From NCBI RefSeq assembly GCF_002778315.1, contig NZ_NESA01000008.1, positions 62,001 to 126,000 of the forward strand: a stretch of 64,000 bases of DNA. Reading direction: 5' to 3'. Made by a program: the position numbers and the translations under genes. Positions 1-64,000 of the stretch are shown piece by piece. Each line of letters starts with the position of its first letter. Position 1 is the first letter of the stretch. Under the pieces are notes generated by a model. It was not told where the DNA came from. It was given only the letters and a program-made list of their open reading frames with translations, and did not search any database. The stretch is from Limnohabitans sp. JirII-31 (lineage in GTDB: Bacteria; Pseudomonadota; Gammaproteobacteria; Burkholderiales; Burkholderiaceae_C).

Positions 1-280
<280 letters not shown>

Positions 281-382
281 CTATACTCCACCTTTTGTGT
301 GATGGGCCAATTTTAGTTGGCCCCAGCACGCTGGGATGTGAGGGAGCCAAGCCCTGCCCACACCTTCTGCCGGAGAGCCCCC

Positions 383-1717
383 TTGCAGCAACACCTCGAC
401 GCGTTGGCCTTGCGCCTACAAACCCTGTGGACCACCCACCCCCGCCGCATCATGGCTGGCGTAGCCGTGGGCTTGTCGGTGATGGGTGGCGGCGCGTTCG
501 CCGTGGCCAATTTGGGCCCAGACGCCAGCCAATTGCCATTGCGTGAAGTGGTGGAGAACGTGAGCGCAGCCCTTCCCATCTCCAGCACCAACAGCGCCCC
601 CATGGTGTTGTTTCGCTCCGATGTCACCCGCTCCAACGACACCGCCGACAGCCTGCTGAGTCGTTTGGGTGTGAGCGACGAAGAAGCCGCCAGCTTTTTA
701 CGCAACGCCCCATTGGCGCGCCAGCAACTGCTGGGACGTGCCGGGCGCTGGGTCAGTGTCGAAGGCGATGAAGCACGCCGCTTAACACGCTTGACCGCGC
801 GCTGGAGCACGGACAAATCAGACCAATTCACCCGTTGGGTGGTGGAGCGCAAGGCCGACGGCCTGACGCAGCGGCTGGAAAATGCCCCCTTGAGCGTGAG
901 CACGCGCATGGCCAGTGGCGTGATCCAAAGCTCGCTGTTTGCCGCCACCGACGACGCCAATATTCCCGACAGCGTGGCCAACCAATTGGCCAATATTTTC
1001 TCGGGTGACATCGACTTTCATCGCTCACTGCGCAAAGGAGATCGCTTTTCGGTCGTCTATGAGTCGCTCGAAGCCGATGGTGAAACCATGCGCGCAGGCC
1101 GTGTGTTGTCAGCCGAGTTTGTCAACAATGGCAAAACACACCAAGCCATTTGGTTCAAAGAACCCCAGACTGCGGAGGGCGGCTACTTCTCCCCCGAAGG
1201 TGTGAGCCTGCGCCGCGCCTACTTGGCTTCGCCGTTGACGTTTTCACGCGTGACCAGTGGCTTCAAGATGCGCTTTCACCCCATCTTGCAAACCTGGCGC
1301 GCCCATTTGGGCGTGGACTATGCAGCAGCCACCGGAACCGACGTACACAGCGTCGGCCAGGGCATTGTTGACTTTGCAGGCACACAAGGCGGCTTTGGTA
1401 ACGTGGTGTTTGTCAAACATGCCAATGGCCACACCACGGTGTATGCCCACTTGAGCCGCATCATGGTCAAACGCGGCCAAAGCGTCGCCCAAGGGCAAAC
1501 ACTGGGCGAAGTGGGTGCCACCGGATGGGCCACAGGTCCTCACTTGCACTTTGAATTTCGCGTCAACGGTCAGCACCAAGACCCCATCACGATGGCACGC
1601 CAAAGTGTGGCCACAGAAATTTCTGCCGCTGCACGTGACGCCTTCAAACGCCAAGTGACCAACGCCAAGCTCGAATTGACCGCCGCCGCCAGCGTGCAAC
1701 AAAGCCGCGCTGAATAA
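383..1717 (+). CDS. M23 family metallopeptidase (cell-wall endopeptidase)
   Basis: Predicted membrane-anchored peptidoglycan endopeptidase. I choose the TTG at 383 because GGAGAG lies 6-7 bases upstream; a longer reading from ATG 317 adds 22 unlikely residues. After about 20 residues comes one membrane segment (IMAGVAVGLSVMGGGAFAVA), then a mostly helical and OapA/Csd3-like middle region, then a C-terminal M23 (LytM) domain. Zinc ligands are visible in HLGVD (HxxxD) and HLHFE (HxH). An intact domain suggests an active enzyme rather than an EnvC-like activator. anmK starts one base after the stop codon, linking wall cleavage to recovery of anhydro-MurNAc. The substrate bond is inferred from the family. 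Confidence 0.88.
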   Translation: MQQHLDALALRLQTLWTTHPRRIMAGVAVGLSVMGGGAFAVANLGPDASQLPLREVVENVSAALPISSTNSAPMVLFRSDVTRSNDTADSLLSRLGVSDEEAASFLRNAPLARQQLLGRAGRWVSVEGDEARRLTRLTARWSTDKSDQFTRWVVERKADGLTQRLENAPLSVSTRMASGVIQSSLFAATDDANIPDSVANQLANIFSGDIDFHRSLRKGDRFSVVYESLEADGETMRAGRVLSAEFVNNGKTHQAIWFKEPQTAEGGYFSPEGVSLRRAYLASPLTFSRVTSGFKMRFHPILQTWRAHLGVDYAAATGTDVHSVGQGIVDFAGTQGGFGNVVFVKHANGHTTVYAHLSRIMVKRGQSVAQGQTLGEVGATGWATGPHLHFEFRVNGQHQDPITMARQSVATEISAAARDAFKRQVTNAKLELTAAASVQQSRAE

Positions 1718-2827
1718 ATGCCATCGCTCTACATCGGCTTGATGTCGGGCACTTCGCTAGATGGCGTCGACGGCGTTCTGGTGAACTTTGAGACGCAGCG
1801 CCCCGAGGTTCTGAGTCACCAAACCCTGCCATTTGATGCGTCGCTCAAACACAGCTTGTTGGCCCTCAACACACCCGCCGACAACGAACTGCACCACGCG
1901 GCGTTGGCCGCCAATCAGTTGGTACGCGTGTATGCCCAAACCGTACACGCCTTGCTGCAAGCCAGCGGACACTCGGCCCATGACATACAAGCCATTGGCG
2001 CCCACGGTCAAACCGTACGCCACCAGCCGGGTGCATTTGATGGCACGGGCTACACCCTGCAACTCAACAACCCATCTCTGCTGGCAGAACTCACCGGGAT
2101 AGATGTCGTGGCAGACTTTCGCAGCCGGGATGTTGCTGCGGGAGGGCAAGGTGCCCCCTTGGTGCCACTGTTTCACCACCACATGTTTGCGCACGATAGG
2201 CACACCGTGGGCGTCCTCAACTTAGGCGGGATTGCCAACCTCAGCGTGCTGTCCCCCTCAGGTGATGTGCAAGGCTTTGATTGCGGCCCTGGCAACGCCT
2301 TGCTCGATCATTGGTGCCAACAACACACCGGTCAGCCCTTTGACGACGACGGTGCTTGGGCGCGCACAGGTCAGGTGATTGCGCCCTTGTTGCAAGCTTT
2401 GTTGAATGAACCGTTTTTGCATCAAGCACCGCCCAAGAGCACGGGCCGTGACTTGTTCAACCCAATCTGGCTAGCGCAACAGCTTGAAGGCTTGGCGTTG
2501 GCAACGCCCGCCGATGTGCAAGCCACGCTGACAGAATTCACTGCACGGGCCTGTGTGAACGATGTCCTGCGTTATGCACCCCAAGCCACCGAGTTGATGG
2601 TGTGCGGTGGCGGTGCTTTAAATGGTTGGCTGATGACACGTTTGCAAAGCGGGTTGCCGCAACTCAAAGTCGTGTCCACCGCTGAGCGCGGGTTGCCGCC
2701 TTTGCAAGTTGAAGCCACGGCCTTTGCATGGCTCGCCCGCCAAACCATGTTGCGCCTGCCGGGCAACTCCCCAAAAGTAACGGGCGCACAAGGCGCCCGT
2801 ATCTTGGGTGGTGTGTTTCCGGCCTAG
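1718..2827 (+). CDS. anmK: Anhydro-N-acetylmuramic acid kinase
   Basis: Phosphorylates and opens 1,6-anhydro-N-acetylmuramic acid to MurNAc-6-phosphate, a cytoplasmic step of peptidoglycan recycling. The 369-residue length is normal for the family. The N terminus reads YIGLMSGTSLDGVDGVL, the diagnostic AnmK ATP-binding motif; GAHGQTVRH and GGIANLSVL follow, and GPGNALLDHW and VCGGGALNGWL match the sugar-kinase fold. The ATG directly abuts the stop codon of the M23 peptidase gene, so the two are very probably cotranscribed and translationally coupled. The gene is convergent with erpA, with only 36 bases between the stop codons. Confidence 0.97.
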   Translation: MPSLYIGLMSGTSLDGVDGVLVNFETQRPEVLSHQTLPFDASLKHSLLALNTPADNELHHAALAANQLVRVYAQTVHALLQASGHSAHDIQAIGAHGQTVRHQPGAFDGTGYTLQLNNPSLLAELTGIDVVADFRSRDVAAGGQGAPLVPLFHHHMFAHDRHTVGVLNLGGIANLSVLSPSGDVQGFDCGPGNALLDHWCQQHTGQPFDDDGAWARTGQVIAPLLQALLNEPFLHQAPPKSTGRDLFNPIWLAQQLEGLALATPADVQATLTEFTARACVNDVLRYAPQATELMVCGGGALNGWLMTRLQSGLPQLKVVSTAERGLPPLQVEATAFAWLARQTMLRLPGNSPKVTGAQGARILGGVFPA

Positions 2828-2863
2828 AGGTCTGGAAACGATTCGTCCGTGAGGGACGGCGTG

Positions 2864-3229
2864 TTAAACCGAGAACGAAGAACCGCAACCACAGGTGGTT
2901 GTGGCGTTGGGGTTCTTGATGACGAACTGAGCGCCCTGCAAGTCTTCTTTGTAGTCAATCTCAGCACCCAACAGGTACTGGTAACTCATGGCATCGATCA
3001 ACAAAGACACATTGTTTTTGGTCATGGTGGTGTCGTCTTCGTTGACCACTTCATCGAAGGTGAAACCGTACTGAAAACCTGAGCATCCACCACCCTGCAC
3101 AAATACGCGCAGCTTCAGGTCTGGATTGCCCTCTTCCGCAATCAAATCTGCCACTTTGGCAGCAGCGCTGTCCGTGAAGACGATGGGTGTGGGCATTTCG
3201 GTTTGAATGTTTTCAGCAACTGCGCTCAT
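2864..3229 (-). CDS. erpA: Iron-sulfur cluster insertion protein ErpA
   Basis: A-type carrier that delivers Fe-S clusters to target apoproteins. The 121 residues carry the HesB/IscA fold with the three conserved cysteines at Cys49 ([10 protein letters not shown]), Cys113 and Cys115 (TTCGCGSSF). An N-terminal extension of about 14 residues is usual in betaproteobacterial ErpA. The ATG at 3229 is preceded by GGAGAG on the minus strand. It stands downstream of rpsI, separated by a rho-independent terminator, so it should have its own promoter in 3230-3340. No isc or suf genes are adjacent. Confidence 0.95.
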
Positions 3230-3342
3230 GGGGACTCTCCAAATTCAAGGTTTAAAGTATAGCGCTTTAGTCGGGAATACCGATCACATTCTGAAGTAAC
3301 TCGGTACTTGATGGGGGCTTTCGGTGCGTCATGCGTTGCCAA

Positions 3343-3377
3343 CAAAAAAGCCGCAGCGGCGAACCGGTGCGGCTTTT
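3343..3377 (-). terminator. Rho-independent terminator after rplM-rpsI
   Basis: On the minus strand the arms AAGCCGCA and TGCGGCTT flank a short loop and are followed by a run of T (AAAAAA at 3344-3349 on the plus strand). It sits 20 bases beyond the rpsI stop and ends the ribosomal protein operon before erpA. Confidence 0.85.
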
Positions 3378-3396
3378 GGGCACAACAGAAAGCGGA

Positions 3397-3789
3397 TTAA
3401 CGCTTGCTGAACTGCTTGCGACGACGAGCAGAGTGCAAGCCGACCTTTTTACGTTCCACTTCGCGGGCATCGCGGGTCACATAGCCTGCGGCTGACAACA
3501 CAGGCTTCAAGGCTGCGTCATAGTCGATCAGGGCGCGGGTGATACCGTGACGCACTGCACCTGCTTGACCCGACTCACCACCGCCGTGCACGTTGACTTG
3601 AATGTCAAATGCTTCGCCGTTGTTGGTCAACATCAGGGGTTGCTTGGAAATCATGATCGAGGTTTGACGGCCGAAATATGCGGCGATGTCTTTGCCATTG
3701 ATCGTGATCTTGCCAGAGCCTTTTTTCAGAAACACACGAGCGACGCTCGATTTGCGACGGCCAGTGCCGTTGTTCCATTCACCAATCAT
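3397..3789 (-). CDS. rpsI: 30S ribosomal protein S9
   Basis: Small-subunit ribosomal protein whose C-terminal tail reaches the P-site tRNA. The protein has 130 residues, starts [20 protein letters not shown] and ends RRRKQFSKR, the family's diagnostic basic C terminus (consensus KRR/KR at the end). It follows rplM after nine bases, the near-universal L13-S9 operon. A GGAGCTGA ribosome binding site precedes the ATG on the minus strand. A strong terminator lies just downstream. Confidence 0.98.
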
Positions 3790-3798
3790 GTCAGCTCC

Positions 3799-4227
3799 TT
3801 AGATGTCCAGCACTTTAGGCTGTTGCGCGGTGTGGGGATGCTCAGCACCGCCGTACACCTTGAGCTTTTTGATCATGGCGTAACCGAGTGGGCCTTTAGG
3901 CAACATGCCCTTGACGGCCTTCTCGATGGCGCGGCCAGGGTGCTTGGCTTGCATGTCGCGGAAGTTGGTGGCTGTGATACCACCGGGGTAACCGGAGTGA
4001 CGGTAGTACACCTTGTCCAAAGATTTGGTGCCCGTGACCTTGATCTTGGATGCGTTGATGATGACGATGAAGTCACCGGTATCGACGTGAGGCGTATAAA
4101 TGGCTTTGTGTTTGCCGCGCAAACGGAGGGCAACTTCGCTGGCTACCCGTCCGAGCACCTTATCGGTGGCGTCAATCACAAACCACTCATGCACCACGTC
4201 AGCGGGTTTTGCGCTGAATGTAGACAT
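3799..4227 (-). CDS. rplM: 50S ribosomal protein L13
   Basis: Early-assembling large-subunit protein. The 142 residues are full length; [30 protein letters not shown] and the middle region [10 protein letters not shown] are characteristic of L13. It is the first gene of the rplM-rpsI operon. The ribosome binding site AAAGGAG lies upstream of the ATG at 4227. The transcript has a leader of roughly 130 bases if the promoter near 4365-4394 is used, which leaves room for autogenous control; no known L13 leader motif could be confirmed by eye. Confidence 0.98.
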
Positions 4228-4364
4228 AGTTAAATCCTAAAAGGAGAGTTGGTTTGCAGGGCCCTTTTCCACGGTCGGCGTTCTTCTGATGAGAACCTCT
4301 TAGGTGGGATGTGCTTTTTTCAAAGCCTCTGCCGCGGGACCACTCGTTCGCTGCAGAGCCAGAA

Positions 4365-4394
4365 ATTATACGCAAAATCAAGGACTTGGCGCAA
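4365..4394 (-). promoter_or_regulatory. Likely sigma-70 promoter of rplM-rpsI
   Basis: On the minus strand a perfect TATAAT (-10) at 4370-4365 follows TTGCGC (-35 like) at 4394-4389 with an 18-base spacer. Transcription would start near 4358, giving a leader of about 130 bases before rplM. The plus-strand rlmJ gene begins at 4440, so the two genes share this 212-base divergent region. Confidence 0.6.
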
Positions 4395-4439
4395 GTCAAT
4401 CACTCCAAGAGCAGAAACGGCGGGTTACCATCCCTGCCT

Positions 4440-5327
4440 ATGTTCAGTTACCGCCACGCTTTTCACGCCGGAAACCACGCCGACGTTCTCAAACACCTGA
4501 CCCTGATTGCCACCTTGCGCCACTTGATGCACAAGGACGCAGGCATTCAATTGGTCGACACCCACGCGGGCGCAGGTCTGTATCGCCTGGATGGCGACTA
4601 CGCGGAAAAAAGTGGCGAGGCCGCCGATGGGGTACTCAAGCTCAAGGGCTTGCCCGCAGATGAACAGGTCGAGGCCTTGAAAGACTACCTCAGCATCGTG
4701 GCCAGTTTCAACGACAAGGGCAGCTCGCGGGTCTACCCTGGATCGCCCTTCATCATCCAGCGCTTGATGCGCCATGAAGCACGCGATCGGCTCAAGCTGT
4801 TTGAACTCCACCCCACCGACCACAAATCGCTCACGGGCAATATCCAGCAACTTGAAGCTGGCCGCACCATCAGCGTGGCCCGACAAGATGGGTTTGAGGC
4901 CCTGAAAGCCTTGCTACCACCCCCAGTGTCATCCAGCGGTTCACGCCGCTCCATGGTGCTGATCGACCCCAGCTACGAACTCAAAACCGACTACTACCGC
5001 GTGCTGGAATGCATCCAAGATTGCCTGAAGCGCTTTGCCACCGGCACGTATTTGGTGTGGTATCCCATCATTCCTCGCCCTGAAGCGCACGATTTACCGC
5101 GCAAACTCAAAACCATGTGCAGCCAATTGAAAAAGCCCTGGCTGCATGCCACCCTGGCCATTGGACGCGCCACCGGCGGAGACGACACAGGCTTGAGCGC
5201 CAGCGGTATGTTTTTGATCAACCCGCCCTACACCCTCAAACCCCAGCTCAACGAGGCCTTGCCCGTTGTGGAGAAAGCCCTAGGTCGCGGCCCGGGACAG
5301 GGCTGGAGCGTGGAGTCCGGCGGTTAA
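4440..5327 (+). CDS. rlmJ: 23S rRNA (adenine(2030)-N6)-methyltransferase RlmJ
   Basis: SAM-dependent enzyme that methylates N6 of A2030 in 23S rRNA. I place the start at ATG 4440 because RlmJ proteins begin MFSYRHAFHAGNHADVLKH; an in-frame ATG at 4311 would add 43 residues lying in the leader of the divergent rplM. Family motifs seen are VDTHAGAGLY (SAM site region), YPGSP, ELHPTD and the N6-adenine catalytic tetrapeptide region VLIDPSYE (DPPY-like). Length 295 is close to the E. coli protein (280). It is monocistronic; the paa promoter follows. Confidence 0.95.
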   Translation: MFSYRHAFHAGNHADVLKHLTLIATLRHLMHKDAGIQLVDTHAGAGLYRLDGDYAEKSGEAADGVLKLKGLPADEQVEALKDYLSIVASFNDKGSSRVYPGSPFIIQRLMRHEARDRLKLFELHPTDHKSLTGNIQQLEAGRTISVARQDGFEALKALLPPPVSSSGSRRSMVLIDPSYELKTDYYRVLECIQDCLKRFATGTYLVWYPIIPRPEAHDLPRKLKTMCSQLKKPWLHATLAIGRATGGDDTGLSASGMFLINPPYTLKPQLNEALPVVEKALGRGPGQGWSVESGG

Positions 5328-5360
5328 CCCCCTCAGGAAAACCACTAGGCATTGCGCCCA

Positions 5361-5396
5361 ATTAACCGACCAATCGGTCGGTTAATTTCTTATACT
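5361..5396 (+). promoter_or_regulatory. paa operon operator (TetR-type palindrome) and -10 box
   Basis: A perfect inverted repeat with 11-base arms (ATTAACCGACC at 5361-5371 and GGTCGGTTAAT at 5376-5386) is separated by AATC. A good -10 box TATACT follows at 5391-5396, so the palindrome covers the -35 region and spacer and a bound protein would block RNA polymerase. The CCGACC/GGTCGG core is what is known for PaaR, the TetR-family, phenylacetyl-CoA-responsive repressor of betaproteobacteria. No paaR gene is in the window, so the regulator is inferred. Confidence 0.75.
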
Positions 5397-5435
5397 GCCC
5401 TCCGGCGCCCCATTTGACCGGCGCAGGAGTGGTTC

Positions 5436-6467
5436 ATGTACACCCAATCATTCAACGTTCCGGACAAGACGGACGAAACCCCTGGCGCCGCACTCAAAGC
5501 GGTGGCCACACCTTTGCACACCAACGACGCCGCATTGCAAGCGGCATTCGATGCACGCATAGATGCTGATGGTCGCATCGAGCCACAAGACTGGATGCCC
5601 GAGGCCTATCGCAAAACCTTGGTGCGGCAAATCAGCCAGCACGCGCACAGCGAAATTGTGGGCATGCTGCCCGAGGGCAATTGGATCAGCCGCGCGCCCA
5701 GCTTGAAGCGCAAAGCAATTCTGATTGCCAAGGTGCAAGACGAGGGCGGACATGGCCTCTATCTCTACAGCGCAGCCGAAACCTTGGGCACCAGCCGCGA
5801 CCAAATGCTCGATGCCCTGCACAGTGGACGCGCCAAGTACAGCTCCATCTTCAACTACCCCACGCTCACTTGGGCCGATGTGGGCGTGATCGGTTGGCTG
5901 GTTGACGGTGCGGCGATCATGAACCAAATCCCACTCTGCCGTTGCTCCTACGGGCCTTATGCCCGTGCCATGGTGCGCGTGTGCAAAGAGGAGTCGTTCC
6001 ACCAGCGTCAAGGCTACGAGGCTTTGCTGGTGATGATGACGGGCACACCCGAACAAAAGGCCATGGTGCAAGACGCGGTGAACCGCTGGTGGTGGAAATG
6101 CTTGGCCATGTTTGGCCCGCCCGATGCCGACAGCCCCAACAGCGCACAAGGCATGCGCTGGGGCATCAAGCGCATCAGCAACGACGACTTGCGTCAAAAG
6201 TTCGTCGACGCCACCGTGCCCCAGGCCAAGGTCTTGGGCGTCACATTGCCTGACCCTGATTTGAAGTGGAACGAAGAACGCCAGCACCACGACTACGGTG
6301 CCATCGATTGGGACGAGTTTTGGGCCACCGTCAACGGCGACGGTCCTTGCAACAAAGAACGCTTGGGCACCCGCGTGAAAGCATGGCACGAAGGCCAATG
6401 GGTACGCGATACAGCCCTGGCTCACGCACGCAAACAACAAGCCAAACAGATGAAGGAGGCGGCATGA
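5436..6467 (+). CDS. paaA: 1,2-phenylacetyl-CoA epoxidase, catalytic subunit PaaA
   Basis: Di-iron monooxygenase subunit that epoxidises the aromatic ring of phenylacetyl-CoA. The 343 residues are close to family length, with ferritin-like di-iron motifs: ...[21 protein letters not shown] (ExxH type) and [15 protein letters not shown] (second E..ExxH). AGGAG lies nine bases before ATG 5436. It heads paaABCDE; its stop overlaps the paaB start in ATGA. Transcription should start near 5403 behind the palindromic operator. The antisense strand also has a long open frame, explained by codon bias. Confidence 0.97.
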
Positions 6468-6772
6468 CCACCACCCCAAACACCAAGGCCCTGAGCGAGT
6501 GGCCGCTGTGGGAAGTTTTCATTCGCAGCAAACAAGGCCTGGAGCACAAACACTGCGGCAGCCTGCATGCCAGTGATGCAGAGCACGCCCTGCAAATGGC
6601 ACGCGACGTGTACACCCGCCGTCAAGAAGGGGTGAGCATTTGGGTGGTGCCCTCCAACACCATCACCGCCAGCGCGCCTGACGACAAGGCAGAACTGTTC
6701 GACCCCGCCGGTGACAAGATTTACCGTCATCCCACCTTCTATGAAATTCCAGACGAAGTGGGGCACATGTGA
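6464..6772 (+). CDS. paaB: 1,2-phenylacetyl-CoA epoxidase subunit PaaB
   Basis: Small subunit that bridges the PaaAC heterodimers in the epoxidase complex. The start is ATG 6464, which shares ATGA with the paaA stop; an upstream in-frame opening merely reads the other frame of paaA. The 102 residues include [24 protein letters not shown] and end with [14 protein letters not shown], the typical PaaB ends. The stop overlaps the paaC start, so translation of A, B and C is coupled. Confidence 0.96.
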
Positions 6773-7560
6773 TGCAGGTTACGGCCCCCACCGACTACCT
6801 CTTGCATTTGGCAGACAACGCCTTGGTGCTGGGCCAGCGCAATGCCGAATGGTGTGGGCATGGCCCCATCCTTGAAGAAGACATTGCCATGTCCAACATC
6901 AGCCTGGACCTGATTGGTCAGGCGCGACTGCTTTACCAGCACGTGGCGACGCTCAAAAACGATGGCAGCACCGAAGACCGTTTGGCTTACTTCCGCGATG
7001 CGGCTGAATTTCGCAACTACACCCTGCTGGAGTTACCGCACCATGGCCCATTGGTGGGCTACGCGGTAGACAACCGAGACTACGCCACCACCATCGTGCG
7101 TAACTTTTTGTACAGCGCCTTGATGGCTTTGGTGTGGGAGCAGTTGCAACACGCCCACGATACGCAATTGGCGGCTATTGCCAGCAAGTCACTCAAAGAA
7201 GTGCGCTACCACCTGAGGCATTCGCGCGATTGGCTGATCCGCATGGGCGACGGCACAGAGGTGTCACACCACAAAGCTCAAGACGCCCTAGACCACTTGA
7301 TGCCTTACACCCAGGAGTTTTGGCGGGCCTCTGACTTTGAAACACAAGCCGTCCAAAACAGCTGCGGCGTCGACATGACAGCCCTGCAACAAAACTGGAT
7401 GACCTTGCTTCAAGAGGCCACCACAGAGGCCTGCCTCGATCTACCCAGTGACGCAGGCTTTGTGACCACCGGGAAACAAGGCGTGCACTCTGAACATCTG
7501 AGCTTCTTGCTGGCCGAGATGCAAAGCTTGGCACGCGCGCACCCACAGGGCGTCTGGTGA
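6769..7560 (+). CDS. paaC: 1,2-phenylacetyl-CoA epoxidase subunit PaaC
   Basis: Structural, ferritin-like partner of PaaA in the epoxidase. The start is either GTG 6769 or ATG 6772, both overlapping the paaB stop. The roughly 263 residues include LADNALVLGQRNAEWCGHGPILEED, NISLDLIGQARLLYQH and EVRYHLRHSRDWLIRMGDGTE, typical of PaaC. Di-iron ligands are less conserved in this subunit than in PaaA, as expected for the family. The stop TGA overlaps the GTG start of paaD. Confidence 0.96.
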   Translation: MMQVTAPTDYLLHLADNALVLGQRNAEWCGHGPILEEDIAMSNISLDLIGQARLLYQHVATLKNDGSTEDRLAYFRDAAEFRNYTLLELPHHGPLVGYAVDNRDYATTIVRNFLYSALMALVWEQLQHAHDTQLAAIASKSLKEVRYHLRHSRDWLIRMGDGTEVSHHKAQDALDHLMPYTQEFWRASDFETQAVQNSCGVDMTALQQNWMTLLQEATTEACLDLPSDAGFVTTGKQGVHSEHLSFLLAEMQSLARAHPQGVW

Positions 7561-8078
7561 ACACAGCGACGACAGCCCCCACGCTGGACCAGGTGTGGGC
7601 GGCACTTGACGCCCTCACCGACCCGGAAATTCCAGTGGTGACCTTGCGCGAGATGGGCATCTTGCGGGACGTGCGCCACGCGGCAGATGGACACACGGTA
7701 GAGGTGGTGATCACCCCCACCTACAGCGGCTGCCCGGCGATGGAACAAATTGAAGATGATGTGCGCGCCAGCGTCACGGCACTGGGTATTCCAGCACGCG
7801 TCATCACACAACTGGCCCCTGCATGGACCACCGATTGGATGAGCGACGTGGCGCGTCAAAAACTGCACGACTACGGCATCGCACCACCGGCCGCCTGTGG
7901 GGGCACCACGCAAGTGATTCAGTTCGCCAGCCATCGCGCTCCACCTGATGTGGTGCCCTGCCCACGTTGCGGTTCGCACGACACCACCGAAACCTCACAC
8001 TTTGGCTCCACCGCCTGCAAAGCACTCTACAAATGCCTGCACTGCATGGAACCGTTTGACTATTTCAAACCCTATTGA
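7557..8078 (+). CDS. paaD: Phenylacetate degradation protein PaaD (DUF59/MIP18 family)
   Basis: Thought to help mature the iron or Fe-S centres of the epoxidase. It starts with GTG at 7557, overlapping the paaC stop. Residues about 10-90 form the MIP18/DUF59 domain (LTDPEIPVVTLREMGILRDV and TYSGCPAMEQIEDDV with its conserved Cys). The C-terminal 45 residues form a zinc-ribbon-like segment with cysteine pairs (VPCPRCGSHDTTETSHFG ... CLHCMEPFDYFKPY) found in PaaD but not in general MIP18 proteins. Length is 173 residues. Confidence 0.95.
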   Translation: MNTATTAPTLDQVWAALDALTDPEIPVVTLREMGILRDVRHAADGHTVEVVITPTYSGCPAMEQIEDDVRASVTALGIPARVITQLAPAWTTDWMSDVARQKLHDYGIAPPAACGGTTQVIQFASHRAPPDVVPCPRCGSHDTTETSHFGSTACKALYKCLHCMEPFDYFKPY

Positions 8079-8095
8079 TTCACAGGCAACACACC

Positions 8096-9184
8096 ATGTC
8101 GGCAACCTCTCGCTTTCATGAACTCACGGTGTCACGCATCGACCCCGAAGCAGCCCGAGCGGTGGCCATCACGCTCGACGTCCCCCCGGCATTGCGCGAG
8201 CGCTTTGCCTTCCAACCCGGTCAGTTCCTGACCTTGCGTGCCACGATCAACGGCACAGATGTACGGCGCAGCTACTCCATTTGCTCCACGCCGAGCGTGT
8301 TGGCACAACACGGGCAATTGCAGGTGGGTATTCGCGCTGTGGATGGCGGCGTGTTCTCCACGTGGGCCACCACACAACTCGGTGTGGGTACAACCCTGAG
8401 CGTCATGCCGCCCGAAGGACGCTTCACCATTCACCGTCCACGGGCCTTGCACCGCGTGGGCTTTGCAGCGGGCTCTGGCATCACACCCATTTTGTCGATC
8501 ATGGCCAGCAGCATGCAAGCCCAGCCCGAAACCAAGTTCACCTTGGTCTACGGTAACCGACGCATGGACAGTGTCATGTTCAACGAAGCGCTGCAAGACC
8601 TCAAAGACCGCTACCCTAGCCGACTGACCTTGATCCACATCCTGTCACGTCAGGCGCAAGAAGTACCGCTGCTAGAAGGTCGTATCGATGGTGACAAAGT
8701 GCATGCCATCATCCAAGCCTTCTTGCCCGTCAAAAGCATGGACGAGGTGTTTGTGTGCGGCCCCGAGGCCATGATTGACGCCACCGAAGCTGCGTTACTA
8801 CAAGCGGGCGTACCCGCCAAACACGTGCACACCGAACGATTCACATCCAGCACACCCGCAGCCCCGCGTGCCAGCACCACACCAACCGACGCCACACCCA
8901 AGCACGCCATTGAACTGCGTATCGTGCTCGACGGCAAAACCCACGACCTGGCCATGCAGCCTCATGAGCATGTGCTGGATGTGGCCTTGAATGCGGGGCT
9001 CGACCTGCCCTACTCCTGCAAAGGTGGCGTGTGCTGCACCTGCCGCGCCAAAGTGATGGAAGGCAGTGTGGCCATGAGCAAAAACTTCACCCTGGAACCG
9101 TGGGAAATGCAACAAGGCTTTGTCCTCAGTTGCCAGGCCTGCCCGACCAGTGACACGTTGGTGGTGAGTTTTGACGAGCGTTAA
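8096..9184 (+). CDS. paaE: 1,2-phenylacetyl-CoA epoxidase reductase PaaE
   Basis: Electron-transfer subunit passing electrons from NAD(P)H to the PaaA di-iron site. I prefer ATG 8096 (MSATSRFHELTVSRI) to the TTG at 8075, which overlaps paaD. The N-terminal 250 residues are a ferredoxin-NADP reductase module with FAD motif RRSYSICS and nucleotide-binding GSGITPILSI. The C-terminal 90 residues are a plant-type [2Fe-2S] ferredoxin with CKGGVCCTC and a distal SCQACP. It is the last gene of the operon, followed by a terminator. paaG, paaZ, paaJ, paaK and paaH are not in this window. Confidence 0.96.
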   Translation: MSATSRFHELTVSRIDPEAARAVAITLDVPPALRERFAFQPGQFLTLRATINGTDVRRSYSICSTPSVLAQHGQLQVGIRAVDGGVFSTWATTQLGVGTTLSVMPPEGRFTIHRPRALHRVGFAAGSGITPILSIMASSMQAQPETKFTLVYGNRRMDSVMFNEALQDLKDRYPSRLTLIHILSRQAQEVPLLEGRIDGDKVHAIIQAFLPVKSMDEVFVCGPEAMIDATEAALLQAGVPAKHVHTERFTSSTPAAPRASTTPTDATPKHAIELRIVLDGKTHDLAMQPHEHVLDVALNAGLDLPYSCKGGVCCTCRAKVMEGSVAMSKNFTLEPWEMQQGFVLSCQACPTSDTLVVSFDER

Positions 9185-9203
9185 AACTCACCGAGTCAAA
9201 TAC

Positions 9204-9233
9204 AAAAAAGCCGCGCACTTGGCGCGGCTTTTT
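9204..9233. terminator. Bidirectional rho-independent terminator, paaE/ompW
   Basis: The hairpin AAGCCGCGC-actt-GGCGCGGCTT is flanked by A-run (9204-9209) and T-run (9229-9233), so it can end both the paa operon on the plus strand and the converging OmpW gene on the minus strand. Confidence 0.85.
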
Positions 9234-9250
9234 CATGGTGCACGAGGCGA

Positions 9251-9850
9251 TCAGAAGCGGTAGCCGACGCCAACGCCAACCAATAAAGGATCAAGCTTCA
9301 AAGTGCCTGCGTTTGCACCGGCAGAACTGTAAACATCCGTCTTTAAGTTCACCTTCTTGACATCCAAGTTCACAGACCATTTTTTGTCGAGTGGCACATC
9401 CACACCCACCTGAAAAGCAGTGCCGAAGCTGTGGTTGTCCAGTTGATAACCCTGCAAGCTAACGCTTGAAATTTTGGTGTAGTTGATACCGGCACCGATA
9501 TAAGGCTTGTATCCGCCCAAATCAGTGAAGTGGTATTGCAGTGTCAATGTGGGGGGTAGATGCTTAAACGTCCCCAAATAAGCGCCATTGTTTGTGACGG
9601 TCTGTGACTGGGGAACAGTCAAAATCAATTCAGCAGCAACGTTCTTGTTGAAGAAATAAGAAATGTCCACTTCTGGAATTGTTTTGTTGTCAACAGCCAA
9701 ACCGAAACCAGCATTGGTCAGACTTGCGGAATTGTCATTGGCCATCTGAAGATTGACCGCACGGGCACGAACCAACCAAGGGCTTTCTTGCGCGGCCACA
9801 TGACCGACAACCAACATACCAACTGCTGCTGCGATGAGAATTTTTTTCAT
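9251..9850 (-). CDS. OmpW-family outer membrane protein (first copy)
   Basis: Predicted eight-stranded outer membrane beta-barrel of the OmpW family, usually linked to uptake of small hydrophobic molecules. A clear signal peptide (MKKILIAAAVGMLVVGHVAAQ) is followed by SPWLVRARAVNL, the canonical OmpW start. Family features include IPEVDISYFF, LPPTLTLQYHF, KPYIGAGINYT, VGVDVPLDKKWSVNLDVKKV and a C-terminal GVGYRF ending in Phe. Length 199 residues is normal. The gene lies 182 bases from a second OmpW gene on the same strand. An FNR-like box lies upstream, suggesting oxygen-dependent expression. Confidence 0.92.
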   Translation of the reverse strand: MKKILIAAAVGMLVVGHVAAQESPWLVRARAVNLQMANDNSASLTNAGFGLAVDNKTIPEVDISYFFNKNVAAELILTVPQSQTVTNNGAYLGTFKHLPPTLTLQYHFTDLGGYKPYIGAGINYTKISSVSLQGYQLDNHSFGTAFQVGVDVPLDKKWSVNLDVKKVNLKTDVYSSAGANAGTLKLDPLLVGVGVGYRF

Positions 9851-9921
9851 GATGTTTCCTTGAGCTCTACTCGGGGCTATTCCCGTGGTGTCTATTGCAC
9901 CGCAATGGTTGTGTGCGCAAC

Positions 9922-9967
9922 TTGATGCGCATCAAACCCGACGCGGCGAAAAGATGACTTAGATCAA
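9922..9967 (-). promoter_or_regulatory. FNR/ANR-type box pair upstream of the first ompW
   Basis: TTGATGCGCATCAA at 9922-9935 matches the FNR/ANR consensus TTGAT-N4-ATCAA exactly. A second, weaker site lies at 9954-9967 (TTGATCTAAGTCAT on the minus strand). The first is centred 78 bases before the ompW start codon; a class II activator at -41.5 would put the transcription start near 9887, where TGCAAT/CAATAG could serve as a -10. Regulation by FNR is known for ompW in E. coli; here it is inferred. Confidence 0.65.
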
Positions 9968-10032
9968 GAAAACAAGTTTTGCGAATCAAAGCGGGACGTA
10001 CTGCAAGCCCACACGGAAATCGCTCAAGCGCG

Positions 10033-10623
10033 TCAGAAGCGATAGCCCAAACCCAGACTCACAACACGTGAATTGATTTTGGTGTCCACCGTTTGCCCAA
10101 ACGCAGAAATATCGGACCGAAAGTTGGAACGCTTCACATCCAAGTTCAAAGAAAAGCGGTCATCGAGCGGCACATCCAACCCAACTTGCACAGCAGGTCC
10201 CCAAGTGTGGTTGTTCATCAAAATATCTTGATAGCCCGGTGCCGTGAACGTCAAGGTGGAGCTCTTGGTGTAGGTGATCCCTGCGCCGACATAGGGCTTG
10301 AAAATCGACCAACTGTCAGCGTGGTACTGGAGCATCAATGTCGGAGGTAACTTTTGAAAGGTTCCAACAGATGTCCCATTCGCATACACCGACTGATTTT
10401 TCAGCGCCGTGTAGCCAACCTCCAGCGCCACGCGCGGCGTAAAGAAATAGCTGACATCCACCTCAGGCATAGCTTTTTGATCCACCGACATTTGGATGTC
10501 ATTGGGCACATAGCTCAACTTAGGTTGCACTGCGCGCACACGCAGCACCCAAGGGCTGTTTTGGGCCCAAGCGGTAACAAAAGATGCCGAAAAGATCACT
10601 AAAGCAACAAAAACTTTAAGCAT
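10033..10623 (-). CDS. OmpW-family outer membrane protein (second copy)
   Basis: Second eight-stranded OmpW barrel, 196 residues with signal peptide MLKVFVALVIFSASFVTAWAQ followed by NSPWVLRVRAVQP. It shares with the downstream copy the segments MPEVDVSYFF, LPPTLMLQYH, KPYVGAGITYT, VGLDVPLDDRFSLNLDVKR and a C-terminal GLGYRF, so the pair probably came from a tandem duplication that then diverged (loops and first third differ). GGAG lies upstream of the ATG at 10623 in an AT-rich leader (10624-10738). Unlike the first copy, I see no FNR box before it, so the two may be expressed under different conditions. Confidence 0.9.
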   Translation of the reverse strand: MLKVFVALVIFSASFVTAWAQNSPWVLRVRAVQPKLSYVPNDIQMSVDQKAMPEVDVSYFFTPRVALEVGYTALKNQSVYANGTSVGTFQKLPPTLMLQYHADSWSIFKPYVGAGITYTKSSTLTFTAPGYQDILMNNHTWGPAVQVGLDVPLDDRFSLNLDVKRSNFRSDISAFGQTVDTKINSRVVSLGLGYRF

Positions 10624-10738
10624 ATAACTCCAGTTATATTAATTGAAAGAATTGTTAAATTCTATATTAATATTTCTTTAGTTGTATTTTTATCATTATT
10701 TGTTGATTAATGGCGTCTTATGAACATCGGATATGCGC

Positions 10739-11575
10739 TCAAACTACCAGACCTAAATTGCGACAAATGGCCAAGGTCGCAGCGCTCTGGTTCATGCTGT
10801 AAAAGTGCAGTCCAGGCGCCCCCGCGCTGCGTAATTGATCGCACAAATCAGTCACAACATCCAAGCCAAATGCCTTGATCGAGGCCAAATCATCCCCAAA
10901 GCCCTGCAAGCGCAAACGAATCCAGCGCGGAATTTCGGCCCCACAGGCATCCGAGAAACGCAGCAATTGCGAAGAACTGGTGATGGGCATGATGCCGGGC
11001 ACGATGGGCACATCCACGCCGAGTTTTTGCACGTCTTCGACAAAACGGAAATACGCATCACTGTTGTAAAAATATTGGGTGATGGCCGAGTCCGCGCCTG
11101 CTTTGACCTTGGTGGCAAAAGCTTGCAAGTCGGCCTCAGCCGACTTAGCTTGCGGGTGAATCTCAGGGTACGCCGCCACTTCAATGGCAAAGTCCTGCCC
11201 GGTTTCCGCACGAATGAATGCCACCAAATCGCTGGCGTACTGAAACTCGCCGCTGCCGCCATAGCCACTGGGTAAATCACCACGCAAGGCCACCAAGCGG
11301 CGAATGCCCATGGCCTTGAAATCGGCCAGTTGTTGACGCACGCTGTCACGCGTGGCGCCGATGCATGAAAAGTGCGACGCAGCAGGCACGCCCTCAGCCA
11401 AGATTTCATTCAAGGTCGACAACGTACCCGCCTGGGTCGAACCACCGGCGCCATAGGTGACCGAGCAAAACTGGGGCTTCAAGACATACAAGGCTTGGCG
11501 CACAGCACGCAACTTCTCGGCACCCTCAGCCGTCTTGGGTGGAAAAAACTCAATGCTCAGACTGTTGTTCGTCAC
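10739..11575 (-). CDS. metF: 5,10-methylenetetrahydrofolate reductase
   Basis: FAD enzyme that makes 5-methyl-THF, the methyl donor for methionine synthesis. The 278 residues begin MTNNSLSIEFFPPKTAEGAEKL (the conserved EFFPPK) and include SVTYGAGGST, LVALRGDLP, GADSAITQYFYN and VPGIMPI. The start lies inside the 3' end of tlyA (26-base overlap). It is the last gene of ahcY-tlyA-metF, so the SAH riboswitch before ahcY may govern it too: SAH removal and methyl-group supply in one transcript. Confidence 0.97.
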   Translation of the reverse strand: MTNNSLSIEFFPPKTAEGAEKLRAVRQALYVLKPQFCSVTYGAGGSTQAGTLSTLNEILAEGVPAASHFSCIGATRDSVRQQLADFKAMGIRRLVALRGDLPSGYGGSGEFQYASDLVAFIRAETGQDFAIEVAAYPEIHPQAKSAEADLQAFATKVKAGADSAITQYFYNSDAYFRFVEDVQKLGVDVPIVPGIMPITSSSQLLRFSDACGAEIPRWIRLRLQGFGDDLASIKAFGLDVVTDLCDQLRSAGAPGLHFYSMNQSAATLAICRNLGLVV

Positions 11576-12323
11576 GACGCGCTCCTATCCAAAATTCTTT
11601 GTTGCCATCGCCTCCGGCAATGGCGCTGGGCCAGTAGCCCAACACGTTCAATCCAAGGTCTGCGCACGCCTTGCGCAAGCGCGCTTCCACCTTGGGGTAA
11701 CTGGCAGGGTCTTTGACCAAACCGCCTTTGCCGATATCACCAGGCTGCAATTCAAACTGCGGCTTGACCAACATCAGCACATACCCCGCAGGCTGGAGCA
11801 TAGGCAACAGGGCTGGCAGCACCAAGGTCAGCGAGATGAACGACAAGTCGCCCACAATCAGATCAAAGCCTTGCACTGCCTCGGGGATTCGCTCGTCAGG
11901 AAACGCTAACTCGCGCGCATTGATGCGCTCAACACACACCACACGGGGGTCGCTGCGCAAACTCGGGTGCAATTGGCCGTGACCAACGTCTAGCCCGACA
12001 ACTTGCGCCGCTTCATGTTGCAGCAAGCAATCCGTGAAACCTCCGGTGCTTTGTCCCACATCCAGGCAACGCATGCCGCTGACAGACAAGCCGCTGTCAC
12101 GCAAAGCGCCTTCGAGCTTCAAGCCACCGCGCGAGACATAACGCGACTCCGCGTTATCCAGCAACTGCACCTCGCACCCTGGCGGCAACACATCGCCATT
12201 TTTGGCCACGCGTTGCCAGGCTGTCGCGCCCACGCGCCATTGAACGCCCGAGGTAATCAACCGCTGCGCCTGAGAGCGCGACGCGGCCAAGCCCCGGTCT
12301 ACCAATAACTGGTCAGCGCGCAC
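11550..12323 (-). CDS. TlyA-family rRNA methyltransferase / hemolysin-like protein
   Basis: S4 RNA-binding domain (residues 1-60, MRADQLLVDRGLAASRSQAQRLI) joined to an FtsJ-like SAM methyltransferase domain (CLDVGQSTGGFTDCLLQ at about 95; FDLIVGDLSFISL; VLMLVKPQFE). Actinobacterial TlyA adds 2'-O-methyl groups to cytidines in 16S and 23S rRNA; the exact target in betaproteobacteria is not established, so I give no symbol. The gene begins 6 bases after ahcY and overlaps metF. The link is logical: a SAM-using enzyme beside the enzyme that destroys its product SAH. Confidence 0.88.
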   Translation of the reverse strand: MRADQLLVDRGLAASRSQAQRLITSGVQWRVGATAWQRVAKNGDVLPPGCEVQLLDNAESRYVSRGGLKLEGALRDSGLSVSGMRCLDVGQSTGGFTDCLLQHEAAQVVGLDVGHGQLHPSLRSDPRVVCVERINARELAFPDERIPEAVQGFDLIVGDLSFISLTLVLPALLPMLQPAGYVLMLVKPQFELQPGDIGKGGLVKDPASYPKVEARLRKACADLGLNVLGYWPSAIAGGDGNKEFWIGARRDEQQSEH

Positions 12324-12329
12324 CGCAGA

Positions 12330-13763
12330 TCAATAGCGGTAGGCGTCAGGCTTGTAAGGGCCTTGCTTGGGCACGCCGATGTATTCGGCCTGCTCATCGC
12401 TGAGTTCGGTCAGCATGGCGCCGACTTTCTTCAGGTGCAAGCGAGCGACCTTCTCGTCCAAGTGCTTGGGCAACACATAGACCTTGCCCACGTCGTAACC
12501 TTCGGGATGGCAGAACAGCTCAATCTGCGCAATGGTTTGGTTGGCAAACGAGCTGCTCATCACAAAGCTGGGGTGGCCGGTGGCACAACCCAGGTTCACC
12601 AAGCGGCCTTTGGCCAGCAAGATGATCTTTTTGCCGTCGGGGAACACCACGTGATCGACTTGGGGCTTGATCTCGTCCCAGGTCAACTTCTCCAGAGACG
12701 CCACATCGATCTCGTTGTCAAAGTGACCGATGTTGCAGACGATGGCTTCGTCTTTCATGGCGGCCATGTGCTCGTAACGGATCACGTTTTTATTGCCGGT
12801 GGCCGACACAAAAATGTCGGCCTTGTCTGCCGCGTATTCCATGGTGACCACTTTGTAGCCTTCCATCGCGGCTTGCAATGCGTTGATCGGGTCAATCTCT
12901 GTCACCCACACTTGGGCGCTCAAAGCACGCAAAGCCTGAGCACTGCCCTTGCCAACGTCGCCATAACCAGCGACCACGGCCACTTTGCCCGCAATCATCA
13001 CATCGGTTGCGCGCTTGATGGAGTCCACCAAGGATTCGCGGCAGCCATAGAGGTTGTCGAACTTGCTCTTGGTCACCGAGTCGTTGACGTTGATGGCGCG
13101 GAACATCAGCGTGCCCTTGGCCGACATTTCTTTCAGACGGTGCACGCCTGTGGTGGTCTCTTCCGTCACACCCAGAATCTCGGCGCTCTTGCGGCTGTAC
13201 CAAGTGGGGTCTTGGGCCAACTTAGCCTTGATCGCGGCAAACAAACAGGTTTCTTCCTCGCTACCGGGGTTGTTCAACAACGAGGCGTCACGTTCAGCGC
13301 GCTTGCCCAGGTGCATGAGCAAGGTGGCATCGCCACCGTCGTCCAAGATCATGTTGGGGCCTTCGCCAGCCGTGTTGGCGGCGCCAAAGTCAAAGATACG
13401 GTGGGTGTAGTCCCAGTACTCGGTCAATGTCTCGCCCTTGGTGGCAAACACAGGGGTGCCTTCGGCCACCAAAGCGGCAGCCGCATGGTCTTGGGTCGAA
13501 AAAATATTGCACGAAGCCCAGCGCACTTGGGCACCCAAGGCTTGCAAGGTTTCCACCAACACGGCCGTTTGAATGGTCATGTGCAAGCTGCCCGTGATGC
13601 GCGCGCCCTTGAGCGGTTGCGCTTTGGCGAACTCTTGACGAATGGCCATCAAACCGGGCATTTCGGTTTCGGCAATCTTGATTTCTTTGCGGCCCCAGGC
13701 GGCCAGGGACATATCGGCCACGACGAAGTCGGTGGCTTGGGTGGGTTTGAGAACAGCGTTCAT
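12330..13763 (-). CDS. ahcY: Adenosylhomocysteinase (SAH hydrolase)
   Basis: Splits S-adenosylhomocysteine into adenosine and homocysteine and so relieves product inhibition of methyltransferases. It has 477 residues. Motifs: [14 protein letters not shown] near the N terminus, [14 protein letters not shown]-binding [18 protein letters not shown], and the C-terminal KPDAYRY. Insertions relative to the shorter eukaryotic enzyme (about 430 residues) are common in proteobacteria. GGAG precedes ATG 13763. The leader contains an SAH riboswitch core at 13877-13922. It heads an operon with tlyA and metF. Confidence 0.98.
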
Positions 13764-13823
13764 GGTCAGGCTCCAAAAGGTTCAGGGCCACTGACGCGTA
13801 CAAGCCAAGCACGGGGGACGTAT

Positions 13824-13922
13824 CCGAGGTGCTCACCTCACGTTGTCAGTGGGTGAGCGCGGTTGGGAATTAGGGTCCGAGCCTCACTGAATCTAAATCG
13901 ACTCAGCTGCAGCGCTCCTCGG
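13824..13922 (-). ncRNA. S-adenosylhomocysteine (SAH) riboswitch and expression platform
   Basis: On the minus strand, from 13922, the leader reads CCGAGGAGCGCTGCAGC, then a hairpin, then AGGCTCGG ending at 13877: the P1 arms (CCGAGG, and GGCTCGG) and the invariant GAGGAGCGCTGC segment of the SAH riboswitch family. A TAAAAT box at 13935-13930 puts the transcript start right at the core. Downstream, GCTCACC/GGTGAGC (13858-13831) can form a hairpin. CCTCGG at 13829-13824 can pair with the 5' P1 arm, and AGGCTC of P1 can pair with GAGCCT that overlaps the ahcY Shine-Dalgarno sequence. SAH riboswitches are known ON switches for ahcY; the switching route here is my inference. Confidence 0.88.
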
Positions 13923-14020
13923 TGAAGAGATTTTAGTGCAGTCTGACAACACCAAAACCGTAAATACTGGTTGCATTTTTGTTTTAACAAAAAATTCAAA
14001 AGTAATATTAAAATTATCAA

Positions 14021-15799
14021 ATGATCAATCGGCCGTTACTTTTGTTTATAAAACGTCAACTCCCTCGTGAACGGCGCAACAGCTTTGACGTCTATTACGT
14101 GTTTTTTTCGTTCACCGCCGCCGTGGGGACCACGTTGATGGCGCTCGTGATGCTCTGGCTTGAACAATCGCGTATTGCCACTTCGGCCTGGATCGGAACA
14201 CTGGTGCTGATTGGAACCCTGGTTTGGTGGACCCAGGGCCTGTCCGATTTTTGGGCTCAGACCATTTTTGAGAGCACGCTCATGTGGTTGGTGATTTACA
14301 ACTCATGGCACACGGGCGGCGTCACATCGCCGAGCATGATTTTTTTAGGCACAGTCCCCGTTCTTCCCTTGTTTTTCTCTAGCTCGCGCCGTTTTGTCTT
14401 CTTTTGGCTGTTCGTGTCGCTCGTGGGCATGCTGCTGACTCTCACCCTACAACTCAACCACCTCATCCCCATGCGCGCGGATCAAACTTGGCAAGACCTG
14501 GTGTTCAGCGCCACGATGTATGCCTTTTTGGCCTATACGCAATGGAGTTTGATAGATGCCGTGGAGTCCACCAACACCTTCACACTGCGAAAAATCAATC
14601 GATCAAACCAACGCCTACAGCGCTTGTCACACGACTTGCAGCGCGCCAACTCACACAAAGACCAGTTCTTAGCCATTGTGAGCCACGAAATGCGCACACC
14701 TTTGAACGCCGTCATGGGCTTTTTGAACCTCATGGACACCGACGAACGCATCAACCATCAAGCCAAAGAATTCGTCATAGGCGCACAAAACGCTGCGGCA
14801 CACCTACTCACGGTGATCAATGACTTGTTGGATTACTCGCAAATTCAAAACGGCAAAATCACACTCAACCCACAGACCTTCAACCTGCACACCATGCTGC
14901 ACAACACGCATGGGTCGTTGATGCCACGGGCAATTGACTTCGGGCTTTCCTACGGGCTCTACATTGATCCTCAGGTCCCTGAGTGGATCAAAGCAGACCA
15001 GCATCGCTTGACGCAAGTCCTGATCAATCTTCTTGGCAATGCCCTGAAGTTCACCGACAAGGGCCATGTCAACACCCAAGTTTATTTCGAGCCTTCCGCA
15101 AAAACACCGCAAAGCGGGACCCTGTGCGTTGATGTCACAGATAGCGGGCCTGGCATTGCACTGACGGAACAAGCCCGCATCTTCGAACCCTTCGTTCAAC
15201 TCACACGCATCGACACACGCGCCAACGCACGAGACGCCCTGCGCGGCAACGGGTTGGGTTTGAGCATCACCGACACGCTGGTCAAAAGCCACGGCGGACA
15301 ACTCACTGTGCGCAGCGCCGTCGGCCAGGGCTCGACGTTCTCATTTCGTATCCCCGTTCACATCGCGCCTGCCCCGCACAAGCCATTGCCAACCCTTGAC
15401 CGTGTGGACACCAGCGCCTTCAAACTGCTCATCGTGGATGACCATGCCGTCAATCGCTTGGTCGCCAAAGCCACACTGCAACGCGCCATGCCAAACGCAC
15501 ACATTGAAGAAGCCGAAAACGGCCTCACAGGTTTTGCCAAGATGTCCGAGACCCTTTACGACGTTGTGCTGCTCGACCTAGTCATGCCAGACATCGACGG
15601 CATTGAAGTGATGCGTCGTGTGCACAACACTTTGCCATCGCCACTCAACACAGTCCATGTGATTGCACTCACAGCCAACGTGGCCAACGAAGCGCTCATT
15701 GCCTGCAAAGAAGTCGGAATGGATGAAGTCATGTCAAAACCATTTGACCGACACACATTGGTCAATCGTGTCTTGCACTACTGCCTCAAAAACCAATGA
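14021..15799 (+). CDS. Membrane-bound hybrid sensor histidine kinase (first of pair)
   Basis: Residues 1-180 hold about six predicted membrane segments with little periplasmic sequence. Then come HisKA with phospho-acceptor His222 (IVSHEMRTPLNAVMG), HATPase with Asn340 (N box LINLLGNALKF), DSGPGI, FEPF and GNGLGLSI, and a C-terminal receiver with Asp473/Asp474, phospho-acceptor Asp519 (VLLDLVMPD) and Lys573 (SKPF). There is no DNA-binding output and no Hpt domain, so the phosphate must pass to an unlinked partner. The signal is unknown. A possible promoter (TTGTTT 13979, TAATAT 14003) would leave almost no leader, and no good ribosome binding site is seen. The stop overlaps the second kinase gene. 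Confidence 0.9.
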   Translation: MINRPLLLFIKRQLPRERRNSFDVYYVFFSFTAAVGTTLMALVMLWLEQSRIATSAWIGTLVLIGTLVWWTQGLSDFWAQTIFESTLMWLVIYNSWHTGGVTSPSMIFLGTVPVLPLFFSSSRRFVFFWLFVSLVGMLLTLTLQLNHLIPMRADQTWQDLVFSATMYAFLAYTQWSLIDAVESTNTFTLRKINRSNQRLQRLSHDLQRANSHKDQFLAIVSHEMRTPLNAVMGFLNLMDTDERINHQAKEFVIGAQNAAAHLLTVINDLLDYSQIQNGKITLNPQTFNLHTMLHNTHGSLMPRAIDFGLSYGLYIDPQVPEWIKADQHRLTQVLINLLGNALKFTDKGHVNTQVYFEPSAKTPQSGTLCVDVTDSGPGIALTEQARIFEPFVQLTRIDTRANARDALRGNGLGLSITDTLVKSHGGQLTVRSAVGQGSTFSFRIPVHIAPAPHKPLPTLDRVDTSAFKLLIVDDHAVNRLVAKATLQRAMPNAHIEEAENGLTGFAKMSETLYDVVLLDLVMPDIDGIEVMRRVHNTLPSPLNTVHVIALTANVANEALIACKEVGMDEVMSKPFDRHTLVNRVLHYCLKNQ

Positions 15800-17589
15800 T
15801 CACACGCCCTCTACTCGTCGCCATCAAGCGCGTGCTGCCTCATAAACGACGCAGCACGCTAGACATTTATTACGTTTTCTTCTCTCTGTCCGCACAAATT
15901 GCGTTGCTGATATTTGGTCCCTTGTTTTACAGCCTCGGCGAGACCGGCATCGCCATCGTCAGCATGATTGGGTTGGGTTGTATCGCCGCGAGCTTTGCTT
16001 TGTGGCTCAAAGGATTGCCCCGCTTTTGGGCGCAATCGATCGATCAAGCCACCATGATGGGGATGATTTTTTACGTTGCTTGCACAGACGGCGGTATGCG
16101 CTCTGCTGCCATGGTGTGGCTGGTGATCGTGCCCATCTTGCCCTTGTTTTCATCCAACTCACGCAAAGTGGTGAGCTTTTGGTTGTCTGTATCTTTCGGC
16201 TGCGTGGTCACCATTTTGGTTTTGCAACTCACAGGCACGATCCAATTAATCGGTCCACAGAGCTGGGGGCTGATGATCAAAGATGCCTTGATGTACTCCC
16301 TTTTGCTTTACGCGCAGTGGAGCTTGATTGATGCGGTCGACTCCATGAATGCCACCTCCTTGCGACACACCACACGCGCCAACGAAAGCCTGAAACGGCT
16401 GTCGCAAGATTTGCGACAAGCCAACGCGCACAAAGACCAGTTTCTGGCCATCGTCAGCCACGAAATGCGCACGCCCTTGAACGCTGTGATGGGCTACTTG
16501 AGCTTGATGAGTACCGACGAACGCATGAACCGCGAATCCAAAGAGTTCGTCACCGGCGCTCAAAACTCTGCGGCACACCTGCTGACTGTGATCAACGACT
16601 TGCTCGATTACTCTCAAATTCAAAACGGCAAGATCACCATGAACCCGCAGGTGTTCAACCTGCACACCATGTTGCGCACCACCCACAGCACACTGAGCCC
16701 AAGGGCCATTGATCTTGGGCTGGACTACCGCTTACACATCGCGCCGAACGTCCCTGAGTGGATCAGTGCAGACCAACACCGTCTGACCCAAGTGCTGATC
16801 AACCTGCTCGGCAATGCGCTGAAATTTACCGACACCGGCCATGTCCATATGCGAGTGTCATTCACACCGTCAAACAGCACATCGCAAAGCGGCGAACTGT
16901 CGGTCGAGGTGGAAGACACGGGGCCCGGCATCGCGCCCGAAGCACAAGCACGCATCTTCGAACCATTTGTTCAACTGACACGAACACATATTTCTGCGTC
17001 TCGGCGCGACGCACTGCGCGGCAACGGACTAGGTTTGAGCATCAGCGATACCCTGATCAAAAGTCACGGTGGCGAACTCACACTGCGCAGTGAGGTGGGC
17101 CAAGGATCGACATTTGCTTTTCACATTCCCGTGCTCTTGGCGCCCGCGCCTCAAAAAGCAGCCCCTGTCTTAGAGCGCATCGACACCACGCCCCTCAAGC
17201 TATTGATCGTGGACGACCACGCGGTCAACCGCTTGGTCGCCAAAGCCACCATACAACGCGCCTTGCCCAACGCACAAATCGAAGAGGCTGAAAACGGCAC
17301 CATCGGTCTGTCCATGATGAGCGCCAATCGGTATGACTTGGTGCTACTGGACTTGGTGATGCCAGATTTGGACGGCATCGAGGTCATGCGCCGTGTGCGC
17401 AACACCCTCCCATCGCCCTTCAAAGATGTGCACGTCATTGCGTTGACGGCCAACGTGGCAGACGACGCGCTCAAGGCCTGCAAAGACGTGGGTATGGACG
17501 AAGTCATGCCCAAACCCTTTGACCGACACACCTTGGTCAACCGCGTATTGCACTACTGCACGCCAAGCGGCTCAGAGGTCACGGCATGA
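15796..17589 (+). CDS. Membrane-bound hybrid sensor histidine kinase (second of pair)
   Basis: Paralog of the preceding kinase with identical layout: membrane region 1-180, His222 in the H box, Asn340 in the N box, receiver Asp519 and Lys573. The two proteins line up without a gap through these landmarks, so one arose by tandem duplication of the other. They are near-identical around the H box and catalytic region and differ most in the membrane part, suggesting that they sense different cues or form a heterodimer. It starts with ATGA overlap at 15796. About 75 bases of spacer separate it from prfC. Confidence 0.9.
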   Translation: MITRPLLVAIKRVLPHKRRSTLDIYYVFFSLSAQIALLIFGPLFYSLGETGIAIVSMIGLGCIAASFALWLKGLPRFWAQSIDQATMMGMIFYVACTDGGMRSAAMVWLVIVPILPLFSSNSRKVVSFWLSVSFGCVVTILVLQLTGTIQLIGPQSWGLMIKDALMYSLLLYAQWSLIDAVDSMNATSLRHTTRANESLKRLSQDLRQANAHKDQFLAIVSHEMRTPLNAVMGYLSLMSTDERMNRESKEFVTGAQNSAAHLLTVINDLLDYSQIQNGKITMNPQVFNLHTMLRTTHSTLSPRAIDLGLDYRLHIAPNVPEWISADQHRLTQVLINLLGNALKFTDTGHVHMRVSFTPSNSTSQSGELSVEVEDTGPGIAPEAQARIFEPFVQLTRTHISASRRDALRGNGLGLSISDTLIKSHGGELTLRSEVGQGSTFAFHIPVLLAPAPQKAAPVLERIDTTPLKLLIVDDHAVNRLVAKATIQRALPNAQIEEAENGTIGLSMMSANRYDLVLLDLVMPDLDGIEVMRRVRNTLPSPFKDVHVIALTANVADDALKACKDVGMDEVMPKPFDRHTLVNRVLHYCTPSGSEVTA

Positions 17590-17665
17590 GCGTGTCGCGC
17601 CTCTGAGCAGAGGCACACAACAACTCGGGCGTCTATGATCCTGGGTTGATTGCTGCTCCCACCCC

Positions 17666-19297
17666 ATGACCACTTACTTGAATGAAGTGCGCCGCCGGCG
17701 CACCTTTGCCATCATTTCCCACCCCGACGCGGGCAAAACCACGCTGACAGAGAAACTGTTGCTGTTCTCGGGCGCGATTCAAATCGCAGGCTCGGTCAAG
17801 GCCCGCAAAGCCAGCCGCCACGCCACCAGCGACTGGATGGAAATTGAAAAGCAACGCGGCATCTCGGTGGCGTCATCGGTCATGCAAATGCTCTACCGTG
17901 ACCACGTCATCAACCTGCTCGACACCCCCGGCCACAAAGACTTCAGCGAAGACACCTACCGCGTGCTCACCGCCGTGGACTCGGCGTTGATGGTCATCGA
18001 CGCGGCCAACGGTGTGGAAGCCCAAACCCGTCGTTTGATCGAGGTGTGCCGTCAACGCGATACCCCCATCATCACCTTCGTCAACAAGATGGACCGTGAG
18101 GTGCGCGACCCGCTCGACATCCTGGACGAAGTGGAACGCGAACTCGGCATGCCCTGCGTACCCATGACCTGGCCCGTCGGCCAAGGCAAATCATTTGGCG
18201 GCATCATCAACTTGCGCACGCAAGCCATGACCGTGTTTGACTCCGGCAGCGAACGCTTGCCGCAAGACTTTGAAACACACCCGCTGTCGCAACAAGACCA
18301 ACTGGCCCAACGCTTTGGCAGCGACTGGGCTGCGGCCATGGAAAGCATGGAACTGGCCACAGGGGCTTCACCGAGTTTTGACAAAGAAGCTTTCTTGGCC
18401 GGCAAACAAACCCCGGTCTTCTTTGGCTCCGGCGTGAACAACTTTGGTGTGATGGAAGTGCTCGACGCCTTGGTCGACCTGGCCCCCTCGCCGCGCCCCC
18501 GCATGAGCCACCTGGTGGTCAACAAACAAACGGTGGACAAAACCATCCAGCCTGAAGACGCAGGTTTTTCTGGCGTGGTGTTCAAAGTGCAAGCCAACAT
18601 GGATGCCAACCACCGCGACCGCATTGCCTTTGTTCGCGTGGCCTCGGGCCATTACAAGCCAGGCATGAAACTCAAGGTGCAACGCACCGCCAAAGAACTG
18701 CGCCCCACTTCGGTGGTGACCTTTCTGAGCCAACGCCGCGAAGCGGTGGACGAAGCCTTTGCGGGCGACATCATCGGCTTCACCACCCACGGCGGCGTGC
18801 AGTTGGGCGACACCATCACCGATGGCGCAGCCTTGCAGTTCACCGGCCTGCCCTTCTTTGCGCCCGAGTTGTTCATGACTGTGATTCTGAAAAACCCGCT
18901 GCGCACCAAACAACTGCAAACCGGCTTGGAACAGTTGGGCGAAGAAGGTGCCATTCAGGTGTTCAAGCCCGAAGTGGGGGGGGCCATGCTGCTGGGAGCC
19001 ATTGGTCAACTGCAATTCGAAGTGGTACAACACCGACTCAAGGCCGAGTACGACTGCGATGTGCGCTTAGAAAACAGCAGCTACACCGGTGCTCGGTGGA
19101 TCACCGCCGACACCCCCGCCGAGTTGCGCGAATTCACCCACGCTTACCCACAGCGCATGGCCTTGGACGCAGCCAACACCTTGGCCTATTTGTGCACGTC
19201 CCCGTACGACGTGCGCTTGGCACAAGAACGTTTTCCAAAGATTCACTTCCACCCGCTACGTGAGCATGCGGGGTTGGCGTTGTCTTCGGCGGGTTGA
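17666..19297 (+). CDS. prfC: Peptide chain release factor 3
   Basis: Translational GTPase that recycles RF1/RF2 after peptide release. The 543 residues include G1 SHPDAGKTTLTEKLL, the RF3-specific RHATSDWMEIEKQRGISVASS (switch I to G2), G3 DTPGHKDFSEDTYR and G4 NKMDRE, followed by domains II and III. The start MTTYLNEVRRRRTFAIISHPDAGKT agrees with the family; no strong ribosome binding site is visible. It stands alone between the kinase pair and the Fic gene. Confidence 0.97.
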   Translation: MTTYLNEVRRRRTFAIISHPDAGKTTLTEKLLLFSGAIQIAGSVKARKASRHATSDWMEIEKQRGISVASSVMQMLYRDHVINLLDTPGHKDFSEDTYRVLTAVDSALMVIDAANGVEAQTRRLIEVCRQRDTPIITFVNKMDREVRDPLDILDEVERELGMPCVPMTWPVGQGKSFGGIINLRTQAMTVFDSGSERLPQDFETHPLSQQDQLAQRFGSDWAAAMESMELATGASPSFDKEAFLAGKQTPVFFGSGVNNFGVMEVLDALVDLAPSPRPRMSHLVVNKQTVDKTIQPEDAGFSGVVFKVQANMDANHRDRIAFVRVASGHYKPGMKLKVQRTAKELRPTSVVTFLSQRREAVDEAFAGDIIGFTTHGGVQLGDTITDGAALQFTGLPFFAPELFMTVILKNPLRTKQLQTGLEQLGEEGAIQVFKPEVGGAMLLGAIGQLQFEVVQHRLKAEYDCDVRLENSSYTGARWITADTPAELREFTHAYPQRMALDAANTLAYLCTSPYDVRLAQERFPKIHFHPLREHAGLALSSAG

Positions 19298-19344
19298 TTT
19301 TTGCTTCTTTGATTGGTTAATACCTCACGTATACAAGCAGCAAT

Positions 19345-19432
19345 AAAAGTCGCAAAAATATCTGCATAAATTTAAATTTTTCCTTTAAATACATATACTT
19401 AAAGGAAATGAAAAAGTCGCAAACATTTCAGC
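19345..19432 (+). repeat. Imperfect 21-base direct repeat around the Fic gene start
   Basis: The segment at 19345-19365 (AAAAGTCGCAAAAATATCTG and one more base) recurs at 19412-19432, inside the first Fic codons, with three mismatches. The repeats are 67 bases apart and flank the inverted repeat that covers the ribosome binding site. The layout suggests a local duplication of the gene's 5' end or paired binding sites. Confidence 0.6.
19379..19408 (+). promoter_or_regulatory. Inverted repeat covering the Fic ribosome binding site
   Basis: Perfect 10-base arms TTTCCTTTAA (19379-19388) and TTAAAGGAAA (19399-19408) are separated by ATACATATAC. The right arm contains the Shine-Dalgarno AAAGGA and the A of the start codon, so either an RNA hairpin hides the ribosome site or the palindrome is an operator for a repressor. 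Confidence 0.65.
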
Positions 19433-20637
19433 TCTATGACGATCTATCGCAGATGGAGCCTATGCTGCCCGGCGAGCACCGCCTTGGCCCGTTACTAGAG
19501 CGTGCGCATGACCTGATTCGAAAATCTGAACGTCTGGCAGGTTGGTGCCCATCGGGTGCCTTGCCAGGCTTGCGCCAGCTACTGAGGTCGATGAACTCGT
19601 ATTACTCCAACCGCATCGAAGGTCAGCACACGCTACCGATGGAGATCGAACAGGCACTGCGCAACGATTACGCGCAAGACCTCGACAAGGCACGCCGCCA
19701 GCGCTTGGCCTTGGCACATATGGCCACCGAAGCCCAACTCGAAACTCTGTGGCCGCAGTGGTCAGGCGCGAAGGTATGGTCCCCACAAACCGTGCAAGAC
19801 ATTCACCAAGATTTTTTTGCACGCTTGCCAGATGACGACCGCAAGCAAAACGCGCAAGGGCAGGTGCTTGTTCCTGGTGGGCTGCGCACACAACAGGTCA
19901 GTGTCGGCAAACATGCTGCACCCGACGCAACCCAACTGCCTGCATTCTTGGCGCGTTGGTCTCAGGTGTACAGCCACACCCGCCGTGGCGAAATGCAGTT
20001 GATGGCCATGGCTGCTGCCCATCACCGTCTGGCCTGGATTCACCCCTTTCTAGACGGCAACGGACGTGTGGCTCGGCTACACAGCCATCTGGTGCTGGGT
20101 CACATGGGCTTGACCAATGGCCTGTGGTCGCCGTTGCGTGGTTTTGCTCGCACACAAGACGCCTATTACGCCCACCTGGCTGCTGCCGATGAGCCCCGCG
20201 CAGGCGATCTCGACGGGCGCGGCAGCCTGAGCGAAAACGCATTGCTCAGTTGGATCGACTACGTCATCGACATTTGTATCGATCAGGTGGACTTCATGAG
20301 CCGTCTGCTGTCGCTACACGACATGAAAAACCGCATCACTGCCTGCTTGACGTACGAAGAACACGTGGTGCGCCAAGGCGTGCGCACTGAAGCCTTGCGC
20401 GCTTTGCATTACTTGTTTGCCACGCAGGCCGAACTGGATCGCGTCGACTTCAAAGCCATGCTGGGTTTAGGCGAACGTTTGGCCACCGCACAAATTTCAG
20501 CGCTGATCAAACGAGGCTTGTTACAAAGCGACACACCCTACGGCAAAGTCCGTTTTGGCGTGCCGCAGCATGCACTGCGGTTTTACTTTCCCAAACTGTG
20601 GCCGGAAGCAGAGAGCCAGAGCCACGATTCGCTGTAA
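19408..20637 (+). CDS. Solitary Fic-domain protein (predicted AMP transferase)
   Basis: Fic enzymes attach AMP (or another nucleotide part) to target hydroxyls. The active-site loop HPFLDGNGRVAR is complete at residues 212-223. An N-terminal SNRIEG at 67-72 matches the inhibitory helix motif (S/T)xxxE(G/N), so the protein is likely self-inhibited (class II) and needs no separate antitoxin; none is adjacent. The C-terminal 100 residues look helical with a possible winged-helix end (ISALIKRGLLQSDTPYGKVRF), which could let it bind its own promoter. Length is 409. It ends three bases from the convergent uvrA stop. Its AT-rich upstream region contrasts with neighbours and hints at acquisition. Confidence 0.85.
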   Translation: MKKSQTFQLYDDLSQMEPMLPGEHRLGPLLERAHDLIRKSERLAGWCPSGALPGLRQLLRSMNSYYSNRIEGQHTLPMEIEQALRNDYAQDLDKARRQRLALAHMATEAQLETLWPQWSGAKVWSPQTVQDIHQDFFARLPDDDRKQNAQGQVLVPGGLRTQQVSVGKHAAPDATQLPAFLARWSQVYSHTRRGEMQLMAMAAAHHRLAWIHPFLDGNGRVARLHSHLVLGHMGLTNGLWSPLRGFARTQDAYYAHLAAADEPRAGDLDGRGSLSENALLSWIDYVIDICIDQVDFMSRLLSLHDMKNRITACLTYEEHVVRQGVRTEALRALHYLFATQAELDRVDFKAMLGLGERLATAQISALIKRGLLQSDTPYGKVRFGVPQHALRFYFPKLWPEAESQSHDSL

Positions 20638-20640
20638 GGC

Positions 20641-23600
20641 CTAGCGCGCCAACACCGGCTTCAACGCCACGCCCGTGTGCGTGCCCAGCTTCACCACCGC
20701 TTCCGGTGTGTCAGCTGCCACGATCAAGCCACCGCCGTCGCCCCCCTCGGGGCCCAAGTCGATGATCCAGTCGGCCTCGGCAATCACATCCAGGTCGTGC
20801 TCAATCACCACCACGCTGTGACCGCCATCCACCAAACGGTGCAACACGCGAATCAGCTTGTCCACATCGGCCATGTGCAGGCCCACGGTGGGCTCGTCCA
20901 ACACGTACAGCGTGTGCGGGGCCTTGTTGCCACGTCGGGTCACGTCGTCACGCACCTTGCTCAACTCGGTCACCAGCTTGATGCGTTGCGCCTCGCCGCC
21001 ACTCAAGGTGGGTGAGGGCTGGCCCAAGGTCAGGTAGCCCAGGCCCACGTCTTTGAGCAGTTGCAGCGGGTGGCTGATGTTGGGCATGGTGGCAAAGAAG
21101 TCCACCGCCTCGTCCACCTCCATTTGCAGCACCTCGCCAATGCTTTTGCCGCGCCAGCTCACCGCCAAGGTCTCGGGGTTGAAGCGTGCGCCGTGGCAGG
21201 TCTCACACGGCACTTTCACGTCGGGCAAAAAGCTCATCTCAATAGTGCGCAAGCCTTGTCCCTCACAGGTGTGGCAACGCCCCTCGCCCGTGTTGAAGCT
21301 GAAGCGCCCGGGGCCATAGCCACGGGCTTTGGCTTCCAGCGTTTCGGCAAACAACTTGCGGATGGTGTCCCAAAACCCAATGTAGGTGGCGGGGCAGCTG
21401 CGTGGTGTTTTGCCAATCGGCGTTTGATCAACTTCCAGCACGCGGTCAATGCCCGCGTAGCCCGACACGTCGGTGCAGCCCACCCAGGTGGGGTGCTTGC
21501 CCTCGTCGTCGGCTTTGCGACCCGCTTGGGTGGTGCGCTGCGCCACCGCAGCGGCCACGTTGTGCAACAACACATCGCGGGCCAAGGTGGACTTGCCCGA
21601 GCCCGACACGCCTGTGACGGCCACCAAGCGTTTGAGGGGAATGTCCACACTCACCTCGCTCAGGTTGTGCAGAGATGCGCCTTCCAGGCTCAAAAATGTC
21701 AATGCCTCGGCATCCATGGCGCGTCGTGCTTGCAGGGGGTGGCGCATGGCGTGCAGCAAGTAGCGCCCAGTTTGTGAATCGGCTTGGTCGGTGATGTTCT
21801 TCACCGAGCCTTCGGCCATCAAACGCCCGCCACGTTTGCCGGCGCTTGGGCCAATGTCGATGATGTGGTCGGCGCGGCGAATCGTGTCTTCGTCGTGCTC
21901 CACCACCACCAAGGTGTTGCCCTTGTCGCTGAGCACATGCAGCGCGTTCAACAAAATCTGGTTGTCTCGGGCATGCAGGCCAATGGTGGGTTCGTCCAGC
22001 ACATAGCACACACCTTGCAAGTTGCTGCCCAGCTGCGCCGCCAAGCGAATGCGCTGCGCTTCGCCACCGCTGAGTGTGGGTGCACCACGGTCCAGCGTGA
22101 GGTAGCCCAAGCCCACTTGCTCCAAGAACTCCAGGCGGCTTTTGATCTCGGGCAACAGGTCGCGCGCAATGTCAGCGTCGCGTCCGTGCAAGCCCACCGT
22201 CTCGGCCCAGCGGCGCACGTCGGTCACGCTCAAGCGGGCGATCTCGGTGATGCCCACCCCTGCAAACTTCACCGCACGTGCGGTGGCGTTCAGGCGCGTG
22301 CCTTCACAGGTGGGGCAGGCGGTGTCGACCAAGTCGTCCACATCGGGCTCGGCAAAGGTTTGCTCACGGCCTTTGTCTTTGTCGTCGCGCACCGAGTCGT
22401 CCAGCACCTTGCGCTGGTCTTTGTTGAGCTTGACCCCCGTGCCCACGCAGTCGGTACACCAGCCGTGCTTGCTGTTGTAAGAGAACAAGCGCGGATCCAA
22501 CTCGGCATACGAGGTGTCACACACCGGGCAAGCGCGTTTGGTGGAGTACGCATCCAAGCGGCCAATGCTGTTGGTCTCGGCACCCGCCAGCATGGCTTCG
22601 CGCAAACCGTCCAACTGGCTCAGCACGTGCACCACGCCTTTGCCGTGCTCCAAGGCAGTGGCCAAGGCCTGGCGTAACTGCGCTTCGTTTTGGGCCGACA
22701 CCACCAGGCTTGCCACGGGCAGTTCAATGGTGTGCTCTTTGAAGCGGTCAATGCGCGGAAAGCCCGTGGTCGGCAAAAAGTGCCCGTCCACCCGCAGGTG
22801 GGTGTAGCCACGCGGGCGGGCCCAGTCGGCCAGTTCGGTGTAGACGCCTTTGCGGTTCATCACCAAGGGACTGAGCAAGCCGATGTGCTGGCCTTTGAAC
22901 TCACGCATCAGCTGCGCCGCAATGCGGTCAGGCGTTTGCGGCTGCACCGCCGCGCCATCATGCGTGCAATGCTGGGTGCCGAGTTTGACAAACAGCAAAC
23001 GCAAAAAGTGCCACACCTCGGTGGTGGTGCCCACGGTGGATTTGCGCCCGCCGCGAGACAGCCGCTGCTCAATCGCCACCGTGGGCGGAATGCCATACAC
23101 CGCGTCCACCTCGGGGCGCCCTGCGGGCTGCACAATGCTGCGCGCATAGGCGTTGAGGCTTTCCAGATAACGCCGCTGGCCTTCGTTGAACAAGATGTCA
23201 AACGCCAGCGTGGACTTGCCCGAACCCGACACACCCGTGATGACGTTGAACTTGCCGCGCGGGATGTTGACGCTCAAGCTCTTGAGGTTGTGTTCTTTGG
23301 CGTTGATGATTTGAATGCTGCCCTCATCAGAAGAGGATCCGCCCACACCCGCTGCCGAAGTCGTCGGTGTGCCGGCCAACGATCTTGCGCGTGCGTAGGA
23401 GGCGCCCGGCATACCGGCTGCTGCGGCAGCAGCGAACCGAAGCGCGCCTTCTGCGGCCTTCAACCCGACCGAAGGCTTGGCCACCTCGTACACCACGCCC
23501 ATCGATTCGGCATAGTCACGCAAGGCCTTGCCGGTGTGTGAGGTGGGGTGCAAACGCACTTCCTCTGGCGTGCCCTCGGCTACCAACAAGCCACCGGCCT

Positions 23601-26514
23601 CGCCACCTTCAGGCCCCAGGTCAATCAGCCAGTCACTGGCGCGAATCACGTCGAGGTTGTGCTCAATCACGATCAACGAGTTGCCGTCTTCCAACAGGCG
23701 GCGCATGGCGCGCATCAGTTTGGCAATGTCGTCAAAGTGCAGGCCGGTGGTGGGTTCGTCAAACAAGAACAGCACGCCTTTTTTGGCGGTGGCTTGGCGA
23801 CTTGCTGTTTTGCTTTTGGCGGCTTCGGCCAAGAAGCCCGCCAGCTTCAGTCGCTGGGCTTCGCCGCCGCTGAGGGTGGGCACGGGTTGGCCCAGTTTGA
23901 CGTAGTCCAAGCCCACGTCGACGATGGGTTGCAGGGCACGCACGACGTCGCGGTCGTTGGCAAACAGCTCTAGGGCTTCGCCAACGGTGAGGTCCAACAC
24001 ATCGGCCACGTTCAGTGATCTTCGCGTCGTGACTGCGGGCGCACCGTCTTGCTCCTCTTCGCTTCGCTCAGAATGTCGCTGCGTCGGCACGCCCACAGCC
24101 CCGCCACGAAGTTCGCGCTCGAGGGTAATTTCTAAAATTTCGGGTCGGTAGCGTTTGCCGTTGCAATCTTGGCAGCGCAAATACACGTCGCTCAAGAACT
24201 GCATTTCCACATGCTCAAAGCCCGAGCCACCGCAGGTGGGGCAACGGCCGTCGCCGCTGTTGAAACTGAACTTCGACGCGGTGTAGCCGCGCTGTTTGGA
24301 CATGGGCAACACCGCAAACAACTCACGCACGGCGTCCCACGCACCGACGTAACTCGCCGGGTTGGAGCGTGCGGTTTTGCCAATGGGCGACTGGTCCACA
24401 AACACCACATCGCTGAGGTGGTCAGCGCCCAGCAAGCGGTCGTGTGCGCCTGGGGTTTCGGTGGCGCGGCCAAAGTGGCGCATCAAGGCCGGCGTCAGCA
24501 CGTCTTGAATCAGGGTCGATTTGCCCGAGCCGCTAACGCCCGTCACACAGACCAGGCGTTGCAGCGGGAACTCAATGAACAGGTTTTGCAGGTTGTGCTC
24601 GCGCGCGCCCTCCAAAATCAAACGCGGGGTGCTGTCGGTGACCAAGCGCTTGAGCCCTAGGCCAATGGTTTTGCGCGCACCCAGGTAGGCGCCAGTCAAG
24701 GTGTCGGCCGACTTCAAAGCTTCGGGCGTGCCATCGAACACAATGCTGCCGCCGCGCACACCGGGGCCGGGGCCCATGTCCAAGATGCGGTCGGCGCACA
24801 GCATCACCGCCGGGTCGTGCTCCACCACCACCAAGGTGTTGCCTGCATCGCGCAAGCGCAACATGGCCAGGTTGATGCGGTGCATGTCGCGCGGGTGCAA
24901 GCCAATGCTGGGCTCATCAAGCACAAACAAGGTGTTGACCAAGGAGGTGCCCAAGGCCGTGGTCAGGTTGATGCGCTGTACCTCACCGCCACTCAGGGTG
25001 CGGCTTTGTCGGTCCAGCGTGAGGTAGCCAATGCCTACCTCGCTGAGGTACTTCAAGCGGGTGCGAATTTCTTCCACCAGCAAATGCAGGGCTTGCGCAT
25101 CGGTGCCTGCGGCATCCACCTGCACGGCATGGAAGAACTGGTGCAGTTTGTCGATGGGCATCAACATCAGGTCGTGCAAACACAGTCCCGGCATGGCTTC
25201 GAGTTGCTCGCGCGTCCAGGTCACGCCCTGGGGCATGAAGCGTTTGTCGGGTTTCATCACCGCATCGGCGTTGTCTTTGCTGCCAATGCGCCACAACAGG
25301 CTGTCGGTTTTCAGGCGCGCGCCACCGCACACGCCGCATGGGGTGTAGCTGCGGTATTTGGAGAGCAACACACGGATGTGCATCTTGTACGACTTGCTCT
25401 CCAGGTATTCAAAGAAGCGCTTGATGCCGTACCACTGGTGGTTCCACTTGCCCTTCCACAAGGGCGAGCCTTGAATCACCCAGTTCTTTTGGGCCTCACT
25501 CAGCTTGGACCAGGGCGTGTCACGCGGAATGCCTTCGGCCTCGGCGTGACGCATCAGGTCGTCCTGGCATTCTTTCCAGGCGGGCGTCTGAATGGTTTTG
25601 ATGGCACCAGAGCGCAAGGTGAGCTTGTCGTTGGGAATGACCAAGCCGTAGTCGACCCCAATCACACGACCAAAGCCACGGCAGGTTTCACAGGCACCGA
25701 CCGCCGAGTTGAACGAAAACATCGACGGGATCGGATCGCTGTACCGCACATCGCTGTCTGGGCAATGCAAGCCGGTGGAGAAGCGCCACAAAGACACATC
25801 GGTGCCCTCCCCCCAATACACATTCAGTCGCCCACTGCCGCGTTTGATGGCCAGCTCAATGGCCTCCACCACCCGGGCCTGCTCGGTGTTGCCGAGCCGG
25901 AAGCGGTCAGCCACCACATCCAGCAGCTTGCGTGGGCCGGTGGGCGTGGCCACTTCGCGCTCGGCATGCACGCGCGTGAAGCCACTGGCGCTGAGCCACT
26001 GCGTCACCTCGTCGGCGGTGGTGTTGGCCGGCAACTCGACCGGAAAGGTCAAGATCAAGCGCGGGTCTTGCGGGAGCGCCGCGCAGCGCCGTTGCAGTTC
26101 GGCGTAAATGGTTTGTGGCGTGTCGTGCTGAACGGGCTGCGCGGTTTGGCGGTCAAACAACTGACCGGCGCGGGCGATGAACAACTTCAGGTGGTCGTTC
26201 AGCTCGGTCATGGTGCCCACCGTAGAGCGAGAGCTGCGCACGGGGTTGGTTTGGTCAATCGCGATCGCGGGCGGCACACCGTCGACCTTGTCGACAGCTG
26301 GGCGGTCCATGCGGTCTAAAAACTGTCGTGCGTAGGCGCTGAACGTCTCCACATAGCGGCGCTGGCCTTCGGCATACAGGGTGTCAAAGACCAGACTCGA
26401 TTTGCCCGACCCGCTGGGGCCGGTAACCACCGTCAGCTCGCCGGTGCGGATATCGAGGTCAAGATTTTTAAGGTTGTGCTGGCGTGCGCCACGGATGCGA
26501 ATGGAGCCTGACAT
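20641..26514 (-). CDS. uvrA: Double-length UvrA-family protein with four ABC ATPase modules
   Basis: UvrA detects DNA damage and loads UvrB in nucleotide excision repair. The start is ATG 26514 (MSGSIRIRGARQHNL), giving about 1957 residues, twice the usual 940. Four Walker A sites (GPSGSGKSS, then GVSGSGKST three times) and four signatures (LSGGEVQRINL, LSGGEAQRLKL, LSGGEAQRIRL, LSGGEAQRIKL) are present, so it is two UvrA units in one chain. Zinc-finger cysteine pairs (CPTCGGSGFEH; CHTCEGQGLR) occur in both halves. An Ala/Ser/Gly-rich linker lies near residues 1020-1065. An odd insertion sits near residues 800-835. No LexA-type box is seen upstream. Whether it replaces or supplements a normal UvrA is unknown here. 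Confidence 0.9.
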   Translation of the reverse strand: MSGSIRIRGARQHNLKNLDLDIRTGELTVVTGPSGSGKSSLVFDTLYAEGQRRYVETFSAYARQFLDRMDRPAVDKVDGVPPAIAIDQTNPVRSSRSTVGTMTELNDHLKLFIARAGQLFDRQTAQPVQHDTPQTIYAELQRRCAALPQDPRLILTFPVELPANTTADEVTQWLSASGFTRVHAEREVATPTGPRKLLDVVADRFRLGNTEQARVVEAIELAIKRGSGRLNVYWGEGTDVSLWRFSTGLHCPDSDVRYSDPIPSMFSFNSAVGACETCRGFGRVIGVDYGLVIPNDKLTLRSGAIKTIQTPAWKECQDDLMRHAEAEGIPRDTPWSKLSEAQKNWVIQGSPLWKGKWNHQWYGIKRFFEYLESKSYKMHIRVLLSKYRSYTPCGVCGGARLKTDSLLWRIGSKDNADAVMKPDKRFMPQGVTWTREQLEAMPGLCLHDLMLMPIDKLHQFFHAVQVDAAGTDAQALHLLVEEIRTRLKYLSEVGIGYLTLDRQSRTLSGGEVQRINLTTALGTSLVNTLFVLDEPSIGLHPRDMHRINLAMLRLRDAGNTLVVVEHDPAVMLCADRILDMGPGPGVRGGSIVFDGTPEALKSADTLTGAYLGARKTIGLGLKRLVTDSTPRLILEGAREHNLQNLFIEFPLQRLVCVTGVSGSGKSTLIQDVLTPALMRHFGRATETPGAHDRLLGADHLSDVVFVDQSPIGKTARSNPASYVGAWDAVRELFAVLPMSKQRGYTASKFSFNSGDGRCPTCGGSGFEHVEMQFLSDVYLRCQDCNGKRYRPEILEITLERELRGGAVGVPTQRHSERSEEEQDGAPAVTTRRSLNVADVLDLTVGEALELFANDRDVVRALQPIVDVGLDYVKLGQPVPTLSGGEAQRLKLAGFLAEAAKSKTASRQATAKKGVLFLFDEPTTGLHFDDIAKLMRAMRRLLEDGNSLIVIEHNLDVIRASDWLIDLGPEGGEAGGLLVAEGTPEEVRLHPTSHTGKALRDYAESMGVVYEVAKPSVGLKAAEGALRFAAAAAAGMPGASYARARSLAGTPTTSAAGVGGSSSDEGSIQIINAKEHNLKSLSVNIPRGKFNVITGVSGSGKSTLAFDILFNEGQRRYLESLNAYARSIVQPAGRPEVDAVYGIPPTVAIEQRLSRGGRKSTVGTTTEVWHFLRLLFVKLGTQHCTHDGAAVQPQTPDRIAAQLMREFKGQHIGLLSPLVMNRKGVYTELADWARPRGYTHLRVDGHFLPTTGFPRIDRFKEHTIELPVASLVVSAQNEAQLRQALATALEHGKGVVHVLSQLDGLREAMLAGAETNSIGRLDAYSTKRACPVCDTSYAELDPRLFSYNSKHGWCTDCVGTGVKLNKDQRKVLDDSVRDDKDKGREQTFAEPDVDDLVDTACPTCEGTRLNATARAVKFAGVGITEIARLSVTDVRRWAETVGLHGRDADIARDLLPEIKSRLEFLEQVGLGYLTLDRGAPTLSGGEAQRIRLAAQLGSNLQGVCYVLDEPTIGLHARDNQILLNALHVLSDKGNTLVVVEHDEDTIRRADHIIDIGPSAGKRGGRLMAEGSVKNITDQADSQTGRYLLHAMRHPLQARRAMDAEALTFLSLEGASLHNLSEVSVDIPLKRLVAVTGVSGSGKSTLARDVLLHNVAAAVAQRTTQAGRKADDEGKHPTWVGCTDVSGYAGIDRVLEVDQTPIGKTPRSCPATYIGFWDTIRKLFAETLEAKARGYGPGRFSFNTGEGRCHTCEGQGLRTIEMSFLPDVKVPCETCHGARFNPETLAVSWRGKSIGEVLQMEVDEAVDFFATMPNISHPLQLLKDVGLGYLTLGQPSPTLSGGEAQRIKLVTELSKVRDDVTRRGNKAPHTLYVLDEPTVGLHMADVDKLIRVLHRLVDGGHSVVVIEHDLDVIAEADWIIDLGPEGGDGGGLIVAADTPEAVVKLGTHTGVALKPVLAR
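24013..24110 (-). repeat. REP-like repeat inserted in frame in uvrA
   Basis: Between the conserved segments ITLERELRG and NVADVLDLTVGEAL the protein reads QRHSERSEEEQDGAPAVTT, which has no counterpart in ordinary UvrA. The underlying DNA (CATTCTGAGCGAAGCGAAGA on the minus strand, about 24054-24073) resembles the dispersed extragenic elements whose translation gives HSERSEE. I read it as a small repeat that landed in frame. No second copy is evident in the window. Confidence 0.55.
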
Positions 26515-26597
26515 GGGGCGGGGTCTTTCTAATGTGCCCAAGCATTCTAGGTAGCCCCACCTCACCCAGCGCGCACCCAGGGCATTGCTTTGCCCCA

Positions 26598-26628
26598 TAA
26601 AAAACGCCGCAGCAAAGCTACGGCGTTT
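26598..26628 (-). terminator. Rho-independent terminator after the small membrane protein gene
   Basis: On the minus strand AAACGCCG and CGGCGTTT form the stem around an 11-base loop, followed by a T-run (AAAAAA at 26599-26604 on the plus strand). It lies 22 bases after the stop of the small membrane protein gene and upstream of uvrA. Confidence 0.8.
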
Positions 26629-26650
26629 GCACAAAGCATCAGGCCCTGCG

Positions 26651-26833
26651 TTACTTGGCAGCAGAGGCCTCGGCCACCGGGGCAGACGCCGCACCAGACG
26701 CGGCCTCAGCAGGCGCATGCACAGCATCTTCACCATGCTTTTCGCCGCCCATGTCCAAACTGTTGCCACCTTTCATGATGACAAAAATGGCCAGCGCCGC
26801 AAAGATGATGAAGCCAATGAGAATTTTCAACAT
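26651..26833 (-). CDS. Small single-span membrane protein of unknown function
   Basis: Sixty residues: an N-terminal membrane segment (MLKILIGFIIFAALAIFVIMK) and an Ala/Glu-rich tail (EAASGAASAPVAEASAAK) probably outside or loosely structured. I place the start at ATG 26833 because GGAG lies seven bases upstream; the TTG at 26839 is too close to it. The gene is bracketed by its own terminator and by that of the upstream transporter gene, supporting a real short transcript. I do not recognise the family; short proteins of this form near uvrA occur in Comamonadaceae as far as I recall. Confidence 0.7.
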   Translation of the reverse strand: MLKILIGFIIFAALAIFVIMKGGNSLDMGGEKHGEDAVHAPAEAASGAASAPVAEASAAK

Positions 26834-26853
26834 AGTCAATCTCCGAAATCAGT

Positions 26854-26878
26854 AAAAAGCCCTCCACCAGGGAGGGCT
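26854..26878 (-). terminator. Rho-independent terminator after the MFS transporter gene
   Basis: On the minus strand AGCCCTCC-ctggt-GGAGGGCT is followed by TTTT (AAAAA at 26854-26858 on the plus strand). It lies 45 bases past the MFS transporter stop. Confidence 0.85.
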
Positions 26879-26923
26879 CGAATGTAGCAGCCGGGTCACC
26901 CCGGTGTGCTGACAAAAGTCCGA

Positions 26924-28582
26924 TCAATCGTGCTCGTAAATGTCCACGTCTTTGGTTTCTTTCACAAACAGCATGCCGATGACAAAGGTCATACCGGCCA
27001 CGATGATCGGATACCACAGGCCGTTGTACATGTTGCCGGTCTGCGCCACGATGGCAAACGCCGTGGTGGGCAACAAGCCGCCAAACCAACCGTTGCCGAT
27101 GTGGTAGGGCAAAGACATCGAGGTGTAGCGAATGCGGGTGGGGAACATCTCGACCAACATGGCGGCAATCGGACCGTACACCATGGTCACCAAGATCACC
27201 AAGTAGGTGAGGATGATGGTCACTTTCACGCTGTCCACGCGAGCGGGGTCTGCCTTGGTGGGGTAGCCAGCGGCTTTGAGGTCATCGGCCACTGCCTTCT
27301 TGAACTCAGCATCTTTGGCCTTGGCTTCATCCGCAGGCAAGCCCTTGGAGCTGTAGCTCGGGATCTCGGTTTCACCAATTTTGATGGAGGCCACAGAGCC
27401 TGGTGCACCCACGGCGTTTTCATAGCTCACCGAAGCAGCGGCCAACACTTGTTTGGCGATGTCGCACGAGCTGGTGAACTTCACCGTGCCTGTGGGGTTG
27501 AACTGGAACGAGCACTCGGCAGGGTCTGCCGTGACCAACACGCGGTTCTTCTGCTGGGCCTCGTACAACGCTGGGTTGGCAGCCTTGGTGAGGGCTTCAA
27601 ACACGGGGAAGTAAGTCAACACGGCCAACAAGCAACCCAACATGATGATGGGCTTGCGACCGATCTTGTCCGACAAAGAGCCGAAGATGATGAAGAACGG
27701 GGTACCGATCAACAGCGACACAGCCACAAAGATGTTGGCCGTTGCACCGTCCACCTTGAGCGCCTGGGTCAAGAAGAACAAGGCGTAGAACTGACCCGAA
27801 TACCAAACCACGGCTTGACCTGCAGTCAAACCGATCAAGGCCAGAATCACGATCTTGAGGTTTTTCCATTGCCCAAACGACTCGGTCAACGGTGCCTTGG
27901 AGGTCTTGCCTTCTGCCTTCATTTTTTGGAATGCAGGCGATTCGTTCATCGACAAACGGATGTAGACCGACACGGCCAACAAAGCGATTGACACGATGAA
28001 CGGCACACGCCAACCCCATTCGGCAAACGCAGCCTCACCCACAATCGTGCGGGTGCCCAAAATCACCATCAGGGACAAGAACAAGCCCAAGGTGGCGGTG
28101 GTTTGGATCCATGAGGTGTAGGCGCCACGCTTGTCGTGTGGTGCATGCTCAGCCACATACGTGGCCGCGCCACCGTACTCGCCGCCCAAGGCCAAGCCTT
28201 GCAGCAAACGCAAGCAAATCAGGATGACGGGAGCCGCCACACCAATGCTGGCGTAGTTCGGCAAGATGCCCACGATGAAGGTGGACAAGCCCATGATCAG
28301 AATGGTCACCAAGAAGGTGTACTTGCGACCGATCATGTCGCCCAAGCGGCCAAAGAAGATGGCACCAAACGGACGCACGATGAAGCCAGCAGCAAACGCC
28401 AGCAGCGCAAAGATGAATGCAGAACCAGCGTCTAGGCCGCTGAAGAATTGTTTGGCGATGATGGCCGCCAACGAACCGTACAGATAAAAGTCGTACCACT
28501 CGAAAACAGTGCCCAACGAAGAGGCGAAGATCACCTTCTTCTCTTCGGCTGTCATGGGACGATCGACGTCTAGTGTTGCCAT
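26924..28582 (-). CDS. MHS-family MFS transporter (metabolite:proton symporter)
   Basis: Inner-membrane symporter of the ProP/KgtP/ShiA group. The start at ATG 28582 (MATLDVDRPMTAEEKKVIF) has GAGGAG upstream; an opening further upstream would add 45 residues. Family motifs are ASSLGTVFEWYDFYLYG, GDMIGRKYTF (loop 2-3), RLLQGLALGGEYGGAATYVAEHAP and SLSDKIGRKP. At 552 residues it is longer than usual because a hydrophilic stretch of about 120 residues, including two Cys in ECSFQFNPTGTVKFTSSCD, sits between helices in the second half and probably faces the periplasm. The substrate is unknown; the divergent acetate permease genes suggest an organic acid. Confidence 0.85.
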   Translation of the reverse strand: MATLDVDRPMTAEEKKVIFASSLGTVFEWYDFYLYGSLAAIIAKQFFSGLDAGSAFIFALLAFAAGFIVRPFGAIFFGRLGDMIGRKYTFLVTILIMGLSTFIVGILPNYASIGVAAPVILICLRLLQGLALGGEYGGAATYVAEHAPHDKRGAYTSWIQTTATLGLFLSLMVILGTRTIVGEAAFAEWGWRVPFIVSIALLAVSVYIRLSMNESPAFQKMKAEGKTSKAPLTESFGQWKNLKIVILALIGLTAGQAVVWYSGQFYALFFLTQALKVDGATANIFVAVSLLIGTPFFIIFGSLSDKIGRKPIIMLGCLLAVLTYFPVFEALTKAANPALYEAQQKNRVLVTADPAECSFQFNPTGTVKFTSSCDIAKQVLAAASVSYENAVGAPGSVASIKIGETEIPSYSSKGLPADEAKAKDAEFKKAVADDLKAAGYPTKADPARVDSVKVTIILTYLVILVTMVYGPIAAMLVEMFPTRIRYTSMSLPYHIGNGWFGGLLPTTAFAIVAQTGNMYNGLWYPIIVAGMTFVIGMLFVKETKDVDIYEHD

Positions 28583-28977
28583 GTGTTGTGTCTCCTCAGA
28601 CTTATAGGTCCAGCCCCCGATCCGGGCGCTGTGCCGCGCAACTATCTGAGCCTTCACTGACCGGATTCTGACGCCGCTCACTCGCCTCATTCGGGGCATA
28701 ACCCCTTCAAACAACAAACCGCGTACTAACCCTGCGTGTATTTTTTTACATACGAAATATTCAACCCATTAGCCCATCAAAATAAAAAGTGAGCAAGGAA
28801 TAGCACCAGGGTTTTCACTAGGGTAAAAAAGATGCATCTATATGTGTGCCACGCCCTCGCTCTACAGAGACCCCAAAAAGCGTAAGGACTTGGTCAGTCC
28901 CTCTCTTGAGAATCGCGCAGCCAGAGAAAGGCCACGTCGTCGGCCTGTCTGCTCACCTCTCTAAAAAGGAAATTCAA
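28583..28977. promoter_or_regulatory. Divergent intergenic region between the MFS gene and DUF485-actP
   Basis: This 395-base region holds no convincing gene. It contains an AT-rich tract (28735-28830), an imperfect palindrome CGTGTA-N7-TACATACG near 28734-28755, a repeated AGGGT motif (28809 and 28826, followed by T-run and A-run), a possible -10 TATATG near 28840 for the rightward genes, and a small hairpin GGACT-tggtc-AGTCC at 28887-28901. The rightward leader would be about 130 bases, ending in AAAAGGAA before DUF485. Which regulator binds is unknown. Confidence 0.45.
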
Positions 28978-29286
28978 ATGAGTGATCCAGTGGTCGACAA
29001 GATCCAGAGCCACCCGAAATACCAAGAGTTGCGCGCCAAGCGCAATGGGTTCGGCTGGTTTCTAACCCTGCTGATGTTGGTCGTGTACTACGGCTACATC
29101 GCCTTGATTGCATTCAACAAGCCCTTCTTGGCCCAGCCCATTGGTGCAGGCGTCACGACCTTGGGCATTCCCATTGGCATGGGTGTGATCGTGTTCACCA
29201 TCGTGATCACGGGCATTTATGTGCGTCGCGCCAACAGCGAGTACGACACGCTGACCAAAGAAATCTTGAAGGACGCCACCAAATGA
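28978..29286 (+). CDS. DUF485 (YjcH-like) small membrane protein
   Basis: Companion of the acetate permease, as yjcH is to actP in E. coli; its precise role is not settled. The 102 residues contain two membrane segments ([19 protein letters not shown] and [28 protein letters not shown]) and the DUF485 start [29 protein letters not shown] precedes ATG 28978. The stop overlaps the actP start in ATGA, so the two proteins are made together. Confidence 0.92.
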
Positions 29287-31097
29287 AAAAGTTTTCGACT
29301 CTTCTAACCGCGCTGCTGGGCCTGCTGGCCTGCGGTGCTGCCATAGCCGCCGGTGGCGATGTGGGCGAAACCGCCAAACAAAGCACCAACTGGACCGCCA
29401 TTGGCATGTTCGCCGCCTTCGTGGCTGGTACTTTGTGGATCACCAAATGGGCCGCCTCTAAAACGCGCTCAGCGGCTGACTTCTACACCGCCGGTGGCGG
29501 CATCACGGGCTTTCAAAACGGCTTGGCGATTGCGGGCGACTACATGTCTGCCGCATCGTTCCTCGGCATTTCTGCTGCGGTGATGGCCAGTGGCTATGAC
29601 GGCCTGATTTACTCCATCGGCTTTCTGGTCGGCTGGCCCGTCATCACATTCTTGATGGCTGAGCGTCTGCGCAACCTGGGCAAGTTCACCTTTGCCGACG
29701 TGGCAGGCTACCGCTTCAAGCAGACACCGATTCGCGCTTTTGCAGCTTCGGGCACTTTGGTGGTGGTGGCGTTCTATCTGATTGCGCAGATGGTGGGCGC
29801 GGGTCAACTGATCAAGCTGCTGTTTGGCTTGGAGTACTGGATGGCCGTGGTCATCGTCGGCGCGCTGATGATGGTCTATGTGTTGTTCGGCGGCATGACC
29901 GCCACCACCTGGGTGCAAATCATCAAGGCGTGCATGCTGCTCGCTGGCGTGACCTTCATGGCCGTGATGGTGCTGGCACAGTTTGGCTTCAGCCCTGAGG
30001 CCTTGTTTGCCAAAGGTGTGCTGGTGAAATCCATGATCGCCGCCAACGCCAAGGAAGCAGCCATGGCCGCGGCCACGGCGTCGGCTGCCATGGCGACCAC
30101 GCCTGAAGCCCAAGCCGCAGCTTCCGCAGCGTTGGCAACAGCCACCGCGCTTGACCCAGACAAAGCTGGCTTGTCCATCATGGGCCCAGGCGGCTTCATC
30201 AAAGACCCCATTTCTGCCATCAGCTTCGGCATAGCCTTGATGTTCGGAACCGCTGGTTTGCCACACATCCTGATGCGCTTCTTCACCGTGCCTGACGCCA
30301 AAGAAGCCCGCAAATCGGTGCTGTGGGCCACCACCTGGATTGGCTACTTCTATGTGCTGATTTTCATCATCGGTTTCGGCGCCATCACTTTAGTGCTCAC
30401 CAACCCTGAGATGTCAGACGTTGCCAAAGGCATCATCAAAGGCGGTGCAGGCACGGCCAACATGGCCGCTGTGCTGGTGGCTAAAACGGTGGGTGGCGAC
30501 GTGTTTTACGGCTTCATCTCTGCCGTGGCCTTCGCCACCATCTTGGCGGTGGTGGCTGGCTTGACGCTGTCTGGTGCCTCTGCGGTGTCGCACGACTTGT
30601 ACGCCACGGTGTTCAAGAAAGGCAATGCCGACAGCGCCGCTGAGTTGCGCGTGTCACGCATCACCACGGTGGCACTGGGCGTGATTGCCGTGGTCTTGGG
30701 CATCGCGTTTGAAAAGCAAAACATCGCCTTCATGGTGGCACTGGCCTTTGCGATTGCTGCATCGGCCAACTTCCCCGTGCTGTTCATGTCGGTGTTGTGG
30801 AAAGACTGCACCACCAAGGGCGCTGTGATTGGTGGCTTCTTGGGTTTGGTCTCGTCGGTCGCCTTGACCGTGGTGTCGCCCTCGGTGTGGGAAGCCACGC
30901 TGGGCAATGCCAAAGGTTCGGCCTTGTTCCCCTATGCCTCCCCTGCCTTGTTCTCGATGACCATTGGCTTCGTGGGCATCTGGTTGTTCTCTATCCTGGA
31001 CAACAGCGACGATGCGAAGAACGAACGCGCTGCGTTTGCTGCGCAGCAAGTGCGCTCAGAAACTGGCTTCGGTGCCTCGGGCGCTTCGGGTCACTGA
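29283..31097 (+). CDS. actP: Cation/acetate symporter ActP
   Basis: Sodium:solute symporter family permease for acetate and other short carboxylates. A signal-like N terminus ([24 protein letters not shown]) precedes about 13 membrane segments. Family motifs include [42 protein letters not shown] and [25 protein letters not shown]. Residues about 250-300 form an Ala-rich extension ([19 protein letters not shown]) absent from E. coli ActP and probably extramembrane. It ends at 31097 with a terminator at 31136. Together with DUF485 it makes a two-gene operon. Confidence 0.94.
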
Positions 31098-31135
31098 TCG
31101 ACCTCTTGCCAGAGCGCTTCGCGCGCTCTGCACAC

Positions 31136-31168
31136 ACCGGGCAAGCTTCACGGCTTGTCCGGTTTTTT
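31136..31168 (+). terminator. Rho-independent terminator after actP
   Basis: ACCGGGCAAGC-ttcac-GGCTTGTCCGGT is followed by seven T. A second hairpin, AGAGCGC-ttcgc-GCGCTCT, lies just upstream at 31111-31129. It separates actP from the convergent exonuclease gene. Confidence 0.85.
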
Positions 31169-31833
31169 TATGGCGCGTCGCCTCGCAATTGCCGCAGCTT
31201 GATGAACGCCAACGCGGCCATCACGGCGTCATTGAGCGCGTCGTGTGCCTCACGCACCGGCAAATCCAAATCGGCCATCAAGGTGACAAAACGCAAATCA
31301 ATGTTCGGGTTGGTCTGCTGCTCGTAAGGCAACATGTGTCGAAACTTATGCTCGTAGTACAGGGCCGACACTTCGATTTTTTCTTGCGGCAAGCCCTGGC
31401 CCAGCAGCGGCCAGATGGCACGGTTGAGCATGGCCACATCGAACTCCAGGTAATAGCCCACCAGCGGACGCGCACCGATGAAACGCATCAATTGCTTCAT
31501 GGCCTCGTCAATGGGTAGCCCCTGCGCCACATCCTGCTCTCGCAAACGGTGGATGCGCACACTCTCAGGCGACACCCCTCGCTCAGGACGTACCAGCAGC
31601 TCCAACCGCTCGCTGGTCATGATGCGGTTGCCCACAATGCGCACCGCACCGATGGAGATGATTTCGTCGCTGCCCACGTTCAAGCCGGTGGTCTCGCAAT
31701 CGAGCGCCACCCATTCGTGGGGCGGCGGCGACTCAAACATGAAGCGAAACTCGGGCAGCCCCAAGTGGTAAATCAACCATTCGCGCTTGAGCGCTTGCCA
31801 CCAACGGCGGGGATTGAAGACAGAGGTCATCAC
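31168..31833 (-). CDS. DnaQ-like 3'-5' exonuclease (DEDDh)
   Basis: Predicted nuclease of the DnaQ/epsilon superfamily, 221 residues. Exo I is WVALDCETTGLN, Exo II lies in ARPLVGYYLEFDVAMLNRAI, and Exo III is REAHDALNDAVMAALAF with the catalytic His and Asp (HxxxxD), so the site appears complete. It is not replicative DnaQ, which lacks this N-terminal region. Its start overlaps the stop of the CNMP/CBS/nucleotidyltransferase gene by four bases; this pairing next to actP is common in proteobacteria and suggests a shared, undefined regulatory role. Confidence 0.85.
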   Translation of the reverse strand: MMTSVFNPRRWWQALKREWLIYHLGLPEFRFMFESPPPHEWVALDCETTGLNVGSDEIISIGAVRIVGNRIMTSERLELLVRPERGVSPESVRIHRLREQDVAQGLPIDEAMKQLMRFIGARPLVGYYLEFDVAMLNRAIWPLLGQGLPQEKIEVSALYYEHKFRHMLPYEQQTNPNIDLRFVTLMADLDLPVREAHDALNDAVMAALAFIKLRQLRGDAP

Positions 31834-33650
31834 AAGGTGTCGAGTTTGAAGCGGTAACGCATCAAGGCCTTGAATTGCTTGACCGCACCGAGTGCGTCTT
31901 TCAGCAAATCACGCTCAAGGCTAGAGAGCTTGGCCACGTCCACCACCCCAGAGACGGGGCGTTGCGTTTCAAGGTCCATCAAGCCGGCTTTCAATTTGAG
32001 GCCCATCAAAAACTGCAAGCTCTGCGTGAGGTCGGCAGCCAAGGCAGGCGACAACACGCCACGCACCACCAAGGCCTCCACACGTGCCACCGTGCTGGTT
32101 TCGCTCAGGTGCTCGGCCAAAGCCAAGCTGCGCACGCCATGCACCAAGGGGAACAAGCCTTCTTTTTTGACATGCAAGCCCGTGTTTTCTTCCAAGCCCA
32201 ACAAACGGTTCCACCAACCCTGGCTGTTGCCAAACGCATCGATGGCAGCCGCAAAGCGCGCCAGCATGGCGTCGTTGTCGGTGGCCAAACGCATCAGGGC
32301 TTGGCGGGCGTGGTCGAGCAGCCCCACATCGCCGCACACCGCATGGGCGTCTAAAAAGATGGCCAGGTTCATCAAGCTGTCGGGGTCTGGCATCAGCAGC
32401 CACTGCTGCACCATCTGCGCAAACTCGGTTGCGCTTTTGCGCCACATCGGGTTGCTCACCATGATGTGCCCGGGACACTCGGGGTAACCAAATGTCCCCA
32501 ACGCTTGCGAGAAGGTGTGACAAATGGCATCCAGGTCGTCAGGCGGGGTGTAGCCATCGCGCAAGATCAAGCCGTTGTCCTGGTCGGTCTTGAGCAGTTG
32601 CTCGCCACGGCCTTCACTGCCCATCACAAACAGACAACTGTTGGCCCACAAGTCGGGGGGCGCAATGAGTTGCCAAGCGCGCTCAAACAAACGCGCATTG
32701 AGGTCTTGCACCAAGCGTGCAATCAAACTCACGCGCGTGCCGCTGCGGTACAGCGTGGTGACCATGCGGGTGATTTGTGCGGCAGCCTGCGCCAGCGACT
32801 CGATGTCGGTCGCGGCCTCCACCTGCACCGTGATCAGGTGTGAGTGGTTGGACAAAAAGCTGAACACGTCCAGCGCTTCGAGCACGCCAATGATGTGGTC
32901 ACCTTCGGCCACCACGACACGGTGCACCCGGTGTTTGAGCATCATGGCTAAGGCATCGCCCACCTGGTCGGAGGGGCGCACCGTGATGAGTGAATAGCGG
33001 GCCAAGGTGCCCACGGCTTGTTGCGTCAAAGGTGTACCCGACAAGATGGCTCGCTGTAAACCCGTGGCCGTGAAGATGCCCAAGCGCGGCGGCACGCTGT
33101 GCGTGTCGCGCACCAACACATTGGAGGTACGGTGTTCTTGAAACATGCGCACCACGGTCAGCAAGTCGGTGTCGGCATCTACCGTGTGGGCAGGTCGCAC
33201 AAAAGCCTCGTCCACCCGAGACAAGGTGAGCGACTGCAACTCGTTCTGGCTTTGACGCTGTGACAACGCGCTGAGTTTGTTGCTCAGGTCAGAGAACAGC
33301 AAGGCCCCAAAAGTGGCGTTGTCGGCAATCAAGTCGGTCACGGTCTGGCGCGCCAGCTGGTAAGCCACCACCTCTTCCACCGCCACAAAACGGCTGCTGG
33401 TTTTGCCCGCCACCAAGCCTCGGCCATCGAAGGTGTCATCAGGGCCGTAAGTGGTGATGACTTCGTCACCCTCGTACTGGGTGACATAGCCCTTGATGAT
33501 GACAAACAAGTGGGTGGGCGCCGCGCCCACCTCCAGAATGGTCTGGCCTTCGGGGTAATACGCCACGTCCACGCTGTCGCGCACCAGGCGTTGCTCTTGG
33601 AGCGTCAGGCAGTCAAAGGGAGAGGCTGAAAAATTAAATGCGTTGGGCAT
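31830..33650 (-). CDS. CNMP-CBS-DUF294 putative nucleotidyltransferase
   Basis: Multi-domain signalling protein of 606 residues. In order: cyclic-nucleotide-binding-like domain (about 10-130, EVGAAPTHLFVIIKGYV), two CBS repeats (about 150-270, RTSNVLVRDTHSVPPRLGIFT and VVVAEGDHIIGVLEALD), a GlnD-like nucleotidyltransferase (about 320-460, VMGSEGRGEQLLKTDQDNGLIL, the GSxxR...TDxD active site) and a DUF294 C-terminal helical domain. The substrate is unknown. It is coupled with the downstream exonuclease gene. It lies at the end of the liu run and convergent with actP, which favours a link to acetate or CoA metabolism, by inference. Confidence 0.85.
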   Translation of the reverse strand: MPNAFNFSASPFDCLTLQEQRLVRDSVDVAYYPEGQTILEVGAAPTHLFVIIKGYVTQYEGDEVITTYGPDDTFDGRGLVAGKTSSRFVAVEEVVAYQLARQTVTDLIADNATFGALLFSDLSNKLSALSQRQSQNELQSLTLSRVDEAFVRPAHTVDADTDLLTVVRMFQEHRTSNVLVRDTHSVPPRLGIFTATGLQRAILSGTPLTQQAVGTLARYSLITVRPSDQVGDALAMMLKHRVHRVVVAEGDHIIGVLEALDVFSFLSNHSHLITVQVEAATDIESLAQAAAQITRMVTTLYRSGTRVSLIARLVQDLNARLFERAWQLIAPPDLWANSCLFVMGSEGRGEQLLKTDQDNGLILRDGYTPPDDLDAICHTFSQALGTFGYPECPGHIMVSNPMWRKSATEFAQMVQQWLLMPDPDSLMNLAIFLDAHAVCGDVGLLDHARQALMRLATDNDAMLARFAAAIDAFGNSQGWWNRLLGLEENTGLHVKKEGLFPLVHGVRSLALAEHLSETSTVARVEALVVRGVLSPALAADLTQSLQFLMGLKLKAGLMDLETQRPVSGVVDVAKLSSLERDLLKDALGAVKQFKALMRYRFKLDTL

Positions 33651-33677
33651 GGGTCAGGGCCAAGTGTGGACCCTGAT

Positions 33678-34313
33678 TCAACGCTTCACGCCTTGCGCCA
33701 CGCTTGCGGCGCTGACCCACGGCCCCTCAAACCAAGCGTCGCCATCGAGGTAAGCGCGCAGCATGGGCAAGGCATCGAGCCCCCAAAACACATAGCCATC
33801 CACCTCAAAGGTCGGCACGCCAAACACGCCATGTCGAATAGCCGCTTCGGTGTGGGCTTTGAGTTGGTCCTTCACCTCGGCGGCATCGGGCGCGCGGGCT
33901 GGTGACAACTGGGTGGTGAGCGCGCTCAAACGCGCCGCATCGTCAGCGGCAGCGCCATCGCAGCACCAGACATGGCGAAACACGGTGTCACACACATAAC
34001 GATTGGGCTCACCGTGGCGGTCACACGCCACAGCCAAACGCAACAAAGGCAAGGGGTTGAATGGGTGGCTGGCGGGCATCTGCAAGGGCACGCCCAGTTG
34101 ACGCGCTTGCCACAACACCTGGCGATACGTCCACTCGCGCTTGCCCGCAATTTCTGCCGGGCCCAACTGACCGTGGTGCTTGAGCAAGGCGGCAAACAAA
34201 ATGGGCCGGTACACCACCTGGTAACTGGTGCCCATCAGCGCTTGCGGCAAGGCCTCAAAGGCCAAATACGCGTAAGGCGAAATGAAGTCCAGGTAACAGG
34301 TGATGGTTTTCAT
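33678..34313 (-). CDS. 2-hydroxychromene-2-carboxylate isomerase family protein (DsbA-like)
   Basis: Thioredoxin-fold protein of the NahD/GST-kappa group, 210 residues from ATG 34313 (MKTITCYLDFISPYAYLAFEAL, the FDFxSPYxY family signature). It includes the typical GVFGVPTFEVDGYVFWGLDALPML. In naphthalene pathways such enzymes isomerise 2-hydroxychromene-2-carboxylate using glutathione; here no aromatic ring pathway is adjacent and the gene lies in the leucine-degradation run, so the substrate is open. It starts 11 bases after the DUF1289 gene. Confidence 0.85.
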   Translation of the reverse strand: MKTITCYLDFISPYAYLAFEALPQALMGTSYQVVYRPILFAALLKHHGQLGPAEIAGKREWTYRQVLWQARQLGVPLQMPASHPFNPLPLLRLAVACDRHGEPNRYVCDTVFRHVWCCDGAAADDAARLSALTTQLSPARAPDAAEVKDQLKAHTEAAIRHGVFGVPTFEVDGYVFWGLDALPMLRAYLDGDAWFEGPWVSAASVAQGVKR

Positions 34314-34324
34314 CAGGCACGTCC

Positions 34325-34618
34325 TCAGCTGGTGTGGGCGGTGATGCGTTGTGCAATGCGCGACCACACCAAGCGCTTGCTCTCATTGCTGGTTTGGCCC
34401 CAGCCGCCAATCTCGTCCAGGCTGCGCCAGCAGCCTTCGCACCAACCCGTGTCAGTGGACATGTGGCACACAGAGATACAAGGCGATGGCACCGTGGCAC
34501 TGGGCGACGCTTGCTGCGCACCCAAGGCCACGCGCTGCGCCTGCTTGAGCAGCAACAAGGCCGACGCAGACAGGCCGGTTGGTTTGGGTTTGAGTTCGCT
34601 TCCACACATGGCTGGCAT
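34325..34618 (-). CDS. DUF1289 domain protein
   Basis: Small protein of 97 residues with a four-Cys motif in the DUF1289 core SPCISVCHMSTDTGWCEGCW, followed by RSLDEIGGWGQTSNESKR. The cysteines suggest metal or cluster binding, but no function is established. The first 40 residues (Ala/Leu-rich) are not part of the domain and could be partly mis-assigned; the start could be ATG 34618 or 34609. It lies between hmgL and the isomerase gene with short gaps, so it is cotranscribed. Confidence 0.82.
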   Translation of the reverse strand: MPAMCGSELKPKPTGLSASALLLLKQAQRVALGAQQASPSATVPSPCISVCHMSTDTGWCEGCWRSLDEIGGWGQTSNESKRLVWSRIAQRITAHTS

Positions 34619-34637
34619 TGTCGGCTAGAGCGCGTCT

Positions 34638-35546
34638 TCAGGCAGTGCGTTTGTTCAAAACCGCCGTGGCGACACGTGAATTGGGTGGACGGCCCAAGGC
34701 TTGGCTGATGAACGCCCCCGCATCCACCAGCCGATCCAAGTCAATGCCGGTCTCGATGCCCAGACCGTGCAGCATGTACACCACGTCTTCGGTGGCCACA
34801 TTGCCCGTGGCCCCTTTGGCATACGGGCAGCCGCCCAAACCCGCCACCGACGACTGGAAGTTCCACACCCCCATCTGCAAAGCGGCCAAGGTGTTGGCCA
34901 AGGCTTGGCCGTAGGTGTCGTGGAAATGGCCCGACACCTCGCTCAGCGCGAAATGTTGGAGCGTGGCCTCTAAGGCCGCTTGCACCTTGCGCGGCGTGCC
35001 CACGCCAATGGTGTCGGCCACGTCCACGCGTTGCACGCCAATGCCTTTCATCAACCCGGCCAAGTAAGCCACGCGCTCAGGTGCAATGTCGCCCTCGTAC
35101 GGGCAGCCCACGGTGCAGCTCATGGCACCCCGCACGGCCACGCCCGCGTCGCGTGCGGCTTGCACCACAGGCGCAAAGCGATCGATGCTCTGGGCGATGG
35201 AACAGTTGATGTTCTTTTGGCTGAAGGCCTCGCTGGCCGCGCCAAACACCACGATCTCGTCAGGTCGGCTGTTCAGCGCCGCTTCAAAACCTTGCAGATT
35301 GGGTGTGAGCACCGAGTAGCGCACGCCGGGCAAACGGGTGATGCCGGCCATCACCTCGGCGTTGTCAGCCATTTGCGGCACCCACTTGGGCGAGACAAAA
35401 CTGGTGACTTCAATCTCCGTCAAGCCAGCCGCTTGCAGGCGCTGCACCAGTTCAATCTTGATGGCAGCAGGCACCGGTTGCTTTTCGTTTTGCAGGCCAT
35501 CGCGGGGGCCCACGTCGATGAGGTGGACACGTGAGGGAAGGTTCAT
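34638..35546 (-). CDS. Hydroxymethylglutaryl-CoA lyase
   Basis: Cleaves HMG-CoA into acetyl-CoA and acetoacetate, the last step of leucine breakdown. The start is ATG 35546 (MNLPSRVHLIDVGPRDGLQNEKQ); 302 residues. Metal and substrate motifs: DVGPRDGLQNE, TSFVSPKWVPQMAD, GHFHDTYGQALAN and the catalytic GLGGCPYAKGATGNVATEDV with its cysteine. It follows liuD after 25 bases in the liuB-liuC-liuD run. Symbols mvaB, liuE and hmgL are all in use for this enzyme, so none is asserted. Confidence 0.95.
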   Translation of the reverse strand: MNLPSRVHLIDVGPRDGLQNEKQPVPAAIKIELVQRLQAAGLTEIEVTSFVSPKWVPQMADNAEVMAGITRLPGVRYSVLTPNLQGFEAALNSRPDEIVVFGAASEAFSQKNINCSIAQSIDRFAPVVQAARDAGVAVRGAMSCTVGCPYEGDIAPERVAYLAGLMKGIGVQRVDVADTIGVGTPRKVQAALEATLQHFALSEVSGHFHDTYGQALANTLAALQMGVWNFQSSVAGLGGCPYAKGATGNVATEDVVYMLHGLGIETGIDLDRLVDAGAFISQALGRPPNSRVATAVLNKRTA

Positions 35547-35571
35547 CTGCGGCTTTCTGTGTGCGCGGTGT

Positions 35572-37647
35572 TCAGTCGAGTTTGAGCAATTCTGCCCCTT
35601 CGGCCACCTGGTCACCAGCGGCATAGAGCAGCTCTTGGACGGTGCCGTCTTTGGGCGCGGCAATGGTGTGCTCCATCTTCATGGCCTCCATCACGGCCAG
35701 AGTTTGGCCCGCCGTCACCACGTCACCCACCTGGACGGCAAACGACACCACCTTGCCAGGCATAGGTGCGGTCAAGCGGCCGCCTTTCATTTCCACCTCG
35801 CCCGCATGGGCCAGCGGGTCGTTCCAGGTGATGCGGGTGGCGCCGTCGGGCGTGAACACATGGGCCACGTCGCCTTGCCAATGCAGCGTGCTGTGGGTGC
35901 GCTGGCCGTCAAAGCTGACCCACAGGCCCGACTGAGCCACCTCGCCCACTTCACCCGCTACGCCCGCCGCACTGAACTGCAGCAAGCCAGACGCATCGCC
36001 GTCGCTGGGTGCCTGCGTCGTTGGCAACGCACTCGCGGCGGACACACGCAAATGCAATCCGCCATCGTGTAAGTAACTCAGCTGCGCATGCAGCGTGTCG
36101 TCCCCCAACACACAGGTGAACGCACGGGTGCGCACGCCATAGGCCTGCCACCCATCACGCTGGCTGAACGGGTCTGTGCCTGCCAAGCGACGCTCGGCAT
36201 GCAAGGTGTGCGCCACCACCGCCGCCACGGCGCGCACCGCACCCACTGGCTCTTGGTGGAACAACACCGCCGCTTCACGCGGGATGAGGGCCGTGTCGAG
36301 TTGCGCCTTGGCAAACGATGGGCTGCGCACCACCTGGCGCAAGAACTGCACGTTGGTGGCCAGCCCCACGATGTGGGTCTGTGCCAAAGCGGCATCCAAA
36401 CGCGCCAAGGCTTGAGCGCGGGTGTCGCCGTGCACGATGAGCTTGGCCACCATGGAGTCGTAATACGGGCTGATGGTGTCGCCCTCGCGCACGCCGTCGT
36501 CCACGCGCACCGCACCGGCAGCCACCGCAAAGCTGGTGCACACGGGCTTGCGGTACACCTGCAAGGTGCCGGTGGCGGGCAGAAAGTTGTTGTCGGGGTT
36601 CTCGGCACAAATGCGCGCTTCAATGGCATGCCCCTGAATGCGCAACTGGTCTTGACGCAGAGGCAAAGGCTCGCCACTGGCCACACGCAGCTGCCACTCC
36701 ACCAAGTCGAGCCCGGTGATGGCTTCGGTCACCGGGTGCTCTACCTGCAAGCGGGTGTTCATCTCCATGAAAAAAAACTTCATGGCCTCGGGCTGGTCGT
36801 AGCTTGCTTGCTCGACGATGAACTCCACCGTGCCCGCGCCCACGTAGTTCACCGCCTGGGCCGCCGCCACTGCCGCTGCGCCCATTTGCGCGCGCAAGGC
36901 CTCGGTCATGCCGGGGGCCGGCGCTTCTTCCAGTACTTTTTGGTGACGCCGCTGCACCGAGCAATCGCGCTCGAACAAATACACGCAGTGGCCGTGTGTG
37001 TCGCCAAACACCTGGATCTCAATGTGGCGCGGGCGCTGCACGTATTTTTCAATCAGTACCGCGTCGCTGCCAAAGCTGTGCGTGGCTTCACGCTTGCAAC
37101 TGGCCAAGGCCTCGGCGAAATCTGCCGCCTTCTCCACCGCACGCATGCCCTTGCCGCCGCCGCCCGCGCTGGCCTTGATCAACACGGGGTAGCCAATGCG
37201 ATCGGCCTCGCGTTGCAGCAAGGCCGGGTCTTGGTCGGCCCCGTGGTAGCCAGGCACCAAGGGCACGCCAGCTTTTTCCATCAGCTGCTTCGATTCGGCC
37301 TTCAAGCCCATGGCTTGGATCGCCGAAGGCGATGGCCCAATGAAGACCAGCCCCGCCGCGGCACAGGCTTTGGCAAAGTCTTCGTTCTCACTCAAAAAAC
37401 CATAGCCCGGGTGCACCGCTTGTGCGCCCGTGTCTTGCGCGGCTTGCAAGATGCGCTCCCAGCGCAGGTAGCTGTCTTGGGGTGCGCTGCCACCGATGTG
37501 CACCGCCTCGTCACAGGCCAGCACATGCTTGGCGGTGACATCGGCGTCGGAATACACCGCCACGGTTTTGACGCCCAGACGACGTGCAGTGGCCGCCACG
37601 CGGCAGGCAATTTCGCCACGGTTGGCAATGAGAATTTTTTGAAACAT
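35572..37647 (-). CDS. liuD: Methylcrotonyl-CoA carboxylase, biotin-containing subunit
   Basis: Carboxylates its biotin with ATP and bicarbonate and hands CO2 to LiuB. The 691 residues comprise biotin carboxylase (1-450: MFQKILIANRGEIACRV, ATP-grasp loop ASAGGGGKGMR, MEMNTRLQVEHPVTE), a BT-like middle region, and a C-terminal biotinyl domain with VMEAMKMEHTI, whose Lys carries biotin. Acetyl- and propionyl-CoA carboxylase subunits look alike; the neighbours liuB, liuC and hmgL decide for methylcrotonyl-CoA. Confidence 0.93.
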   Translation of the reverse strand: MFQKILIANRGEIACRVAATARRLGVKTVAVYSDADVTAKHVLACDEAVHIGGSAPQDSYLRWERILQAAQDTGAQAVHPGYGFLSENEDFAKACAAAGLVFIGPSPSAIQAMGLKAESKQLMEKAGVPLVPGYHGADQDPALLQREADRIGYPVLIKASAGGGGKGMRAVEKAADFAEALASCKREATHSFGSDAVLIEKYVQRPRHIEIQVFGDTHGHCVYLFERDCSVQRRHQKVLEEAPAPGMTEALRAQMGAAAVAAAQAVNYVGAGTVEFIVEQASYDQPEAMKFFFMEMNTRLQVEHPVTEAITGLDLVEWQLRVASGEPLPLRQDQLRIQGHAIEARICAENPDNNFLPATGTLQVYRKPVCTSFAVAAGAVRVDDGVREGDTISPYYDSMVAKLIVHGDTRAQALARLDAALAQTHIVGLATNVQFLRQVVRSPSFAKAQLDTALIPREAAVLFHQEPVGAVRAVAAVVAHTLHAERRLAGTDPFSQRDGWQAYGVRTRAFTCVLGDDTLHAQLSYLHDGGLHLRVSAASALPTTQAPSDGDASGLLQFSAAGVAGEVGEVAQSGLWVSFDGQRTHSTLHWQGDVAHVFTPDGATRITWNDPLAHAGEVEMKGGRLTAPMPGKVVSFAVQVGDVVTAGQTLAVMEAMKMEHTIAAPKDGTVQELLYAAGDQVAEGAELLKLD

Positions 37648-37677
37648 GAGGATCTTTCAGTTCAAGCGATGCCGTGT

Positions 37678-38457
37678 TCACACCAGCCAATTGGGTTTGC
37701 GTTTTTGCAAGAACGACTGCACGCCTTCTTTGCCTTGGGCACTGGCGCGGATGTCGGCAATGCCTTGCACGGTGCGGTCCACCAAGGCGTGGTCGATGTC
37801 GCGCCCCGCCACCTCGTGCAACAGCTGCTTGCACGCGGTGAGGGCATCGGGGCTGGCCGCGACCAAGGCTTGGGTGAGCGCGTCCACCTGCGCATCCAAG
37901 GCGTCGGCGCTGACCACCTCGTGCACCAGCCCCAAGCGGTGCGCCTCGGTGGCGCTGAAACGCTCGGCCGTCAAAAAGTAACGGTGCGCTGCCCGTGCAC
38001 CCATGGCACGGATGACATACGGGCTGATGGTGGCCGGGATGAGGCCGATCTTGACTTCGCTCAAACAGTAATGCGCGGTGTCCACGCTGACCGCCATGTC
38101 GCACGCGGCCACCAGCCCCAAGCCACCGGCGTACACATCGCCCTGCACCCGCGCCAGCGTAGGCTTGGCACAGGTGTAGACGGCGCGCAGCATGGCGGCC
38201 AACTGCGCCGCATCAGCCAGGTTTTGGTCGCGGGTGTAGTCGGCCATGCGGCGCATCCAATTCAGGTCAGCACCTGCGCAAAACGCCGGGCCTTCTGCCG
38301 CCAACACCACACAGCGCACGTCGGGCGCTTGGCCTGCGGCTTCAAAGGCGGCTTTGAGTTCGGCAATCACCTCGTCGTTGAAAGCGTTGCGTACCTCAGG
38401 GCGCGACAGGGTGATGGTGCGTACCGCAGCATGGGTGGTCACAGTCAAAGCAGTCAT
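37678..38457 (-). CDS. liuC: Methylglutaconyl-CoA hydratase (enoyl-CoA hydratase family)
   Basis: Hydrates 3-methylglutaconyl-CoA to HMG-CoA. The start is ATG 38457 (MTALTVTTHAAVRTITLSRPEVRNAF), giving 259 residues. Crotonase features: oxyanion-hole segment AEGPAFCAGADLNWMRRM and second site GDVYAGGLGLVAACDMAV; LSEVKIGLIPATISPYV is typical of LiuC-type hydratases. It lies between liuB (16-base gap) and liuD (30-base gap), in pathway order. Confidence 0.92.
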   Translation of the reverse strand: MTALTVTTHAAVRTITLSRPEVRNAFNDEVIAELKAAFEAAGQAPDVRCVVLAAEGPAFCAGADLNWMRRMADYTRDQNLADAAQLAAMLRAVYTCAKPTLARVQGDVYAGGLGLVAACDMAVSVDTAHYCLSEVKIGLIPATISPYVIRAMGARAAHRYFLTAERFSATEAHRLGLVHEVVSADALDAQVDALTQALVAASPDALTACKQLLHEVAGRDIDHALVDRTVQGIADIRASAQGKEGVQSFLQKRKPNWLV

Positions 38458-38473
38458 GTCGTTCTTTCGTGCA

Positions 38474-40081
38474 TCACATGCGAAACAGGCCAAAGGTGGT
38501 GTCGGCAATCGGCGCATTGAGCGAAGCGCTCAAACCCAGCGCCAACACGCGCCGCGTATCGGCCGGGTCGATCACGCCGTCGTCCCACAAACGCGCGGTG
38601 GCAAAGTAGGGGTGGCCTTGGGTTTCGTATTGGCTTTTGATGGGGGCTTTGAAAGCTTCTTCTTCCTCCATGCTCCACTGCCCGCCTTTGCCCTCGATGC
38701 CATCGCGCTTGACCGTGGCCAGCACGCTGGCCGCTTGTTCACCGCCCATCACCGAGATGCGCGCATTGGGCCACATCCACAAAAACCGTGGCGCAAAAGC
38801 ACGGCCACACATGCCGTAGTTGCCCGCGCCAAAACTGCCGCCAATGATGATGGTGAACTTCGGAACCGCGGCAGTGGCCACCGCTGTGACCATCTTGGCG
38901 CCGTTGCGGGCAATGCCTTCGTTCTCGTACTTGCGGCCCACCATGAAGCCGGTGATGTTCTGCAAAAACACCAAGGGGGTTTTGCGCTGGCAACACAGCT
39001 CGATGAAGTGCGCCCCTTTGAGAGCGGACTCGGAAAACAAAATGCCGTTGTTGGCGATGACGCCGACCGGCATGCCTTCGATGCGCGCAAAGCCGCAGAC
39101 CAAGGTGGTGCCAAAGCGGGCCTTGAACTCGTCGAACTCTGAGGCATCGACGATGCGGGCAATGATCTCGCGCACATCAAAGGGCTTGCGGGTGTCGGTG
39201 GGAATGACGCCGTACAGCTCTTGCGCGTCGTACTTGGGTGCCACCGACGTGTGGGTGGCAATGTTGGATTGTTTGCGCGCGTTGAGGTTTTTCACGGCTT
39301 GGCGTGCCAGCGCCAGTGCATGCACATCGTTGTGTGCCAAGTGGTCCGCCACGCCCGAGAGCCGGGTGTGCACATCGCCCCCCCCTAAGTCTTCGGCGCT
39401 GACCACTTCACCCGTGGCGGCTTTGACCAAAGGCGGGCCGCCCAAGAAGATGGTGCCCTGGTTGTTGACGATGATGGTCTCGTCACTCATGGCAGGCACA
39501 TAGGCGCCGCCTGCGGTGCAGCTGCCCATGACCACCGCGATTTGCGCGATGCCTTGCGCGCTCATATTGGCTTGGTTGAAGAAGATGCGGCCAAAGTGGT
39601 CACGGTCCGGGAACACCTCGTCCTGGTTGGGCAAGTTGGCACCGCCTGAATCGACCAAGTAAATGCAGGGCAAGCGGTTTTGCTGCGCCACCTCTTGGGC
39701 CCGCAAATGTTTTTTCACGGTGAGCGGGTAATAGGTGCCGCCTTTGACGGTGGCGTCGTTGCACACGATCATGCAGTCGACCCCGCTGACGCGGCCAATG
39801 CCCGCAATCAAACCAGCGCTCGGGGCATCGTTGTTGTACATGTGGAGTGCGGCCAGCGGTGCCAGCTCTAAAAACGGCGTGCCAGGGTCGAGCAGCATCT
39901 GCACCCGGTCCCGCGGCAACAGCTTGCCCCGCGCCACGTGTTTGGCGCGCGCCGCCTCACCGCCCCCTTGCTGCGCCTGCTGCACCTGAAGGTTCAGGTC
40001 ATCCACCAAGGTACGCATGGCCAGCGCGTTGGCTGCAAAGTCCGCAGAGCGCGGGTTGAGTTGGGTGTGTAACTGCGACAT
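38474..40081 (-). CDS. liuB: Methylcrotonyl-CoA carboxylase, carboxyltransferase subunit
   Basis: Transfers CO2 from biotin to 3-methylcrotonyl-CoA. The 535 residues match the usual length and begin [22 protein letters not shown]. Family stretches are [62 protein letters not shown] in the first half and [37 protein letters not shown] in the second; the SGGA and [10 protein letters not shown] loops shape the oxyanion holes. It is the first gene of the minus-strand liu run and divergent from the AraC regulator gene. Confidence 0.96.
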
Positions 40082-40142
40082 GGGCGAGGACCTTCCTTCA
40101 AATCAGCCCACAGGGTAGGCGCAAGGCTTGGGCGAGATGCGC

Positions 40143-40162
40143 CAGGATGGTTGCAAATCCTG
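40143..40162. promoter_or_regulatory. Inverted repeat in the liuB/araC-type divergent promoter
   Basis: CAGGAT-N8-ATCCTG occupies the middle of the 90-base gap between liuB (minus) and the AraC-family gene (plus). An AT-rich stretch (ACAATAAAT at 40165-40173) close to the AraC start may be its -10. It is a candidate operator; the binding protein is not known. Confidence 0.4.
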
Positions 40163-40171
40163 CCACAATAA

Positions 40172-41224
40172 ATGCAGACCATGCCCACTCGATCGCCCGC
40201 TAAAACCACGGCCGCCCAGACCCCCGCACTGGGCCGTGCCGAGACGCCTATTGCTTTTGTGCAAGCGATTGCAGCGGCTTACGCGGCGCGCGGCATGGAC
40301 CCCACAACGGCCCTGCGGTCTGCACAAATCGAGCCAAAACTTTTACGCAAACCCAACGCCCGCATCACAGCCACACAAATGGAGGTGGTGTCCGGCGCGT
40401 CCATGCAAGAACTTGATGACGAGGGCCTGGGCTGGTTTGGCCGACGCCTGCCTTGGGGCAGCTACGGCATGCTGGTGCGGGCCTCGCTCACCGCGCCCAA
40501 CCTGGGGGTGGCACTGAAACGCTGGTGCCGCCACCACGGCTTGTTGACGCAAGACATTGACGTGCAGGTGCACGTGCAAGACGGCGTGGCGCAGCTGCAA
40601 TTGCATGAAGCGCACGACCTGGGCATCTACCGCGAGTTTTGCGTGGTGTCGGTGCTGCGCAATGCCCTGGGGGTGGCGTGCTGGTTGACCGACTCACGCA
40701 TTCCGCTGTTGTGCACCACCTTGCAATTTGCAGCGCCTGCGCACCGTGCCAGCTACCGCGTGCTGTTTGACGGTCCCACCGCGTTTGACGCGCCCATCCA
40801 TAGCTTGCAGTTTGACGCCGGGTATTTGAGCCTGCCTGTGCGCCGCGACGAAGCGGCCTTGCAGCGCATGCTGCAACGCGCTTTGTTGCTCACCGTGCGG
40901 CCCTACCGGCGCGACCGTTTGCTGGTTGAAAAGGTGCGCCACACCTTGGCCCAACACCCCGAACACAGCCGCAACGCCGACGACTTGGCCACCTGGCTCA
41001 ACCTTTCCACCCGCACGCTGCACCGCCAGCTCAAAGAAGAAGGTGCGTCCTTGCAACAGCTCAAAGACGCGGTGCGGCGCGACTTGGCCATCGACCTGCT
41101 CCACCGCAGCCAACGTCCGCTCAAGCAAATTGCCCAAGCAGCGGGGTTTCAGAACGAAAAGAGTTTCATCCGAGCCTTCAAGGGCTGGACGGGTCAGACA
41201 CCGGATGCGTTCAGGCGCTGCTGA
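40172..41224 (+). CDS. AraC-family transcriptional regulator
   Basis: DNA-binding regulator of 350 residues. The N-terminal two thirds match the Arabinose_bd/OruR-type ligand domain (LGVALKRWCRHHGLLTQDIDV, FAAPAHRASYRVLFDGPTAFDAPIHSLQFDAGYLSLPVRRDEAAL), and the C-terminal 95 residues hold two helix-turn-helix units (NADDLATWLNLSTRTLHRQLKEEGASLQQLKDAVRRDLAIDLL; PLKQIAQAAGFQNEKSFIRAFKGWTGQTPDAFRR). It is transcribed away from liuB and is the obvious candidate for controlling the liu run. Its 3' end overlaps the convergent hepT-like gene by 31 bases. The start may be ATG 40172 or 40181. Confidence 0.9.
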   Translation: MQTMPTRSPAKTTAAQTPALGRAETPIAFVQAIAAAYAARGMDPTTALRSAQIEPKLLRKPNARITATQMEVVSGASMQELDDEGLGWFGRRLPWGSYGMLVRASLTAPNLGVALKRWCRHHGLLTQDIDVQVHVQDGVAQLQLHEAHDLGIYREFCVVSVLRNALGVACWLTDSRIPLLCTTLQFAAPAHRASYRVLFDGPTAFDAPIHSLQFDAGYLSLPVRRDEAALQRMLQRALLLTVRPYRRDRLLVEKVRHTLAQHPEHSRNADDLATWLNLSTRTLHRQLKEEGASLQQLKDAVRRDLAIDLLHRSQRPLKQIAQAAGFQNEKSFIRAFKGWTGQTPDAFRRC

Positions 41225-41682
41225 GTTTCTGCCACACACCGCCTCGCGGCAGCAACGAGCACTGGCACAAACGCATGCCCGGCTCGCAAGGCGCTTGTCA
41301 GCACAGCCAAGTCCTCAATGTATTCATGCACCATCTGATTTCTCAGTTGGCGCATTTCCACCCAAACATCGGCAGACACAATCAGGCCTAATTTCTCGGC
41401 CTTGTCTAAGTTGTCAATAGCAGCCCCCGTCTTTTCTGCCAACAAAGTCAGCAACGCTGGCAGCAACTTATCGCCTACCGTGTCTTGGAGCCTTGCAAAG
41501 CGCGACACAAACGCGTCTAAGCGCTCGGCCAAAACCGGGTCAGCTTCGATTCGTTGTGCATCTTCAATGGTGAACAAATTGCCAAACAAACGACCATCTG
41601 TCTCCAACAAATGCCGACACTCTTTTTCGGTGACGCGCACCAGAAATTCGAGACGTACGGCTTGCGACGAAGGAGTTTTCAT
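41194..41682 (-). CDS. HepT-like toxin / nucleotidyltransferase substrate-binding protein
   Basis: All-helical protein of 162 residues ending a two-gene pair. RNQMVHEY at residues 114-121 matches the RX4HXY signature of HepT RNases, so the active site appears intact. In known HepT-MntA pairs the MNT enzyme attaches AMP to the Tyr of this motif and silences the RNase. This protein is longer than well-studied HepT (about 130-140 residues) because of an N-terminal stretch (MKTPSSQAVRLEFLVRVTEKEC). The start overlaps the mntA-like stop by four bases. Its 3' end runs into the AraC gene on the other strand. Confidence 0.78.
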   Translation of the reverse strand: MKTPSSQAVRLEFLVRVTEKECRHLLETDGRLFGNLFTIEDAQRIEADPVLAERLDAFVSRFARLQDTVGDKLLPALLTLLAEKTGAAIDNLDKAEKLGLIVSADVWVEMRQLRNQMVHEYIEDLAVLTSALRAGHAFVPVLVAAARRCVAETQQRLNASGV

Positions 41683-41978
41683 AAGCGAACTCCTTCTGAC
41701 AGGGCGATGGTGTGAATCGGTAAAAGTTTCAAATTGGGCGCTTTGATCAACACATCGACCTTTCGGCCATCCATGACACGTGACACTTGTGCCGCGAGTC
41801 GCGCTGATAGCTGCGCGGGTTCAGCCACAGCGTCATCCAACTCCAGTAGCAAGTCCACATCCCCACCTCGCGCATCGTCACGCAGGCGTGAGCCGAAAAG
41901 CCAGACACGCGCAGCGTCACCCGCCAGCAGAGATGCGCTCGCACGAATGGCTGAGATTTGTTGTGAGGTGATACGCAT
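41679..41978 (-). CDS. MntA-like minimal nucleotidyltransferase (antitoxin)
   Basis: Minimal nucleotidyltransferase of 99 residues. WLFGSRLRDDARGGDVDLLLEL at residues 26-47 gives the active site GS-X9-DxD (Gly29, Ser30, Asp40, Asp42). Such enzymes AMPylate the partner HepT protein. Gene order is nucleotidyltransferase first, HepT second, overlapping by four bases. It begins nine bases after the HAD phosphatase gene, so the pair may be read from the same transcript. A housekeeping substrate-modifying role cannot be excluded. Confidence 0.8.
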   Translation of the reverse strand: MRITSQQISAIRASASLLAGDAARVWLFGSRLRDDARGGDVDLLLELDDAVAEPAQLSARLAAQVSRVMDGRKVDVLIKAPNLKLLPIHTIALSEGVRL

Positions 41979-41987
41979 ACGCGAATA

Positions 41988-42635
41988 TTACGCCGTGAGC
42001 AGCAGCTCACGCATGTCGTCAAACACATGCGCCGCGCCCGCTTGACGCAATGCGTCCGCTTGTCCATGCACGGCATAGCCCCACACGGTGGCACCGGCGG
42101 CAACGCCTGCTGCTACGCCAATAGGCGTGTCTTCGATCGCCAGGCAACGCGCGGGGTCTTGGCCCAAGTGCGCAGCCGCAGCCAAGTACACATCGGGGAA
42201 AGGCTTGCTGCGTGGCACTTCATGACCGCTGAAAATGCGCCCGTCAAAAAAATCGAACAAGCCCACTTGCGCCAGCATGAGGTTGATCTTGAAGCGGTCT
42301 GCGCCCGAGGCACAGGCAATCTGCCCGTGGTGCACGGCATGCAGGTGCTGCACCGCTTGGTGCACATGGGGGATGGCGGTGATTTCGTTTTCCAGCCGCA
42401 CATTGCGGCGCTGGTAAAAGGTTTGCAACCAGTCTTCGGTGAAGGGCTGGCCGGTGTGGGCCTCGATCAGGTCTTTGCGGGTGCGCACGGTGTGCCCCAC
42501 AAAGTGGGCCATGCACTCTTGCAGCGTGAGCTGCCAGCCCAACTCTTCAAACATATCGCGCAACACACCGCAGGTGATGGCTTCGCTGTCTACCAGCACG
42601 CCATCGCAATCAAACAACACAGCATCGAATTTCAT
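41988..42635 (-). CDS. HAD-superfamily phosphatase (beta-phosphoglucomutase/GPH type)
   Basis: Hydrolase of 215 residues with motif I LFDCDGVLVDSE (nucleophile and acid/base Asp), motif II in CASGADRFKI and motifs III/IV in GHEVPRSKPFPDVYLAAAAHLG and CLAIEDTPIGVAAGVAAGATVWGY. The fold is that of subfamily IA phosphatases acting on small phosphorylated metabolites; the substrate cannot be read from the sequence. It follows ychJ after 27 bases and precedes the mntA-like gene by nine. Confidence 0.88.
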   Translation of the reverse strand: MKFDAVLFDCDGVLVDSEAITCGVLRDMFEELGWQLTLQECMAHFVGHTVRTRKDLIEAHTGQPFTEDWLQTFYQRRNVRLENEITAIPHVHQAVQHLHAVHHGQIACASGADRFKINLMLAQVGLFDFFDGRIFSGHEVPRSKPFPDVYLAAAAHLGQDPARCLAIEDTPIGVAAGVAAGATVWGYAVHGQADALRQAGAAHVFDDMRELLLTA

Positions 42636-42662
42636 GGTGCGATTATCGATGCCCGTCGGTCG

Positions 42663-43082
42663 CTAACGCTGATCACCGTCCACGTAATACCAGCGCCCGT
42701 CTTCGCGCACAAAGCGGCTGCGCTCGTGCAAACGCACCGCGCGGCCCTCCACGCGGTAACGCGCCACAAACTCGACCTCTGCCGTGTCGGCACCCTTGGC
42801 TTGGTGCGCGCGCACGTCGAGGCCCAACCATTTGGCAGACGGTTCAAAGTCGAGTGACGCAGGACGCGTGCTGGCGTGCCAGGTGGCGAGCAAGTAGGCC
42901 GCGTCTTGCAACACAAACGCGCTGTAGCGCGAGCGCATCAAGGCCTCGGCGGTGGGCGCGGGCGTGGTGTCAAAAGCGGTGATGAAACGCCCGCAACACA
43001 GGGGATAGCCCAGCACGCGTTGCTTGGCGTCGCGCTGGCCACACGGGCAGGCTGCGCCGGTGGGCAAAGCGTGTGTCCGCAT
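42663..43082 (-). CDS. YchJ-family (UPF0225) protein
   Basis: Protein of 139 residues from ATG 43082, whose A is shared with the stop codon TGA of the acyl-CoA dehydrogenase gene. An N-terminal SEC-C-like zinc motif (CPCGQRDAKQRVLGYPLCCGRF) is followed by the YchJ middle domain (ALMRSRYSAFVLQDAAYLLATWH and RLHERSRFVREDGRWYYVDGD). The SEC-C motif is also found at the end of SecA, but the job of YchJ is unknown. Confidence 0.88.
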   Translation of the reverse strand: MRTHALPTGAACPCGQRDAKQRVLGYPLCCGRFITAFDTTPAPTAEALMRSRYSAFVLQDAAYLLATWHASTRPASLDFEPSAKWLGLDVRAHQAKGADTAEVEFVARYRVEGRAVRLHERSRFVREDGRWYYVDGDQR

Positions 43083-44212
43083 CACGCGAGTGCGCGTTGG
43101 ATGATGATTTTTTGCACGTCGCTGGTGCCTTCGTAGATTTGGCACACGCGCACGTCGCGGTAAATGCGCTCGACGGGGAAGTCGCCCACCACGCCATAGC
43201 CACCCAAGGTTTGAATGGCGGCACTGCACACGCGTTCGGCGGTTTCGCTGGCAAACAACTTGGCCATGGCGGCCTCTTTCAAACACGGCAAGCCCGCGTC
43301 GCGCAAACTGGCAGCGTGGTACATGAGTTGACGCGCCGCTTCGAGTTGCGTGGCGCAATCGGCCAGGCGAAAACCCACCGCTTGGTGGTTGAAGATGGCG
43401 GTGCCAAAACTCTCGCGGTCTTTGCTGTACTGCAAGGCCACCTCGAAGGCGCTGCGCGCCATGCCAATGCTTTGCGCCGCAATGCCAATACGACCGCCCT
43501 CCAGGGCCGAGAGGGCAATCTTGTAGCCCTCGCCTTCGGCACCAATCAAGTTCTCGGCCGGAATCCGGCAGTTGTCAAAGTTGATCTGCGCGGTGTCGCT
43601 GCTGTGCTGGCCCAGTTTGTCTTCCAAGCGCGCCACGTGGTAGCCCGACGTGTGGGTGGGCACGATGAACGCGCTCATGCCTTTTTTGCCCGCACCCTTG
43701 TCGGTGACGGCAATGACGATGGCCACATGGCCGTTTTTGCCGCTGGTGATGAACTGCTTGACGCCGTTGATCACATACGCATCGCCCTGTTTGGTCGCGG
43801 TGGTTCGCAGAGCCGAGGCATCCGAGCCCACATGCGGCTCGGTCAAACAAAACGCACCCAGCATTTGGCCTTGTGCCAGCGGCGTCAGCCATTGTTTCTT
43901 TTGCGCAGCGTTGCCATAGCGCATGAGGATGGCATTGACCGGGCAGTTGGTGACGCTGATGGCGGTGCTGGTGCCGCCGTCACCGGCTGCAATTTCTTCC
44001 AGCACCACGGCCAGACTCAAGTAGTCCAGTCCCGCACCACCCAAGTCTTCGGGCACGCAAATGCCATAGGCGCCAAGCGCCGCCAAGCCCTGGTGCACAC
44101 CCACGGGAAAGTGGTGCTCTTTGTCCCAGCGCGCAGCGTTGGGCCACAGCTCTTGTTGGGCAAAGTCACGCACAGCGTCACGGATCATGAGTTGATCGGA
44201 GTTGAGGATCAT
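43082..44212 (-). CDS. Acyl-CoA dehydrogenase
   Basis: FAD enzyme that makes enoyl-CoA from acyl-CoA. Start [19 protein letters not shown] at ATG 44212 gives 376 residues; a longer opening adds 15 hydrophobic residues without support. Motifs: FCLTEPHVGSDASALRTTA and YVINGVKQFITSGKNG (FAD/substrate), LGGYGVVGDFPVERIYRDVR, and YEGTSDVQKIIIQRAL, whose Glu is the catalytic base in short/medium-chain enzymes. The substrate is probably short or branched chain, different from LiuA. FkbM lies 28 bases upstream and ychJ overlaps downstream. Confidence 0.93.
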   Translation of the reverse strand: MILNSDQLMIRDAVRDFAQQELWPNAARWDKEHHFPVGVHQGLAALGAYGICVPEDLGGAGLDYLSLAVVLEEIAAGDGGTSTAISVTNCPVNAILMRYGNAAQKKQWLTPLAQGQMLGAFCLTEPHVGSDASALRTTATKQGDAYVINGVKQFITSGKNGHVAIVIAVTDKGAGKKGMSAFIVPTHTSGYHVARLEDKLGQHSSDTAQINFDNCRIPAENLIGAEGEGYKIALSALEGGRIGIAAQSIGMARSAFEVALQYSKDRESFGTAIFNHQAVGFRLADCATQLEAARQLMYHAASLRDAGLPCLKEAAMAKLFASETAERVCSAAIQTLGGYGVVGDFPVERIYRDVRVCQIYEGTSDVQKIIIQRALA

Positions 44213-44240
44213 GATGGATACAAAAATAAAAATGAAACCA

Positions 44241-45059
44241 TTAAAGGCGGAACTCAAGCCTCGTATCTGTTTGCGTGAAATGGGCCAAGAGCGGAGAGGT
44301 TTTATGCACCGCCAACATATTCATGCCCAAATTAAAAGTTTGGTACCCCAAGTCGCTTAGCAAAGCCAGCAATGCAACTTGGTCGCACTTAATTTGCTCG
44401 ATGTGCAAGATTGGGAGGCATCGTTCAATTGTTTGACGAGCCCCCTCCAGAGCCTCAATCTCCATGCCTTCAATGTCAAGCTTGAAAAAATCCAGGCGAG
44501 TCAGTGAGAGCGCATCCACCGTGGTCATAGGCACTTCAACCATATCTTCTTTTTTGTAAGAGATAGCCTGCCCAACATATTCATTGCTTGACGCTTGTCG
44601 CAACTCTAAACTGCCAAAGCTTGCCGGCTGGTGATAATCTGGCTGGGGTATTTCTAGTGTCCCAACTTGACGGCCCAAGGCAGCCAAATGAACTCGCGCA
44701 TTCATACAGTTATTCAATGCAATATTGCCCGCCAAAGCGTAATAAACACGCTCTTGGGCTTCATAGGCCCTCACACAACCCCAACCTTGCATGTGGCGCG
44801 CCCAAGCCAAGGTATGCGCGCCGATGTTAGCGCCGCCATCTAGAACAACAACACCATCGCCGCCGTAACGTCGACACAGGGTCAATAGATTCGATGAAAA
44901 AGCAATTTCTTGTGAATCGAACTGGGATGTGTTGAGCAATTGATGCCCAACGCCATAAGCTTGGTTTTCATCGACTATTCGATAGTCATGTCGATTCACA
45001 ATCATGCTTCCATAGTGGGTGGCCGCCAATACAAACGCGATCGGTTTAGGGGTGAACAT
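44241..45059 (-). CDS. FkbM-family methyltransferase
   Basis: SAM-dependent methyltransferase of 272 residues. VVVLDGGANIGAHTLAWARHMQGWGCVRAYEAQ is the SAM-binding start (DxGANIG and acidic residue), TTVDALSLTRLDFFKLDIEGMEIEALEGA is the diagnostic FkbM segment. Such enzymes O-methylate sugars or polyketides; here no glycan cluster is adjacent. The gene and its leader are AT-richer than the neighbours, and it is flanked by unrelated core metabolism, which suggests acquisition. No strong Shine-Dalgarno sequence is visible before ATG 45059. Confidence 0.83.
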   Translation of the reverse strand: MFTPKPIAFVLAATHYGSMIVNRHDYRIVDENQAYGVGHQLLNTSQFDSQEIAFSSNLLTLCRRYGGDGVVVLDGGANIGAHTLAWARHMQGWGCVRAYEAQERVYYALAGNIALNNCMNARVHLAALGRQVGTLEIPQPDYHQPASFGSLELRQASSNEYVGQAISYKKEDMVEVPMTTVDALSLTRLDFFKLDIEGMEIEALEGARQTIERCLPILHIEQIKCDQVALLALLSDLGYQTFNLGMNMLAVHKTSPLLAHFTQTDTRLEFRL

Positions 45060-45161
45060 ATAGCAATTACTTATGAAAATTTATCTGTTACGGCGAATGA
45101 TGCTAAACATAAATATTATAATATTTAATTAAAAATTAAATTAATTGTCCAACCTTCGCAC
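45060..45161 (-). promoter_or_regulatory. AT-rich promoter region of the FkbM gene
   Basis: This 102-base gap is unusually AT-rich for the window. A perfect TATAAT on the minus strand at 45120-45115 is the best -10; no convincing -35 is seen, though a TTGGACA lies further upstream (about 45150). A leader of about 50 bases would result. Confidence 0.5.
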
Positions 45162-45830
45162 TCACCAGGGAAGCAGGTGACCGTCGTAAGACAAAAATTG
45201 CCCGCGTTGTGCGGGGCTGAGGTGCGCCAGGGTGTGGCGCAGGTGGCGTGCGCTGTCGCTCGCGCTCAGAGGGGCTTGGCTGCCGCCCATTTCGGTTTGC
45301 ACCCAACCCGGATGCAGCGCCACCATGTGGGCGCGCGGGTACTCGGGCTGGGCGGTGCGCATGACCATGTTGAGCGCCGCCTTGCTGATGCGGTAGAGCG
45401 CCGCATCCCCCGATTGGGTGTTTTGCAAGCTGCCCATTTGGCTGCTGATGAAAGCCAGCACGCCTCCCGCGGCTTCTACCGCAGGGGCGACTTGCGGCAC
45501 GCTCATCATGGCGCCCATGACGTTGGCGTGCATCACGCGGTCAAACGCGTCTTGGGTGGGCGGGGTGCTGGCACGGGTGCGGTCCATCACGCCGGCCACA
45601 TAGAGGGCCACATCGATGGACTCGCCATCGAGCTGCCAAGCCAAGGACGACACACTGGCCGGGTTGGCCACGTCGACGCGCCAGCAGGTGGCCCCGGCAG
45701 CCAACAGGCGGTCGCGCCCCGCGTCGTCACGCGCGGTGCCAATGACACGCCAGCCGTCAGCCACATACTGCTGGGCCAACGTGAGGCCAATGCCGCGTGA
45801 CGCGCCAAGAATCAAAGCTGTTTTTTGCAT
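45162..45830 (-). CDS. Short-chain dehydrogenase/reductase
   Basis: NAD(P)-dependent oxidoreductase of 222 residues. The Rossmann start ALILGASRGIGLTLAQQYVADGWRVIGTARD has the TGxxxGIG-type glycine pattern (here GASRGIG); the active-site region reads AFISSQMGSLQ ... ALYRISKAALNMVMRT, giving Ser, and YxxxK (Y-R-I-S-K). Short C terminus like the CsgA/sniffer group. It starts 12 bases after the thiolase stop, so it is cotranscribed; the substrate is unknown. Confidence 0.88.
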   Translation of the reverse strand: MQKTALILGASRGIGLTLAQQYVADGWRVIGTARDDAGRDRLLAAGATCWRVDVANPASVSSLAWQLDGESIDVALYVAGVMDRTRASTPPTQDAFDRVMHANVMGAMMSVPQVAPAVEAAGGVLAFISSQMGSLQNTQSGDAALYRISKAALNMVMRTAQPEYPRAHMVALHPGWVQTEMGGSQAPLSASDSARHLRHTLAHLSPAQRGQFLSYDGHLLPW

Positions 45831-45842
45831 AGGTGGCAGCGC

Positions 45843-47024
45843 TTACAGCACTTCCAGCGCCACGGCGGTGGCTTCGCCACCCCCGATGCACAAGGTGGCC
45901 AAGCCTTTGCGCAAGCCACGCGCTTTGAGCGCGTGAATCAGCGTGACCATGATGCGCGCGCCCGACGCGCCAATGGGGTGCCCCAAGGCACAGGCGCCGC
46001 CGTTGACGTTGACCTTGTCGTGCGGCACGTGCAGATCCGCCATCAAGGCCATGGGCACCACGGCAAAGGCCTCGTTGACTTCCCACAGGTCCACATCGCC
46101 CACCGACCAACCGGCTTTGGCCAAGGCCTTTTGGGTGGCGCCCACGGGTGCTGTGGCAAACCACTCGGGCTCTTGCGCGTGGGTGGCATGGCTGACAATG
46201 CGTGCCAATGGCGTGCAGCGCAATTTCTTCGCGGTGCTCTCGCGCATCATCACCAGCGCAGCCGCGCCGTCGTTGATGGATGAGCTCGAAGCGGCCGTGA
46301 TGGTGCCGTCTTTTTTGAAAGCGGGTTTGAGGCTGGCAATTTTGTCGAGCTTGACTTTGCCGGGGCCTTCGTCGATTGAGATGACGGTTTCGCCCGTGCG
46401 GCCCTTGACGGTGACGGGTGCAATTTCGGCAGCAAACGCGCCCGAGGCGGTGGCGGCTTTGGCACGCTCCACGCTGGCGGTGGCAAAGGCGTCTTGCTGG
46501 GCGCGGGTGAAGCTGTATTTGGCGGCGCAGTCTTCGCCAAAGGTGCCCATGCTGCGGCCAGGCTCATACGCGTCTTCCAAGCCGTCGAGCATCATGTGGT
46601 CAAAGATACGGTCGTGGCCAATGCGATAACCACCGCGCGCCTTGGGTAGCAGGTAAGGCGCATTGGTCATGCTCTCCATGCCCCCGGCCACCAGCACGTC
46701 GTGCGAACCTGCCACCAGCATGTCGTGCGCAAACATGGCCGCGCGCATGCCAGAGCCGCACATCTTGGACAGCGTGACCGCACCTGCACTTTTGGGCAAG
46801 CCACCTTTGAATGCCGCTTGACGTGCCGGGGCCTGGCCTTGACCGGCCATCAAGCAGTTGCCAAACAACACCTCGGTCACCAACTCGGGAGAGATGCCTG
46901 CACGGGCGACGGCAGCGGCAATGGCGACACCGCCCAAGTCGTGTGCGGCCAGCGACGCGAAGTCGCTTTGAAAACTGCCCATGGGGGTGCGCGCTGCACC
47001 GACGATGACGATGGGGTCTGACAT
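45843..47024 (-). CDS. Acetyl-CoA acetyltransferase (thiolase)
   Basis: Condenses or cleaves acetoacetyl-CoA. The start is ATG 47024 (MSDPIVIVGAARTPMGSF) with AGGAGA upstream; 393 residues. Active site Cys in VTLSKMCGSGMRAAM, the GHPIGASGAR His loop and the C-terminal CIGGGEATAVALE with the second Cys are all present. GGMESMTNAPYLLPKARGGYRIGH is typical of biosynthetic-type thiolases. It may process acetoacetyl-CoA from leucine breakdown or start polyhydroxybutyrate synthesis; phaB/phaC are not present. A 7-base tandem repeat lies just upstream. Confidence 0.93.
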   Translation of the reverse strand: MSDPIVIVGAARTPMGSFQSDFASLAAHDLGGVAIAAAVARAGISPELVTEVLFGNCLMAGQGQAPARQAAFKGGLPKSAGAVTLSKMCGSGMRAAMFAHDMLVAGSHDVLVAGGMESMTNAPYLLPKARGGYRIGHDRIFDHMMLDGLEDAYEPGRSMGTFGEDCAAKYSFTRAQQDAFATASVERAKAATASGAFAAEIAPVTVKGRTGETVISIDEGPGKVKLDKIASLKPAFKKDGTITAASSSSINDGAAALVMMRESTAKKLRCTPLARIVSHATHAQEPEWFATAPVGATQKALAKAGWSVGDVDLWEVNEAFAVVPMALMADLHVPHDKVNVNGGACALGHPIGASGARIMVTLIHALKARGLRKGLATLCIGGGEATAVALEVL

Positions 47025-47040
47025 ACAAAAATCTCCTAGA

Positions 47041-47068
47041 AGTTCAAAGTTCAAAGTTCAAAGTTCAA
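47041..47068 (-). repeat. Four tandem copies of a 7-base repeat before the thiolase gene
   Basis: AGTTCAA occurs four times without a mismatch (plus strand), ending beside the thiolase Shine-Dalgarno sequence (AGGAGA at 47032-47037). Such heptamer arrays can change copy number by slippage; here that would alter the distance between the upstream promoter or carbonic anhydrase gene and the thiolase start region, not a reading frame. Confidence 0.85.
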
Positions 47069-47092
47069 AAAAGTTGGATGCCAACGCCTGGG

Positions 47093-47755
47093 TCAGCCCA
47101 CCACACCGCCCCGTGGGTAGCGTTTGAAGGCGTTGCGAAACACGTTCACCACTTCGTGCGCGCCGGTCATGCTGACTCCCAGGTCTTTGACCAAGCCGTT
47201 GTCCAAACCGTAAATCCAGCCGTGCACGGTGATGTGTTGGCCACGGCTCCAGGCGTCTTGCATGACGTTGGAGAGCGCCACATTGCCCACTTGTTCGATC
47301 ACATTCATCTCGCACATGACGCGCTCTAGCTCGTCTTGCGGCAAGTGGTTGAGGCGCTGGCGATGGCGCAAGCGCACGTCTTGCACATGGCGCAACCAGT
47401 TGTCGGCCAAGCCCACACGGGTGCCTCGGGTTGCAGCCAACACGCCGCCGCAGCCGTAGTGGCCCACCACCATGATGTGCTCGACCTTGAGCGCGTCCAC
47501 CGCGTACTGAATCACCGACAAGGCATTCAAGTCGGAGTGCACCACCACATTGGCCACGTTGCGGTGGACAAACACCTCACCAGGATCTAAGCCCGTGATC
47601 TGGTTGGCGGGCACACGGCTGTCGGAGCAGCCAATCCACAGGTACTTGGGGTTTTGCTGGTTGGCCAGGCGACTGAAATACGCCGGGTCCTGCTGGACCA
47701 TGCTGTGCGCCCAGGCGCGGTTGTTGTCAAAAAGGTGTTGGAGTGAGGATGTCAT
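47093..47755 (-). CDS. can: Beta-class carbonic anhydrase
   Basis: Zinc enzyme that interconverts CO2 and bicarbonate, 220 residues. Zinc ligands and the Asp-Arg pair are seen in WIGCSDSRVPANQITGLDPGEVFVHRNVAN, and the other ligands in VVGHYGCGGV (His and Cys). The C-terminal helix region LGVSMTGAHEVVNVFRNAFKRY is typical. Bicarbonate from this enzyme would serve biotin carboxylases such as LiuD. It lies 29 bases after vapC and 68 bases before the thiolase gene. Confidence 0.94.
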   Translation of the reverse strand: MTSSLQHLFDNNRAWAHSMVQQDPAYFSRLANQQNPKYLWIGCSDSRVPANQITGLDPGEVFVHRNVANVVVHSDLNALSVIQYAVDALKVEHIMVVGHYGCGGVLAATRGTRVGLADNWLRHVQDVRLRHRQRLNHLPQDELERVMCEMNVIEQVGNVALSNVMQDAWSRGQHITVHGWIYGLDNGLVKDLGVSMTGAHEVVNVFRNAFKRYPRGGVVG

Positions 47756-47784
47756 CTTGGAGAGTTGGTCTATTTAAAAGCGAC

Positions 47785-48159
47785 TCAATGCGCCTTGTTG
47801 GCGGTCAAGCCCATGGTCTGCGCCACATGGTGCAAACGCTTGTCTCGCGTCCAAAGCCGTGCATGCGGCGTCAAGCGGGTGGAGGCCAGCAAGGCCACAT
47901 CGACATAACCCAAGCCTTTGGCAAACAATTTTTCAGCCTCTACCAAGGTCATCACCTCATGCGGCGACGCCACCACAGCCTGCGGCAAACCTTGCAAGGC
48001 CTGCAAAACTTGCGCTCTATTCTTCAAACTGCCCAAAGCAATTTCGCCAACGACCCAAGGGTGGGCCAACACTTGGGTGGCCTGCAAAGCTTGTCGCAGC
48101 AAAGCGTCGTCATCGCGCAAATGATCGATCCAGACCGAGGTGTCCACCAACCACATCAT
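47785..48159 (-). CDS. vapC: VapC-family PIN-domain toxin
   Basis: Predicted RNase of 124 residues. Acidic residues of the PIN site appear in MWLVDTSVWIDHLR (first Asp), VVGEIALGSL (Glu) and GYVDVALLASTRL with LWTRDKRL (two further Asp). Such toxins cut tRNA or mRNA until bound by the partner VapB. The start overlaps the vapB stop by four bases. The cassette interrupts the run between liuA and the carbonic anhydrase gene. Confidence 0.88.
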   Translation of the reverse strand: MMWLVDTSVWIDHLRDDDALLRQALQATQVLAHPWVVGEIALGSLKNRAQVLQALQGLPQAVVASPHEVMTLVEAEKLFAKGLGYVDVALLASTRLTPHARLWTRDKRLHHVAQTMGLTANKAH

Positions 48160-48353
48160 GCGGTCTTTTCTCTGCGCCTGGGTGCCGCATCCAGATTCGG
48201 CTCGCTGCCGCCCAGCAGCGCCAAGCGCTTGGCACTTTCACGCGCGACCAGGGCGCGCAAGGCCTCTTTCAACAAGGCGGTTCTGTCGAGTTCAGACAGA
48301 TAGCTTTGCGCTTGTTGTAGCAGCTCATCGTCCAAGGCAAGGGTTGTGCGCAT
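48156..48353 (-). CDS. vapB: VapB-family antitoxin (ribbon-helix-helix type)
   Basis: Antitoxin of 65 residues from ATG 48353 (MRTTLALDDELLQQAQSYL), the DUF2191 start typical of short VapB; a longer opening from ATG 48374 adds seven unlikely residues. The N-terminal part forms a ribbon-helix-helix DNA-binding fold, and the basic C-terminal tail should contact VapC. It probably represses its own promoter in 48354-48461. AAAGGACG upstream serves as ribosome binding site. Confidence 0.85.
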   Translation of the reverse strand: MRTTLALDDELLQQAQSYLSELDRTALLKEALRALVARESAKRLALLGGSEPNLDAAPRRREKTA

Positions 48354-48461
48354 CTGCGTCCTTTCTGTCTTCAAGCATTCAAACTCAAGGCATTCATATT
48401 AGCATCACTTGATGATCATAAAAATGCCTAACTTGTCTTGTTTTGCCCCCCGAAAGCAGGC

Positions 48462-49643
48462 TCAGCAGGTCTCGGCAAACAATTCGCGGCCAATCAGCAT
48501 GCGACGAATTTCGCTGGTGCCTGCGCCAATTTCGTACAGCTTGGCATCGCGCCACAAGCGACCCAAAGGGTAGTCGTTGATGTAGCCGTTGCCGCCAAAA
48601 ATCTGCACGCCCTCACCGGCCATCCAGGTGGCTTTTTCGGCGCACCACAAAATGACCGAGGCGCAGTCTTTGCGCACTTGGCGCACGTGGTCCGTGCCCA
48701 GCAGGTCGAGGTTTTTGGCGACCGTGTAGGCAAACGAGCGCCCCGCTTGCAGCACGGTGTACATGTCGGCCACTTTGCCTTGGATGAGCTGGAACTCGCC
48801 AATGCTTTGGCCAAACTGCTTGCGGTCGTGGATGTAGGGGATCACGTTGTCCATCACCGATTGCATGATGCCCAAGGGTCCGCCTGTGAGCACAGCGCGC
48901 TCGTAGTCGAGTCCGCTCATCAACACCTTGGCGCCGTTGTTCAAGCCACCCAGAATGTTCTCGGCAGGCACTTCAACGTTGTGAAACACCAGCTCACCGG
49001 TGTGGCTGCCGCGCATGCCCAGTTTGTCGAGCTTTTGCGCGATGGAAAAACCTTTCATGCCTTTCTCGATCAAAAAGGCGGTGACGCCACGCGCGCCCAA
49101 CTCGGGTTCACTCTTGGCGTAGACCACCAGGGTGTCGGCGTCGGGACCGTTGGTGATCCACATCTTGTTGCCGTTCAACAGGTAGTAGCCGCCTTTGTCC
49201 TCTGCTTTGAGCTTCATGCTGATCACATCACTGCCCGCGCCCGGCTCGGACATGGCCAGTGCGCCCACGTGCTCACCGCTGATGAGTTGGGGCAAGTACT
49301 TTTGGCGCTGCGCTTCGGTGCCGTTGCGCTTGATCTGGTTGACACACAAGTTGCTGTGCGCGCCGTAGCTCAGGCCCACGCTGGCGGAAGCACGCGAGAT
49401 TTCTTCCATCGCAATCATGTGTGCCAGGTAGCCCATGTTGGCCCCGCCATATTCCTCGCCCACGGTGATGCCCAACACCCCCAAGTCACCCATCTTGCGC
49501 CACAGGTCCATGGGGAATTGGTCGTTGCGGTCAATCTCGGCGGCGCGTGGCGCGATCTCGGCTTGGGCAAAGTCGCGCACGGCATCGCGCAGAGCGTCGA
49601 TGTCGTCACCGAGTTGAAAGTTCAGGCCGGGTAAGTTGTGCAT
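48462..49643 (-). CDS. liuA: Isovaleryl-CoA dehydrogenase
   Basis: Oxidises isovaleryl-CoA to 3-methylcrotonyl-CoA and reduces ETF. The 393 residues contain [19 protein letters not shown] and [17 protein letters not shown] (FAD), the catalytic Glu in [15 protein letters not shown], the position specific to isovaleryl-CoA dehydrogenases, and a C terminus [21 protein letters not shown] with Ala-Gly in place of the Glu used by other acyl-CoA dehydrogenases. It follows the thioesterase gene by 21 bases in the liuR operon, 8.4 kb away from liuB-liuC-liuD. Confidence 0.96.
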
Positions 49644-49664
49644 GGGGTGTCTCCTGCAATGAAA

Positions 49665-50114
49665 TCAATAGGTCTGCTTAACGACCGCGAGGGTTTGTTG
49701 CATCAAGGCGCAAGGCGACTCGGAGCCATCGGCATCGAGGTGCACCACTTCGGCGGTGGTGATGATGAGCCGCTTGCCCGCACGCACCACATGGCCACGG
49801 GCGCGCAATTCACCGTCTTTGAAGGCGGCCAAGAAATTGATTTTGTACTCCACCGTGGCGACTTCCATGCCCTCGGACGCGCAGGTAAGCCCGGCATAGC
49901 CTGCCGCAATATCGGCCAAAGCGCCCATGGCGCCCCCGTGGTAGCCGCCTTGTTGCTGGGTCACGCGCTCGGAGTAAGGCAAGGCGACTTCCACTTCGCC
50001 GGGAGCCACCGACACAATGCGTGCGCCCAAGTGCTGCATCAGGCCCTGGCGCACAAAGCTTGACTCGATGCGGTGGTGCAACGCGGCCTGGGTGCTGGGG
50101 TGAGGTTGCGTCAT
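49665..50114 (-). CDS. PaaI-family hotdog thioesterase
   Basis: Predicted acyl-CoA thioesterase of 149 residues. Hotdog features: VALPYSERVTQQQGGYHGGAMGALADIAAGYAG (helix with the catalytic acidic residue) and VEYKINFLAAFKDGELRARGHVVRAGKRLIITTAEV. It lies between liuR (4-base overlap) and liuA (21-base gap), so it may release CoA from stalled branched-chain thioesters; that is inference. The PaaI fold does not tie it to the paa genes at 5-9 kb. Confidence 0.88.
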   Translation of the reverse strand: MTQPHPSTQAALHHRIESSFVRQGLMQHLGARIVSVAPGEVEVALPYSERVTQQQGGYHGGAMGALADIAAGYAGLTCASEGMEVATVEYKINFLAAFKDGELRARGHVVRAGKRLIITTAEVVHLDADGSESPCALMQQTLAVVKQTY

Positions 50115-50560
50115 GATCGTGCCTTGCTCACTTTGGGCGTCTTGATGGCTTTGACTGGCTTGGCGACATGGGCCACGGCCTGCTTGGCCAACAGGTTACG
50201 AGCTTCTTTTTCATGCACCTTGACTTCGTCAAGATTGGCCTCCAGCTCAGCCATCTGCGCTTCGAGTTGTTGCCGATGCTCTGCGAGCACGACCAAAAAC
50301 TTTTGCAACTGGGGCCCGGTGTCGCGCGGGCTGTCGTACATGTCGATCAGGTCTTTGGCTTCCGTCAACGACAGGCCCAAACGCTTGGCACGCAAGGTGA
50401 GCTTCAAGCGCGTGCGGTCACGGTGGCTGTACACGCGGTTGCGCCCGCCGGGGCCCGAGCGTTCGGGCTGGAGCAGGCCCATGTCTTCGTAAAAGCGGAT
50501 GGCGCGCGTGGTGAGGTCGAACTCACGCGCCAAGTCGCTGATGGAATAGGTGGTGGCCAT
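50111..50560 (-). CDS. liuR: MerR-family regulator of leucine/isovalerate catabolism
   Basis: DNA-binding regulator of 149 residues. The N-terminal MerR helix-turn-helix reads YSISDLAREFDLTTRAIRFYEDMGLLQPERSGPGGRNRVYSHRDR; then LKLTLRAKRLGLSLTEAKDLIDMYD and a coiled-coil dimerisation helix with a Lys/Ala-rich end. This form, with DSPRDTGPQLQKFL, is that of LiuR, the regulator of branched-chain acid catabolism in proteobacteria. It heads liuR-thioesterase-liuA. A perfect 22-base palindrome lies 16 bases before its start, consistent with self-regulation. Confidence 0.9.
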   Translation of the reverse strand: MATTYSISDLAREFDLTTRAIRFYEDMGLLQPERSGPGGRNRVYSHRDRTRLKLTLRAKRLGLSLTEAKDLIDMYDSPRDTGPQLQKFLVVLAEHRQQLEAQMAELEANLDEVKVHEKEARNLLAKQAVAHVAKPVKAIKTPKVSKARS

Positions 50561-50575
50561 GGCTGGACTGCTCCG

Positions 50576-50597
50576 TTGACGTTTACGTAAACGTCAA
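50576..50597. promoter_or_regulatory. LiuR-type palindromic operator
   Basis: The 22 bases form a perfect palindrome with arms TTGACGTTTAC and GTAAACGTCAA. The spacing and sequence agree with known LiuR sites, which are built on ACGT/ACG steps. It lies just upstream of liuR; CATAAT at 50603-50598 (minus strand) could be the -10. No equal copy is seen before liuB. Confidence 0.8.
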
Positions 50598-50627
50598 TTA
50601 TGACGGGAAATTCAGTGGCCTAAAAAT

Positions 50628-51551
50628 TCATTGCCAGGGGGGCAGCAATTCGTCCTTGAGCACACGCCGACGTTGCGCGTAGTCGGGCATGACGCTGTGC
50701 ACGGTGTCCCAAAAGCGCGGGCTGTGGTCCATCACGCGCAGGTGGCTGAGCTCGTGGGCCACCACGTAGTCGATCACCGCCAGCTTGTGGTGCACCAAGC
50801 GCCAGTTGAGCCGAATGGCCCCGTTGGCACTGGCACTGCCCCAGCGGGTGGCCGCGCTGCTGAGCGACAAGCGCTGCCACTGAACCCCCAGCTGCGGCGC
50901 AAAGTGGTTGAGCCGCTCGGTGAACAGCGCCTTGGCCTGGCGCATGAGCCAGGCCTGCACCGCGTCGCGAATTTGTTCTGGCGTGGCATGGTGTGGCAAT
51001 CCCAGACGCAGGGTGTGCAAGGGAGGGCCCTCTTCAAACTGGGCGCTGTTTTTTTTCAGGGTGGCGCTGGAGTCGAGCAATACCTGGAGTTGATCGCCTA
51101 GGTAGGGCAACACCACGCCGTCACGCCAGTCGATGCGTGCCGCACCGAGCTGTTGTTGCCGCTCGCCCATCTCGACCAGCTTGCGGCCAATCCAGTCGGC
51201 TTTTTCACGCAGCGCCGATTCGACCTCACCCAAGGTGACCCAGCGTGGGGCACTGACTTCGAGGCCATCGGGTCCCACCGCCATGCCAATGGTGCGGCGC
51301 TTGCTGCGGCGAAACGCATAAGCCACATCGGTATGCCCCAGTTGGATGCGCCGTGTGGCACGCGGATGGGTGAATTGCGCATGTGGCAGAACTTGCGCCA
51401 AAGGTTCGCCCAGGACAGTGATCTGTTGGAACGTGGTGTCAGACGACGCGTCTTTGCCTTGGGCGGGACCGTGCGGCGGGTTCGTTGGTAACTTGGGGGC
51501 AGGTGGCGCGCTGTCAAACAAGTCGAGCACGAGTTGCAAGAAGCGGCTCAT
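50628..51551 (-). CDS. DUF45/YgjP-like M48-clan metallopeptidase
   Basis: Predicted zinc metallopeptidase. From ATG 51551 (MSRFLQLVLDLFDS) it has 307 residues: a Pro-rich start, then a DUF45 domain (VAYAFRRSKRRTIGMAVGPDGLEVSAPRWV; SSAATRWGSASANGAIRLNWRLVHHKLAVIDYVVAHELSHLRVMDHSPRFW). The HELSH motif with a downstream His supplies the zinc site. WGSCS, usual in this family, is here WGSASANG. It follows plsC after 10 bases and ends the corC-lnt-gly operon. Confidence 0.88.
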   Translation of the reverse strand: MSRFLQLVLDLFDSAPPAPKLPTNPPHGPAQGKDASSDTTFQQITVLGEPLAQVLPHAQFTHPRATRRIQLGHTDVAYAFRRSKRRTIGMAVGPDGLEVSAPRWVTLGEVESALREKADWIGRKLVEMGERQQQLGAARIDWRDGVVLPYLGDQLQVLLDSSATLKKNSAQFEEGPPLHTLRLGLPHHATPEQIRDAVQAWLMRQAKALFTERLNHFAPQLGVQWQRLSLSSAATRWGSASANGAIRLNWRLVHHKLAVIDYVVAHELSHLRVMDHSPRFWDTVHSVMPDYAQRRRVLKDELLPPWQ

Positions 51552-51561
51552 GCGTGGGCGC

Positions 51562-52311
51562 TCAAGGCTTGGTGGCGTAGGCCTCGGGGTCGAGGCGGTG
51601 CATTTCAGCCTCGATCCACTGCTCGACTTCACGCATCAGCTCATCGGCTTCGCGGCCCACACTCGGGATGGGCTTGCCAATCGAGACATCGACCACCCCT
51701 GGGTGCTTGATGAAGGCGCGACGCGGCCAGCATTTGGCCGAGGTGATGGCAATGGGAATGACGGGCGCTCCGGTGGCCACGGCCAAGCGTGTGCCACCGC
51801 TTTTGTATTGGCCGCGTTGGCCACGCGGGATGCGCGTGCCCTCGGGAAACATGATGACCCACACGCCTTTGGCCAGCAAGGCTTGGCCCTGCTCCACCAC
51901 TTTGGCGAAGGCTTTGGCGCGCTGGCTGCGGTCGATGTGAATCATGTCGAGCTTGCCAATGGCCCAGCCAAAGAACGGCACGTAGAGCAGCTCTTTTTTG
52001 AACACATAGGCCAAGGGATGCGGCATGATGGCCGGCATCAAAAAGGTCTCGTAGGTGGACTGGTGTTTGACCAGCAAGATGGCCGGGCTGGTCTCGCCGT
52101 CAGGCAAGTTCTCTTGGCCTTGAATTTGGTAGCGAATGCCCATGATGACGCGGGCGGCCTCAATGCTCAGGCGCAACCAACGCGCGGCCCAGACATACAA
52201 GGTGTCACCGCGTGTGCCACATGCCGACGCGACCACGATGAGCAAGGCGTAAGGGATGACCGTGCAAAACATGAAGGCCATGTGCAAGACCGAGCGCAGG
52301 AAGGCCATCAT
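51562..52311 (-). CDS. plsC: 1-acyl-sn-glycerol-3-phosphate acyltransferase
   Basis: Inner-membrane enzyme that makes phosphatidic acid, 249 residues. An N-terminal hydrophobic span is followed by acyltransferase blocks: block I VKHQSTYETF (HX4E where most bacteria have HX4D), block III FPEGTRIPRGQRGQYKSGG, block IV VIPIAI. The Glu variant occurs in betaproteobacterial members as far as I recall. It overlaps gmhB by four bases. Confidence 0.92.
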   Translation of the reverse strand: MMAFLRSVLHMAFMFCTVIPYALLIVVASACGTRGDTLYVWAARWLRLSIEAARVIMGIRYQIQGQENLPDGETSPAILLVKHQSTYETFLMPAIMPHPLAYVFKKELLYVPFFGWAIGKLDMIHIDRSQRAKAFAKVVEQGQALLAKGVWVIMFPEGTRIPRGQRGQYKSGGTRLAVATGAPVIPIAITSAKCWPRRAFIKHPGVVDVSIGKPIPSVGREADELMREVEQWIEAEMHRLDPEAYATKP

Positions 52312-52916
52312 GCGCGGCTCCCCGACTTTGACGCTGCTTTGCCCACGGTTTTGCTGGCGGGCTCGGGTTGTTGCAACAACCAGTCGGCAAAAGCGGACAC
52401 ATCGTTGTGTACCAGCGTGCCTGCGGGGTAGTCGTCGGGCAGTGGTTTGCCGCGGAGCTTTTCGCCTTTGCCCGTGAGCACCAGATGCGGCGTGCAGCCC
52501 ACCGCAGCACCGGCTTGCAAGTCACGCAAGGTGTCGCCCACGCAGGGCACGCGGGTGAGTTCCATGCCATAGCGTTCGGCAATTTGTTCAAACAAACCCG
52601 GCGCAGGCTTGCGGCAGTTGCAATGGTCGTCAGGGCTGTGCGGGCAGTAAAACACCGCGTCGATGCGGCCACCGGCAGCCGCCAGCAACTTGTGCATCTT
52701 GGCGTGCATGGCATTGAGGGCAGCCATGTCGTACAGACCACGCCCCAACCCTGATTGGTTGGTGGCCACCACCACATGCCAGCCGGCGTGGTTGAGGCGG
52801 GCAATGGCGTCGAGCACGCCGGGCATGGGGATCCACTCGTCGGCCGATTTGACGTAGTCGTCACGGTCTTGGTTGATGGTGCCGTCGCGGTCGAAGATGA
52901 CGAGTTTGGTCTGCAT
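52308..52916 (-). CDS. gmhB: D-glycero-beta-D-manno-heptose 1,7-bisphosphate 7-phosphatase
   Basis: HAD phosphatase in the ADP-heptose pathway for the lipopolysaccharide core, 202 residues. Motif I is FDRDGTINQDRDDYVKSADEW, followed by VVVATNQSGLGRGLY and the zinc-binding cysteines CPHSPDDHCNCRKPAPG typical of GmhB, then CVGDTLRDLQAGAAVGC. It follows glyS by 33 bases, the betaproteobacterial order. Confidence 0.95.
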   Translation of the reverse strand: MQTKLVIFDRDGTINQDRDDYVKSADEWIPMPGVLDAIARLNHAGWHVVVATNQSGLGRGLYDMAALNAMHAKMHKLLAAAGGRIDAVFYCPHSPDDHCNCRKPAPGLFEQIAERYGMELTRVPCVGDTLRDLQAGAAVGCTPHLVLTGKGEKLRGKPLPDDYPAGTLVHNDVSAFADWLLQQPEPASKTVGKAASKSGSRA

Positions 52917-52949
52917 GGTGGCTCGATGGTTGCGGGAACGTTGCGTGCG

Positions 52950-55091
52950 TTAGCTGGCCAAGCACGACAAATCGGCCACGCGGTTCATGGCCAGGTGCAA
53001 GCTCTTGAGCAAGCCTTGGCGGTTGAGGCGCAAGTCCATTTGCTCGGCGTTGACCATGACGCCATCGAAGAAGGCGTCTACGGGCTCGCGCAAGGCGGCC
53101 AGAGTTTTGAGCGAGGCGGTGTAGTCCCCGGCTTCGAACTGGGTCTGCGCCAGCGGCGCGATGCGTTGCATCACTGCGTAGAGGGCTTTCTCGGCGGGCT
53201 CTTGCAACAAAATTTCGCTGACATGACCGTCGACTTCTTGCGCTTTTTTCAAGATGTTGCCAATGCGTTTGTTGGCGGCCGCCAGGGCCTGGCTCTCGGG
53301 CAAGGCGGCGAAAGCGCGCACGGCGGTGAGGCGGTGGCTGACGTCACTCAAGCGCTGGGGGTGCAGGGCCAACACGGCTTCGACTTCTTGCGCGCTGTAG
53401 CCTTGCTCGCGCAGGCTGCCAGAGAGGCGGTCGTAAATGAAGGCGGTCAAGGCCACGGTGGGATCGGTGATGTGCGCGCCAAAGGCCGGTACAGCCTGAG
53501 CGATGACATCGTGCAGACCCAGCGCCACATCGGCCTCGCTGAGCATGCGCACCAGCCCTAAGGCATGGCGACGCAGCGCAAACGGGTCTTTGTCGCCCGT
53601 GGGCAAGTTGCCAATGCCAAACATGCCCACCAGGGTTTCGAGTTTGTCGGCCAAGGCCACCACCAGGCCGACGCGGTTGCGTGGCAACTCGTCACCCGCA
53701 AAGCGGGGCTTGTAGTGGTCTTCAATGGCTTGTGCCACGTCGTCGCCCAAGCCATCGTGGCGGGCGTAGTAGCCGCCCATGATGCCTTGCAGCTCGGGGA
53801 ACTCGCCCACCATGTCGGTCAGCAAGTCGGTCTTGGCCAACAAGGCAGCGGTGTCGACAGCCTGGATGAAGGCCGCGCCGCCCAAGGCTGCGTTGGTTTG
53901 GGTGAACAATTCGGCAATGCGGCGCGCAATGGCGCGCACGCGCTCGGTGCGCTCGCCTTGCGTGCCGAGTTTGTTGTGATAGACCACTTTGCCCAAACCT
54001 TCGACGCGGGAGACCAGTGTTTTTTTGCGGTCTTGGTCAAAGAAGAATTTGGCATCGGCCAAGCGGGGACGCACCACGCGTTCGTTGCCACCGATCACCG
54101 CGCTGGCGTCATCTGGACTGATGTTGCTGACCACCAAAAACTGATGGGTCAACTTGCCCGAAGCGTCGAGCAGCGGAAAGTATTTTTGGTTGGCCTTCAT
54201 GGTCAAGATGAGGCACTCTTGCGGCACGTCGAGGAACTGCTTCTCGAATTCGCAGATGAGCACGTTGGGGCGCTCGACCAAGGCCGTGACTTCGTCCAGC
54301 AAGGCTGCGTCTTCAATGGCGTGCACGCCACCGCCCACTTGGGCCGCTGCGGCTTGGAGTTGGCGTGCAATGTCGGCACGACGCTCGACAAAGCTGGCGA
54401 TGACGGCCCCATCTTGCGCCAAGGTGGCTGCGTAATGGTCGGCATCTTGGAACACCACGGGAGACACCCGGGCTTCAAAGCGGTGACCCTGGGTGGTGTT
54501 GCCAGCCGTCAAGCCCAAGGCTTTGACAGGAACCACGGTGCTGCCATGCAAGGCCACCAGGCTGTGGGCAGGGCGCACAAATTTGACGCTGCTCCAGCCC
54601 GGCAGTTCACAGTCAGACTCCAGTTGGTAGCTCATGACTTTGGGGATGGGCAGTTTGGCGATGGCTTCGTCCAGGGCTTTCTGCAAGCCTTGGGCCAGGC
54701 TGGCACCGTGGGCCACGCTGTCGTAGAACAGCGCCTCGGCTTTGCCGTCAGGCGCACGCTTGAGTTGCGCCACAGCTTCGGGGCCTGCACCGATGGCCTG
54801 CAATTTTTTAAGCAAAGCGGGGGTGGGGTTGCCATTCGCGTCCGAGCCCACACTGACGGGCATGAGCTTTTGTTGCACGGCACGGTCTGCGGCTTGCGCC
54901 ACCACGTGGGTGATGTGCGCGGCCAAGCGACGCGGCGAGGCAAAGGGGGTAACGATGGACTCGGCCGAGGCTAGGCCTTGTGCTTTGAGCTGCTCCAGCA
55001 AGACGGTTGAAAACGCATCGCCAAGTTTTTGCAAGGCTTTGGGCGGCAGCTCTTCGACGAAGAGTTCGATCAGGAGGTTGTGGGTGCTCAT
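52950..55091 (-). CDS. glyS: Glycyl-tRNA synthetase beta subunit
   Basis: Tetrameric (alpha2beta2) GlyRS partner that binds tRNA-Gly, 713 residues. It starts MSTHNLLIELFVEELPPKAL, the diagnostic beta-subunit start, and contains GTVVPV-like FVRPAHSLVALHGSTVVPV, TMKANQKYFPLLD, KLGTQGERTERVRAIA and the HD-like DLLTDMVGEFPELQG...YYARHDG. It follows glyQ after two bases. Confidence 0.97.
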   Translation of the reverse strand: MSTHNLLIELFVEELPPKALQKLGDAFSTVLLEQLKAQGLASAESIVTPFASPRRLAAHITHVVAQAADRAVQQKLMPVSVGSDANGNPTPALLKKLQAIGAGPEAVAQLKRAPDGKAEALFYDSVAHGASLAQGLQKALDEAIAKLPIPKVMSYQLESDCELPGWSSVKFVRPAHSLVALHGSTVVPVKALGLTAGNTTQGHRFEARVSPVVFQDADHYAATLAQDGAVIASFVERRADIARQLQAAAAQVGGGVHAIEDAALLDEVTALVERPNVLICEFEKQFLDVPQECLILTMKANQKYFPLLDASGKLTHQFLVVSNISPDDASAVIGGNERVVRPRLADAKFFFDQDRKKTLVSRVEGLGKVVYHNKLGTQGERTERVRAIARRIAELFTQTNAALGGAAFIQAVDTAALLAKTDLLTDMVGEFPELQGIMGGYYARHDGLGDDVAQAIEDHYKPRFAGDELPRNRVGLVVALADKLETLVGMFGIGNLPTGDKDPFALRRHALGLVRMLSEADVALGLHDVIAQAVPAFGAHITDPTVALTAFIYDRLSGSLREQGYSAQEVEAVLALHPQRLSDVSHRLTAVRAFAALPESQALAAANKRIGNILKKAQEVDGHVSEILLQEPAEKALYAVMQRIAPLAQTQFEAGDYTASLKTLAALREPVDAFFDGVMVNAEQMDLRLNRQGLLKSLHLAMNRVADLSCLAS

Positions 55092-55093
55092 GG

Positions 55094-55999
55094 TCAGGCG
55101 GCTTTCTTAGGCATGTGGGCCACCCATTCGCGCGGGGCCATGGGAAAGCCAAGGCGCTCGCGGCTGTCGTAATAGCTTTGCGCCACGGCGCGGGCCAGGT
55201 TGCGGATGCGACCGATGTAGGCCGCACGCTCGGTGACGCTGATGGCGCCCCGGGCATCAAGCAGGTTGAAGGTGTGGGCGGCTTTGAGGACTTGCTCGTA
55301 AGCAGGCAAGGCGAGTTGTTCAGTCATCAGGTGTTGGGCTTGCTTTTCGTGGGCACCGAAGGCGGTGAACAAGAACTCGGCGTCGCTGTGTTCGAAGTTG
55401 TAGGTGGACTGCTCAACTTCGTTTTGTTTGTAAACGTCGCCATAGCTCAAGCCATCGGTCCAGGTGAGGTTATAGACGTTGTCTACGCCTTGCAGGTACA
55501 TGGCCAGGCGTTCCAGGCCGTAGGTGATTTCGCCGGTGATGGGTTGGCAGTCAATGCCACCGACTTGCTGGAAGTAGGTGAACTGGGTGACTTCCATGCC
55601 ATTGAGCCAGACCTCCCAGCCCAAGCCCCAAGCCCCAAGGGTTGGGTTTTCCCAATCGTCTTCAACGAAGCGGATGTCGTTTTTCTTCAAGTCAAAGCCG
55701 AGGGCTTCGAGTGACCCCAGGTACAGCTCCAAGATGTTGCTGGGCGCAGGCTTTAAGACCACCTGGTATTGGTAGTAGTGCTGCAAGCGGTTGGGGTTCT
55801 CACCATAGCGACCATCTTTGGGGCGGCGGCTGGGCTGCACATAAGCCGCTTTCCAAGGCTCTGGGCCGAGGGCGCGCAAGAAGGTGGCGGTGTGCGAGGT
55901 GCCGGCACCGACTTCCATGTCGTAGGGTTGCAGCAAGGCGCAGCCTTGGTCGGCCCAGTAGGCCTGGAGCTTGAGGATGATCTGTTGAAAAGTCAGCAT
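55094..55999 (-). CDS. glyQ: Glycyl-tRNA synthetase alpha subunit
   Basis: Catalytic class II subunit, 301 residues. It starts [49 protein letters not shown], followed by [33 protein letters not shown] and the class II core. The C terminus is [15 protein letters not shown]. No promoter stands out in the 117-base gap to lnt. Confidence 0.98.
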
Positions 56000-56116
56000 G
56001 CAACAAAAGCCGACCGTGGGTCAGCAAGTTAGGGGTGCAGGTCAAAACGCCTGCCAACCCTTGATTTTACGGGGCGAAGCGGCGCTTTTTGCGGCTGTGT
56101 CAGTGGCTATTGCTTG

Positions 56117-57727
56117 CTACTTGCGTGGTGACTTGCGGTGCGCTCGCCAAGCCACGCCGCCCAAGACCAGCGCGGCCCACACAACCAAGGGCCACAGACC
56201 CCAGGCAGACACCCAACGGGCATAGGGGGTGGGGGGACCATCGACACCGTGCACCTCGGCCGTGAGCGCACCTTTGACGCCGCTGGGCAATCGGTGCGTG
56301 ACCACGCCCTGAGCGTTGATGATGGCCGTGGCTCCGGTGTTGGTGGCACGCAGCATGGGACGGCCGAGTTCGAGGGTGCGCATGCGCGAGATGTGCAAAT
56401 GCTGGTCGATGGCCACGGTGTCGCCAAACCAGGCGATGTTGCTGAGGTTGAGCAGGAGGGTGGGCGCAGTGGTGGGGTTGGCAAAGCTTTGTGCCAGTTC
56501 TTCGCCAAACAAGTCTTCAAAGCAAATGTTGGGTGCGATGCGCTCGCCATGCCACAGCAAAGGCAGTTGCACCACTTGGCCACGGGAGAAGTCGCCCAGC
56601 GGAATGTGCATGAGTTGGACGAACCAACGGAACATGGGAGGTACGAATTCACCAAAGGGGACGAGGTGGTGTTTGTCGTAGCGGTAGGCGTCTGCCGCGG
56701 CGCCGGGTAACAAGGCCAGCGCTGAGTTGGTGTAGCGGTGCACGCCTGTGTCGTCTGGCGCACTGAGCGGCAGGCCGATCAAGGCCGCTTGCTGGCCCTG
56801 GGCGTAGCGCTGTTGCAAGAGTGGCCAGTACCCATCGGGCAAGTAGTCGCGCAACAAGGGCACGGCTGTTTCGGGCGTGACGATGAGGTCTGACGTGTTG
56901 TGCAGCAAGGCTTCGCGGTAGTCGTGCAAGGCTAGCCCTACGCCTTCGCCAAACTTGAGGTCTTGCGGCACATTGCCCTGCAACAAGGTGATGGTGAGTG
57001 CCGGTTTGCGTTGGTTTGATTCAATGCCGGAATGTCGCAAGGGCGAGGCCACCCAGGTCCCCACCATCGCCCCTCCCATCGTCAGCCACAAGATGACGCT
57101 GCGCCCTGTTGGACGGGCCCCACGGGGGCCATGCCATGAAGCGGCCAGCAGCATGGCCAACCAAGCGCTGATGGCACTCAAGCCATACACACCCACCCAG
57201 GGGGCCCATTCGCGCAAGACGCTGTCCACGTGGGCATAGCCCGCTGCAGCCCAGGGGAAACCAGTCCACAAGGTGCCGCGCGTGAGTTCGGCCAATAGCC
57301 ATAAGGCAGAGAATGTCAACGCGCGCGACATAACGCCGGCCTCTGCGGCGCACAGGCGGTGGTATGCCCAACTGGCGGCGGCGTAAAAGAGCGCCAAGCC
57401 AGCCGCCAACAAGAAAACGGCCAGCGCCGCCAGGCCGCCAGGCATGCCGCCGTACACGTGCATGGAGATGTAAAGCCACCAAATGCTGCCACCCAGCCAA
57501 GCACAGGCAAACCACCAACCGCACACAAACGCTTGCTTGGCGGTGCGGCTACGTTGCAGCAGCATGGCAAAACCACTCAGGCTGAGGAGTTGCAACAAGC
57601 CTGAGGAGTGCCCTTGCCAAGCGCCGGCAAATGGCCAGGCCATGGCGAAAGCTTGGGCAACACCCAAAACAAGCAAGAACACAACGCGACCAAGCCGCTG
57701 CGGGGTGTGGCGCGAGCTGGCGTGCAT
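56117..57727 (-). CDS. lnt: Apolipoprotein N-acyltransferase
   Basis: Inner-membrane enzyme that adds the third acyl chain to lipoproteins. From ATG 57727 (MHASSRHTPQRLGRV) it has 536 residues: about seven N-terminal membrane spans, a nitrilase-like periplasmic domain and a final span. The catalytic triad is visible as Glu in VTPETAVPLL, Lys in YDKHHLVPFGEFVP and Cys in PNICFEDLFGEE. It follows corC after five bases; the corC-lnt pair is widely conserved. Confidence 0.95.
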   Translation of the reverse strand: MHASSRHTPQRLGRVVFLLVLGVAQAFAMAWPFAGAWQGHSSGLLQLLSLSGFAMLLQRSRTAKQAFVCGWWFACAWLGGSIWWLYISMHVYGGMPGGLAALAVFLLAAGLALFYAAASWAYHRLCAAEAGVMSRALTFSALWLLAELTRGTLWTGFPWAAAGYAHVDSVLREWAPWVGVYGLSAISAWLAMLLAASWHGPRGARPTGRSVILWLTMGGAMVGTWVASPLRHSGIESNQRKPALTITLLQGNVPQDLKFGEGVGLALHDYREALLHNTSDLIVTPETAVPLLRDYLPDGYWPLLQQRYAQGQQAALIGLPLSAPDDTGVHRYTNSALALLPGAAADAYRYDKHHLVPFGEFVPPMFRWFVQLMHIPLGDFSRGQVVQLPLLWHGERIAPNICFEDLFGEELAQSFANPTTAPTLLLNLSNIAWFGDTVAIDQHLHISRMRTLELGRPMLRATNTGATAIINAQGVVTHRLPSGVKGALTAEVHGVDGPPTPYARWVSAWGLWPLVVWAALVLGGVAWRAHRKSPRK

Positions 57728-57732
57728 GCGGT

Positions 57733-58617
57733 TCAGGGCTTGGATTCTTTGAGAGCGACGGGGTAGACCTTGAACCACTTCACGGCGCCGGCTTTGGTGT
57801 GCAAGACCTCAAAACGCAGTTGCATCCAGTCAAAGTGTTCGCCGCGGCGGGGCACGTGGCCCATGGCATGGGCGATGAAGCCGCCGATGGTGTCGAACTT
57901 GTTGTCCTCGGCAGCGTCTTCGTCTTGACGCGTGGGGACCAAATCAAAGGCTTCGGTGACGCGTTCGATCGAGGTGTCGCCACTGACGCGGTAGGTGCGG
58001 TCTGCCAAGGCAAAGATGTCGCCAGCATCTTCGGCCTGGTCGAACTCGTCTTCGATGTCACCCACGATTTGCTCCAACACGTCTTCGATGGTGATGAGGC
58101 CTGCGATACGTCCAAATTCATCGACCACCAAGGCCATGTGGTTACGGGTGTTGCGGAATTCGCGCAACAGGTCGTTGAGGCCTTTGCTCTCTGGCACAAA
58201 GACGGGGGGGCGCAACAGGGTGCGCAGATTCAAGGTCGGGGAGCGCTGGAGTTTGAGCAGGTCTTTGGCCAGCAAGATGCCCACCATGTTGTCGCGTTCG
58301 TTTTCGAACACAGGAAAACGAGAGTGCCCGGTATCGATGACTTGGTGCAAGGTGTCATCGAGCGAGGCCTCGATGTCGATCAGGTCCATGCGTGGGGCTG
58401 CGACCATGACATCGCCAGCGGTCAAGTCGGCCATGCGCAACACGCCTTCGAGCATGGCGCGGCTTTCAGCGCCAATCACGCGGTTGTCTTCGGCATCGGA
58501 CAGGGCGTCGAGCAGCTCTTCGCGCGAATCGGGACCTGGATGGATGAATTCAATCAGTCGCTGCCAGTAACTGCGTTTGTCGGCTGGCTCACTGTCTCGG
58601 TAATGCGGATCGGTCAC
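57733..58617 (-). CDS. corC: CorC/HlyC-family transporter-associated protein
   Basis: Cytoplasmic CBS-domain protein (YbeX-like), linked to magnesium/cobalt efflux and to ribosome or membrane homeostasis. The 294 residues have no DUF21 membrane domain: acidic N terminus, two CBS motifs (DVMVAAPRMDLIDIEASLDDTL; LPVF-like SRFPVFENERDNMVGILLAKDLL; HMALVVDEFGRIAGLITIEDVLEQIVGDIEDEFD) and a C-terminal CorC_HlyC domain. It is first in corC-lnt-glyQ-glyS-gmhB-plsC-DUF45. Confidence 0.93.
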   Translation of the reverse strand: MTDPHYRDSEPADKRSYWQRLIEFIHPGPDSREELLDALSDAEDNRVIGAESRAMLEGVLRMADLTAGDVMVAAPRMDLIDIEASLDDTLHQVIDTGHSRFPVFENERDNMVGILLAKDLLKLQRSPTLNLRTLLRPPVFVPESKGLNDLLREFRNTRNHMALVVDEFGRIAGLITIEDVLEQIVGDIEDEFDQAEDAGDIFALADRTYRVSGDTSIERVTEAFDLVPTRQDEDAAEDNKFDTIGGFIAHAMGHVPRRGEHFDWMQLRFEVLHTKAGAVKWFKVYPVALKESKP

Positions 58618-58680
58618 TGTGGTGCGGCTGACAGCCGCGAGAGTCGGTAGGGCTCAAGCATAGCCCAAGGAGGGGTGGCG

Positions 58681-59406
58681 TTATTCCGCCGACTGGTGAC
58701 GGCCAGCCCGTACGCCTTGGCGAATTTCTTGCACTTTGGACAAGAAGTCCCAAAACCTTTTGGCATCTTCTTTGATGCTGTAGTTGGCTTTGGCGTATTG
58801 GTCGACCACGAGTTCGGTGACACGGCTGTCCAGATCGCGTTTGGGCAAGCGCAGGTAGGCTTCGGTCTCAGACCCGTCTCGCTCAAGGGTAGCCCCGCTT
58901 TTGCGCGCGATCCGAATCATGGGCGCGTTTTCGCTCAAGGCATGGATGTAGATTTGCGACACTTTCTCGTTGCGTGCGTGCATGACGGCACGCTCAAAGA
59001 GACGCGCACCATAACCTCTGCCACGCGCATAGGCCAGAACGGAAACACCAAATTCGGCACTGGAGGGACGACCAGGCGTTTGCATCAGGGCCAAGTGAGC
59101 CATCGCCACAATGTCGAGGTTGCGGTTGAAGATGCCGTAGATTTCGTCTCGGTCAAAGTTCAGCCCCTCGATGTAACGCGTGATGTGTTCGTCGTTGGCC
59201 GCATAGCCAAAACGCAAATAACGATCATGCGCGGACAAGGCCAATAAATGGGCCTTGATTTTGGGCAAGTGCTCTGGGTTCAAAGGACAAATTGGTATCA
59301 ACACACCCTCCGTATCCGACTTGAGTCCTTGTGGGACACCCGTTATGCGCATCAGTTGGCGACCCGCTTCTACGGTCGTGCGGGCCAATGTGTGTACAAG
59401 AGTCAT
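58681..59406 (-). CDS. GNAT-family N-acetyltransferase
   Basis: Predicted acetyltransferase of 241 residues from ATG 59406 (MTLVHTLARTTVEAGRQLM). The acetyl-CoA loop is in VSVLAYARGRGYGARLFERAVMHARNEKVSQIYIHALSENAPMIRIARKSGATLE (RGxGxG/A pattern). SAHDRYLRFGYAANDEHITRYIEGL is shared with the proteobacterial GNAT group often found beside lnt/corC regions. Substrate unknown. It is divergent from the acyl-CoA ligase gene across a 121-base gap. Confidence 0.88.
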   Translation of the reverse strand: MTLVHTLARTTVEAGRQLMRITGVPQGLKSDTEGVLIPICPLNPEHLPKIKAHLLALSAHDRYLRFGYAANDEHITRYIEGLNFDRDEIYGIFNRNLDIVAMAHLALMQTPGRPSSAEFGVSVLAYARGRGYGARLFERAVMHARNEKVSQIYIHALSENAPMIRIARKSGATLERDGSETEAYLRLPKRDLDSRVTELVVDQYAKANYSIKEDAKRFWDFLSKVQEIRQGVRAGRHQSAE

Positions 59407-59527
59407 GCCTGAATTGTACGGGTTTTCCCTAATCTTTGCATGGATCTGACACGGTAATCGCTGTGGGGTCACTCCCGATGAGACGTGGGTGTTTCGACCT
59501 ACACAATACTTCATCAAGGAGAGCGCA

Positions 59528-61225
59528 ATGGATAAACCGTGGTTCAAGGCCTACCCACCGGGGGTTCCCCATACGGTACGGCCCGAAGAGTATCGCTCGG
59601 TGTCGCATTTGTTGGAAGAGTCTTTCCAAAAGAATGCCTCATCGCGTTTTTCTGTTTGCATGGACCGGTGGATGACGTACGCAGAGCTCAACCATGCGTC
59701 AGCAGCCTTTGGTGCATGGCTTCAAGGACTTGCACTCGAACCCGGCGCACGGGTGGCCATCATGCTGCCCAATATTCCCCAATTCGCAGTGGTCATGGCG
59801 GCTGTGCTGCGTGCGGGATATACGTGTGTGAATGTGAATCCGCTATACACAGCGCGTGAGCTCGCACATCAGCTGAACGATTCGGGTGCGACCACGATTG
59901 TGATTTTGGAGAACTTTGCCCGAACGCTGGAAGAGGTGATTGATGACACGCCCATTCAAAACGTGGTGGTTGCCTCAATGGGGGACATGCTGGGTTTCTG
60001 GTTCGGTCGCTGGATCACGTTTGCAGTGCGTCACCTGGCTCGAATGGTGCCCGCCTTCAAACTGCCGCGTCTAGACAAGCAAGGACTCCCGCGCCATATC
60101 GTGTCGTTCAAGCAAGCGCTGAGTGAGGGCACGCAACGCACGCTGCAAGCGAACACACGCAATTTGGATTCGACCGCTTTTCTTCAATACACCGGCGGTA
60201 CCACGGGCTTGTCTAAAGGCGCGGTGCTGACCGATCGCAACATCATGGCTGCTATTTTGCAAGCGGATGTTTGGTTCTCACCGGCCACAGCACGCGTGGG
60301 CGATGTGCGAAACATCAACTGCATTGCGGCCTTGCCGCTGTATCACATCTTCGCGCTCACACTGTGTTTGCTATCGATCCGTTGGGGGGCGCAGATCACA
60401 TTGATTCCAAATCCGCGCGACATTGACAAGTTCGTGGATGTGCTTAAAAAGCGCCCATTTCACTTGCTGCCTGCAGTGAACACCTTGTTCAATGCCCTGC
60501 TATCGCATCCGCATTTCCAGTCACTTGATTTTTCCAGTTTATGCGTGTCTCAGGCAGGAGGGATGGCAGCGTCAGAAGGTACGGCAAAACGTTGGCAAGA
60601 GGTGACGGGCTGCGCCATGGTGGAGGGCTGGGGCATGAGCGAAACCTGCGCGATTGGCACCAACAATCCGGTCACGGCAACGCAATTCAGCGGTTCAATC
60701 GGATTGCCTTTGCCAAGTATTGAGATTGCGATCAAAGGTGATGAAGGCATCAGTTTGCCCATTGGGTCAACGGGAGAGATTTGCATCAAGGGGCCTAATG
60801 TGATGACCGGCTACTACCGACAGGAGGAAGAAACGGCGAGAGCGTTTACCTCGGATGGTTTCATGCGAACCGGTGATATCGGCGTGATGGATGAGAAAGG
60901 CTTCACACGCATTGTTGATCGCAAAAAGGACATGATTTTGGTCAGCGGTTTCAATGTGTTTCCCAATGAATTAGAGAACGTGATTTCTCTGTGTCCAGGC
61001 GTGGTGGAGTGTGCGGCAATTGGCGTTCCGGATGAGAAACAAGGTGAAGCCATCAAGGTGTTCGTTGTTCGCAGCGATGTCACGTTGACCGAAGAGGACG
61101 TGGCCAATTTTTGCCGTCAAAATTTCACCGGATACAAAATTCCAAAACACATCGAATTTCGCGATGAGTTGCCCAAATCAAATGTCGGAAAAGTACTGCG
61201 TCGTGAACTCAGAACAAATAAATAA
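59528..61225 (+). CDS. fadD: Long-chain fatty acid-CoA ligase (FadD-like)
   Basis: Activates fatty acids to acyl-CoA by an acyl-AMP step. AAGGAGAG lies before ATG 59528 (MDKPWFKAYPPGVPHTVRPEEYRSVSHLLEESF); 565 residues. AMP-binding motifs: YTGGTTGLSKGAVLTDRN, VEGWGMSETC, GFMRTGDIGVMDEKGFTRIVDRKKDMI (hinge Asp and GR-type region) and the C-terminal PKSNVGKVLRREL catalytic Lys. It is lower in GC than most of the window. Phenylacetate-CoA ligase is less likely: the fold is the FadD type. The MBL gene overlaps its end. Confidence 0.92.
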   Translation: MDKPWFKAYPPGVPHTVRPEEYRSVSHLLEESFQKNASSRFSVCMDRWMTYAELNHASAAFGAWLQGLALEPGARVAIMLPNIPQFAVVMAAVLRAGYTCVNVNPLYTARELAHQLNDSGATTIVILENFARTLEEVIDDTPIQNVVVASMGDMLGFWFGRWITFAVRHLARMVPAFKLPRLDKQGLPRHIVSFKQALSEGTQRTLQANTRNLDSTAFLQYTGGTTGLSKGAVLTDRNIMAAILQADVWFSPATARVGDVRNINCIAALPLYHIFALTLCLLSIRWGAQITLIPNPRDIDKFVDVLKKRPFHLLPAVNTLFNALLSHPHFQSLDFSSLCVSQAGGMAASEGTAKRWQEVTGCAMVEGWGMSETCAIGTNNPVTATQFSGSIGLPLPSIEIAIKGDEGISLPIGSTGEICIKGPNVMTGYYRQEEETARAFTSDGFMRTGDIGVMDEKGFTRIVDRKKDMILVSGFNVFPNELENVISLCPGVVECAAIGVPDEKQGEAIKVFVVRSDVTLTEEDVANFCRQNFTGYKIPKHIEFRDELPKSNVGKVLRRELRTNK

Positions 61226-62144
61226 ATCAAATCTCACCTTACCGCCAGGACTGAATTTTTTTCAACGAGGCTGGCTGTCATCCAACAATGTGCTGCTTAG
61301 GGACAGCGAACAAGCTGTCTTAGTCGACACAGGCTATTGGACACACAGCGCACAGACGCTGGACTTGGTTCAGCGTTGTCTGGCAACACAACCTCTGACT
61401 CGCATCATCAACACACATTTACACAGTGACCACTGCGGCGGGAACGCAGCGCTGCAAGAGGCCTATCCTGCGGCAGAAACATTCGTGCCTCCAGGTCACG
61501 CCAATTTTGTATTTGATTGGGATCCCGCGGCGCTGACCTATACGCCCACTGGTCAGCATTGCCCAAAATTTTTAGCCCGAGACGTGATTCGCCCTGGTGA
61601 GCGTTTCAGCGTATCGGATCAAGAGTGGTTGGCATTGGCTGCGCCAGGCCATGATCCGCATTCCATTGTTCTTTTTTGCGAAGAAACTGGTGTTTTGATC
61701 TCGGCTGACGCGCTCTGGGAAAATGGTTTTGGAGTGGTATTTCCAGAAATAGAAGGCATCGAAGCTTTTGAAGATGTCGCGAAGACTTTGGATTTGATTG
61801 CGTCACTTCAAGTGACGGTTGTGCTGCCCGGTCACGGTGAGCCATTTACAAACGTGCAATTGGCATTGGTCAATGCAAGAAAACGATTGGCCAGCTTTCG
61901 CGATGACCCAGAAAAACATGCCAACTACGCAGCCAAGGTACTGCTTAAATTCAAACTACTTGAACTTCAGACCGTTGAGCAAGCGAATTTTGAGCAGTGG
62001 GCAATGGACTGCGATTATTTGAAGCTGTTACAGCAACGCTATGCAAATAATCTTTCGTTTGGTAACTGGTTTCGAGGCCTACTGCTGAGTCTCGAAAAAA
62101 ACGGCGCTTTGATTTGCGCAAGCGGTAAGCTTATTAACCGCTAA
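61203..62144 (+). CDS. Metallo-beta-lactamase-fold hydrolase
   Basis: Predicted hydrolase of about 313 residues. Zinc motif HLHSDHCGG (HxHxDH) plus LAAPGHDPHS, LISADALWENG and VLPGHGEPF give a full dinuclear site. The start is unsure: GTG 61203 (with GGAAAAG nine bases upstream) is preferred; ATG 61164 or 61182 would extend it further into fadD. The overlap with fadD (at least 23 bases) implies cotranscription; a thioesterase or lactonase acting on acyl products would fit, by inference only. The terminator at 62152 follows. Confidence 0.82.
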   Translation: MNSEQINKSNLTLPPGLNFFQRGWLSSNNVLLRDSEQAVLVDTGYWTHSAQTLDLVQRCLATQPLTRIINTHLHSDHCGGNAALQEAYPAAETFVPPGHANFVFDWDPAALTYTPTGQHCPKFLARDVIRPGERFSVSDQEWLALAAPGHDPHSIVLFCEETGVLISADALWENGFGVVFPEIEGIEAFEDVAKTLDLIASLQVTVVLPGHGEPFTNVQLALVNARKRLASFRDDPEKHANYAAKVLLKFKLLELQTVEQANFEQWAMDCDYLKLLQQRYANNLSFGNWFRGLLLSLEKNGALICASGKLINR

Positions 62145-62151
62145 AAAACAA

Positions 62152-62178
62152 AACCCCCCACTCACTGAGTGGGGGGTT
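62152..62178. terminator. Terminator shared by the MBL gene and the rRNA operon
   Basis: AACCCCCCACTC-act-GAGTGGGGGGTT is a perfect 12-base stem. On the minus strand it is followed by TTTTGTTTTTTAG, so it ends the rRNA transcript; on the plus strand the T tail is weak, giving moderate termination after the MBL gene. Confidence 0.88.
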
Positions 62179-62193
62179 CTGAGGGCTGTAATA

Positions 62194-62307
62194 GCCTGAC
62201 GATGTCCTACTTTCACACGGGAACCCGCACTATCATCGGCGCTAAGTCGTTTCACTGTCCTGTTCGGGATGGGAAGGAGTGGTACCAACTTGCTATGGTC
62301 ATCAGGC
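62194..62307 (-). rRNA. rrf: 5S ribosomal RNA
   Basis: On the minus strand the sequence runs from about TGCCTGATGACCATAGCAAG (62308-62289) to GTCAGGC. Characteristic internal elements are seen: CCACTCCTTCCCATCCCGAACAG (loops B/C) and TAGTGCGGGTTCCCGTGTGAAAGTAGG (loop E/helix V). Ends are estimated to within a few bases. The 23S gene lies 133 bases upstream on the same strand. Confidence 0.93.
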
Positions 62308-62440
62308 ATAACTTGTTGTCACCTTGACTAGGTCAAGGCAACGAATTCATAGAGTTTGGAATTAGCTTGTGGTCTTTCGACCATTTTTGAATGCGTCACT
62401 TGGCATAACTTCCTTGATCATTTCTGAATCAAAGTTATAG
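62308..62440 (-). other. 23S-5S spacer of the rRNA operon
   Basis: The 133-base spacer contains no tRNA. It holds a hairpin CTTGACTAGGTCAAGG near 62320-62338 and a GGTCTTTCGACC stem near 62371-62382, as expected for processing sites. Nothing else stands out. Confidence 0.7.

Positions 62441-64000
<1,560 letters not shown>

What the first reader, a model, noticed from the sequence alone, without database searches (positions are those of the whole stretch)
14021..17589. Tandem, translationally coupled hybrid histidine kinases that align without gaps
Two hybrid kinases overlap by 4 bases and keep His222, Asn340, Asp519 and Lys573 at identical residue numbers, so the second is a duplicate that has stayed colinear. 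The membrane regions have diverged much more than the kinase cores. Neither has a DNA-binding partner or Hpt protein nearby. This looks like a two-sensor module, perhaps a heterodimer, feeding an unlinked phosphorelay. The signal and output are unknown.
Basis: partly seen in the sequence, partly recalled or inferred. Interest (0 to 1): 0.6.

Follow-up and report, generated by a model that had tools for sequence, protein, structure and literature searches.

The report
Coupled pair of membrane sensor kinases
Two overlapping genes encode matching membrane sensor kinases; the relatives compared keep only one, two of them carry the stub of the lost copy, and genome comparison suggests that such sensors report to one shared relay protein and a DNA-binding regulator encoded elsewhere.

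Summary
In detail: A (14021-15799, 592 aa) and B (15796-17589, 597 aa) overlap as ATGA, align without internal gaps (382/592 identical) and share H222, N340, D519, K573. Gaplessness is a family trait, also true of single-copy orthologues.

The pair is not conserved: 23 of 23 relatives whose upstream flank is visible have one kinase at the same ahcY/prfC site. Nor is it recent: A branches outside B plus five relatives' genes (A+B sister rejected, p-AU 8.7e-5), and two relatives hold a 40/43-codon stub that starts like A (31 and 33 of 39 nt) and still overlaps the next gene as ATGA. So A is old and was lost there.

The genome has two more tandem pairs of this architecture, whose first and second genes form two old clades. 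The sensor part models as six helices resembling cyclase anchors, a receptor type interchangeable with quorum sensor CqsS (PMC4821796). The genome has one Hpt over cut-off; this Hpt, an HTH_17-receiver regulator and these kinases co-occur, though from few independent events. A CqsS-LuxU-LuxO-like relay is likely; heterodimers are untested.

The parts
14021..15799 (+). Gene A: six-helix membrane domain, HisKA (213-278), HATPase_c (326-446), receiver (470-584); 592 aa hybrid histidine kinase, absent from the same site in the 23 relatives judged
   Evidence: ORF, Pfam, synteny, motifs
15796..17589 (+). Gene B: same architecture, 597 aa; orthologue of the single kinase that relatives carry between ahcY and prfC
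   Evidence: ORF, Pfam, synteny, trees
15796..15799 (+). ATGA overlap: start codon of B inside the end of A
   Evidence: sequence; the stub ORFs of G084 and G085 end in the same ATGA overlap
14021..14665 (+). N-terminal 215 residues of A: six long helices, the last running on toward HisKA
   Evidence: AlphaFold2 model, pLDDT 85.6, pTM 0.72; structural comparison
15796..16440 (+). N-terminal 215 residues of B: same six-helix arrangement
   Evidence: AlphaFold2 model, pLDDT 84.1, pTM 0.72; structural comparison
14021..14059 (+). First 39 bases of A, the stretch kept as a stub in front of the single kinase of G084 (31/39 identical) and G085 (33/39); B's own start matches those stubs at 16/39 and 19/39
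13996..14020 (+). 25 bases upstream of A, nearly identical upstream of the stubs in G084 and G085; presumed 5' leader of the operon
   Evidence: sequences printed; no sigma-70-type match found in the region

Best explanation
A and B are two intact receptor kinases of a six-transmembrane-helix hybrid kinase family that is widespread in this genus. The pair arose by an old tandem duplication; B is the copy kept elsewhere and A the extra copy, lost from sister lineages (directly shown for G084/G085 by the stub). How it works: each kinase senses a signal within or near the membrane through its six-helix bundle (inferred from fold), autophosphorylates on H222 and passes the phosphate to its own D519 (inferred from intact motifs). 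Because neither has an Hpt domain, the phosphate goes to an unlinked Hpt protein (the only one over cut-off in the genome, G000:C1:649149-649508, between dapC and smc) and from it to a DNA-binding receiver protein, most likely the HTH_17-receiver protein at G000:C4:29429-30049 (inferred from co-occurrence and gene neighbourhood). A and B, and the four kinases of two further tandem pairs, would then be parallel inputs into one relay, in the manner of CqsS, LuxPQ and LuxN into LuxU and LuxO. Shown: anatomy, synteny, age and loss of A, recurrence of tandem pairs. Inferred: phosphate route, regulator identity, signal class.
For: Age and loss of A: synteny, gene tree with B+G084+G085+G031+G096+G097 apart from A (100/99; 99/97), A+B sister rejected (p-AU 8.7e-5), species tree grouping G000 with the same five genomes (98/99), stub of A with retained ATGA overlap in G084 and G085 (0 of 2000 shuffles each). 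Relay: one Hpt over cut-off in G000. Over 84 genus genomes kinase/Hpt present-present 55, kinase only 5, Hpt only 6, neither 18; kinase/regulator 53, 7, 4, 20; the NarL-type regulator P0005 used as control shows no association. Outside the genus, the only one of 118 genomes with the kinases at E<=1e-72 (G193, again a tandem pair at the parB site) also has the best Hpt match and the best regulator match among those 118. Regulator beside A-like kinase in G061, G073, G104; beside kinase-like ORFs in 6 of 16 loci holding its more distant relatives. Fold: the seven best VIA-align matches for both A and B are ImcA, AC9 and Rv1625c entries. CqsS-LuxU-LuxO hub and CqsS/Rv1625c interchange: passages of PMC3310172 and PMC4821796.
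Against: The co-occurrence rests on few independent events: on a tree of 75 of the 84 genomes the kinase trait changes 4 times, and sign tests are not significant. Exceptions among genomes at least 90% complete: G030 kinase and Hpt without regulator; G023 and G076 Hpt match (inside 599-641 aa frames) and regulator without kinase at these thresholds; G017 kinase and a 37% regulator without Hpt; G029 and G087 weak Hpt only. G108 has an Hpt at the dapC/smc site but neither kinase nor regulator. The kinase threshold and the limited number of scored candidates per genome can hide members. Foldseek alone gives no match at E<=0.001 (best 0.46), and the tool warns that Z below about 13 can mean only a common arrangement in helical proteins. 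No experiment bears on phosphotransfer.
Confidence: 0.5

Rival explanations
1. Heterodimer module: A and B are made in equal amounts by coupled translation and work mainly as an A-B heterodimer, one subunit tuning the other (as recalled for RetS and GacS).
Against: B-type kinases stand alone at this site in 23 of 23 relatives judged, so B does not need A. No dimer prediction was possible with these tools. One search counts mostly the P2/P3-type pairs, not A/B.
Confidence: 0.3
2. A is a local duplicate of B that evolved fast (relaxed or positive selection) and only looks old; the pair has no joint function.
For: A has a longer end branch than B (0.39 against 0.097); only G000 has the pair among 84 genus genomes searched.
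Against: A+B as sisters is rejected (p-AU 8.7e-5); the stub in G084 and G085 matches A and not B (31 and 33 of 39 against 16 and 19), so A existed before those lineages split; all catalytic motifs of A are intact.
Confidence: 0.08
3. A is a xenologue: a second allele of this site's kinase acquired from an unsampled lineage of the genus and inserted in front of B, later deleted in some descendants.
For: No relic of A was found upstream of the kinase in G031, G096, G097, G022 or G066, so A need not be older than the G000/G084/G085 ancestor by that evidence; A falls just outside the clade of six genomes.
Against: Base composition of A (GC 53.4, third positions 66.1) is close to B (55.1, 69.2); no A-type gene was found in another genome.
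Confidence: 0.25
4. No Hpt relay: the receivers of A and B act directly by binding a partner protein, or act as phosphate sinks or on another regulator such as the universal NarL-type protein P0005.
For: Hpt and regulator have exceptions to co-occurrence and few independent events; other orphan hybrid kinases exist in the genome.
Against: P0005 is present in 22 of 24 genus genomes without these kinases, so it is not specific; full receiver motifs.
Confidence: 0.25

Closest known systems
Vibrio CqsS-LuxU-LuxO quorum-sensing relay (with LuxPQ and LuxN)
   Same: Six-transmembrane hybrid kinase without its own Hpt; several hybrid kinases converge on one unlinked Hpt and one DNA-binding regulator (convergence: passages of PMC3310172; six-helix design: passages of PMC4821796).
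   Different: Regulator here would be HTH_17-receiver, not LuxO; kinases come in tandem pairs; signal unknown; sequence relation of the membrane parts to CqsS was not tested; transfer not shown.
Six-helix membrane anchors of adenylyl cyclases (Rv1625c/Cya, AC9)
   Same: Predicted fold: Z 11.4 (rmsd 2.9 over 130) for B and 10.4 (rmsd 5.9 over 164) for A against Rv1625c; Z 12.0 against AC9 for both.
   Different: Output is a histidine kinase, not a cyclase; sequence identity in the aligned parts 15% or less; Foldseek gives no significant match.
TorS / ArcB / BarA type hybrid kinases
   Same: HisKA-HATPase_c-receiver core; TorS is the best NCBIfam match (281.5 and 309.6 bits).
   Different: Far below the equivalog cut-off (676.5 bits) and match begins at residue 206-207, so the sensor part is unrelated.
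RetS-GacS and other interacting hybrid kinases; Roc system
   Same: Two related sensor kinases feeding one output (recalled; PMC4866733 and PMC12051241 seen only as search listings).
   Different: Not tandem coupled paralogues with the same six-helix sensor; interaction here untested.

Membership tests
Hybrid histidine kinase | HisKA, HATPase_c and receiver domains in one chain with phospho-acceptor His and Asp | tested here: met
   Pfam over cut-off in A and B; H222 and D519 with surrounding motifs
Hybrid histidine kinase | kinase activity and intramolecular His-to-Asp transfer | not testable with these tools
   needs purified protein
CqsS-type quorum receptor kinase | six-helix membrane sensor joined directly to HisKA | tested here: met
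   predicted models with six long helices, pLDDT 84.1 and 85.6; prediction only
CqsS-type quorum receptor kinase | sequence homology of the membrane part to CqsS | not tested
   no CqsS sequence was compared
CqsS-type quorum receptor kinase | unlinked Hpt acceptor | tested here: inconclusive
   one Hpt over cut-off in the genome, co-occurring with the kinases; transfer not shown
CqsS-type quorum receptor kinase | lipophilic autoinducer as ligand, with a synthase | not tested
   no synthase search was made
Six-helix cyclase-anchor fold | membrane domain superposes on Rv1625c/AC9 | tested here: inconclusive
   top matches for both models, but Z 10.4-12.4 is in the range that may be common for helical proteins and Foldseek is not significant
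TorS equivalog | NCBIfam curated score 676.5 | tested here: not met
   281.5 and 309.6 bits
Conserved tandem kinase module at ahcY/prfC | two kinases at the site in relatives | tested here: not met
   one kinase in 23 of 23 relatives with visible upstream flank; stub of A in two of them

The most novel reading that the evidence does not exclude
The genus carries an undescribed multi-sensor hub: several six-helix, CqsS/adenylyl-cyclase-anchor-like hybrid kinases, repeatedly organised as coupled tandem pairs with distinct first and second members, all feeding one Hpt and one HTH_17-receiver regulator, possibly a quorum or lipid-sensing circuit; when one partner is lost, its start is kept as a short coupled leader for the survivor.
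Probability: 0.3. Interest if true: 0.65.

Novelty: new variant of a known kind. Interest (0 to 1): 0.42.

Why it matters
If right, a ubiquitous genus gains a testable signalling circuit with named parts on different contigs: sensors, one Hpt, one regulator. The six-helix sensor class is of wide interest because its ligands are mostly unknown, and cyclase anchors of this design have been shown to take a CqsS receptor in their place (PMC4821796, abstract and passages). The A stub in two relatives is a small natural experiment in the loss of one partner of a coupled pair, with the overlap to the survivor kept. The A/B pair alone would be a modest finding.

Tried and rejected
Recent local duplication: rejected by tree, AU test and stubs. 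Gene conversion between A and B: no block in which A and B share residues against G084/G085 in excess; B=G084/5 sites outnumber A=B sites in windows 1-300, and the counts are small and similar after that, so weak local conversion in the kinase part is not excluded. Relic of A's 3' end in the stubs: not detectable (A's last 45 bases, 1272 and 1358 of 2000 shuffles as good), so the deletion's far end is unknown. Relic of A in G031, G096, G097, G022, G066: none found. The NarL-type orphan regulator P0005 as specific output: present in 76 of 84 genomes with or without the kinases. Phylogenetically independent co-occurrence: not significant. Promoter scan upstream of A: no sigma-70-type match (expected 1.6 by chance). 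Foldseek against PDB: nothing at E<=0.001. NCBIfam: generic kinase families only, below cut-offs. Papers: ten searches listed no paper on these kinases or on this relay; that is a statement about those searches only, in an open-access library. Limits: the genome search scored only 11-21 kinase candidates a genome; many relatives are incomplete MAGs; the P3 loci that I fetched (10 relatives) were picked because one search showed two adjacent hits, so cannot serve as an unbiased count of pairs, which is why one search was made on a fuller but capped list.
Full report
What is there. A (14021-15799) and B (15796-17589) are hybrid histidine kinases of 592 and 597 aa with the order membrane part, HisKA, HATPase_c, receiver. 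They overlap by ATGA and align with no internal gap; 382 of 592 residues are identical, 40% in the membrane part and 75-86% in the kinase and receiver domains. All phosphotransfer motifs are intact in both. The window lies in a 3.48 Mb, 44-contig genome, G000. Its nearest named relatives in the public set are metagenome-assembled Comamonadaceae or Burkholderiales; the genus name was not given by any tool.

The site in relatives. The pair stands between ahcY (with an SAH riboswitch, 13848-13924 on the minus strand) and prfC. In 25 relatives an A/B-type kinase was found beside ahcY and/or prfC. In 23 the ahcY side is visible and there is exactly one kinase; in 22 of these prfC is visible too; in the other two relatives (G013, G028) the contig breaks in the gene. 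Among 84 genus genomes searched, 58 have an A-type match at E<=1e-70, counting the other subfamilies. The nearest genes are 81% (G084) and 79% (G085) identical to B; A reaches 62% with both. So B is the orthologue and A the extra copy.

A is old and was lost. The gene tree puts A outside B, G084, G085, G031, G096 and G097 (100/99; 99/97). Trees with A and B as sisters are rejected (log-likelihood 74.6 lower, p-AU 8.7e-5; A's branch is long, and the test shares the model's weaknesses). The species tree from MetF, TlyA, AhcY and PrfC groups G000 with those five genomes (98/99). Direct evidence comes from the gap upstream of the single kinase in G084 and G085: an ORF of 40 or 43 codons begins where A begins, matches A's first 39 bases at 31 and 33 positions (B's at 16 and 19), is preceded by nearly the same 25 bases, and ends in an ATGA overlap with the kinase. 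None of 2000 shuffles of either gap scored as high. The two ORFs differ by three codons, so the frame was kept. The same records appear as named contigs L098 (MJ1_bin-1164) and L099 (A1_bin-239) and show the same ORFs. Nothing of the kind was seen in G031, G096, G097, G022 or G066. A's 3' end is not recognisable in the stubs. Retention of start, frame and overlap suggests that coupling from A's start helps express the survivor; that is inference.

Tandem pairs recur. The same genome has two more tandem pairs of this architecture, at parB (L027) and between gpx-like and glcF genes (L026). In the tree, their first members (P2a, P3a and relatives) form one clade (100/99) and their second members another (96/93); A/B lie elsewhere. 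So this heterotypic pair is old and was itself duplicated, and A/B is a separate case. Of 57 genus genomes with a match to P3b at E<=1e-85, 47 have at least one same-strand pair less than 500 bases apart in the listed, capped rows, 58 pairs in all; contig ends can hide partners. In the 10 relatives whose parB site was fetched the order parB-P3a-P3b-oxidase is kept; they had been picked for showing two hits.

Where the phosphate may go. Neither kinase has an Hpt domain. The genome has two Hpt matches at E<=0.1, one over cut-off (32.4 bits), a 120 aa protein between dapC and smc. Of the 27 receiver matches I looked at orphan regulators and took two forward: an HTH_17-receiver protein (P0004) and a NarL-type protein (P0005). 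In 84 genomes: Hpt 61, P0004 57, kinases 60 (match), P0005 76. Kinase/Hpt 55-5-6-18 and kinase/P0004 53-7-4-20 (both, kinase only, other only, neither); kinase/P0005 shows no association (Fisher p 1.0). Among 44 genomes at least 90% complete: 27-1-4-12 and 27-1-2-14. Fisher values ignore ancestry. On a tree of 75 of the 84 genomes the absences fall mostly in three clades that lack all three parts; kinase changes 4 times, Hpt 10, P0004 7, and sign tests on independent pairs are not significant. Exceptions are listed in the Against line.

Beyond the genus, of 118 genomes of other genera only G193 has kinases at E<=1e-72, as a tandem pair at the parB site, and G193 also has the best Hpt (1.2e-10; 6 of 118 have one) and the best P0004 match (1.1e-66; 12 of 118 have one at 1e-30). 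Its Hpt is not beside smc. G108 has the Hpt at dapC/smc without the rest. In G061, G073 and G104 a P0004-type gene lies near an A-like kinase: about 1.7 kb away with one gene between in the first two, and in G104 with a receiver-only gene and one ORF between. Of 16 loci holding P0004 relatives in other genera, 6 have a kinase-like ORF next door (L240, L242, L246, L249, L252, L253) and 3 more a receiver-like ORF only (L241, L244, L248) (rough ORF calls, 1.5 kb flanks).

The sensor. Models of the first 215 residues of B and A (12-sequence alignments) have six long helices and good confidence. VIA-align ranks ImcA, AC9 and Rv1625c entries first to seventh for both (Z 10.4-12.4), with unrelated helical proteins at 8.5-8.8 next. 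That ImcA is a six-helix diguanylate cyclase is recalled. Foldseek alone is not significant, so the fold link is suggestive. In PMC4821796 (abstract and passages) the CqsS receptor, of the same six-helix design, could replace the Rv1625c anchor and confer regulation by CAI-1. In PMC3310172 (passages) CqsS, LuxPQ and LuxN converge on LuxU.

Verdict. The heterodimer reading is open. The two-sensor, unlinked-phosphorelay reading gains support but is not shown. The pair at this site is a survivor of an old duplication, not a conserved module and not a fresh duplicate. Kind: a new variant of a known kind.

Noticed in passing
window 13848-13924 (-): SAH riboswitch (RF01057, 53 bits) in front of ahcY, inside the gap shared with gene A.
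   Followed up: yes
window 20641-26769 (-): A 2042 aa UvrA-like ORF, about twice the usual length, with two UvrA_inter stretches; beside a Fic-domain gene at 19408-20637.
   Followed up: partly
window 9251-9850 and 10033-10623 (-): Two neighbouring OmpW-family genes; both are found in several relatives at the same place.
   Followed up: no
L083 1451-3230: Repeat-bearing ORFs that look like a CRISPR array, near ORFs at 188-1449 that look like cas1/cas2, a few kb from the kinase and HTH_17 regulator of G073; judged by eye only.
   Followed up: no
G007, G014, G091, G099: These genomes show three tandem pairs each of the same kinase architecture, a lineage-specific expansion.
   Followed up: no
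L159 2998-7227: A separate three-gene cluster in the same genome: a 917 aa hybrid kinase with several receivers, a 126 aa receiver and a 358 aa receiver protein.
   Followed up: no
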